DNA of 39,225 nt, taken from NCBI GenBank assembly GCA_016875095.1, contig VGSG01000034.1, positions 1-39,225 on the forward strand, written 5' to 3'. A program made the position numbers and the translations under genes. The notes beneath the pieces are model-generated. The model made no database searches and was not told the origin of the DNA. It worked only from the letters and a program-made list of their open reading frames with translations. The DNA is from Deltaproteobacteria bacterium (GTDB lineage Bacteria; Desulfobacterota; Desulfomonilia; Desulfomonilales; Desulfomonilaceae). Position 1 is the first letter of the stretch. The number at the start of each line of letters is the position of its first letter. Positions 1 through 39,225 of the stretch are shown in pieces.

Positions 1-1
1 G

Positions 2-697
2 GCGCAATTCGTGCCACAAAGCCGGGAACGGCTTTTCGTCGTCGCGGTGTTGAACGACGGGTATCAAGCGCCCGGCATGCTTGACGCCATGAGCCTTCAG
101 GAGGATCAACTCAGGCCGCGAAGGCTTGTCGATTTCATCAAGAAACATCCTGAAATACGCTGGAAGATCCGCAAGCTGCCCAAGCCTCCCCAGAAAAGGG
201 CTAGCCTGCCGGACGTGTTGCAAGATCTACCTGACGAGTCTCCGGCGTGGTGGAGCCGCGAACGCGCGGAATATCTCCTCAACCAGATGAGTCCGCGCCA
301 TCGGGAAGTCGCGGAACTCATGATCGCGGGCGCCGCCTGGTCTTACGGAACAGTGTTCAGGCGCATCCGAAACGGCCAATCCAGGGCGGAACTCCGTTTC
401 GACGGCATAGCCGGGTGCCTGAGGACCCCCAGAGGAGGAAGCGGCCGTCAAATACTGTTCAAAGCAGGACACGGGAAATACTTCGCAAGACTTCTGACCC
501 CGAGAGAATGCGCGCGGCTGATGGGCGCCGACGACTATCGGATTATCGTTCCCGCCAACCAGGCTCTCTTTGGATTCGGAGACGCGGTATGCGTGCCGGT
601 TATTGAATGGATTGGGCAATATTATCTGAACCCGCTTGTTCAGGAATTGCTCCACGGTAGGCTCCTACACGAGCAACCGGCGGATAAGAGACAATAA
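2..697 (+). CDS. DNA (cytosine-5) methyltransferase, C-terminal part (5' end outside window)
   Basis: The frame is open from the left edge, so only the last 231 residues are visible. It starts inside the segment around PQSRERLFVVAV, which matches motif VIII of C5-cytosine methyltransferases. A variable stretch follows, where the target-recognition domain lies. Near the end come LTPRECARLMG (motif IX region) and FGFGDAVCVPVIEWI (motif X, which helps build the cofactor pocket). The catalytic PC motif and the first cofactor motifs must lie upstream of the window. Family members methylate C5 of cytosine in a short target site, either in a restriction-modification system or as solitary enzymes. 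No endonuclease gene follows within 400 bp, so the partner, if any, would be to the left. Family assignment is firm; specificity cannot be read. Confidence 0.88.
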   Translation, partial: AQFVPQSRERLFVVAVLNDGYQAPGMLDAMSLQEDQLRPRRLVDFIKKHPEIRWKIRKLPKPPQKRASLPDVLQDLPDESPAWWSRERAEYLLNQMSPRHREVAELMIAGAAWSYGTVFRRIRNGQSRAELRFDGIAGCLRTPRGGSGRQILFKAGHGKYFARLLTPRECARLMGADDYRIIVPANQALFGFGDAVCVPVIEWIGQYYLNPLVQELLHGRLLHEQPADKRQ

Positions 698-1104
698 GAA
701 GAGCACAATATGCGCGGGCTTTCTTTGCCGAGCCGCCCGCGAGACTGCCGGTCCTCAAGAAACCATCATCGCGAGCAGCACATCCCTGTTGCCGGAAGTT
801 CTCTCCGACTCGAGACAATCCGATCCCGTCATTCCAGCGAAAGCAGGAATCCGGTCTTTTCAACATGTTCAGGAGTCCGGGCTTCGCCGGGGTGACGGAC
901 AATCAATAGGCCATTACTCTTGGCAAATGCTATAGGGGCTCGCCCGACACGCCCGCATCGACTCGTAAGCATTGAGGGTTTCGGCCCCTTATCTCGACAA
1001 AGGTCCGCTCCATGATTATCTTTGATTCAAGAAGACATTCTTGATGCGCTCTCCCCGAGGGGGAGCGGTTTATTGATTCCTGCGGCAGAGGTGATTGAGT
1101 CAAT
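698..1104. other. Intergenic region with palindromes
   Basis: This 407-bp spacer between the methyltransferase and ferredoxin genes shows no convincing gene. It holds a REP-like palindrome (826-898), an inverted repeat TCAAGAA/TTCTTGA with a 4-nt spacer (1027-1033 and 1038-1044), and a GC-rich hairpin (about 1047-1067) followed by TTTATT. The last two lie 40-80 bp before the ferredoxin start and may be a regulatory site and a weak attenuator. Short open frames here lack ribosome-binding sites and are not called. Confidence 0.5.
826..898. repeat. REP/MITE-like palindromic repeat
   Basis: The element is flanked by CCGTCA (826-831) and TGACGG (893-898). The arms are imperfect inverted copies: the left reads GTCATTCCAGCGAAAGCAGG and the reverse complement of the right reads GTCACCCCGGCGAAGCCCGG. 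Each arm carries its own small hairpin around a GCGAA loop. Elements with a GTCATTCC-GCGAA-GGAATCC design are dispersed in many proteobacterial genomes. It lies between genes, as such repeats usually do. Confidence 0.7.
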
Positions 1105-1290
1105 ATGTTCCAGCCTGTGATTAAAGAGGATAAGTGCTCGCAATGCGGGTCCTGTTTCCGTATATGTCCGAAGAACGTCTTTGAAGCCGATGAAAAGGAA
1201 GTGAAGATCTCTAGACCTTACTACTGCACAGGTTGCGAGTCCTGTGTCGAGGTATGCCCGTTCGACGCCCTCAAACTCGAAGAATACTGA
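1105..1290 (+). CDS. Small 2[4Fe-4S] ferredoxin
   Basis: A 61-residue protein with two bacterial-type cluster motifs: CSQCGSCFRICP (residues 11-22) and CTGCESCVEVCP (about 41-52). Each has the CxxCxxCxxxCP spacing that binds a [4Fe-4S] cluster. The length fits the clostridial-type two-cluster ferredoxins, soluble low-potential electron carriers. AGAGGTG sits 11 nt before the ATG and supports the start. The gene stands alone between a methyltransferase and a convergent hydrolase, so its partner enzyme is unknown; the formate dehydrogenase 1.5 kb downstream is a candidate only by proximity. Confidence 0.93.
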   Translation: MFQPVIKEDKCSQCGSCFRICPKNVFEADEKEVKISRPYYCTGCESCVEVCPFDALKLEEY

Positions 1291-1341
1291 ATTTTTCCGA
1301 CAACCTTTGTATGCTGGGCTTTCGCATCGCGCTTTCGACCG

Positions 1342-2304
1342 TCATTCGCTCAGAAACTGGAGCGCCCGCGTTTCGGACCAGTATTCTCCCTCCCTGTTGA
1401 ATGCTACAAAGCCCACGTGACCGCCCTTTTCAGGCACTTCAAGGAACAGGGCGGGATTATCTCGCGCTTCTTCCTCCGGATAGCACGGGTCCGCGAGGAA
1501 AGGATCGTCCGCCGCGTTCACTATGAGCGTCGGGACCACGATCTTTCTGAGAAGCGGCTTTGAAGAAGCCTTCTCCCAATAGTCATACGCGTCCCGAAAA
1601 CCGAACATGGGCGCGGTGTACCGATCGTCGTACTCCTTGAAATTCTTGATCCGCTCATAGCCTTGGTCATTGATCAGATGCGGCATGAGTTCCATCTTCA
1701 TCCGAACCTTGGCTCGCAGCATTCGCAGAAACCTTCTCATGTAGATTCGATTGCCCGGCTCGCCCAGCTTCAGGGAGCATGACGCGAGATCGCAAGGCAC
1801 GGAGAAGACCACCGCCTTCCATATTTGTCCGGAGAGTTCTCGACCACGCTCTCCCAGATACTTGAGGATCACGTTTCCGCCGAGGCTGAATCCGACTAAG
1901 GCCAACCGCGCGTAAGCGCCCGTCCGGGTAACGTAGCTGATCACGGTCTGAAGATCGCCCGTCTCGCCGCTGTGGTAAAACCGAAGCGTGCGGTTGGATT
2001 CTCCGCTGCATCCCCTGAAATTGAAAGCGAGCGCGTCCCAGCCCCTCTTGTTGAGGGCTCGAGCCATGCCGCGCATGTATGCGCGGGAAGAATCGCCCTC
2101 GAGCCCGTGAAGAAGGATCGCGGCCTGAGCAGCGCCTACCTTTGACGTGTCCACATCGACGAAATCCCCATCCGGCGTATCTATCCGTTCCCGGACGTAT
2201 TGTATGCCTCGAACGCGGCGGAGGAGTGAAGGGAATATGGTTTGCGCATGGGCGTTGGCAAAGAGCTTTGGCGGAACATAGCTTGAATGCGAGACCACCG
2301 GCAC
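1342..2304 (-). CDS. YheT-family alpha/beta hydrolase
   Basis: A 320-residue alpha/beta hydrolase of the YheT (COG0429) type. The N-terminus YVPPKLFANAHAQTIFPSL matches the family opening. The oxyanion region reads HGLEGDSSRAYMRG, the nucleophile elbow is GFSLGGN with the serine, the acid is in NAADDPF, and the histidine is in GGHVGF. Family members are cytoplasmic esterase-like enzymes of poorly known substrate. The frame stays open 25 codons further upstream to a GTG at 2379. I chose the GTG at 2304 because a perfect AAGGAGG (plus-strand 2314-2320) lies 9 nt before it, while the upstream GTG has no such site. The gene converges on the ferredoxin gene. Confidence 0.85.
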   Translation of the reverse strand: MPVVSHSSYVPPKLFANAHAQTIFPSLLRRVRGIQYVRERIDTPDGDFVDVDTSKVGAAQAAILLHGLEGDSSRAYMRGMARALNKRGWDALAFNFRGCSGESNRTLRFYHSGETGDLQTVISYVTRTGAYARLALVGFSLGGNVILKYLGERGRELSGQIWKAVVFSVPCDLASCSLKLGEPGNRIYMRRFLRMLRAKVRMKMELMPHLINDQGYERIKNFKEYDDRYTAPMFGFRDAYDYWEKASSKPLLRKIVVPTLIVNAADDPFLADPCYPEEEARDNPALFLEVPEKGGHVGFVAFNREGEYWSETRALQFLSE

Positions 2305-2526
2305 AGACTGAAACCTCCTTTTGGGAGCGGTTACAAAGCCTACTATAATGTGCCTCCGGAATCGCACTTTTTTCCACACATGCTTACCCTAAGCTCCATA
2401 CATTCTCCACTGTCATGCCGGACAATTACCAGTGGTTATGTCAGCGAGGACATGAGCCTCCAGCCAATTCAAACTTTTTTCATATCGTGATATCCAGCGC
2501 CTACAATTCCTAGCACGTTTTTCCCA

Positions 2527-2554
2527 TTGACCGGAGCTGCTTTCCGTTTATAGT
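2527..2554 (+). promoter_or_regulatory. Probable sigma-70-type promoter of the fdh operon
   Basis: TTGACC (2527-2532), a 16-nt spacer and TATAGT (2549-2554) form a good -35/-10 pair. Transcription would start near 2561, giving an fdhA leader of about 220 nt. An inverted repeat, ATATC-GT-GATAT (2482-2493), lies about 35 bp upstream and could be an activator site. This is pattern recognition only. Confidence 0.55.
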
Positions 2555-2616
2555 GCAAATACAAGGGGCTATCCTTTTTCCACAGAGTATCTTTTACCTT
2601 CCTTTACCGCGCCGAA

Positions 2617-2705
2617 CATGGGGAATGGACGCGGGGTAAGTCCGTGGCACCCCATGCTTCGAGGATGTGTCATGGCTTGTGAAGTTCTCGGATCACGCCA
2701 TCCTC
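2617..2705 (+). promoter_or_regulatory. Structured 5' leader of fdhA, riboswitch-like candidate
   Basis: Two strong hairpins sit between the probable promoter and fdhA. Hairpin 1 has a perfect 7-bp outer stem CATGGGG/CCCCATG (2617-2623, 2650-2656) and an inner stem GGAC/GTCC (2627-2630, 2640-2643) with a 9-nt loop. Hairpin 2 pairs ATGGC with GCCAT (2672-2676, 2697-2701) and, past a TT bulge, GTGA with TCAC (2679-2682, 2693-2696). A competing stem GAGGATG/CATCCTC (2661-2667, 2699-2705) uses part of hairpin 2, so two exclusive folds are possible. Molybdenum/tungsten-cofactor (Moco-type) leader RNAs are known near molybdoenzyme genes, but I cannot match the consensus by eye. A plain mRNA-stability structure is the alternative. 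Confidence 0.45.
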
Positions 2706-2784
2706 CCTAAGACAGGCGCGTCAAAATAGAGCATCGATGAGCAGCTTTCGTGAATTCAACCGAAAGAGAAAGGAGAATACGCCT

Positions 2785-5700
2785 ATGGGAGTCACTCGTC
2801 GCGAGTTCCTTGTGATCTCGGGCGCTGTCGGCGCCGGCATAGGGCTGTCCGCCCTGGGCATTGATATGGGGCCGACCCGGGCCTATGCCGATAGCGTAAA
2901 GATGGACAAGTTGAAAACCGCCAAACAAACGACCACGATTTGTCCGTACTGCGCGGTCGGATGCGGCATTATCTGCAGCTCGGACGCCAAGACCAATCAG
3001 ATCTTCAACACCGAAGGCGATCCTGACAGCCCTATTAACGAGGGCGCGCTCTGCGCCAAGGGCGCGGCGTTGTACCAGACGACCGGGAGTAATCCCAACC
3101 GCGTGCAAAAGGTGCTCTATCGGGCTCCGAACAGCGACAAATGGCAGGAGAAATCCTGGGATTGGGCGATCGCCGAGATCGCCAAGAGAGTTAAGGCGAC
3201 CAGGGATAAGGACTTCATCGAAAAGAACGCGAAAGGTCAGGTGGTCAATCGCCTGGAGTCGATCGCGCACGTGGGGAGCGCGGCGCTTGACAATGAGGAG
3301 TGCTGGCCTTTGCAGGCCGTGATGCGCGCTCTTGGCCTGGTATGGATAGAACACCAGGCCCGGATATGACACAGCGCCACCGTTGCGGCTCTGGCAGAGT
3401 CGTATGGTCGTGGCGCAATGACGAATCACTGGGTCGATCTGAAGAACAGTGATTGTATTCTGGTCATGGGCAGCAATGCCGCGGCAAACCATCCCATCTC
3501 CATGCGATGGGTCATGAAAGCCAAGGAGAATGGCGGGAAGCTCGTCTCGGTAGATCCCCGTTTCACCGCCACATCGGCCAAAGCGGACGTGTACGCGCCG
3601 TTACGTTCCGGCACCGATATCGCCTTCCTTGGCGGCATGATCAAGTACATCCTGGATAACGACAAGTATTTCAAGGAATACGTTGTCGAGTACACGGATG
3701 CCCCGTTTATCGTAGGCGACAAGTATGAGTTTAGCGATGGCCTCTTCTCCGGATACGACAAGGAGAAGAGAGCGTACGACAAAGCCTTCTGGGCGCTCAA
3801 GAGAGATGACAAGGGCGTGCCGGAAAGAGACCCGTCATTGCAGAACCCGCGGTGTGTGTTCCAGTTGCTCAAGAAGCACTATGAGCGATACACCCCGGAA
3901 AAGGTCTCTGAGATCACCGGGACGCCTGTTCCCGATCTCATGAAGGTGTACGAGACCTTCGCGGCAACCGGAGAAAAGGGCAAAGCCGGCACGATCATGT
4001 ACGCGATGGGCTGGACCCAGCATACGGTTGGGGTGCAGAATGTTCGCGTCATGTCCATTATTCAGCTTCTGCTCGGCAATGTCGGCATGGCGGGCGGCGG
4101 CGTGAACGCTTTACGAGGTGAATCCAATGTCCAGGGCGCCACGGACGCGGCGCTCCTGTTCCACATCCTGCCGGGCTATCTGCCCGCGCCTGATGTATCT
4201 GTTCCCACCCTGGCGGATTACAACAAGAAGCACACTCCCAAGTCGGGGGATCCAAGATCCGCCAACTGGTGGCAGAACCGTCCCAAGTATGTTGCGAGTC
4301 TGCTGAAGGCCTACTTTGGAGACGCGGCCACGCCCGAGAATGAATTCGGGTACGCCTGGCTGCCCAAACTGGACGCGGGGCAAAATTGTTCGTGGCTGAA
4401 CCTGTTCGACGCCATGTACAACGGCAAGATCAAAGGCTTCTTCGCCTGGGGGCAGAATCCCGCGTGTTCCAGCGCAAACGCCAACAAGGTTCGAGCCGGC
4501 CTGGCAAAGCTCGACTGGATGGTAAATGTGAACCTGTTCGAGAATGAAACCGGATCCTTCTGGAAAGCGCCCGGCATGGATCCCAAGAAGATCAAGACCG
4601 AGGTCTTCATGCTTCCCTGCGCGGCGTCCGTGGAAAAGGAGGGGAGCATCACCAACAGCGGTCGTTGGGCTCAATGGCGGTACAAAGCCGCTAATGCTCC
4701 GGGAAAGGCCAAGCCGGACGGCGACATCATGTTCGAGCTTATGAACAAAATCAAAGAGCTCTACAAGAAAGACAAAGGAAAGTTCCCCGAACCGATCCTG
4801 AACCTGAAGTGGGATTACGCGGACGAAAAGGGGCACTTTGACGCCCACAAGGTGGCCAAACAGGTCAACGGCTATTTCCTGAAGGATATCACCCTGAAGG
4901 ATCCCGCCGGCAACGACCTGAATTTCAAGAAGGGTGATCTGGTACCGTCTTTTGCGTTCCTGCAGGCGGATGGCAGCACGTCGTGCGGGTCCTGGATCTA
5001 TTGCAGCAGCTACACCAACGCGGGCAACATGATGGCCCGGCGCAAGAAGGACGATCCCACCGGCCTGGGGCTCTATCCTCAGTGGTCCTGGTGTTGGCCG
5101 GTGAACCGCCGGATCCTGTACAACCGGGCTTCCGTGGACCTGAACGGGCAACCATGGAATCCCCAGAAGGCCGTGATCAAATGGGCGGAAGGCAAGTGGG
5201 TCGGCGATGTGCCCGACGGCCCGTGGCCGCCAATGGCGGACAAAGAGAAGGGCAGGAACCCGTTCATTATGAAGCCGGACGGCTTCGGCGCCTCTTTTGG
5301 ACCGGGCCTCAACGACGGCCCCTTCCCGGAGCACTACGAGCCGCTGGAATGTCCGGTGCCCAAGAACGCCATGTCCGCCCAGTTGGTCAACCCAACCATC
5401 AAGATCTTTGCAGGCGAGATGGATAAGCACCTGACCTGCGATCCTCGATACCCGTTCGTGGCCACGACCTACCGGGTGACGGAGCATTGGCAGACCGGAC
5501 TCATGACCCGATGGCAACCGTGGCTCGTGGAAGCGGAACCTCAGAACTTCGTGGAGTTGAGCGAGGAGCTGGCCAACATGCGGGGCATCAAGAACGGCGA
5601 AATGGTGAAGGTCTCCTCAGCCCGAGGGGAAGTGAGCGCGGTGGCTATTGTGACGACTCGCTTCCGTCCGTTCAAATTGGGTGAGGTTACGGTTCACCAG

Positions 5701-5841
5701 ATCGGCTTGCCGTGGTGCTTCGGATGGATCACCCCAAAGGATGGCGGAGACAGCTCCAATCTGCTCACCCCCAACGTGGGCGACCCAAACACCATGATTC
5801 CTGAATCCAAGGCATTCATGGTCAATGTGATCAAGGCGTGA
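2785..5841 (+). CDS. fdhA: Selenocysteine-containing formate dehydrogenase, catalytic subunit (UGA read-through)
   Basis: A 1018-residue molybdopterin or tungstopterin formate dehydrogenase. It oxidises formate to CO2, or reduces CO2, and passes electrons to FdhB. The in-frame TGA at 3367-3369 is residue 195, in ARI-U-HSATVAALAESYGRGAMTNHW, the usual family selenocysteine context; both sides share the same frame. A Tat signal opens the protein (TRREFLVISGAVGAG, ending near AYA), so the mature enzyme faces the periplasm. A [4Fe-4S] motif follows (CPYCAVGCGII from residue 53, last cysteine in GALCAKG). Later segments are typical of the catalytic and C-terminal cofactor-binding domains. The ATG at 2785 is chosen because AAAGGAG lies 9 nt before it and it begins the Tat signal; an ATG at 2737 is upstream in frame. 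A caller without recoding would split it at 3369 and restart near 3418. Confidence 0.95.
3367..3416 (+). promoter_or_regulatory. UGA codon and bacterial SECIS-like hairpin in fdhA
   Basis: The UGA (3367-3369) is followed after 4 nt by GCGCCAC (3374-3380), which pairs perfectly with GTGGCGC (3410-3416). Inside it, TTGC (3383-3386) pairs with GCAG (3394-3397) around the loop GGCTCTG. The distance and the small apical loop resemble the E. coli fdhF/fdnG SECIS elements bound by SelB, where the loop reads AGGUCU. Translation factors for selenocysteine are not in the window. Confidence 0.75.
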
Positions 5842-5854
5842 GGAGGTGCGTAAA

Positions 5855-6502
5855 ATGTCTGAAGGATACTCGATACTGGTGGACACCTCCAAGTGCACAG
5901 CTTGTCGGGGGTGTCAGGTCGCATGCAAGGAGTGGAATCAGTTGCCGGGGGTCCCGACCAAGAACGTGGGCAGCCACGAAAACCCCCAGGAGCTGTCCGC
6001 GGCCACCTGGAAGATTCTCCGATTCAGCGAGGGCAAGCAGCCGGAAGGACAGGCGTTCTGGCATTTCTTTTCCGAACAGTGCCGACATTGCGTGAGTCCT
6101 GGCTGCATGGAGCAATCCGAGAAAGACGAAGTCTTGCAGGACGAAAAAACCGGAGCGGTGCTCTTCACTCCCAAGACTAAAGATCTCAAGTACGAAGCAA
6201 CGCGAAAGGCATGCCCGTACGACATCCCGCGCAAGGATGAGAAGACGGGAGCTCTAGTGAAGTGCACCATGTGCTTCGATCGGATCACCAACAACATGGA
6301 GCCGGCCTGCGTCAAGACCTGTCCCACGGACGCTTTGGAATTCGGGCCGAGGGAGAAGATCCTGGACGCGGCCAAAAAGCGAGTGGCTGAGCTCAAGAAG
6401 AACTATCCCAAAGCCGCTGCGCTCAATGCGGACGATGTCAGGGTAATCTATCTCGTGACAGACGATCCCAAGACCTACTGGAAATTCGCAGCCGGAAAGT
6501 AA
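5855..6502 (+). CDS. fdhB: Formate dehydrogenase iron-sulfur subunit
   Basis: A 215-residue ferredoxin-like electron-transfer subunit with cysteines for about four [4Fe-4S] clusters: CTACRGCQVACKEWN near the N-terminus, CRHCVSPGC around residue 75, then ACPYDIP, CTMCFDR and CVKTCPTDALEFG. It would carry electrons from the FdhA cofactor to a cytochrome or another acceptor. There is no C-terminal membrane helix and no membrane cytochrome gene next to it, so this looks like a soluble two-subunit enzyme exported on the FdhA Tat signal. The ATG follows AGGAGG (5841-5846), which overlaps the fdhA stop; a GTG at 5846 in frame lies inside that site and is unlikely. The 13-nt gap indicates cotranscription. 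Confidence 0.93.
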   Translation: MSEGYSILVDTSKCTACRGCQVACKEWNQLPGVPTKNVGSHENPQELSAATWKILRFSEGKQPEGQAFWHFFSEQCRHCVSPGCMEQSEKDEVLQDEKTGAVLFTPKTKDLKYEATRKACPYDIPRKDEKTGALVKCTMCFDRITNNMEPACVKTCPTDALEFGPREKILDAAKKRVAELKKNYPKAAALNADDVRVIYLVTDDPKTYWKFAAGK

Positions 6503-6522
6503 TCCCGGCCTTTCCGCTAACC

Positions 6523-6579
6523 GAGAGCGCCCCCCTCCCTCGTGGAGGCCGGGCGCTCTCTTGCGCACGAACCTTTTTT
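6523..6579 (+). terminator. Terminator- or attenuator-like hairpin between fdhB and fdhE
   Basis: GAGAGCGCCC (6523-6532) pairs perfectly with GGGCGCTCTC (6551-6560), with an inner CCTCC/GGAGG stem. A run of seven T (6573-6579) lies 12 nt further on, rather than directly after the stem. It may stop part of the transcripts so that less fdhE is made than fdhAB, or protect the fdhAB message from 3' decay. Confidence 0.55.
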
Positions 6580-6594
6580 TCGGGAGCAATTTGA

Positions 6595-7494
6595 ATGAGC
6601 GATCCCAAGCCGCAAGAAGCGGGAGCGTCAAGAATCCTCGCGGAAATGGAGCGGATCAAGCGTGAGACCCCCTCCGTTACGAACATCGTTGAGGCTTTTG
6701 AGGGGCTGCTCCTCGAAAGGGAGCGGATTAAAGGAGAGATCGAGACGCCCGAGCCTGAGAGCGCGCTGACTACAGATCCGGCGCGGCTGAGCAAAGGTAT
6801 TCCCGCGGTCGGTCGCGCCGGGTTCGCCATTCCCACGAGCCGACTCAAAGATGTGTACTATCGCCTGGCGCCCGCGATGATAAAGGGCTTTCCCGGTGTC
6901 AGGCCAAAACTTGAAGTCCTGGGGCGGGCTTTCAACGATGGCTCGTTGGACCTGGAAGCCGCTATCAAGCATCTTCTGGCGGACCGGCAAAACCAGGTGG
7001 AAAAAATAGCGCGCGCGGCCAGGGTGAAGCCTGATATTTTCTCATTCGTGTTGGGCCAGATTGTCAGGCCGTTTGTCGAGAAAGAAGCGGAACGCATCGG
7101 CCCTTCCCTGTCCGATCTTCACTGGGACAAAGGGTACTGTCCGGTCTGCGGATCGTGGCCTTCGCTGAGTCTGCTCAAAGGTAAGGAAGGCCGTCGCTGG
7201 CTCAAATGCTCCTTCTGCAGCCATGAATGGACACACCTGAGGACCGCCTGCCCGTTCTGCGAAAACGAAGACCTGGAGACCATGGAGTATTCCTACGCGG
7301 AAAAGCGAGAAGGGGAGCGAGTCGAGGTCTGCCATAAATGCAAGAGATACGTCTTAAGCCTGGACATGAGAGATCGACTGGACCAGACCACTACTGCGGC
7401 CACATCCATCGGCCTGATCCATCTTGATATCATCGCTCAGGACAAGGGGTTTGTTCCAGGCGCGGTGACCGATTGGAACGTCCTCGACAAGTAA
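6595..7494 (+). CDS. fdhE: Formate dehydrogenase accessory protein FdhE
   Basis: A 299-residue FdhE-family protein. The C-terminal half carries the rubredoxin-like cysteine pairs typical of the family: CPVCGSWP, CSFCSHEW, CPFCENED and CHKCKRY (about residues 182-250). The N-terminal half is helical. FdhE is a cytoplasmic factor needed for active respiratory formate dehydrogenases; it binds the catalytic subunit before Tat export. The ATG follows GGGAG within a T-rich spacer. The gene comes 92 nt after fdhB, past a hairpin, and ends 5 nt from the stop of a convergent gene. Its position right after Tat-dependent fdhAB fits its role. Confidence 0.9.
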   Translation: MSDPKPQEAGASRILAEMERIKRETPSVTNIVEAFEGLLLERERIKGEIETPEPESALTTDPARLSKGIPAVGRAGFAIPTSRLKDVYYRLAPAMIKGFPGVRPKLEVLGRAFNDGSLDLEAAIKHLLADRQNQVEKIARAARVKPDIFSFVLGQIVRPFVEKEAERIGPSLSDLHWDKGYCPVCGSWPSLSLLKGKEGRRWLKCSFCSHEWTHLRTACPFCENEDLETMEYSYAEKREGERVEVCHKCKRYVLSLDMRDRLDQTTTAATSIGLIHLDIIAQDKGFVPGAVTDWNVLDK

Positions 7495-7499
7495 GAATT

Positions 7500-8288
7500 T
7501 CAGAGCCACTTTCGCGTGAATCGCCGCCAGCCGCTTTGAACTTGGGGCGCCCACACGTCCGGAAAAGGAGCCCCCCGGAGCACCGCCAAAGGAACATCCC
7601 ACACCATCTTCCGCACCCATTCCGGCTCGACCATCTCCTCGGCCGCTCTGACCGCAAGCGATAGCCGCGGGCTTCTCTTCAGCGCGCCGTGCGCGTCGGA
7701 GGCAATGATATGCGCTAGGCCCTGCTTGAGAAGTGTGCGCGCGGCGCGGGCCGCATCCGGCCCGGCCTCACCCGTTAGACTGTCCGCTGAAACCTGGATG
7801 AGAACCTCCCACGAACGGAAATGCGCCAATAAGGCCGCGACATACTGGGGGTTCCGCTGGATCGCGAGGTTCTTTTCAGGATGCCCGAGTATCACCCCGT
7901 ATCCGAGGGACCAGAGATGCCCGATCAGCGCATGAAACGCAGGTGGAGCGCTGAACGGGTGAAACTCCACCAGAAAGTATTTTCCCTGATTGAGAGCCAG
8001 AATTTCCCCTTGGGAGTAAAGATCGCCGAAATGAGGGACAACCCTGATCTCCATGCCGGGGAGTATCTCAAGGTCGAGCCCCAGGGTTTTGAGCTCTGCG
8101 TTGAGCCCTTGAACCTTCTCGAGAATTTGAGCGGGATAGTTGGTGAATTGTCCATTCCATGAATGGGGTGTGGCGGCCAGGACTTCGATCCCGTCTTCCA
8201 CCGCGACCCGACACATGGCAAGGCTTTCCTCCAGGTCGGCGGGGCCGTCATCCATCCCGGCGAGTATGTGAGCGTGGATGTCAATCAT
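7500..8288 (-). CDS. CpsB/YwqE-type PHP-family tyrosine phosphatase
   Basis: A 262-residue PHP-fold metal-dependent phosphatase. It opens with MIDIHAHILAGMDDGP, the metal-binding start of the CpsB/YwqE family. Further metal or active-site motifs include ATPHSWNGQ, LPGMEIRV, LVEFHPF, ILGHPEKN and IIASDAHG. In Firmicutes such enzymes dephosphorylate the tyrosine kinases that control capsule and exopolysaccharide length. Here a Wza-type export lipoprotein lies 1 kb away in the opposite direction, but no kinase or Wzx/Wzy gene is in view. The ATG at 8288 gives the standard family N-terminus; another ATG six codons upstream (8306) is possible. Confidence 0.82.
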   Translation of the reverse strand: MIDIHAHILAGMDDGPADLEESLAMCRVAVEDGIEVLAATPHSWNGQFTNYPAQILEKVQGLNAELKTLGLDLEILPGMEIRVVPHFGDLYSQGEILALNQGKYFLVEFHPFSAPPAFHALIGHLWSLGYGVILGHPEKNLAIQRNPQYVAALLAHFRSWEVLIQVSADSLTGEAGPDAARAARTLLKQGLAHIIASDAHGALKRSPRLSLAVRAAEEMVEPEWVRKMVWDVPLAVLRGAPFPDVWAPQVQSGWRRFTRKWL

Positions 8289-8694
8289 GCGGTCTCGCCT
8301 CAGCATCCGCCATAGTCAAGAATCCGCAACGAGTCTTGAAAGTTCTGGGCTTCGGCGGGCGCTCCGTTGCTTCGCCTCGGAGATACGTGGCAACAGCGCG
8401 CCGTTGCGCAGTAATTTGCAGGGGAGACTCATCTCCTCTCCAAACCACGCAATACGTGAACGCGAACAGAGGCGCCTCATGGCGACCTCTCTTACACGAA
8501 CGGCTCTCCACGGGAACATTCATTTTCATAAGAATATCATATTGGAAAGCGGTTGGCTTGAAACAAACGGATTGCAGGTTCTAGGACTGATGGGAATTCG
8601 CGGGGAAGCCAAGGATCGGCAGAGCCTCCCCCGGCCTCGATCCGGGGGACGCCGATCCTACCACGGACAGCGCGATGATACGCGCGGTAAAGGC
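8289..8694. other. Intergenic region, apparently non-coding
   Basis: About 400 bp between the PHP phosphatase start and the end of a small minus-strand gene. Overlapping frames on both strands give low-complexity, arginine-rich translations without ribosome-binding sites. Several short palindromes occur (for example GAGGCGCCTC near 8469 and GGCAACAGCGCGCCGTTGC near 8391), besides the long hairpin at 8612-8659. It may be a relic of non-coding repeats. Confidence 0.4.
8612..8659. repeat. Long perfect-arm hairpin
   Basis: AGGATCGGC (8612-8620) pairs with GCCGATCCT (8651-8659), and inside it CCCCCGG (8628-8634) pairs with CCGGGGG (8642-8648) around a 7-nt loop. It lies 36 bp after the stop of the minus-strand small gene and may end its transcript, but no T-run follows on that strand, so a dispersed palindromic repeat is as likely. 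Confidence 0.6.
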
Positions 8695-8934
8695 TTAGAA
8701 TCCTTCGGCTTGGATATGGAAGTTCGGTCGATACGTGTGCTTGGGTATTTTCTTGGTGTACTCGTCGCAATCCGCCGGATGGCGCTTGGGTACGACTTTG
8801 GGGACCGGGCCGCGGTCCAGGCCGAAGGCATTTGCAACGCCATCCCAAGCCCATTTGAGGACTGGGAAGGCGTTGGAGGGTGGCGGGGACGCTAAGATCA
8901 TAAGCGCCAATAAGATTAGGATAAATCTCTTCAT
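8695..8934 (-). CDS. Small secreted protein of unknown function
   Basis: A 79-residue protein with a clear Sec signal peptide: MKRF, then a hydrophobic run ILILLALMILA, and a likely cut after SNA. The mature part of about 57 residues is rich in proline, lysine and histidine (VPKVVPKRHPADCDEY) with a single cysteine, and has no motif I recognise. GGAG lies 10 nt before the ATG, which supports translation. It reads away from the polysaccharide export gene and has no obvious operon partner. The protein would be periplasmic; function is unknown. Confidence 0.6.
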   Translation of the reverse strand: MKRFILILLALMILASPPPSNAFPVLKWAWDGVANAFGLDRGPVPKVVPKRHPADCDEYTKKIPKHTYRPNFHIQAEGF

Positions 8935-9273
8935 ATCTAATACACTCCACGAAATTATTTATCTTTATAGCTGATTTTAAAAGACATGTCAATGGTTCAT
9001 ATCGGCCAATTTAGAATTCGGCCACCCTCAATGTCCGAGGCCGGCGGACTCGCGATTCCGTCGAGCAGATAAGACGCATCTGCTTATTACACACGCTGGA
9101 CATTCCCCCTCACCCTGCCCTCTCCCTCCAGGGGAGAGGGTTTCCGGCCCCCCTCCCTTGACGGGAGGGGGAAGGGGGAGGGTGATAAGGCATTGTTATC
9201 ACAAAGGCCTATTCCTTATTTGAACGCCTAGGGGACCGATACGTCCCCACTTCAAAGGCCGCGCAAAAAGCTA
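8935..9273. other. Intergenic region with palindromic repeats
   Basis: Some 340 bp without a gene, between divergent genes. It holds a hairpin GCAGAT/ATCTGC (9065-9070, 9078-9083) followed by TTATT, and a GC-rich composite repeat at 9105-9186. The right end carries the promoter of the export lipoprotein gene. Confidence 0.5.
9105..9186. repeat. CCCTCACCCT-type dispersed palindromic repeat
   Basis: The element opens with CCCCCTCACCCTGCCC and closes with GGGGGAGGGTGA; TCACCCT recurs at both ends in inverted form. Within it are two tight hairpins, CCCTCTCCC/GGGGAGAGGG and CCCCTCCC/GGGAGGGG. Such pyrimidine/purine palindromes are scattered in the intergenic DNA of many GC-rich proteobacteria. 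Confidence 0.6.
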
Positions 9274-9303
9274 TTGACTAAAAGCCATTAATTTTGGTAT
9301 TAT
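9274..9303 (+). promoter_or_regulatory. Probable promoter of the polysaccharide export gene
   Basis: TTGACT (9274-9279) and TATTAT (9298-9303) with an 18-nt spacer. Transcription would start near 9310, only 8 nt before an ATG at 9318, which favours the ATG at 9360 as the true start. Confidence 0.55.
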
Positions 9304-9359
9304 AAGACAGTTACTTAATGTATTTCATTATGGCTGTTTCGTTTCGCCAGGCCAATTGT

Positions 9360-10424
9360 ATGAAATTCCGTAGTATTCTCGCCTCAATGGCCCTCTGCCT
9401 CTCCCTCAGCCTCATGGCCGGCTGCATGTATATGGTCCCGTCTCCCTTCAGGCCGGTCCCGGGTCCCACCAAAGCCCCCGACGTAAAGGACCTGGCCGAG
9501 GCCTTTGACGTTGTGTGCAGAAATTATAGGCTCGGGCCGGACGACTCGTTGAGGCTCATCTTTCAGACGGAATGGACCGTGCCCGCGGGTTCGTACAAAC
9601 TCGACAGCTTGGATGAAGTCCGGATCGAATTCATTCTCGACCCGGAACTAAACAGAACCGTGACCATACGCCCTGACGGCATGATCACGCTCCCGGGCGT
9701 TGGGGAAATCAAAGCCGCCGGATTGGCCCCCGAGGAGCTTGCCAGGCGCATAGAACAGAAATTCAGGCAGGCAAATATATTCCGGGAGACCGAGGTGGAT
9801 CCCAAGCTGAAGAACTACCGCCTCGTGACAGTCACTGTGCTCAAGTTTTTCGAGAAGGTGAACAGGCTAATGCAGTCCCTCACCACGCTCACAACGGGAC
9901 AGCAGACCACCGTCACGGTCAATCCCGACGGAACCATTGACCTGCCGTTGATGAAGGACAGGATTGTGGCGGTCGGACATACGGTGCCGGAGGTGGAGGA
10001 GAGCGTGAACCGGCTTTACCGGCAGTCCGAGTTGAAACACGTGGTGGCTTCAGTCATGCTGAGCGCCGCGAATTCCCGCAGATTCTACGTCATTGGTCAC
10101 GTCACCGGCGGCGGCGCGTTTGACATCAGGCAGCCGATCACCATCCTCCATGCCGTTGCCATGGCGGGTGGCGCCAATGACTCCGCGGATCTGACCAGCG
10201 TCATGTTGATTTCACGAAACGTCCACGGCAAGCCCATCGGCCGTCGTATCGACGTGAAACGATTGCTCGACGTGGGTGACATGTCTCAGATGATCATGGT
10301 GAAACCTTACGACGTGATCTACATTCCTCGGACATACATCCAGGATGTGCGTCTGTTCATGGATCAGTACACCGGCGTTGTCCGAGATATCGCAGGTTTC
10401 GCGAACTTCCTTCTCGGCAGGTAG
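9360..10424 (+). CDS. Polysaccharide biosynthesis/export lipoprotein (Wza-like)
   Basis: A 354-residue outer-membrane lipoprotein of the Wza/KpsD group. The signal peptide ends in a lipobox, LMAGC, with the lipid-carrying cysteine at residue 22. A Poly_export segment follows (YRLGPDDSLRLIF, then TIRPDGMITLPGVGEI), a second similar unit (TVNPDGTIDLPLM), and an SLBB-type segment (FYVIGHVTGGGAFDI). Wza proteins form the channel through which exopolysaccharide leaves the cell. Only a CpsB-type phosphatase is nearby, so the rest of the export machinery is elsewhere. ATGs at 9318 and 9330 are in frame but would place extra polar residues before the signal peptide. Confidence 0.85.
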   Translation: MKFRSILASMALCLSLSLMAGCMYMVPSPFRPVPGPTKAPDVKDLAEAFDVVCRNYRLGPDDSLRLIFQTEWTVPAGSYKLDSLDEVRIEFILDPELNRTVTIRPDGMITLPGVGEIKAAGLAPEELARRIEQKFRQANIFRETEVDPKLKNYRLVTVTVLKFFEKVNRLMQSLTTLTTGQQTTVTVNPDGTIDLPLMKDRIVAVGHTVPEVEESVNRLYRQSELKHVVASVMLSAANSRRFYVIGHVTGGGAFDIRQPITILHAVAMAGGANDSADLTSVMLISRNVHGKPIGRRIDVKRLLDVGDMSQMIMVKPYDVIYIPRTYIQDVRLFMDQYTGVVRDIAGFANFLLGR

Positions 10425-10519
10425 GCGGACTCCAGCCGTCCGGATTCAGCCCACAATCATTTTCAAATACGCGGGGATGATCGGTCGGTTATTGCAGGCG
10501 CAAGATCCGGCAAGCGCTC

Positions 10520-13150
10520 CTAACCGTAGAAGTGCCCGCGCATGACCCGCATCACCACGCCCGCGACTATGATTGCCAGCGCGGCGTGGGGCAAACATCC
10601 GACGATCGTCCGAGATGAGCGCCCCGCGCTGTCCCGGCCGAGCCTGTGAATCACCAAGAGGCTCCATCCCAACCCGCCCCAGAGCAATGCCTGCTGCGCC
10701 GCCCACGTTATTGCCGGAGGCGTCGTAATCACAAGGCCCCGAAAGACCGAAAAGTCGAAATTCTGACTCAGGAGCGTAGGCAACTGCACGCCCACATGGA
10801 TAAAATAGTAGATATGAAAAGCCATGAATGAGGTGAGCGTGATTGGTAGTATGGCCAGACCGAACCGCGAATAATTCGAGACAAAGGCTTCTCGGTATAT
10901 GAGCCGCGAAATTCCTGCCGCAGCCATGAGTCCCCCGTTCACCACCGCGAGGATTCCCGCAAAAACGATTGAAAAACGCACAATTTCTGGTCCGGGCAGA
11001 AGACCTGCCACGCCGGCGTACATGGGGGTCCCCATCGCCATTTCGCACAGGAGGCCGCCTATCAGGCCCATTACCAGAAATGCGGTTCCCGGATTGGTGT
11101 TATGGGTTTCCCACAGTTCCTTGCCGGGCAGTCTCAAGTTCACATTCACCGCCCCGTGGGGACAATTTTTCAGGCAGTTGGCGCACAGTTTACACAGTCT
11201 GTTGCTCGCGAGTTTGGGTCCTGCTTGTCCGTACGGGCACCCCGCTTCGGTCTCGGTACCCTGGTAGCACTCATTGGAGGCGCATTGGGCGATGCACACG
11301 TTGCGGTCCGCGCGCAGTTCAATGAACGATGCCTTGGCAAGCACGCCGATCATGCCTCCAAGGCCGCACAGGTACAGACACCAGGATTCACGCTCGTAGA
11401 TGATTGCCACCACAATGGTGGAGAGAAGCATAACCACGAAGAGCGCTCCCAGGTGAAATGGGGAGTTCCGGATATCCGTCGCGGTTTCGAACCAGATGAC
11501 AAGAAGCACCGCGGCGGCTATGAGAAAGTCGCTGCGAGTCTTAAGGAACGACGGAAAAGGTCGCTCCAGTGAGACCACCTTCTTGGCAAGGTTGCCCAGG
11601 ACCCCGATGGGGCAGAGTGAACACCAGAAACGCGCCCAGAGAAAGGCCCCTCCGATCAGAATCGGCCATCCCAACGCCCAACTGAACAGAGCCGCAGGAT
11701 TGCGCATCGGATCGGCAGGCCCAAGGAAGAGAAAGGCGAGAATAATGAGGAAAAAGGGAGTGGCCGCGCTCTGGAGGACCGCGGGGAACAGCGGGCTCAC
11801 GAGCGCTTGCCTGATCGGTTTCCACCTGAGTAGATTGAACTTCCCTTCCCCCTCCACTCTCTTGAGACTCAGATAGACATCCCGTGGGGTGATGGTGTCG
11901 CCCTTGGAGACCAGCAGAGCTCGTTTGAGCGCAGAGGCCAGTTCCAGATCGTTACCCGGCCATGTGTAGCTGAGCAGCGCCTTGAGCGTCTCACCGGGCA
12001 TTTTGACCGTTTCGCGGCGCAGTTCACGGCTGTACGTCTGCGCATAATGTTTAGCCAATCGGGGAATTTCTCTGCGCCTGCTTCTCAGTGGAGGCACGAC
12101 CAGGGCGCCTTCCCGCAGCGCATAAAGCAGAGGATGCCTCTCCAAAGAGATGGCCGAGGAATCCATGCGTGTGGTGGCCACAAGCCGAACTTGCGCTTTT
12201 TGGAGCCTGACGCCTCCCTGACGTCGAAAGGTTCTGGTAACCAGAGCCTCCAGGAGCTTCAACTGCATCTTGGAGGTCAATCGTTCCACTCCCCTTATCA
12301 GCAGCGTGCCCCCGTCGCTCAGCTCAAAGTATCCTGGAATCTCCTTGGTAGCCCCGCCGCGACCCGGCTCGTCGCTCCCGAAGAAGAGACGCTCCTGTTC
12401 CAGCGTCAGCTTCTCTTCGGCCGCGGGAGCGTCACCGTCCGAACCTTCCAGGCCCTCCTGCGCGCGGAAACTCAGGAGATCCACCTGCAAGAAGACCTCT
12501 TTGCCGTGGTGACTCTCCCGGAAGAGCGCGTGCGCAACGCCCTCTTTGCCCACGCCGCTCTCGCCGATAATCAGGACAGGACTGTCTGTTCTGGCCAGTT
12601 CATGAATGCGATCAGTCAGGCGGTGTCGTATCGTGTCTCCCATCACGTACCTGGGAAACACGTGTTCAGATCTGCTGATCAGATTCTGAAGAGCCCGCCG
12701 CTTGAGTTTCCCGTCAAGCACCGTGCGGTCCAGACGCATGATCTTGCGAACCAGTCTCTTGACCAGAGGCGTCGTAAACTCTGGATCATCCTCCAGGACG
12801 CGCTCGAAAGCTTCACCCGACACTTCCACCACCGTACACGGCTTTTCGGCTACCAATTCCGCATCAGAGCGCCAGGGCACGCCGGTGAAAAAGGCAACCT
12901 CACCAAAGATGTCTCCCGGCCCCAGTGTGTCTACCCGTATCCGCTCCCCATCGTCATCACGAAGGACAAGGCTGGCCTCGCCGGAGATCATGAGCCGAAT
13001 CTGGTCGGCGCCATCGTCTTTCTCCGTAATAAGATCTCCGGCCTGGTATTCGCGCACCCGACCCTCCGCGGAAAAAAACCGGGCCGCCCGATCGGGAAGC
13101 CGTTCCAGTCCGCGTGCGATCGGCTGGTGAAGGTGATGTGTGTCGGTCAT
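10520..13150 (-). CDS. Fusion: cyclic-nucleotide-binding domain + degenerate sigma-54-type AAA+ + membrane NapH/NosR-like 4Fe-4S protein
   Basis: An 876-residue protein in three parts. Residues about 20-135 form a CRP-type cyclic-nucleotide-binding fold (GDIFGEVAFFTG). Residues about 165-420 are a sigma-54-activator-like AAA+ domain: Walker A GESGVGKE is intact, but the GAFTGA loop is missing (the region reads GSDEPGRGGATKE), Walker B is GGTLLIRGV without its acidic pair, and YTWPGNDLEL replaces the usual PGNVREL. There is no DNA-binding domain. The rest is a multi-helix membrane part with CSLCPIG, CLYLCG and a cysteine cluster CIAQCASNECYQ...CPYG...CKLCANCLKNCP, as in NapH/NosR/CcoG electron-transfer proteins. 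It probably senses a nucleotide and controls or is coupled to membrane redox flow, rather than activating sigma-54. ATG at 13150 chosen; a TTG at 13204 is possible. Confidence 0.8.
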   Translation of the reverse strand: MTDTHHLHQPIARGLERLPDRAARFFSAEGRVREYQAGDLITEKDDGADQIRLMISGEASLVLRDDDGERIRVDTLGPGDIFGEVAFFTGVPWRSDAELVAEKPCTVVEVSGEAFERVLEDDPEFTTPLVKRLVRKIMRLDRTVLDGKLKRRALQNLISRSEHVFPRYVMGDTIRHRLTDRIHELARTDSPVLIIGESGVGKEGVAHALFRESHHGKEVFLQVDLLSFRAQEGLEGSDGDAPAAEEKLTLEQERLFFGSDEPGRGGATKEIPGYFELSDGGTLLIRGVERLTSKMQLKLLEALVTRTFRRQGGVRLQKAQVRLVATTRMDSSAISLERHPLLYALREGALVVPPLRSRRREIPRLAKHYAQTYSRELRRETVKMPGETLKALLSYTWPGNDLELASALKRALLVSKGDTITPRDVYLSLKRVEGEGKFNLLRWKPIRQALVSPLFPAVLQSAATPFFLIILAFLFLGPADPMRNPAALFSWALGWPILIGGAFLWARFWCSLCPIGVLGNLAKKVVSLERPFPSFLKTRSDFLIAAAVLLVIWFETATDIRNSPFHLGALFVVMLLSTIVVAIIYERESWCLYLCGLGGMIGVLAKASFIELRADRNVCIAQCASNECYQGTETEAGCPYGQAGPKLASNRLCKLCANCLKNCPHGAVNVNLRLPGKELWETHNTNPGTAFLVMGLIGGLLCEMAMGTPMYAGVAGLLPGPEIVRFSIVFAGILAVVNGGLMAAAGISRLIYREAFVSNYSRFGLAILPITLTSFMAFHIYYFIHVGVQLPTLLSQNFDFSVFRGLVITTPPAITWAAQQALLWGGLGWSLLVIHRLGRDSAGRSSRTIVGCLPHAALAIIVAGVVMRVMRGHFYG

Positions 13151-13204
13151 AGGTTGGAGTTGTCGGCTCGACCAACGAGCTTCGATGACGCCTATTTCTG
13201 ACAA

Positions 13205-13657
13205 TTCCCTGTTTTTCTACACGATCCGCGTGGGAATAGCAACGAGCTGCGACGAAAAGCCGCTCCGGCTCGGTCCGGAGGGGGGCGACCACGCCTTGGA
13301 ACGGACGTGGGGGGAAACACGTGGCGAGGATCGAAGATATCTCTCCGATGGGCGCCTCTTCGGGTATAAGGCTACTTCATAATGACCCAATTTTTTCAGG
13401 CTGCCCAGAGAAGTTATCAACACCTGTGGATAACTTCCGGAAAGCCTCCGGTCCTCCCGCCGCAGTTGAACCACATGCGGCGCCGTCACGGCAACATGCT
13501 ATTATCATTTGTTATTTGTTGAATCCCGCTCCGACTCTCGCTTCTCTTTTGAAGCGCCCACCGAGCTTCCGAATCCGTTCAGATCATTCCAGATGGCTTA
13601 AGTTATCCACAGGTTGCCTCTTTCGCTCGGACGAGGCCGCGGCCCTGTTGCCGCCTA
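13205..13657. other. 450-bp intergenic region with DnaA-box-like sites
   Basis: No gene is evident. Three DnaA-box-like sites sit here (13414-13422, 13425-13433, 13603-13611), with an AT-rich tract between them (about 13500-13525, ATTATCATTTGTTATTTG). The region is also the upstream control region of the fusion protein gene. Confidence 0.5.
13411..13613. other. DnaA-box cluster, possible replication-origin or DnaA-regulated site
   Basis: The 14-mer AAGTTATCCACAGG occurs exactly at 13600-13613 (plus) and 13423-13436 (minus); it contains the consensus DnaA box TTATCCACA. A one-mismatch copy, TTATCAACA, is at 13414-13422. The first two form a palindrome with 8-bp arms AAGTTATC/GATAACTT and a 10-nt spacer. 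An AT-rich tract lies between the pair and the third box. Boxes of this quality in pairs are typical of oriC or of DnaA-controlled promoters. No dnaA, dnaN or gid genes are nearby, which weakens the origin reading. Confidence 0.5.
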
Positions 13658-14392
13658 TCAGTGGAACTTCCCACCGAGCCTTTTCTCGTCTCGGCCCTCG
13701 CCTTCCAGGCGCGATTCCAGTCGCGCCAACTCGGCCCTGGCCGCCTCGATGAGCCGTTCCGCGTGTTCGACAAGCCTTCGTATGTCAGGGGTGGCCGACG
13801 GGGTTTCTATTTGTTCCGTCTTGAACTGAGCAACCACGGAGTTCAGCGCCTCAATTTGGCGCTTCAGCCCGTCTACCCGATCGAGCGCCGGCTGTTCACG
13901 CCGGGTCGTCCGCGGGCGATCCGATTCCTTGATCCGAATTGCGATCCACAAAAGGAGGGGCAGGCACAGGCACAGTATCATCAGCGCGGCGGGCATCAGA
14001 TACCGATTGAGCCCATAGCCCCAAGGAACGGCCGTCTCATTCTTGAAGAAGGCCGTGAGGTCACGGTCCAAGCTCTCCAGTATCCAACCGACCCGCGACA
14101 AGTCACCGCCCACCTTGGTCATCTTCTCGTCCACGAGGGAGACCTGCCCCTGAAGGTTCGATACGCCGTCCCCGATCTTTGAGGCTTGCCGGTCGATCGT
14201 CGAGAGATCGCTTCGAATGGCGGGCAAAAGCTCGTGTATCATGGTTCGGCTCTCTTCCAGGAGCATGCGATCGGTTCGGAGTATCTCCAGGCCCACGTAA
14301 ACCACCACAATCACGCTCAGCGCCTGGAGAACGCCCAGGCCGATCGTCAAGCCGAGAATCCGCTTCCCCTGGGAACCTTGTCCTATATTCAT
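13658..14392 (-). CDS. Two-helix membrane protein with coiled-coil segments
   Basis: A 244-residue protein with a membrane helix near residues 13-33 (LGLTIGLGVLQALSVIVVVY), an extracytoplasmic stretch of about 90 residues with heptad-like repeats (SDLSTIDRQASKIGDGVSNL), a second helix (MPAALMILCLCLPLLLWIAI) and a cytoplasmic tail that ends in a strong coiled coil (RRLVEHAERLIEAARAELARL). The plan resembles sensory proteins such as chemoreceptors, but there is no HAMP, methyl-accepting, kinase or cyclase domain. Function is unknown; it may be a scaffold or partner for the neighbouring kinase. GAGGAG lies 7 nt before the ATG at 14392, which is preferred over an ATG 17 codons upstream. Confidence 0.72.
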   Translation of the reverse strand: MNIGQGSQGKRILGLTIGLGVLQALSVIVVVYVGLEILRTDRMLLEESRTMIHELLPAIRSDLSTIDRQASKIGDGVSNLQGQVSLVDEKMTKVGGDLSRVGWILESLDRDLTAFFKNETAVPWGYGLNRYLMPAALMILCLCLPLLLWIAIRIKESDRPRTTRREQPALDRVDGLKRQIEALNSVVAQFKTEQIETPSATPDIRRLVEHAERLIEAARAELARLESRLEGEGRDEKRLGGKFH

Positions 14393-14457
14393 CACATTTC
14401 TCCTCGTGATTATGCGGCCGGGGTCTCCGCTCTGAAACATCAAAGATCTTGTAACGG

Positions 14458-14486
14458 AATAAAGGAGTTGTAGAGATTTGTATCAA
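14458..14486 (-). promoter_or_regulatory. Possible promoter of the coiled-coil membrane protein gene
   Basis: On the minus strand TTGATA (14486-14481), a 17-nt spacer and TTTATT (14463-14458) form a fair -35/-10 pair. The start would lie about 60 nt before the ATG. Confidence 0.4.
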
Positions 14487-14559
14487 TTCATGCGGCGCGG
14501 GTCAATCCGCGTTGGGCGCCGACCTGCACAAAGTCCGGGTCAGCGTGGCTTGGCGCGCT

Positions 14560-15981
14560 TCAGACTTCTCCCAGGTCGGAAACCCTGAGTTCAGCGCCGA
14601 TTCTTTTCAACTCTTCGCTGAATCCCGCCATTAACTGGGCCAATTCCGGGTGATTCGCCTGGTCGTAGAACATGCGCAGGTTTATCATACGTCTCTTTCG
14701 CTGCTGTGCGGTCGGGGCTTGATGACCGTTTCCGTCGGCCATTTCGTTGAGGTCCGAAAGCGCCTGCTGCAAGTTCTCGTATCGCGCGGCCGGATCTTTG
14801 TGGGTGGCTTTGAAGATGAACTCAGAGAACTCCTCAGGCAGTTCCTGGTTCAGCAGTCTCGGATCGGGGGTGGGTTGGGTGATGTGGGCCTTCAAGACCT
14901 CACACACGTCGTCAGGAAACGGGCGCTGACCCGTCGCCATCTCATACGCGGTGATGCCTAGCGAATAAATGTCCGTGCGAGCATCCACCGGATCGCTCTC
15001 GATCTGTTCCGGCGCCATGTAGAAGGCCGTCCCGGGCAGTTCGGGCGAGCAACCCCCGATGGGAAGCGCGAGGCCGAAGTCCACGAGTTTTACGTGGTCG
15101 TTCTTCTCGATGAAAATATTTCCGGGCTTGACGTCCTGATGCACGATCCCGTGCTGATGAGCATAATCCAGGGCCGCGCATACCTGCGCCAGTATATGGA
15201 GCATCCTGGTAAACGGAAGCCTGAGTTTATTTTTCAAAATGTGCTTTAGAGTGACCCCGTCCAGATATTCCATGACGATGAATACGGTCCTGTACATGTG
15301 CTCCACATCGTACACCTTGACGATGTTCTCATGGCTCAGGGCGGCTATGATCTTGGCTTCGTCCTGGAATTTGCTCAAGAAATCGCTGTCGCGGGCCATG
15401 TTGTGCTTCAGCATCTTGACCGCGACAGGCAAATTGAGGAATGAGTGGACTCCCTTGTATACGATGCTCCATCCGCCTTCCGCCATCACGTCATGAATGG
15501 TGTATCGGCCGATTGAGCGTTCCGCCGTGATCTTTCGGCTGCAAAGGCGCTCGGTGGCCACATCCGCAAGGAATTCTTCCAATACCGGACACTTTGCGCT
15601 GACCCGGTGAAAATCCTCGACCCCCACCGACCAGACCACCATGTCCGTCTCTGCATCCACATTGGCGCTTCGGGTCTCGCCGGTCACAATCGCGACTTCC
15701 CCTACCAGGTCGCCGGCCTTGAGGCGAGATATGGGATAAGACCGGCCGTTCTTGTCCAGACTGACAATGCATGAGCCTTCCTGGATGAGATAGAAGCAGT
15801 CGCCTCGATCACCCTGCGCTATGAACCTCTCTCCCGCGGCCAGGTGAATCTTCTTCATGCAGGAGATCAGGCTCCGCTTGCACTCCTCCGGAGTAGCCCC
15901 AAGGAGTTCCGTGCGCATGAGGAACTCAATGTCGGCCAGAGGAAGGCTCTCTTTTTTTCGTTGTGCTTTCCTGTTCGCCAT
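14560..15981 (-). CDS. Cyclic-nucleotide-binding serine/threonine protein kinase
   Basis: A 473-residue cytoplasmic protein with no membrane helix. Residues about 35-145 are a cyclic-nucleotide-binding domain (GERFIAQGDRGDCFYLIQEG, then GDLVGEVAIVTGETRSA with the phosphate-binding glutamate-arginine region). Residues about 163-425 are a Hanks-type kinase: glycine loop AEGGWSIVYKG, lysine in VAVKML, catalytic loop HQDVKPGNI, metal motif DFG and APE in MAPEQI. The usual arginine before the catalytic aspartate is glutamine (HQD), a non-RD kinase, so activation-loop phosphorylation is probably not the switch. Cyclic nucleotide binding may control it, as in PKG-type architecture. GGAGG lies 5 nt before the ATG. 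Confidence 0.9.
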   Translation of the reverse strand: MANRKAQRKKESLPLADIEFLMRTELLGATPEECKRSLISCMKKIHLAAGERFIAQGDRGDCFYLIQEGSCIVSLDKNGRSYPISRLKAGDLVGEVAIVTGETRSANVDAETDMVVWSVGVEDFHRVSAKCPVLEEFLADVATERLCSRKITAERSIGRYTIHDVMAEGGWSIVYKGVHSFLNLPVAVKMLKHNMARDSDFLSKFQDEAKIIAALSHENIVKVYDVEHMYRTVFIVMEYLDGVTLKHILKNKLRLPFTRMLHILAQVCAALDYAHQHGIVHQDVKPGNIFIEKNDHVKLVDFGLALPIGGCSPELPGTAFYMAPEQIESDPVDARTDIYSLGITAYEMATGQRPFPDDVCEVLKAHITQPTPDPRLLNQELPEEFSEFIFKATHKDPAARYENLQQALSDLNEMADGNGHQAPTAQQRKRRMINLRMFYDQANHPELAQLMAGFSEELKRIGAELRVSDLGEV

Positions 15982-16086
15982 GACTGCCTCCGCGCAGCCA
16001 AAAGCGTGTGGCCTCGGAGATGCGTGAGCGGGTCTCGTCGATCTGATGCCCTGCCTACAGATTGGCGCAGAGTTCCGCCAGGCGCC

Positions 16087-16374
16087 TTGACATAAGTCAA
16101 ATCCATGTTTCTTATGTTGATGCTCCGTTTCAGGAACACGGCAAAGCGTTCAACGAAACTTACGGAAATGGACCGTCGAAATGAGAACAGCCAAGAAGAG
16201 GCGCGGAGTGAATCGGCGACGCGGAAGGAATAAGCATGGACCGAGAAATTTCCTCGTTCCAATGATGCGGGCCCACTGCAAACCGGGGGCGCATCCGGAC
16301 AGGAGGAAGGAGGCGGCCCGTAGGGCTTGCCGAGGCAAACTGAGGCCGGATGTTGATGAAACATCCGGCCTTTT
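16087..16374 (+). ncRNA. Candidate structured RNA ending in a strong terminator
   Basis: A perfect -35, TTGACA (16087-16092), precedes a weak -10 region (CTTATG, 16111-16116). About 230 nt downstream stands a strong plus-strand terminator. Between them are GC-rich hairpins, including ATGCG/CGCAT around 16264-16298 and GCCC-GTA-GGGC with an outer GGC/GCC near 16314-16330. Nearest plus-strand genes are over 3 kb away and the upstream neighbour is on the minus strand, so the terminator has no obvious mRNA. I cannot match it to RNase P, 6S, tmRNA or 6C RNA by eye. A basic 72-residue frame (16181-16399) runs through the terminator and is probably not a gene. Confidence 0.4.
16344..16374 (+). terminator. 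Rho-independent terminator, plus strand
   Basis: GGCCGGATGTT (16344-16354) pairs perfectly with AACATCCGGCC (16360-16370) around a GATGA loop, followed directly by TTTT (16371-16374). The T-run marks the plus orientation; on the minus strand the stem lies 35 nt after the UxxC gene and may also stabilise its 3' end. Confidence 0.85.
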
Positions 16375-16404
16375 CGTTCTCCCCGCGGAAGTTCGCTGAA
16401 CGGA

Positions 16405-16977
16405 TCAAGTGATGAGGCTGTAAGGACGCGCTCGTTTGGCCCATTCATCATTCGGGAAGTCCGCGATGAGCCGGTCGTAGGCTAGTCGCAGGTTCTTTGG
16501 GTCTTTTGTGTGTTTGTAACGCGCCACGCCAAGGAAGAAAATGGCCTCGGGGACAGCCGCGCTCCGGGCATGCTCCGTGACGATTTTCTCGAACTGCCCA
16601 ATAGCTTCGTTGAACTGACCCAGGTCCAAGCAGGTCTTTCCGATTCCGAGCATCAATGAGGGAATCAATTCCTCCGGTGGGAGAAAGCCCACGGTGCGAT
16701 GATGCTCTTTGCCGTCAGTGTCCAAGGTGACCAGGGTGGGTGTCCAGCTCACCTTGAACTCCTGAGCCAGGGGCCGTTGATCGGACGGAATACGCAAGGG
16801 AATGACGTGATTGGATACGAACCCGATTACCGCTTTTTCAGGATACGTAACTGCATCCATTTGCTGGCAACCGATTCAGTTCGGGTTGAAAAAATCGAGC
16901 AATACGTGCTTGTTTTCCGCCTTTGCCCGTTTGAGGGCCTCATCCATACTTGTGACCCATTCAATTTTGTCCGCCAT
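16405..16977 (-). CDS. Probable selenoprotein: thioredoxin-fold protein with UxxC motif (UGA read-through)
   Basis: Reading from the ATG at 16977, the frame gives MADKIEWVTSMDEALKRA..., then LLDFFNPN-U-IGCQQMD: a UGA (16878-16876) at residue 34 occupies the first cysteine position of a thioredoxin CxxC motif, giving UxxC. The frame then continues for 156 residues to 16405. A cis-proline region follows (VSWTPTLVTLDTDGKEHHRTVGFL), then a TPR-like helical tail (LGQFNEAIGQFEKIVTEH, FFLGVARYKHTKD). GGAGG lies 6 nt before the ATG, good evidence that the segment before the UGA is translated. There is no signal peptide, so the protein is cytoplasmic, probably a thiol or selenol oxidoreductase. Without recoding only the part from 16860 would be called, losing the active site. 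The SECIS is not clear by eye. Confidence 0.82.
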
Positions 16978-17335
16978 GGCGCACCTCCAAGCAATAATTT
17001 CGATGAAGGCTCTCGTACAAAGCCCCCCTTCGTACGTACATGCGCACTTATTTCGTCAGGTCAATCTCGTGTGGAATCATCGCCCCGGATTTGTATTGTT
17101 TGCCGGAAACTGGGGGTAGTGGCGCACGGCCGTGCGCCACTACAATGCGGCCGCCGCCCCGTGTTTGCGCATCCTCCGACCCAGGCAGATGCGTGGACCT
17201 GTCTCTACAAGTCGGCAGCGCAATACGACTTTCGAGGGCGCACTGGCTCCACAATTGCTTCTGGCGTTTCATACTGATGCGCATTCAAAGAGGCAAGATC
17301 GGGGAAATCTTCTTTGTCAGAGAGGTACTCCACGG
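16978..17335. other. Intergenic region with a 28-bp perfect palindrome
   Basis: About 360 bp between the UxxC gene start and the end of tlyA, with no convincing gene. Open frames on both strands read through the palindrome at 17116-17143 and lack start signals. It must hold the promoter of the UxxC gene, but I see no clear -35/-10 pair. Confidence 0.4.
17116..17143. repeat. Perfect 28-bp palindrome
   Basis: The 14-bp arm GTAGTGGCGCACGG is followed at once by its reverse complement CCGTGCGCCACTAC, with no spacer. It would form a cruciform or a hairpin with no room for a loop except by opening central pairs. It lies about 140 bp before the UxxC gene and is probably a dispersed repeat, or a dimeric protein-binding site. 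Confidence 0.75.
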
Positions 17336-18232
17336 CTAAGGCAGGAAATTTCCACGGTTTTCGGAATGCTCATTTCCCCGCAGGAAAAATGAGCATTCCG
17401 AAAAATGGTGGAAGTTCTTGGGGAGGGGGTCGGGGAGGACCTTCTTACAAGAAGGTCCTCCCCGATTCTTACCTCTCCGAAAGCGAAGCGGTATCACAAG
17501 GCGCAGGAAGAATTCGCGGTTGCCTTTGGGGCCTCGTATGGGGCTTTCCATTTCACCGAGGACCTCGAAGCCGCATTGCTCCGCGAATGTCTTTATCTCG
17601 TCAACCGCTCGTCCGATCGCGGCTTCGTTGCGAACCACGCCGCCTTTGCCCACTTCAGCTCGGCCCACCTCGAACTGAGGCTTTACCAGCGCGAGCAGCC
17701 AGCCGCCCGATGGAAGCATCTCAAAGAATTTGCCCAATACCAGCTTAAGTGAAATGAACGAGAGGTCTGCGACAGCCGCGTCCACAGGATGAGGCAGAGC
17801 GGTCGTATCCAAATAACGCAGGTTGGTCCGCTCCAGGAGTGTCACCCTGGGGTCATTACGCAGCGTCCAATCAAACTGTCCGTATCCAACGTCCACGGCA
17901 ATTACACGGGCCGCGCCGCGCTTCAGGAGGCAATCGGTGAACCCACCGGTGGAAGCGCCTCCATCCAGCGCATCCAGGCCGGCAGGATTGATGCCGAAAT
18001 GGTCCAGAGCAGCTTCCAGCTTGAGACCTCCCCTGCTGACGTACGGAATGTCCTCCGATAAGATCACATTCACGTCGGGAGGAAACTCCTTGCCCGGTTT
18101 GTCAACGTTGAGACCGTCCACAAGGACTTTGCCGGCCATGACAAGAGCGCGAGCTCGCTCCCGGGAAGGCGCGAGCCCTTTGCTCACCAGCAGGACGTCG
18201 AGACGTTCCTTTTCGTGGCTCTTTGTTGGCAT
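17336..18232 (-). CDS. tlyA: TlyA-family rRNA 2'-O-methyltransferase with repeat-encoded C-terminal tail
   Basis: A 298-residue TlyA-like protein. Residues about 8-66 form an S4 RNA-binding domain (RLDVLLVSKGLAPSRERARA). The rest is an FtsJ-type methyltransferase with cofactor motif DGGASTGGFTDCLL and the family signatures ADLSFISLKLVL, LALVKPQFEVG and SPIRGPKGNREFF. TlyA proteins methylate ribose 2'-OH in 16S and/or 23S rRNA. Homologues usually end soon after GNREFFLRL. Here about 50 more residues follow, rich in Arg, Lys, Phe and Asn, and they are encoded by the long palindromes at 17341-17465. So an original stop was probably lost when the repeats arrived. AGGA lies 5 nt before the ATG. 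Confidence 0.88.
   Translation of the reverse strand: MPTKSHEKERLDVLLVSKGLAPSRERARALVMAGKVLVDGLNVDKPGKEFPPDVNVILSEDIPYVSRGGLKLEAALDHFGINPAGLDALDGGASTGGFTDCLLKRGAARVIAVDVGYGQFDWTLRNDPRVTLLERTNLRYLDTTALPHPVDAAVADLSFISLKLVLGKFFEMLPSGGWLLALVKPQFEVGRAEVGKGGVVRNEAAIGRAVDEIKTFAEQCGFEVLGEMESPIRGPKGNREFFLRLVIPLRFRRGKNRGGPSCKKVLPDPLPKNFHHFSECSFFLRGNEHSENRGNFLP
17341..17465. repeat. Tandem pair of long palindromes overlapping the end of tlyA
   Basis: Palindrome A has 18-bp perfect arms, TTTTCGGAATGCTCATTT at 17358-17375 and its complement at 17387-17404, with an 11-nt loop and outer TTCCAC/GTGGAA pairs (17350-17355, 17408-17413). Palindrome B has 17-bp perfect arms, TCGGGGAGGACCTTCTT at 17430-17446 and its complement at 17449-17465, with a 2-nt loop. 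They look like copies of dispersed elements. Both lie inside the 3' end of the tlyA frame. Confidence 0.8.
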
Positions 18233-18328
18233 TGTTCCTGAACGAAAATTTTCAAGCGTGGCACCGCGCCGCGGGCGCTCATGGGATATGAAACGCCTCT
18301 CCCCCTGTTCTACTGAGTTCAGCGTGGG

Positions 18329-18826
18329 TCACGCGCCTGAGAATATGGTGAAGTCGAGGACATCAATGATGCTGAAGCCATAGTATAGGTAAACAGACCC
18401 TGAGCCCATGAATTCTCGAGGATTGTGAACCGTGAACCTGTACGTGTAGTTTCCGCTCGGCTCTGTGAGCAAAGCGGTCTCTTCGTGCTGGGCGGAGTCC
18501 GGAAGTTTCACGACGAATTTAAGCGGGATTTCCCCCCTTGTTCCTCTGTAGGAAAAGCGGACCATGAGGGTCAGGGGACCGTCCAATTCCTTCGCATTAA
18601 AGCTCCTGACGTTCCCCAGGAATTGCCAGTTATTGTCCTTGAATACCGCGGGACCGAATTCGAGATCGTAAATCGATAGCCTGCCCGGCATCTCCCAAGA
18701 CAACTTCTCGGCCAAGGCGCCCTGGAATGTCCCGAGGGCCAGGAATCCAAAGAAAAGCGTCATGCTCCAGAGCCGCGTTCTATTGCGGTGAAAGGCCCTC
18801 ATCTCGGCTATCGGACTGCGCATCAT
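18329..18826 (-). CDS. Secreted protein of unknown function
   Basis: A 165-residue protein with a signal peptide: a basic N-terminus (RAFHRNRTRLW), a hydrophobic core (SMTLFFGFLALGTF) and a likely cut after ALA. The mature part is a predicted beta-rich domain of about 125 residues with aromatic-rich strands (LSIYDLEFGPAVFKDNNWQFLG, YTYRFTVHNP, VYLYYGF). I recognise no family. It would be periplasmic or surface-exposed. The start at 18826 overlaps the stop of the upstream gene (ATGA), so the two are translationally coupled; an ATG at 18838 and the next ATG at 18823 are also possible. Confidence 0.7.
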   Translation of the reverse strand: MMRSPIAEMRAFHRNRTRLWSMTLFFGFLALGTFQGALAEKLSWEMPGRLSIYDLEFGPAVFKDNNWQFLGNVRSFNAKELDGPLTLMVRFSYRGTRGEIPLKFVVKLPDSAQHEETALLTEPSGNYTYRFTVHNPREFMGSGSVYLYYGFSIIDVLDFTIFSGA

Positions 18827-19140
18827 GCTCCCCACCATTTGGGTTTGATGGGGGCGCCGCTGCGTCCCACCTGGCCCGCTTGCTGATGGGCGGTCCAGTC
18901 CGGCGCTTCCACACGGGTCACCTCCCCGGGCGTTCTCTGCTGCGGGGTCGCGGCAGGTCTTTGCTCCTCATCTTTGGGGAGCCCAAGGCCCAAGATGTCC
19001 TCCAAGGCCTTCGAAGCTCCGGGTTGGTCCTCCTCGCCCTGTTGTTTTCGCATGCGCTGGCCGAGGAAGTTGAAAAACCAGGAGAAGAGTATTATCAAGA
19101 CCAAAGGGATAAGACTGTAAACTATTTTTTCGGTATCCAT
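18823..19140 (-). CDS. Small membrane-anchored protein of unknown function
   Basis: A 105-residue protein with one N-terminal membrane helix (IVYSLIPLVLIILFSWFFNF) and a charged, proline-rich cytoplasmic or periplasmic tail (EEQRPAATPQQRTPGEVTRV) that ends in KPKWWGA. No known domain. GGAG lies 6 nt before the ATG. It overlaps the next gene by 4 nt, forming a two-gene operon with the secreted protein. The pair could be an envelope module; function is unknown. Confidence 0.7.
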   Translation of the reverse strand: MDTEKIVYSLIPLVLIILFSWFFNFLGQRMRKQQGEEDQPGASKALEDILGLGLPKDEEQRPAATPQQRTPGEVTRVEAPDWTAHQQAGQVGRSGAPIKPKWWGA

Positions 19141-19158
19141 TTAACACTCCAGAGTATG

Positions 19159-19199
19159 TCCCCATTCCGGTCAACCGGAATCATGTCATAGAATGGGGA
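19159..19199. promoter_or_regulatory. Nested inverted repeat between divergent genes
   Basis: TCCCCATTC (19159-19167) pairs perfectly with GAATGGGGA (19191-19199). Nested within is ATTCCGG/CCGGAAT (19164-19170, 19175-19181) with a TCAA spacer, and the two stems share bases, so they are alternatives. It lies 20 bp before the minus-strand gene and 118 bp before serC, a good place for an operator acting on both. Confidence 0.5.
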
Positions 19200-19316
19200 G
19201 CTATTCAATCCGGTTCTTCCTCAGGGACGATTTCTATTGAAATGATACCATGCGGTAAGGTAATTTACGAGGTTGCGCCGGCTATTACCATATTCAACAC
19301 CACGGAGGAACAGGAG

Positions 19317-20402
19317 ATGACCGCCCGTATCGTCAACTTCAATCCGGGTCCCGCGGCTCTTCCGCTTCAAGTTCTGGAGCAGGTAAGGGATGAGTTCCTC
19401 AATTTCAGAGGCTCCGGAATGTCCATCGCGGAGATCAGCCACCGGTCGGCACTTTTCGAGCAGGTGCTCAACGATGCTATTGAACGAGTAGTGAGGCTCC
19501 TCAAGTTGCCCGGCGACTTCAAGGTCCTTTTTCTCCAGGGCGGGGCGAGCACCCAATTCGTCATGATTCCCATGAACTTGATTCCGGAGGGCTCATCCGC
19601 GGATTACATCAATACAGGCACCTGGGCCACCAAGGCGATCAAGGAGGTGGAAATCCTCGGCAAGCCTCATAAGGTCATCGCCTCAAGCAAGGACCGAGAT
19701 TTCCGCTACATCCCGAAGGATTTTCAGGTCACCCCTGGAGCCGCTTACCTTCACTTCACCTCAAACAATACGATCAAAGGCACGCAGTGGGCCACGTTCC
19801 CCAAAGCGGGCGACGTTCCACTGGTTTCCGATATGTCTTCAGACATCCTGAGTAGGCCGTTCGATCCCAAACCGTTCGGGTTGATCTATGCCGGCGCGCA
19901 AAAGAATCTCGGGCCCGCGGGAGTGACGATCGTAATAATCCGTGAAGATATGCTGGCCCGCGAGCCCGCGAATCTGCCCACGATGTTCAGGTACACGACC
20001 CACGCCGAGAAAAACTCGCTCTACAACACACCGCCGTGTATTGCCATCTACATGGTTCAGCTCGTCTTGAAGTGGGTTGAGGAGACCATCGGCGGGTTGG
20101 AAGCTATGGAAAAGATCAACCGGGAAAAGGCCGGCCTCCTGTACGGATACATGGATTCCACCGACTTCTACAAGGGCACGGCCGACGTTGATAGCCGATC
20201 GATGATGAACGTCACTTTCCGCTTGCCTACGGAGGACCTGGAGAAGAAATTCGTCGCTGAAGCCCAGAAAGAGAAGCTGGGCGGACTCAAAGGGCATCGC
20301 TCTGTCGGCGGCTGCAGGGCGTCGCTGTACAACTCGATAAGCAAAGAGGCCGTGGAGTCCCTGATCGCTTTCATGAAGGACTTTGCCGCCAAGAACGGCT
20401 AA
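19317..20402 (+). CDS. serC: Phosphoserine aminotransferase
   Basis: A 361-residue class V PLP enzyme. It converts 3-phosphohydroxypyruvate and glutamate to phosphoserine and 2-oxoglutarate, the second step of serine synthesis, and can also act in pyridoxal phosphate synthesis. The N-terminus NFNPGPAALP is typical; GGASTQF contacts the cofactor phosphate; the PLP lysine is in GAQKNLGPAG near residue 195; the C-terminus has GHRSVGGCRASLYN. The ATG at 19317 follows GGAGGAA at 7 nt; the upstream in-frame ATG at 19242 has no site. A weak promoter TTGAAA-18-TAATTT (19237-19266) may serve it. serA follows 129 nt later, past a hairpin. Confidence 0.96.
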   Translation: MTARIVNFNPGPAALPLQVLEQVRDEFLNFRGSGMSIAEISHRSALFEQVLNDAIERVVRLLKLPGDFKVLFLQGGASTQFVMIPMNLIPEGSSADYINTGTWATKAIKEVEILGKPHKVIASSKDRDFRYIPKDFQVTPGAAYLHFTSNNTIKGTQWATFPKAGDVPLVSDMSSDILSRPFDPKPFGLIYAGAQKNLGPAGVTIVIIREDMLAREPANLPTMFRYTTHAEKNSLYNTPPCIAIYMVQLVLKWVEETIGGLEAMEKINREKAGLLYGYMDSTDFYKGTADVDSRSMMNVTFRLPTEDLEKKFVAEAQKEKLGGLKGHRSVGGCRASLYNSISKEAVESLIAFMKDFAAKNG

Positions 20403-20459
20403 GGGCGGTTCCGCTTCAAGAGCCGAGCTCGACCGTTTCAACGCGAGCAATCGTGGAGA

Positions 20460-20488
20460 GCGCCTCCGGGGGAGGCGCAGGCCCTTTT
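20460..20488 (+). terminator. Hairpin with T-run between serC and serA
   Basis: GCGCCTCC (20460-20467) pairs with GGAGGCGC (20471-20478) around GGG; TTTT follows 6 nt later (20485-20488). It may end serC transcripts in part, or regulate serA by attenuation. Confidence 0.55.
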
Positions 20489-20531
20489 CTTGCGCGGACG
20501 GCCGCTACCGAATGGTCGGAGTGGAAAAAGC

Positions 20532-22142
20532 ATGACCCATAGAATTCTCGTTGCAGACGACCTCCACGAAAAAGGTATCAGGACGTTGCAAGATCGGCCG
20601 AGTTTCCAGGTGGACGTGAAGACCGACCTGAACCGCGAGGGTCTGCGAGCCGTTATCGGCGAATATGACGCGCTCGTGATTCGCCGGGAAACCGAAGTGG
20701 ACGCGGATATCCTCCGGACCGGCGCTCGACTCAAGGTTGTGGCCAGGGCAGGCGGAGGCATTGAAAACGTGGATGTGGCCGAAGCCACCCGTCGCGGGAT
20801 CCTGGTGATGAATACACCCGGTGTGAATTCCGTCGCGACGGCCGAGCATACTATAGGATTGATCCTGGCGGTTCATCGGCACATCGCCCAGGCCGTGGCC
20901 TCCATGAAAGAAGGCAAATGGGAAAAGAAGAAGTTCCAGGGCCGTGAGATTGCTGGAAAGATTCTCGGAGTCATCGGGTTGGGCAGGGTCGGCGGGATCG
21001 TTGCGCGACTCGCCTCCCAGGGGCTCAAGATGAAGGTCCTGGGATGCGATCCGGCCACTTCCAGTGAGGCTGCCGCAAAGATGGGCGCGGAGCTTACCAC
21101 TTTGGAAGATATCTTGTCCCGTTCGGATGTGATCACGGTTCATGTTCCCAAGACCGACTCCACCAAGGGGCTCATCGGCGCCAAGGCGTTCGAGATGATG
21201 AAGCCGGGGGTGGTGATCGTCAATTCGGCCCGAGGGGGCATCATCGATGAAGACGCGCTCTTGAAGGCCCTTGAAGCAGAGAAAGTCGCGGCCGCGGGGC
21301 TGGATGCGTTCGCGTCGGAGCCTCCAGGAGTCGGCCCGCTCATCAAGCATCCCGGCGTCGTAGCTACTCCACAACTGGGCGCTTCCACCGATGAAGCCGA
21401 CGTGAACGTGGCCGTCGTCATTGCCGAGCAGGTCATCGATTACCTGGAAAAGGCCATCGTGCGCAACGCCGTCAACGCGCCGGTCATCGCGGCCGTGGAT
21501 ATCCCCCGAATTCGGCCGTACGAAGACCTGGCGCGACGAATGGGGCGGTTCCTGGCCGATCTGACCCCTGTTAAGGAGACCGAAATCGCGGCTGTGCACA
21601 TGGAATATCGAGGCGAAGTGGCGCGGTGGGATTTCAAATCGATCACCAACGCGGCGCTGGTGGGTCTCATGTCCCGATATACCGAGGACGTGAATCCGGT
21701 CAATGCCTCGCTCATGGTGCAAAACAGAGGAATAATCGTATCGGAAACCGCCCTGGAAGACGCCAAAGATTTCGGGTCGTCCATCGCGATCACGGCCTCC
21801 TATGCCGGCAGCGCTTCGCGAACCGTGCATGGGGCCCTGATTCACCGAATGGGTGACGAACCTCGCATCGTTGGGATCGATGACTTCGTCACCGAAGCAG
21901 TCCCCCGCGGACCGATGGTGATCGTAAGGAATCAGGATATTCCGGGCATGGTGGCGGGCATCACCAGAACCTTGGCGGAACGGGGCATCAACATTGCGCA
22001 GATGAACCTGTCTCGCGATAAGCCCGGAGGCTCGGCGCTGTGCATCATCAACATCGACCAACCCGCGGATGGGCAAACTCTGAAGAGTATTCAAGACATC
22101 GGCGGGATACTGAGCGTCAGACAAGTGGTCCTGGATAGCTAG
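20532..22142 (+). CDS. serA: D-3-phosphoglycerate dehydrogenase
   Basis: A 536-residue long-form enzyme (the usual length is about 525-530). It oxidises 3-phosphoglycerate with NAD to 3-phosphohydroxypyruvate, the first step of serine synthesis. The NAD-binding motif is GVIGLGRVGG near residue 147; the substrate and catalytic region includes RAGGGIENVD, NSARGGIIDE and TPQLGASTDEA. After the catalytic core come the intervening domain and a C-terminal ACT domain (VIVRNQDIPGMVAGITRTLA), which commonly binds serine for feedback control. GGAG lies 10 nt before the ATG at 20532; an in-frame ATG-like start at 20490 would overlap the hairpin T-run. It follows serC on the same strand. Confidence 0.96.
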   Translation: MTHRILVADDLHEKGIRTLQDRPSFQVDVKTDLNREGLRAVIGEYDALVIRRETEVDADILRTGARLKVVARAGGGIENVDVAEATRRGILVMNTPGVNSVATAEHTIGLILAVHRHIAQAVASMKEGKWEKKKFQGREIAGKILGVIGLGRVGGIVARLASQGLKMKVLGCDPATSSEAAAKMGAELTTLEDILSRSDVITVHVPKTDSTKGLIGAKAFEMMKPGVVIVNSARGGIIDEDALLKALEAEKVAAAGLDAFASEPPGVGPLIKHPGVVATPQLGASTDEADVNVAVVIAEQVIDYLEKAIVRNAVNAPVIAAVDIPRIRPYEDLARRMGRFLADLTPVKETEIAAVHMEYRGEVARWDFKSITNAALVGLMSRYTEDVNPVNASLMVQNRGIIVSETALEDAKDFGSSIAITASYAGSASRTVHGALIHRMGDEPRIVGIDDFVTEAVPRGPMVIVRNQDIPGMVAGITRTLAERGINIAQMNLSRDKPGGSALCIINIDQPADGQTLKSIQDIGGILSVRQVVLDS

Positions 22143-22175
22143 CGCTCGCGGTCGAGACTCATCCATATCACGTGA

Positions 22176-23480
<1,305 letters not shown>

Positions 23481-23530
23481 AGCCGAGGCATTCGGGATCG
23501 TCCGCATAGGCCGCAACGGCCGCGCACAAT

Positions 23531-24430
23531 ATGGGGGGTAAGAGCCGCAACTTGGATACCGACAACTCAGGCGAAGGGAGACGCTTCTCCCTGTGGCTCT
23601 ATCTGGTGGTTGTCTTTTCCGTTTCCTGGCCCTTCCAAATGGCCATGCTTTTCTTGGCGCGCTCGTGGAAGAGTGCAATGGCGCTCAGTTGCGCTTCTAT
23701 GATCATGGTCGGAGTGGGGACATTCATCTGCGGCAGGTACATCTTTCGGGACGGCTTTGCCACTGCGCAGTGGAGATGGGGCAAGCCGGCGCATTATGTG
23801 GCTGTCATTGCCTTCGTGGCCTTCCTTTGGGTCCTCCCCACCGTCATGGACATCTCGGCTGGAAGCGCCGAAATTGCTGAAGGCATCGCCACCGGCTCGA
23901 TATTAATTACTCTAAGTCTGATGATTCCCCTGCTCTTGCCGGCCGCGTTCGGCGAGGAAATCGGATGGAGAGGATACCTCTTACCGCGCATAGCTCGAAC
24001 CACTAGTCCTCGCAAGGCCGTGCTCCTGCACAGCTTGATCTGGTGGGTCTGGCGCGTACCTCTCGTGGGCGTTCCCATCCTTTTGGAGGCTAGGGACGCC
24101 TCGCTTGCGTTCGGCATAGCCCCTGCTCTAGCAGTTTCTTTCATGGTCCTGGTGGGGATACTGGCAGGCACGATGCAAGGGGTGATTTTCGGGTTTGTTT
24201 GGGCGCGTTCTGCAAGTCTCGCAGTGGTGACTGCATATCATGTCGCGTACGACGCAATTCGGGACTCCATCGTGGTGAACATTATGACCGGGCCGCTCGT
24301 GGAATGGTGGGCCAGCGCCATCATTTGCGTGGTAGGCGCTCTGCTCCTTTGGAAAGGAGATTGGCATGCGCAGGGAGCTCATCGGCAAGCCGATCCGAAT
24401 CCAGAGCCGAAAATTACGGCTGAGCGCTGA
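23531..24430 (+). CDS. CPBP-family intramembrane metalloprotease
   Basis: A 299-residue protein with about eight membrane helices. The CPBP (Abi/CAAX protease-like) motifs are present: GEEIGWRGYLLPRI with the EExxxR signature, a second helix with HSLIWWVWRVPL, and a late histidine in YHVAYDAIRDS. Members are glutamate/histidine intramembrane proteases related to Rce1; in bacteria some give immunity to peptides or regulate membrane signalling. The substrate here is unknown. It starts 50 nt after purA and the ribosome site is weak. The next three genes have their own promoter. Confidence 0.85.
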   Translation: MGGKSRNLDTDNSGEGRRFSLWLYLVVVFSVSWPFQMAMLFLARSWKSAMALSCASMIMVGVGTFICGRYIFRDGFATAQWRWGKPAHYVAVIAFVAFLWVLPTVMDISAGSAEIAEGIATGSILITLSLMIPLLLPAAFGEEIGWRGYLLPRIARTTSPRKAVLLHSLIWWVWRVPLVGVPILLEARDASLAFGIAPALAVSFMVLVGILAGTMQGVIFGFVWARSASLAVVTAYHVAYDAIRDSIVVNIMTGPLVEWWASAIICVVGALLLWKGDWHAQGAHRQADPNPEPKITAER

Positions 24431-24538
24431 CATTGAGGGGTAAAATACTGCTACAATGACGCCGAAGGAACCCGAACCGCTGAAGAGACGTCATCAGGTG
24501 TCACTCCTAACCTATTTACGGCGGAAATCGTCAAAATC

Positions 24539-24567
24539 TTGTCTATCGGTCACGCGCATGCTAATAT
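24539..24567 (+). promoter_or_regulatory. Probable promoter of the three-gene cassette
   Basis: TTGTCT (24539-24544), a 17-nt spacer and TAATAT (24562-24567). Transcription would start near 24574, about 30 nt before the first gene. Confidence 0.5.
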
Positions 24568-24604
24568 TTGTATTGCAGAGAGTGCGTGAGGTGCGGAGGA
24601 GCCG

Positions 24605-25339
24605 TTGATTTCCCACAGCAGATTTCGGTTGGCTGAGCTTCGAGTGGCTATATTTTTCGAGATGCTCGCTAGTCTCCCGGTCGTCAGGCTTCTGACGGAT
24701 GTTTTGGGCAATCACAAGGATCTGTTTGATGAGGCCCCCTTCGTACTCCCAGGAGAACCAGAAGGTCCTGTGCGGCTGTCACCGGATGCGCCGCGTATTG
24801 AGTTCAGGAGCAAGACCGGCAAATGGAGAATGCAAATCGCTCTGGTTAGGGCCGACGTTTTCTTGTCGTTAGGGGCTGAGGAAGATGTCCTGACCACGGC
24901 CATGATCTTCGAAAGCTGCTCCCCTATTCTCGACGAAGTAGCGGAGGTCCTGCGAGCGCCGATCTGGCGACTAGGCGCCGTTTGTGAGAGGTTTTCTCTT
25001 GATGATGATCCCGGCGCGGCCATTTCGAAATTCTTCTGCAAGAATCAGTGGACTGAGAATAATGGTCCGCTCGCTGAGCTGCAAAGTTTCGAGCTCCATG
25101 CGCGTCAGATTCGCGAGTTGTCGGGTACCAAGGTCAATACATGGGTCAGGTGTAAGACTGGGCGCGTGTCTGGCGTGACTGAGGGACCAGCTATCATCTT
25201 ACAACAGGACATAAACACTCTGGCCGAAGACAAGTCTAAGGTGTATGCCGTCGCAGAGCGCTCTCGGTTCTTCCACGCGGCGGCTCAGGAGATAGACCGC
25301 CTCAATGTGTTATATTTTCCAGAAACGGAGCCACAATGA
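24605..25339 (+). CDS. Uncharacterised protein, first gene of a three-gene cassette
   Basis: A 244-residue soluble protein with no signal peptide or membrane helix. It starts at TTG with GGAGG 5 nt before. The body has alternating strands and helices (RIEFRSKTGKWRMQIALVRA, VFLSLGAEED) and a helical C-terminus (EIDRLNVLYFPETEPQ). The general plan, with a late ILQQDINTL segment, reminds me of the sporadically distributed TIGR04255 family, but that comparison is from memory and weak. It overlaps the next gene by 4 nt (ATGA), so the two are coupled. Base composition is more AT-rich than the flanking serA/purA and MFS genes, which suggests transfer. Function is unknown. Confidence 0.65.
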   Translation: MISHSRFRLAELRVAIFFEMLASLPVVRLLTDVLGNHKDLFDEAPFVLPGEPEGPVRLSPDAPRIEFRSKTGKWRMQIALVRADVFLSLGAEEDVLTTAMIFESCSPILDEVAEVLRAPIWRLGAVCERFSLDDDPGAAISKFFCKNQWTENNGPLAELQSFELHARQIRELSGTKVNTWVRCKTGRVSGVTEGPAIILQQDINTLAEDKSKVYAVAERSRFFHAAAQEIDRLNVLYFPETEPQ

Positions 25340-25977
25340 GAGCGTGGAATATACCCCAAGTCATCACCGATACTTCGTCCCCGCATGAGGCAACATGCCG
25401 AGTCGCGGGTTTCACGCCGCAGAAACTGTTTAGCTGGGGATCCGTGGCGACAGAACCAGACTGTTCTACGATACGTTATTGGCCCACGGCCAATCGTGAG
25501 GAAAAGAGAATCCTCCAGACTGCAGCGGAGATGACAACGGAAACACAGCCACCTCGGAGACAGGAGTCCTCAGGCAAACACGAAAACGAGGCTGTGTTCG
25601 TCCTTCCCGAATCCTTTTTTCGACAATACTTGGAGCTTTTTGATCTGAACCAGGGATGGGATGGGCAGGATGAGGAACCCCCGACTGCTGAGGTACTTTC
25701 AGAGGTCTTTAGAGTTGCGCAGGAAGTGGCTAAGTACTCATATCGAGTCTCTCATAGTAGTCTCTATCCAGAACTGGCTCCGGGCTTCCGGGGAGAAGTT
25801 GGTTTAGAATACTACCGCCCAGAAAAAGAATTGTGTATTGAGATAGAGCCAGCCGGCGATAATCAACCGATGATCAGAATTTTGCGCGTCTCTAAGGATG
25901 ATCACGGGAAAATAGTAGACATGGGAAAAGTAGAATCCCATGAACTCCATAACGCTCTCGCCTGGTTCGTCAAATAG
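25336..25977 (+). CDS. Uncharacterised protein, second gene of a three-gene cassette
   Basis: A 213-residue soluble protein. The first 75 residues look poorly ordered and polar. The C-terminal 120 residues form a compact domain: FDLNQGWDGQDEEPPTAEVL, then a helix, then ELAPGFRGEVGLEYYRPEKE and LCIEIEP. A Gly-Trp-Asp-Gly start followed by a G-V-x-LE-Y/W strand and an I-E-I strand is, as far as I recall, a recurring uncharacterised domain in accessory regions of bacterial genomes. It has no catalytic motif that I can identify. GGAG lies 6 nt before the ATG, which overlaps the previous stop. The third gene starts 10 nt later. Confidence 0.65.
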   Translation: MRAWNIPQVITDTSSPHEATCRVAGFTPQKLFSWGSVATEPDCSTIRYWPTANREEKRILQTAAEMTTETQPPRRQESSGKHENEAVFVLPESFFRQYLELFDLNQGWDGQDEEPPTAEVLSEVFRVAQEVAKYSYRVSHSSLYPELAPGFRGEVGLEYYRPEKELCIEIEPAGDNQPMIRILRVSKDDHGKIVDMGKVESHELHNALAWFVK

Positions 25978-25987
25978 AGAGCCTGGC

Positions 25988-26416
25988 ATGGCAAGGGACT
26001 CGTGCCAGCATCGCATTTTCTATAGACGAATCAACAGGAGGCACAAGAAGACGGGTGGCAGAATTGACTGGCACGCATTCAAACCTAAATCGAATGAAGA
26101 CGGGGTTATCAATGGCCCCTCAGCCTATTGGTCAAGGCTTAGATGTCCGCTTGAAGCGCTGGAAGGACATTGCGAGTTGTGCAATAGACACCTCGCGGCC
26201 TTTAGAGAGTGCTCGGTGATCTCTCCGGTAATTATTGCCCAAAAGGATGCCGAAGACGAATCACACTTCTTCATACTTCACTTTCCCGCAAATAGTGACG
26301 AGCAATTGCAGTGGGCGAAACGACTCGCTCACGAGTCATGGCTCAAAATCCTGTGTCGCGACAAGAAAATAGCAGAGGAATACGACGATCCCGAAATATC
26401 GTGTGATCAGGTTTAG
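25988..26416 (+). CDS. Uncharacterised protein, third gene of a three-gene cassette
   Basis: A 142-residue soluble protein. It opens with CQHRIFYRRINRRHKKTGGRIDWHAFKP, a basic start with a RRI-x(n)-AF pattern, then a cysteine pair in EGHCELCNRHLAAF and a helical C-terminus rich in tryptophan and lysine (LQWAKRLAHESWLKILCR). The cysteines could bind metal together with the histidines nearby, but this is a guess. AGAGAG lies 7 nt before the ATG at 25988, preferred over an upstream in-frame ATG at 25940 that would overlap the previous gene. The close spacing says that it is made with the two preceding genes. Function is unknown. Confidence 0.6.
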   Translation: MARDSCQHRIFYRRINRRHKKTGGRIDWHAFKPKSNEDGVINGPSAYWSRLRCPLEALEGHCELCNRHLAAFRECSVISPVIIAQKDAEDESHFFILHFPANSDEQLQWAKRLAHESWLKILCRDKKIAEEYDDPEISCDQV

Positions 26417-26736
26417 AAACTGCCCATGAGAGTTGATTTTTCGCGATGTCTTCCTCTGTGTCGAGCGGCCGTGTTACTGGCTACCCTGGGCCTCGATCCT
26501 CATTCCAAAAGGATATATAACCATGGTTTCGTGTCGGGCTAGGCATCACTACTTCCTCGAGGTCCACTGCGAGTGCCGATACCCACTCAAAAGGCCGAGA
26601 CAGTCGCTGCGGCGAGCTGAGAATCCCTGAACGAAGGTCCAACGGCCTTATGGCGTCCGAAGTGAATGGGATTCCCGGCCTCAGCTGCCCGTAAGTCGCC
26701 GGCTCAAAAGCGCCTTGTTTGACGGAGGCCCTGATA
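26417..26736. other. Intergenic region without a recognisable gene
   Basis: About 320 bp after the three-gene cassette. Open frames on both strands (for example a minus-strand 96-codon frame ending at 26481) lack ribosome-binding sites and recognisable motifs. I see no tRNA, repeat or attachment site. GGAGG at 26724-26728 belongs to the MFS gene. Confidence 0.4.
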
Positions 26737-27972
26737 TTGAATAGTAACGAACGTCGGATCCTTGTGGTCACTTGTTTCGGGCACTTTCTGTCCCACTACA
26801 ACACGGTGGTCTTCCCCGCGCTTGTCCTGCCGCTCACTCAAATCCTGAACTTGAGCATGACCGATGTGCTCGGCCTCTCCTTCTGGATGTACCTGCTGTT
26901 CGGCATATCAGCCCTGCCTTGGGGCGTCCTGGGCGATCGAATCGGCGGCCAGCTCCTTATGATCCTGATGTTTCTGGGATCAGGCGTGAGTGGGATTGCT
27001 TGCGCCTATTTCATGGAATGGCCCGCGGCCCTTTCTCTGGCGCTTGCCGGAGTGGGGCTTTTTTCGGGCATCTATCATCCTATCGGCATAGGATTGATCT
27101 CGACGGGTGTGAGCCGTGTCAGTCTGGGCATGGGATACAATGCGGCTTTTGGCGGTCTGGGACTTGTGGTCGCGCCGCTCCTGACCGGACTCATTACCTG
27201 GCTGTCAGGACCGAAAGCCGCGTTCATCGTAATGGGCCTGATGAATCTTGTCGGAATCGGCCTCATGGCCAAGCTCCCTCTGAAACGACCCGAAGCCGTT
27301 CACCAACAAGCCCCGGAGGAGAACAACGGCGCCATTGGGGCATTTGCGACCCTCATGGTCGTAACGATGCTCGGCGGGATTGCATTCATGGGCTCAACCG
27401 TGATTCTGCCCACGTATCTGGAGCTGAAAGGGCAGGGCATGCTCCAGGCTGTGTCAGGATCCTTAGGAATACACTTATCCGGGAACCTCTTTGCCACAGC
27501 GGTCACGTCGGTGATCTATGTGGTCGGAATGCTGGGACAATATGTGGGAGGCCATGTGGGAGATCGGTTTGAAAACCGATATGCGTATCTGACTTTCCAC
27601 GCGATTTGCGTGCCCGCGGCTTTCCTCATGGCTATCAGCCAGAACTTGGCCCTCGTGGCCCTGGCCTTTGTCTATTTCTTTTTCCAGCTCGGAATGCAGG
27701 CGATCGAAAACACCCTCGTGGGCAAGCTGAGCCCTCGACGATTCCGTCATTCCGCGTTCGGCCTGAAGTTCGTCTGCACCTTCGGGGTGGGCTCGCTTGC
27801 GGTGAAGCTCATTCAGGCCGCGGATGCCCGATGGGGCGTGGAAGCCACGTTCATCACCCTGGGCTCAGTAATATTGTTGCTGGTCATGTGCATCCTTCTA
27901 TTGATCTACCAGACGAGCGCTTATCAAGGACTGTTTAAGGTCCGACGCGAGGAGGCCTATCTCGGAACGTAG
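26737..27972 (+). CDS. MFS transporter, Fsr-like
   Basis: A 411-residue protein with about 12 membrane helices, a major facilitator. Motif A-like GVLGDRIGGQ lies in the first cytoplasmic loop, and YHPIGIGLIS in helix 5 resembles the fosmidomycin-resistance (Fsr) group, which has HPxG there. Some Fsr-like proteins export drugs or other small molecules; the substrate here is unknown. A loop of about 30 residues between helices 6 and 7 (KRPEAVHQQAPEENNG) splits the halves as usual. The TTG at 26737 follows GGAGG at 8 nt; a TTG at 26719 is in frame but sits before that site. It is a single-gene unit. Confidence 0.85.
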   Translation: MNSNERRILVVTCFGHFLSHYNTVVFPALVLPLTQILNLSMTDVLGLSFWMYLLFGISALPWGVLGDRIGGQLLMILMFLGSGVSGIACAYFMEWPAALSLALAGVGLFSGIYHPIGIGLISTGVSRVSLGMGYNAAFGGLGLVVAPLLTGLITWLSGPKAAFIVMGLMNLVGIGLMAKLPLKRPEAVHQQAPEENNGAIGAFATLMVVTMLGGIAFMGSTVILPTYLELKGQGMLQAVSGSLGIHLSGNLFATAVTSVIYVVGMLGQYVGGHVGDRFENRYAYLTFHAICVPAAFLMAISQNLALVALAFVYFFFQLGMQAIENTLVGKLSPRRFRHSAFGLKFVCTFGVGSLAVKLIQAADARWGVEATFITLGSVILLLVMCILLLIYQTSAYQGLFKVRREEAYLGT

Positions 27973-28130
27973 AACCGCTTGGGCAACCTATGAGCCTTTG
28001 AAGAAGGCGCCGGAGAGGACGCACAAGAAGGACCGTCTAATGAGTATGAAATACTGCTTTCCCGGCCCAAAAACAGCATGATTTAATTTGCGGATGTGTT
28101 TGCGGTTGAAGCCTTCAACTTGCGCGTTCT

Positions 28131-29483
28131 CTATTTCTCAAAAAGCGTTTCTACTCCTGTCCAGTCCGGCGGAACGCCGTTCACCATGTAGTTGGCGCAA
28201 CGTTTCAGATAGATTCGGGCCGCCAGGTCCGCAGGATTCTTCTCCAGCACCTGGTTAAAATGAACGCTGGCTTCGGAAAACTTCTTACCATAGTAGAGCT
28301 GAATACCGCTCTCAAATGCGGGTTTCGTCTGCTCCTTAAGTTCGGCGAGACCCGGAGGATCACCTTCAAAGACCTCGTAAACAATGACCGCGTCCTCTCT
28401 TCCCTTTACACGCACTTTGTCCATGAACCGGCGCCTGTATCGGTCTGATTCTTTCATCGCAGACAGAGTCTCGTCACTCAGGCTGACATAGGAGCCGTAC
28501 ATCTTGTTCAAACCCTCGATTCGTGCGGCAAGGTTCACCGCATCCGCCACTACGGCTCCTTGCATGCGATCTTCACTACCGATGACGCCCAGCATGAGAT
28601 CGGCACGGTGGAGCCCTATTCCAATTTCGATGGGGTCAAAACCAGCTTTCTCCCGTTCCCTGTTGTACTCGGCCACAGCCTCCTGCATTCGAACGGCTGC
28701 TCTCACCGCATCATCCGGCGTCCCGGCAAAAAGAGCCATCACCCCGTCACCGTAGTACTGATCGATGAACCCATTGCAGTCTTTGATCACTGGGTTCACT
28801 CGTCTCAGATAAGCATTAATGAAACTGAAAGCCTCCTCTGGGGTCATCTTTTCCAGCAGGGTGGTCCACCCCCGGATGTCCGCAAACATAACGGTCATTT
28901 TCCGGCTCACCTGATCACCCAAATTGATTTCGAGAATACTATTCTTTTGCAACAAATCGATGAACTCCCTTGGCACGAAGCGCTCATAGATGTTGTTCAA
29001 CGATGCCAACTCCGCAGTTCTTTCACGCACCCTTTCTTCCAGGTGTTCGCTGTACGCCTGGAGTTCCGCGTTCTTTTCGGCTAGATTCTGTTTCAAACGG
29101 CTCATGGTCAGATGAGTATTGACCCTCACATAAACTTCTTCAGGTTGAAAAGGCTTGGAAATGTAATCCACCGCGCCTGAGGCGAATCCCTTTATCTTAT
29201 TGGCTGTATCGTCAAGAGCGGAGAGAAAAATGACCGGGATGTCCCGAGTTTCCGGATCGGATTTTAGCCGACTGCACACTTCGAACCCGTCCATACCGGG
29301 CATCATAATATCCAGGAGAATAAGATCCGGCTTCGGTTCTGTGATAGCCATTTTGAGGGCTTTCTGTCCGTTGATAGCCGCCACGATGGCATATTGATCT
29401 TTCAATGTGCCCATGAGGACCTGAATGTTTTCCGGGGTATCATCCACAATGAGAACTTTGGGTTTTTTCTCACCCACCGGCAT
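28131..29483 (-). CDS. Response regulator-adenylate/guanylate cyclase
   Basis: A 450-residue cytoplasmic protein. Residues about 9-125 are a receiver domain (VLIVDDTPENIQVL, phospho-aspartate in LLDIMMPG, lysine in SKPF). A coiled coil follows (LEERVRERTAELASLNNIYERF), then a class III cyclase domain about 190-370. Its first metal aspartate is in MFADIRGWTTLLE and the second in YYGDGVMALF; the transition-state asparagine and arginine are in DAVNLAARIEG, so it should be active. A TPR-like stretch ends the protein. It would make cAMP or cGMP when phosphorylated, probably by the hybrid kinase of the same operon. Its receiver is nearly identical to that of the next gene upstream. It starts 132 nt after that gene. 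Confidence 0.93.
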   Translation of the reverse strand: MPVGEKKPKVLIVDDTPENIQVLMGTLKDQYAIVAAINGQKALKMAITEPKPDLILLDIMMPGMDGFEVCSRLKSDPETRDIPVIFLSALDDTANKIKGFASGAVDYISKPFQPEEVYVRVNTHLTMSRLKQNLAEKNAELQAYSEHLEERVRERTAELASLNNIYERFVPREFIDLLQKNSILEINLGDQVSRKMTVMFADIRGWTTLLEKMTPEEAFSFINAYLRRVNPVIKDCNGFIDQYYGDGVMALFAGTPDDAVRAAVRMQEAVAEYNREREKAGFDPIEIGIGLHRADLMLGVIGSEDRMQGAVVADAVNLAARIEGLNKMYGSYVSLSDETLSAMKESDRYRRRFMDKVRVKGREDAVIVYEVFEGDPPGLAELKEQTKPAFESGIQLYYGKKFSEASVHFNQVLEKNPADLAARIYLKRCANYMVNGVPPDWTGVETLFEK

Positions 29484-29615
29484 CTTAGCGCCTCCTTATG
29501 GTACGCGTCCGCTCGGGAAAATTAAGAAGCCTCGGCCCTGAGAGAATAAACGATTCAATCTAAACGCAACCGCTCTGGAGTAGATCTGCTCAGTGAAGCT
29601 ATAATGCCCGTTTCT

Positions 29616-30791
29616 TCACGGTATCCTTATCTCCAGGACAGAGAAATCATCCTCAAGAGTTTCCGAGCCCGCGATTTGCTGTACATGCGCCCACAGATCG
29701 TCCATGGGGGATTCGAGGCTGTCACGTGATTCTCCAAGGTAGGCCTTCAGGTCGTCGAACTCCCAATAGGCCCCCTCCTCGTTCATAATCTCATATACGC
29801 CGTCGCTAAAGACATAGAGTCTAGCCGCAGGTTTGATCTCAACTTCGTCATGCTTGAAATCCATGCCTTCCAGGCCACCCAAGAATAGGTTCGGCGTTCT
29901 CAGTTCTCGAATCTCTGAGCGGTTCCCGGCTGTGTCTCGTATCAACAAGGCCGGTGGATGCCCTCCGCTGGCATAGGTCAAGAGGCCGGAAGATGGTTTG
30001 TACACACCGTACCACATGGTAAAATACATGCCTCTGTGGTCATCCATGGGAAAAACGCCATTGAGGCTGCCTAGAACCTGTTCCGGTCTCCTAAAATCAA
30101 CATTCGGCAAGTTCCTGGAACGGAGAACATTGAGCACAGACACCGAATGGAGCGCTGCTCCCACACCGTGTCCGCAGACATCAATCAGGTAAATCGCTAA
30201 CGAATCTTCATCGAGCCAGTGATATCCTAACGAATCTCCCCCAAGAGTAGTTGATGGCACAAAGCGCCAGTCTGCCGTCACGGGTCCCTGTGTGATGGGC
30301 TCGGGCAAAAGGAATCTAACGTAATCGGCAGCCTCGGCAAGTTCGCTCTTGAGCATCCCAAGGACGCTTTCGAGCTTCGCCCGCTGACTCGCCTCGCGAT
30401 CACGAAGTATCTTCAGCTCCAGATGGGCTTTGACCCTGGCTTTTACCACAGGAACGCTGAACGGCTTGGTAATATAGTCCATTGCGCCCAGCTCAAACCC
30501 GAGGGTTTCGTCCTCCACCTCGGTCTTGGCCGTTACAAAGATGATCGGGATGTGTTGCATTTGCTCGTCGGCTTTAAGTCTACGGCAGACCTCGTATCCA
30601 TCCATTCCCGGCATCATGATGTCCAGAAGAATGAGGTCCGGCTTGGGTTCCGCCGCAGCCATTTTGAGCGCCTTCTCTCCGTTAATTGCCGCCACAATGG
30701 TATACTGGTCCTTCAAGGTCTCCATCAGCACCTGAATGTTTTCCGGCGTGTCATCCACAATCAGGACTTTCGGTTTTCGACCGCCTTCCAC
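29616..30791 (-). CDS. Response regulator-PP2C (SpoIIE/RsbU-type) phosphatase
   Basis: A 391-residue cytoplasmic protein. Residues about 8-122 are a receiver domain (VLIVDDTPENIQVL, LLDIMMPG, TKPF). A helical linker (about 125-160) leads to a SpoIIE/RsbU-type PP2C domain with metal motifs GGDSLGYHW, DVCGHGVGAA, FSDGVYE and, at the end, EDDFSVLEI. Such proteins dephosphorylate an anti-anti-sigma factor or similar partner, releasing a sigma factor or another target; no STAS or anti-sigma gene is in the window. The start is GTG at 30791, 14 nt after the hybrid kinase stop, with AAAGGA just before. Its receiver is a close copy of that in the cyclase gene. Confidence 0.92.
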   Translation of the reverse strand: MEGGRKPKVLIVDDTPENIQVLMETLKDQYTIVAAINGEKALKMAAAEPKPDLILLDIMMPGMDGYEVCRRLKADEQMQHIPIIFVTAKTEVEDETLGFELGAMDYITKPFSVPVVKARVKAHLELKILRDREASQRAKLESVLGMLKSELAEAADYVRFLLPEPITQGPVTADWRFVPSTTLGGDSLGYHWLDEDSLAIYLIDVCGHGVGAALHSVSVLNVLRSRNLPNVDFRRPEQVLGSLNGVFPMDDHRGMYFTMWYGVYKPSSGLLTYASGGHPPALLIRDTAGNRSEIRELRTPNLFLGGLEGMDFKHDEVEIKPAARLYVFSDGVYEIMNEEGAYWEFDDLKAYLGESRDSLESPMDDLWAHVQQIAGSETLEDDFSVLEIRIP

Positions 30792-30805
30792 GATGTTTTC
30801 CTTTT

Positions 30806-33800
30806 CTAAAGCTCTATTTCCAGCTTGCCGGCGATGGTTTCCACGGTTTTCAAAGCATTGTCCGTATCGAAGCTCTCCACTTGCTTTTCCAGCCGTTTGA
30901 ATTCCGTATAAACCGATGAATTGGCCAAATGGCCATTCAAAGCTTCCAGCCGGTTCATGGCTTCGGTCAGATCGCTCTCCAGAAGCTGAGCCATTTCCCG
31001 GAGCAGAGTCTTTACCGCTTCCTTATCGACCCGCGCCTTCGCTCCGGAATCCTCAGTTTCTTGTATGGCCGTCAGTCTGTCCTCGACTTCTCTTATCCCA
31101 TCCATCACGAGTCTTAACTGAGAGTCGAACTCTGCTACGGCGAGATTCAGGTTCTTGCCTTCCTTGATAGCCTTCTCCAACTCGGCCGCGGCCCGGTATA
31201 GGTTATCCCCTCCGAGGATTCCCGAGACGCCTTTTACCGTGTGAGCAAGCCGGGCCGCCGTCTCCGCGTCGCCTGATTGGAGAGCAGCCTTGATTTGCTC
31301 GACTACGTTTCCTTGTCCGTCCTTGAACTTGCAGAGGAGCTTTGAATAGAGCTGCCTGTTTCCGGCTACCCGTCTAAGACCGGATGCTATGGAAATGCCA
31401 GGTAACTCAGCAGGCAGAACATCTTCCACCTTCTTGCTCGCAATCGACGACTCAGACGGGCCTTCAGATGTTTCCCTATGGCCCGGCTCGATCCATTTTA
31501 CCAGCACAGATATGAGCTGATCCGGGTCTACGGGCTTAGTCACATGATCATTCATGCCGACTTCAATACTTTTCTCGCGATCACCCGCCATGGCGTGGGC
31601 GGTCATGGCGATGATCGGCAAATCTTTAAGCCTTTCATCCCTTCGAATCTCCTGGGTGGCCTCAAGTCCTCCCATCACAGGCATTTGTATATCCATGAGC
31701 ACCACATCAAAATTCCCCGCTTTGACCATCTCCACCGCCTCTTTGCCATTGTTGGCAATTCGCACAACCAATCCGGCTTGCTCCAAAATTTCCTCGGCAA
31801 CCTCTTGGTTAATTTCATTGTCTTCGGCCAGCAAGACCATTGCCCCGCGAATCTTTCGCAGCCCTTCCTCATCTCTCCCGCTTACCCGCGCTATGGCCTC
31901 ACGCTCTTGCGCTTCCCTCCCAAACGCAATCATGATCGAATCAAAAAGCACGGACTGGCCTACGGGTTTTAGGAGGAAGCCGTCGACCCCCACCTTGCCG
32001 GATCTCTGCATGACCTCTTCACGACCATATGCTGTCGCTATAATCACCTTGGGCTTCCGGGGGAGACTCGGAAGACTTTTGATCAGCTCGGTTGCCTTGA
32101 TCCCGTCCATGCCGGGCATCTTCCAGTCCATTACGACCAGCTTGTAGGGGTGGGATTCGGCTTCTTTCTCCAACTCGGCTATCCCCTCTTGGGCGGAAGC
32201 AGCAACGGTTACCTGAAAAGTCATATTTTCCAGCAGGGACTGCAGAATCTCCCTGGACGAGGCATTATCGTCTACCACCAGAACCCGCATTCCTCGCAGG
32301 TCGACCGATGGCTCCAGGCGCTTCCTTGAGAATTTCCCGGCTAACCGGAATTTTGCCGTGAATATGAAGTTGCTCCCTTTTCCAGCTTCGCTTTCAACCC
32401 AGATCTCCCCTCCCATCATGTTGACCAACCGCTTGGAGATGGTAAGACCTAGGCCCGTCCCTCCGTATTTTCTCGTGGTTGACATATCTGCCTGGCTGAA
32501 GGCCTGGAACAGTTTCCCCTTCTGATCTTGCGTCAGGCCGACGCCGGTGTCTCGAACAGAAAACTGGAGCGTGACCCATTCGTCTTGTTTTTCCAACAGC
32601 TTGGTAGAGATAACGATCTCACCCTGTTCCGTAAATTTTACGGCGTTATTGCATAGATTGATCAGAACCTGCCCCAGCCTGAGCGGGTCACCCACCAGGG
32701 CAAGGGGCACGTCCGGCGGGGTATCCATCAGGAACTCCAGCTCTTTTTCATGAACCTTTACTCCCACCACGGTGGATACATTGTCGAGGACTTCGTCCAG
32801 ACTGAAATCCACCGACTCCATCTCCAACTTACCTGCTTCGATCTTGGAAAAATCCAAGATGTCATTGATGATCCTCAGGAGTGAGTGTGCGGAGCGCTGT
32901 ATTTTCGTCAGATAGTCCGCCTGCTTAGGAGTCAGCTCAGTCTGAAGGGCCAGGTGCGCCATTCCAATCACTGCATTCATAGGGGTCCTGATCTCGTGAC
33001 TCATATTGGCCAGAAAATCAGATTTCGCTTTGGTGGCTTCCTCAGCTATCTCCTTCGCGCGGCGCACCTGCTCTTCGGCGAGCTTTCGGTCCGTTATATC
33101 GGTAACGAGTGCGAAAGAACCCTTTTTAACTCCTTTTTCGTCAAAAACAGGGGTTGCATTGAATAGACAGGGCACGTTCACTCCGTCCGGCCTTTGCAGG
33201 CAAATCTCATAGGCCCCTGATATTCCCTTCTTTCTTAGTTCCAACTGGCGCAGAAAGATCTGAAGGTTTTCCCCATCCACGAAATCAAAAATCGGATGGC
33301 CGAGTATCTCTTCCTGCGGCCTCCCTAGAATCCCGCACATGGCTGGGTTAGTAAGCATAGTGACGGCGTTTTCATCAACCATCCAGATACCCTCGATGGC
33401 GGTCTCCAAAATTGTGCGTGTCTTGCGTTCACTCTCGGCAAGCGCTTGTTCGGCTTGGCGGTGGTCGGTGATATCGCTAAAAGTGATCACAGACCCAACG
33501 AGAGAGCCGTCCTTATAGACAGGGTTGCTGGAATAAGCTACGGGAAAACTCGTGCCATCTTTTCGCCACAGCGCTTCACCGTCGATATGGCTGGCGGTTC
33601 CACTTGAAATGGACTTGTGCATAGGACAGTCTTCTCGCGGATATGGAGAGCCATCCTCATGAGCATAGTGAATGAGGCTATGGAGGTCCTTGCCCTCGAA
33701 TTCATCCGGTGAGTATCCCAGCATCCGACAAGCCGCAGGATTGACAAAAGTCATCTCGCCGTCTACGCTCACACCGATGATCCCTTCGCCTACAGATTCA

Positions 33801-34819
33801 AGGAGCAGCCGAGTGCGTTCTTCCGAAACTCGCAGCTCTTCCGTGCGATCCTTGACCAACTGCTCCAGATGATCCCTGTACCGTGCGATCTCGCTGCGGG
33901 CCATTTCCGCGTCTTCGGCCAAGCTCAAAGCCGCGGCCTGGCTGTGGCGCAGTTCCTCGGCCCTCCTTTTTAGTTCCTCGGCTGCCTGTGACGCGCGAAT
34001 TCGGTCTAACGTGAGGGAGCCCACGATCTTGGCGAAGCCTGACAAGAAGCCGAGAATGCTTGGCAGCTTCTCCGCGGACATGATTGGCACTTCCTTGATG
34101 GATGCCAAATAATCCTCTTCGTCGTAACCGAGGTCTCGAGCCTGGTGACGGAAGAAGTCCAGATCAGGTTCCTGCAAGTGGAACTGGCCGATAAGAATAT
34201 TGGCCAGATGCTTCCCGTCTATGATCAGCGGCGAAGCCGCGTCCGTCAGGCCATTCTTGCATTGATAAATGGTGAAATCCTGACCTTCATCGAGTCTGGA
34301 ACCCAGTATTGAGTCGCTTTCGGCGCAGCGTTGAGAGGAAATTTTGCCAACACGATGGAAATCGGTGCAAGCTCGCCGAAAATTCGCGAATGCCAGCAGG
34401 TTGCCTTTGAGATCTGATATGGCTGAGGCAACCCCTACCGCGTCGCAGAAGTTGGTGAGAAGAGCCTGTAAGTCCTCAATATCCAACAAGTCCGAGAGCT
34501 GCAATTCTTTAGGCCCAGGGCGGGCCCTTTCATCTCGATCCCTCATGGACAGGACCAGATCGTCCAATGCCTCATCTTTTTTGATCCGGTCCAAGGAGCC
34601 GTATGGCGTGGGTTTACCGGCAGCCTGCGCCAACTCGTTAGCTTGTTTCTTCAGGTCAAGAATCCGCTGCTCCCTGGCCATGACCAGACGATTGAATCGC
34701 TCGAATTCCAGGATTCTTTCCTGCAATTCAGATTGAGCAGCGCCGTCGTTTTGTTTGGCTAAATCCGTGTCGATAGCCAAAGTCCTTTCTTCGAGGAGAA
34801 AGGGGTTCTGGTCGGCCAT
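30806..34819 (-). CDS. Hybrid sensor histidine kinase with PocR, PAS, two receiver and HPt domains
   Basis: A 1337-residue protein without membrane helices. After an N-terminal coiled coil comes a PocR-type ligand-binding domain at about 115-280 ([38 protein letters not shown]), two PAS domains (about 350-590), a HisKA domain with the phospho-histidine at residue 608 ([14 protein letters not shown]), an HATPase domain ([13 protein letters not shown]), receiver 1 near 895 (VVMDWKMPG), receiver 2 near 1041 (VLMDIQMPV) and an HPt domain with histidine near 1193 (LAHTVKGV). It senses a small cytoplasmic ligand and relays phosphate, probably to the two receiver proteins downstream. GGAG lies 6 nt before the ATG at 34819; the frame is open upstream to 34885. 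Confidence 0.93.
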
Positions 34820-34888
34820 GGTGAACTCCGGAAAGTGTTCAACGACTTCAATGACATATGAATCGGTAGAATAAAAGTCACACAATGG

Positions 34889-34916
34889 ATCTTATCACAG
34901 GCGTCTACGGTTGTAA
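34889..34916 (-). promoter_or_regulatory. Probable promoter of the hybrid kinase operon
   Basis: On the minus strand TTACAA (34916-34911), a 16-nt spacer and TAAGAT (34894-34889). Transcription would start near 34882, giving a leader of about 60 nt. Confidence 0.5.
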
Positions 34917-35414
34917 CTCCAGACCCCTGCAAAAACTGTCATTCAGGGTCGAGGCGCTTCTGGAAGCAAAAGCGTGCGAAACTCTCTCTTCAATCTGAAG
35001 CCGGAATTTACGCTCGAATGCACAGCTAGGAAGAGCTGGTATGCTATCGACCTGGCGGGTTTTCTAAACAACCTGGAGAGACTCCAATCTCTCACTTACT
35101 TTCCATATTCCAATGTTCACTGTTAGAAAGCGGGCGGAATGAATAGCCGATTCACCCCCCTCAATACGCATCCTGTTACGTCGCCGTTAGCTCTTCGCGA
35201 GAAAATCGCTTGCGTGGAAAGGACTCGCCGCGATATGCTTTGAATCTGTGGCTTATTCGTACGGGTTGGACATTTGAATTGCTGCGGTCTTTAGGCCATC
35301 AAGGACGTTGCAGCGCTGACAGCGCACGGTTCCACGGTCGGCGCCGCCGCGCTTGGAGCCGAATGATGACATGTGTTCCCGGAGACCGCGCCGGGCTCGT
35401 GAGGACCCACCGAA
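34917..35414. other. Intergenic region without a recognisable gene
   Basis: About 500 bp between divergent genes. Open frames here are short, lack ribosome-binding sites and resemble nothing I know. I see no long repeat. The right end holds GAGGA (35401-35405), the ribosome-binding site of the next gene. Confidence 0.4.
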
Positions 35415-37724
35415 ATGCCTTTTGTTGAGCGCCCTGCAAACCACGATATCGGGGATACGCCGCTGAATCGCGCCGATCGTCAAGGTTTTGTGCGAATGCG
35501 CTGGCTTGTCGCGCTGCTCGTTGTGATCCTCTCGTCGATCTTCTTTGCGGGCTTATTCGAATGGGATCGGTACCGGATGATGCTCGGGCTGAAGATGCAG
35601 GGCCTGGGCCTCTGGGATACTCTGCTCTTCTTTTGGCTCCTTGTAGCCAAATCTCTCCTGCTCTGTCTGCCGGCATTGGTGGTCTGCGGCGGATTGTTGG
35701 CGCTCGGACTGAATCGGTTCGCCGCATTCATATTGACCTTCTGGTGGATAATAGCCTTTTACCTCCAGGCCGCGGACCTTATGTCCATGGGATACGCCGG
35801 ATACCACGTATGGGATTACATTCCCTACATACGAGACATTTTGGTCTCTCCAGGCCAGAGTATCTGGCAGTGGGGCGAAAGGCTGGCCACGGAAGCGACC
35901 CTGGTTCTTGCGTTCTTTGTGTTCCTGGGGGTAGTGGTCTACCTGGCCACGAAGCGCGTTGCCGGGAGGCTTGCGGAGGTCTTTCCGCGATCGGTCTCGG
36001 CGTGGACATTATCCCTTTTGACTGCAGGTCTCGTGTTTGCCGCGCTGGGGATTTTCCCCGCGCTGGATCTCTTCCACGACCGTAGCTTCCTCGACCGGGC
36101 TTATACTGGGATGCCCATACATCCGCGGGTGAGGGAGTTCTCGGAAAAATTGGACGATTATCTCCCCGCGCGGATGGGCTCGAACCGCACGAACGTCATG
36201 GCAGCGAGTATGTCTGCAATCGGAAATTCCGGAGAGAACGGCAAGATTCCCGGTCTGATGTGGTTGAAAAGCGATGCGTGGAAACAGACGGATTTGCTCG
36301 CGGGATTGGACGCAATAATCAAGACCCACACAGGCGAACAAGATTCAGGGAATCCGGCTGCTCGCTCCGACGGATTGCAGCGGCTCAGGCTCGGCGTCCT
36401 TCACGAATTCTTGTCCCCGCACACGGACACGGGGATCTTCAAGAGCCTTTTCCCACGGGTTACCGACATACCGGAAAAGGGAATAAAAGGAGCCTTCTCA
36501 CACACCAGGCGCGAGAACGATCCGTACGCCATTGTGAGCGCCTCAGATCGACTCAAGGCCGAAAGGCTTGTCCAAGATTCGGCCGATCCCCGTCCCGCGG
36601 ATTTGTCCGCTTCGGTGAGCGGGGATCGGCTTCCGGACGTGCTTCTGATCATCTTCGAGAGCTTTCGACATTCCGCGGTCGGGCCTGAGCTGATGAAGGA
36701 GCTTGACGCCTGGTCCAGGCAGGGGCTTCGCTTGGAACGTCACTATTCCGGCTCGAATTGCTCTCATCTGGGGCTTTTCTCTCTCTTCTACGGCAGAGCG
36801 CCGGTGGGGTACCATCGAACCCTGAACAGAAAGATCCCTCCCCAAATGCTCGAATCGCTCCGGCGATCGGGTTATGAGATCACTTTTCTCACATCCGGAG
36901 AAATACAAGGCTTTCGGAGGGTCCACCAATTCCTCGGGGAAGAAGCGGGTCACCGCGTCATTCGACACGGCGAATTTACACTCAAGGGGTCGAAGGATTG
37001 GCCGGAAGCGGATCGCTGGAAGTTGGGGCTCACCTCCAAGATGTTGAGCGGGAAGCGTGAGCGGCCGCAATTCATTTTCTACTATCTGGTTTCGACGCAT
37101 TTCCCGTACGTTTTCCCGCCCGAATTCAACTTATTCGAAGAATCTCCCAGCTTTATGAAATTTATCTATCCGCGGGAGCAACTGCGGAACCATCTCAACA
37201 GATATGCAAACGCAGCTCTCTTCCTGGAACACGAAGTGATGAAGTTGATGCGTTCTCTGGACATGAGCCGAACCATTGTGATCATGACCAGTGACCATGG
37301 TGAATCCATGGGCGAAGACGGGGTTTTCACGCACGGCAGCAGGATGTCCGAAATCCAGATGCGAGTCCCGTTTCTTATGGTCGGCAAAGGTGTCCCGCCC
37401 AGGACCATCTCCACCGCGACGGTGCACACAGATGCGCTGCCTACGCTCCTCCATGCGCTGGCAGGCTCTGAAGTCCCGATTCGTAACGGCCACGGCAGAG
37501 ATCTGCTGGCTGATCCGTCCCCCGCGGACGAAGTAATACTCGTTCCGGGGCAGCTTCCTGACAGGGATGGTTTCATGATGATCAGAGGGGACCAACGAAT
37601 CCTCTTCAGATGCAACGCCGAAGAGGGCACGGTTCCTTGGGTCGAGTTTGCCGGTCTGGCCGATGAGTTCGGGCACGTGGAGCTCAGAGCGCCCTCAGAC
37701 AAGCTCACAAAGAAATCCCCATAG
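35415..37724 (+). CDS. YejM/LtaS-like inner-membrane sulfatase-fold protein
   Basis: A 769-residue protein. The first 240 residues hold about five membrane helices (WLVALLVVILSSIFFAGLF, then others to about residue 215). A linker of about 180 residues leads to a periplasmic alkaline-phosphatase-fold domain (about 420-750): LLIIFESFRHSA at its first metal strand, GSNCSHLGLFSLFYG at the nucleophile region, and TSDHGESMGEDGVFTHG at the second metal site. The order and the LFYG segment resemble YejM/PbgA more than LtaS. YejM controls lipopolysaccharide synthesis and LtaS polymerises glycerol phosphate; which applies is unknown. GAGGA lies 9 nt before the ATG. A lipid-kinase-family gene follows 30 nt later, so the pair may act on envelope lipids. 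Confidence 0.85.
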   Translation: MPFVERPANHDIGDTPLNRADRQGFVRMRWLVALLVVILSSIFFAGLFEWDRYRMMLGLKMQGLGLWDTLLFFWLLVAKSLLLCLPALVVCGGLLALGLNRFAAFILTFWWIIAFYLQAADLMSMGYAGYHVWDYIPYIRDILVSPGQSIWQWGERLATEATLVLAFFVFLGVVVYLATKRVAGRLAEVFPRSVSAWTLSLLTAGLVFAALGIFPALDLFHDRSFLDRAYTGMPIHPRVREFSEKLDDYLPARMGSNRTNVMAASMSAIGNSGENGKIPGLMWLKSDAWKQTDLLAGLDAIIKTHTGEQDSGNPAARSDGLQRLRLGVLHEFLSPHTDTGIFKSLFPRVTDIPEKGIKGAFSHTRRENDPYAIVSASDRLKAERLVQDSADPRPADLSASVSGDRLPDVLLIIFESFRHSAVGPELMKELDAWSRQGLRLERHYSGSNCSHLGLFSLFYGRAPVGYHRTLNRKIPPQMLESLRRSGYEITFLTSGEIQGFRRVHQFLGEEAGHRVIRHGEFTLKGSKDWPEADRWKLGLTSKMLSGKRERPQFIFYYLVSTHFPYVFPPEFNLFEESPSFMKFIYPREQLRNHLNRYANAALFLEHEVMKLMRSLDMSRTIVIMTSDHGESMGEDGVFTHGSRMSEIQMRVPFLMVGKGVPPRTISTATVHTDALPTLLHALAGSEVPIRNGHGRDLLADPSPADEVILVPGQLPDRDGFMMIRGDQRILFRCNAEEGTVPWVEFAGLADEFGHVELRAPSDKLTKKSP

Positions 37725-37754
37725 ATTTTGTCCTCAGAATCCAGTAGTCGTAAA

Positions 37755-38627
37755 ATGCGGGTTCTCGTCATAGGTAGCCCAATAGCCGGGACAGGACAGG
37801 CTGAGCGCCGAATCCGCGAGTTTGTGCGTGCGCTGAAGAGGAGGGGTCATGATGTTGAGACTTTCATGACCGGCGCTCCGGGTCAAGCGCGTGAGAAAGC
37901 CCGTGAAGTGACCGACGATATAGATCGGCTTGTGATTGCGGGGGGGGACGGAACAGTAAACGAAGTCCTCAACGGGCTTCCCGACCCGGCGCGGGCGCCG
38001 CTGCTCCATCTCCCCGCCGGAACCGCGAACCAGTTGGCTCGCACCCTGGGCCTGCCCTCTGATCCGTCGAAACTCGCCCATATCCTCGAATCAGGGCCCA
38101 TTCGGCGCATTGATATGGGGCTTGCCGGTGACCATCGTTTCCTGTTGGTGGCCGGCGCAGGGTTCGACGCATGGGTCACGGAAGAAGTAAAGCGCCACAG
38201 AAAAGGCTCACTCGGTTACAGCGGCTATATCTCGCCTATTCTCAAGGCCGTCACCGCGTACCGGCCCACCAAGATGGACGTTGTCCTTGACGGACACCAG
38301 AGATTCCCCGCGTGCAACGTGGTTGTTCTCAAGGTTCGTCGTTACGGCGGTTTGATGATCTTCGCGGAAGATGCAAGGCTGGACTCAGGTTTTTTCCACG
38401 TGTGCATATTCCCTGAGGGCTCGATCGGGTGGCTCTGCTTATACGCTATTGGGGGCCTCGTTGGGATGGCCGAAAAGATCCCCGGGCTCATTCGCAAGAC
38501 AGCCCACAGAGTTCAGATCCAGTCTGACGGGCCGGTCCCGGTTGAAATCGACGGAGATTATTTCGGAATGACGCCCGTAGATTTGCATCTTCGACCGTCG
38601 GTTGTGCCCGTGGTAACACCGGGATAG
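37755..38627 (+). CDS. Diacylglycerol/sphingosine-kinase-family protein
   Basis: A 290-residue member of the DAGK catalytic family (YegS/DgkB-like). The nucleotide-binding GGDGTVNEVLNGL is present near residue 70, followed by LPAGTANQLARTLGLP, where most members have GTxNDFAR. Later motifs are IDMGLAGDHRF, VAGAGFDAWVTEEV and, near the end, VEIDGDYFG. Members phosphorylate lipids such as diacylglycerol from ATP. It starts 30 nt after the YejM-like gene, so the two probably form an operon on membrane lipids. I chose the ATG at 37755; a TTG at 37728 is in frame but no clear ribosome site decides between them. Confidence 0.88.
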   Translation: MRVLVIGSPIAGTGQAERRIREFVRALKRRGHDVETFMTGAPGQAREKAREVTDDIDRLVIAGGDGTVNEVLNGLPDPARAPLLHLPAGTANQLARTLGLPSDPSKLAHILESGPIRRIDMGLAGDHRFLLVAGAGFDAWVTEEVKRHRKGSLGYSGYISPILKAVTAYRPTKMDVVLDGHQRFPACNVVVLKVRRYGGLMIFAEDARLDSGFFHVCIFPEGSIGWLCLYAIGGLVGMAEKIPGLIRKTAHRVQIQSDGPVPVEIDGDYFGMTPVDLHLRPSVVPVVTPG

Positions 38628-38644
38628 AGGCAATATCGGAGGCG

Positions 38645-38959
38645 TTAGGCAGCTTCGTGACGCACTTTCATCGGGCGCGGTTTGACGGTCCGCCGAATCT
38701 CTGCCTCTGCCGCATCCTTGGCTGTCTCAAGATCATATCGAGCCTGTAGATTCATCCAGAAACCGGGAGTCATACGGAAATATCGAGCCAAGCGCAGCGC
38801 CATAATTGCCGTGATGGCCCGTTTCCCATTCACGATCTGATTCACGGTCCTGGGATCCACGCCAAGATGGCGCGCAAGCGCGTTCTGGCTCAGTTCCAGA
38901 GGCTTCATAAACTCTTCCAAGAGGATTTCACCCGGATGGATTGGCGGTAACTTCTTCAT
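38645..38959 (-). CDS. higA: HigA-family antitoxin
   Basis: A 104-residue antitoxin. MKKLPPIHPGEILLEEF is the typical opening of the HigA/VapI family, followed by an Xre-type helix-turn-helix (LSQNALARHLGVDPRTVNQIVNGKRAI) and LRLARYFRMTPGFWMNLQ. HigA neutralises the HigB mRNA-cleaving toxin and represses its own operon. AAAGGTG lies 8 nt before the ATG at 38959; a GTG at 38968 is also in frame. The HigB gene upstream is broken, so this may be an orphan antitoxin, free to act as a regulator or to guard against other toxins. Confidence 0.92.
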   Translation of the reverse strand: MKKLPPIHPGEILLEEFMKPLELSQNALARHLGVDPRTVNQIVNGKRAITAIMALRLARYFRMTPGFWMNLQARYDLETAKDAAEAEIRRTVKPRPMKVRHEAA

Positions 38960-38980
38960 GCCTTGCACACCTTTCGTTGG

Positions 38981-39124
38981 TTAATGGTAGTCACACACTT
39001 CCACATCGTAGGCGTTGTTGTCATCACCCCAGACAAAGCAAACACGGTATTGATCGTTAATCCGTACGCTGTGCCGCCCCTTCCTGTCACCTTTGAGCGC
39101 TTCAAGGCGGTTGCCTGCTCGACG
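38981..39124 (-). pseudogene. higB: Remnant of a HigB toxin gene
   Basis: A 47-codon open segment that ends in a TAA 21 nt before higA. It reads AGNRLEALKGDRKGRHSV and then RINDQYRVCFVW...YDVEVCDYH, the conserved C-terminal half of HigB/RelE-type toxins. Immediately upstream are in-frame stops (TGA at 39127-39125, TAA further on), and the N-terminal half is not seen in any frame in the remaining 100 bp. So the gene is probably decayed or cut by a rearrangement. A single sequencing error would not restore it. Confidence 0.75.
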
Positions 39125-39180
39125 TCAACTACATTTGTGCAGTGACGACAATTACACTTGTGCATGGTGATGGTTGATAT

Positions 39181-39204
39181 CCAGGTCAGGTATTGTTGAC
39201 CTGG
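39181..39204. promoter_or_regulatory. Inverted repeat upstream of the higBA remnant
   Basis: CCAGGTCA (39181-39188) and TGACCTGG (39197-39204) are perfect inverted copies 8 nt apart. Such a site fits a dimeric repressor such as HigA, which usually binds its own promoter, but a hairpin or a nuclear-receptor-like palindrome of unrelated origin cannot be excluded. Confidence 0.45.
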
Positions 39205-39225
39205 GGCGGTTACCTAAACCTCCTT

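Follow-up and report, generated by a model that had tools for sequence, protein, structure and literature searches.

A thioredoxin-fold protein with a predicted selenocysteine in a UxxC motif and a TPR-like tail, and its relatives in a bacterial phylum

The window analyzed was a 39,225-bp stretch of DNA (contig VGSG01000034.1) from a deltaproteobacterial draft genome of 202 contigs, and its features are listed in Table 1. Translation of a minus-strand frame with read-through of an in-frame TGA gave a continuous product, MADKIEWV...FFNPN-U-IGCQQM...RPYSLIT, which ended at a TGA stop. U was residue 34 of 190, and 156 codons followed it; the list of open reading frames showed only a 151-residue piece downstream of the UGA. 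The initial annotation had described this gene with the same coordinates and motif, an ATG start with GGAGG 6 nt upstream, and 156 residues after the UGA. All of these were correct, and the strand, which had been left out, was minus. A GGAGG of similar kind was found upstream in most homologues.

Table 1. Location of the candidate selenoprotein gene, its parts and other features of the window.
Feature	Position	Strand	Description and basis
Formate dehydrogenase-N alpha subunit	2737-5841	+	TIGR01553, E = 0; in-frame TGA at 3367
Ser/Thr kinase with cyclic-nucleotide domain	14560-15981	-	One flank of the selenoprotein gene
Candidate selenoprotein gene	16405-16977	-	Thioredoxin domain and TPR tail in 190 codons, then the TGA stop (16405-16407); read-through translation, Pfam, 101 homologues
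TPR-like helical tail, residues 100-190	16408-16680	-	Two helix pairs and short C-terminal helices; AlphaFold, VIA-align, TPR_14
Thioredoxin-fold domain, residues 1-110	16648-16977	-	Closest to DsbD-gamma/Thioredoxin_2; AlphaFold, VIA-align
Putative bSECIS hairpin, GGAUGC-AGUUAC-GUAUCC	16841-16858	-	Inside the coding region; pairing comparison, codon constraint, fold of -7.6 kcal/mol
UGA codon 34, predicted selenocysteine	16876-16878	-	First position of UxxC; of 101 homologues, 90 have TGA here and 9 have TGC
Shine-Dalgarno-like GGAGG	16984-16988	-	6 nt upstream of the start ATG (16977); sequence
TlyA-type methyltransferase	17336-18232		Other flank of the selenoprotein gene

Two regulators encoded on the minus strand of the window, a sigma-54 activator (10520-13204) and the flanking Ser/Thr protein kinase, both started with a cyclic-nucleotide-binding domain. 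An operon partner was sought within 5 kb of 100 members of the family, but each recurring gene family was limited to 10 loci at most, at variable positions; neighbours were common to close relatives only. Since no conserved neighbourhood pointed to a partner, the function was taken from the fold and the motif.

Pfam analysis of the read-through product gave Thioredoxin_2 (PF13098) as the best match (E = 5.1e-13, 49.7 bits against a cut-off of 27), and the TPR repeats were sub-threshold (TPR_14, E = 5.5e-4, below its cut-off). No NCBIfam model reached its cut-off, the best being TsoB (45.6 bits vs 805); VPGUxxT scored 17.2 vs 350. The AlphaFold model, made with 22 family members (pLDDT 96.5, pTM 0.90), showed a thioredoxin domain followed by helices at residues 101-118, 122-135, 142-157, and 161-173. 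By VIA-align, residues 2-110 were superposed on DsbD-gamma (1vrs_E) with a Z of 13.1 and 2.0 Å over 106 residues; residues 100-183 were superposed on the TPRs of BamD (5waq) with 1.9 Å over 83 residues and a Z of 13.4, which is only just above the level that helical repeats reach by their common arrangement. The profile score, the fold, the UxxC motif, and a cis-proline loop (W78-T79-P80, assigned by position and invariant, as was C37) agreed with those of Thioredoxin_2 oxidoreductases. The fusion of a thioredoxin fold with a TPR-like tail, claimed in the initial annotation, was thus confirmed by Pfam and AlphaFold; its description as a little-studied architecture has to be qualified, because CnoX/YbbN is a studied analogue.

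The closest thioredoxin fold was that of the C-terminal (gamma) domain of DsbD and of DsbH (Z 12-13, about 24% identity), with CxxC at the same position. However, DsbD-gamma belongs to a membrane protein and is located in the periplasm, whereas the protein described here had no apparent signal peptide at its N-terminus and carries TPRs and a predicted Sec. Selenocysteine thioredoxins (PF00085) share with it the UxxC redox motif and the decoding of UGA, but they form a different subfamily (TIGR01068, 30.5 bits vs a cut-off of 96.8), and the protein in the window adds the TPR tail.

The protein could be a selenoprotein of the known family named "Thiol:disulfide interchange protein" (PF13098/cd02953, UxxC; WP_011366075.1), which has been reported in Syntrophus aciditrophicus, Geobacter metallireducens, and G. 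uraniumreducens (PMC1794560, 2006). The two are alike in the Thioredoxin_2-type domain and UxxC, and such a placement agrees with the best Pfam match, likewise PF13098, and with the nearest solved folds, which include DsbD-gamma. However, no TPR tail has been described in that family, which is set apart by description rather than by sequence, and selenoprotein inventories mention no TPR: no selenoprotein with TPR repeats is described in the 2022 inventory or in the 2026 inventory (119 families). The name suits better two exported UxxC Thioredoxin_2 selenoproteins without TPR tail, encoded at L195 (963-1458, minus strand) and L196 (8-875, plus strand), in which ADWUTYC and ADWUTFC, respectively, follow a signal peptide and which are probably members of that family. 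Membership of the protein in the window is therefore considered unlikely. The main text of deep-Sep 2025 and that of Peng 2016 likewise mention neither TPR nor thioredoxin, and no published family with the build of a UxxC thioredoxin plus TPR was found.

The order of domains, thioredoxin at the N-terminus and TPR at the C-terminus of one cytoplasmic protein, is the same as in CnoX/YbbN, and the protein might be a true chaperedoxin of this family in Sec form, a holdase passing oxidised clients to GroEL. The first Foldseek match was the Trx-TPR protein YbbN, with 3qdn and 3qou among the best matches, and CnoX of Caulobacter uses CxxC (PMC8129009). However, the whole-length superposition on 3qdn and 3qou was poor (rmsd 10.8-13 Å), the thioredoxin domain aligned best with DsbD-gamma-like proteins, and the TPR tail had about 90 residues, compared with about 170 in the larger tail of YbbN. 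CnoX/YbbN has SxxC or CxxC in a canonical thioredoxin domain, whereas UxxC, a DsbD-gamma-like domain, and about two repeats were found here. No YbbN-specific TPR model was among the Pfam matches to E = 1, although absence from such a list is not proof. A true CnoX/YbbN protein is thus quite improbable.

Homologues were sought in 99 relatives and in 395 genomes from across the phylum, and 101 members were extracted from the loci; the family was present in 84 of the 395 sampled genomes. The alignment column that holds residue 34 was TGA in 90 members, TGC (Cys) in 9, Thr in 1, and Glu in 1; that of residue 37 contained 93 Cys and 8 Ser. A chance UGA is excluded, because 90 of the 101 homologues have TGA in exactly that column, which is where the initial annotation had put the UGA, at the first cysteine of CxxC; the alternation of U and Cys looked for at this residue was also present. 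The TGA-bearing homologues came from many families of the phylum, the frame was kept to residue 189, and no second in-frame TGA occurred in any of the 90 Sec-form members. The invariant residues included W7, D28, P32, G36, C37, M40, W78-T79-P80, and several positions of the tail, and the stretch downstream of the UGA is therefore under selection at the protein level. The earlier claim of a UxxC thioredoxin-like selenoprotein is supported by these data, with the qualification that the gene belongs to a family of about 100 members and is not a singleton.

A hairpin was found after the UGA, in which nucleotides 21-26, numbered from the U of UGA, pair with nucleotides 33-38 around the loop AGUUAC (27-32). 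It starts 17 nt downstream of the UGA. The bSECIS model describes a stem of 4-16 bp, a loop of 3-9 nt, a G in the first two loop positions, and a distance of 16-37 nt from the UGA (PMC13188914); the hairpin fitted this model with a stem of 6 bp, a loop of 6 nt with G at the second position, and a spacing of 23 nt between the UGA and the apical loop. No Rfam family gave a credible match. Comparison of 86 Sec sequences less than 90% identical with 11 non-Sec relatives showed that 94.4% of the cells were paired in register in the former vs 38% in the latter, and controls slid by one to three bases gave 21-65%. Two-sided changes were seen at pairs 22-37 (GC/AU), 23-36 (AU/GC), and 24-35 (UA/AU). 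The SECIS element sought downstream of the UGA was thus present as a conserved candidate in the Sec forms and lost in the non-Sec forms.

Codon choice was constrained in the same region. The bias among synonymous codons had a mean z of 15.4 at codons 35-50 vs 1.8 elsewhere; Thr44 was ACG in 62 of 65 sequences, Asp41 was GAT in 47 of 53, and Val43 was never GTA. Serine columns 139 and 177, outside the hairpin, likewise scored high, which was attributed to the two separate groups of serine codons. Real sequences folded better than their synonymous recodings (mean z -2.5; window -1.9). The hairpin of the window taken alone was unremarkable against dinucleotide shuffles (z -0.46), and the case for the hairpin therefore rests on the comparison.

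The genome of the window contained a tRNA-Sec gene (selC) with a UCA anticodon (70.6 bits, RF01852), selB (391.7 bits), selA (594 bits), and selD, which has an in-frame TGA of its own; all four, whose presence had been proposed as a check, were above the curated cut-offs. A second, partial SelB-like match (L057, G000:C73:47-940; 184 bits, profile positions 1-273) lay near a contig end of the same genome. The window also carried a formate dehydrogenase-N alpha gene, which was divided in the list of open reading frames (2737-3369 and 3418-5841); its in-frame TGA bore out the earlier count, after fdhA, of two selenoproteins in 39 kb.

The open frame alone is silent on the inserted residue, and the UGA might be read as another residue, such as Trp, or by general stop read-through. 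However, the alternative residue in the homologues was Cys and never Trp, and on this column UGA = Trp was rejected; TGA is also the stop of the selenoprotein gene and of many family members, the full Sec machinery is in the genome, and the hairpin is missing from the non-Sec forms. Decoding other than as Sec is hence very improbable. Although a single base separates the UGA from a Cys codon in what is a draft assembly, the reading as a pseudogene or sequencing error, with a chance nonsense change of TGC or TGT and a product truncated at 33 residues, has practically no chance of being right, being refuted by the TGA shared by 90 homologues in one column, the conserved frame, and the RNA hairpin downstream. 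The gene is almost certainly an intact selenoprotein gene encoding a thioredoxin fold and a TPR tail.

A tree was computed without the Sec column, and its outgroup was a further non-Sec clade with a support of 0.998, whose nine members came from a single bacterial family; for this reason the direction of change at the base of the tree is undecided. Two Cys forms were nested in Sec clades: L097, whose two smallest clades had supports of 0.91 and 0.82, and L098, around which the clades of 3 and of 9 had supports of 0.86 and 1.0. This suggests two changes from Sec to Cys. L098 (TGC) and L108 (TGA) came from the same genus and were 68% identical; selB was found in the genome of L108, and no selB match was found in that of L098. 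Across the family, selB was present in 72 of 75 genomes with the Sec form vs 5 of 9 genomes with non-Sec forms (Fisher p = 0.002, a value that serves as a guide only because the genomes are related). The three TGA-form genomes without a selB match were G082, which was 67% complete, and the fragmented drafts G317 and G372 (92%).

UGA codon 34 is predicted to be decoded as selenocysteine, with SelB and tRNA-Sec acting at the downstream hairpin, and this decoding is strongly supported by the sequence comparisons. From the fold and motif, an oxidoreductase role of the predicted UxxC protein is highly likely. Its selenolate would most likely attack a disulfide or an oxidised thiol of a client protein, and Cys37 would then resolve the mixed bond. 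The architecture suggests that the TPR tail docks partners, which is somewhat better than an even bet; the partner would probably be a client, a chaperone, or a reductase, and the protein would be a reductase that is driven by Sec and directed to specific partners. We infer a cytoplasmic selenium-dependent thiol-disulfide reductase that is CnoX-like in its working and stands outside the CnoX family.

Together with its relatives, the protein probably represents an unrecognised, widespread family of cytosolic Sec-thioredoxins that stand alone and have a TPR tail of their own for docking; they are perhaps chaperedoxins of anaerobes that are powered by selenium. In the same reading, the conservation of MDAVTYP would be driven in part by the overlapping SECIS hairpin, and Sec would have given way to Cys on two or more occasions, one of them in a genome without a selB match. 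Standard gene calling ends the gene at residue 33 or restarts downstream, and for this reason the family is likely to be mis-annotated. With this family, the selenoproteome of these anaerobes would gain a Sec enzyme that carries a module for protein docking, and L108 and L098 are a natural Sec/Cys pair in one genus, suited to asking what Sec buys.

The scan of contigs gave only one full-length relative, a Sec form with 59% identity in a MAG labelled Candidatus Brocadia (L039, JAUQXU010000357.1), which reflects either wrong binning of the contig or a transfer across phyla. At L117, two family members, both Sec forms, lay about 6.8 kb apart on one contig. The genome of the window carried a paralogue (L049, the same as L194; 1955-2419, minus strand; G000:C102) of 155 residues with a U-G-A-C motif and a shorter tail; this motif was also found in the relatives L046, L047, and L050, and U-P-A-C was found in L048. 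The divergent non-Sec members L099-L107 belonged to one bacterial family, and Ser replaced the resolving Cys37 in most of them. L104 and L107 had lost the first redox residue too, and members of this group are perhaps non-redox TPR proteins.
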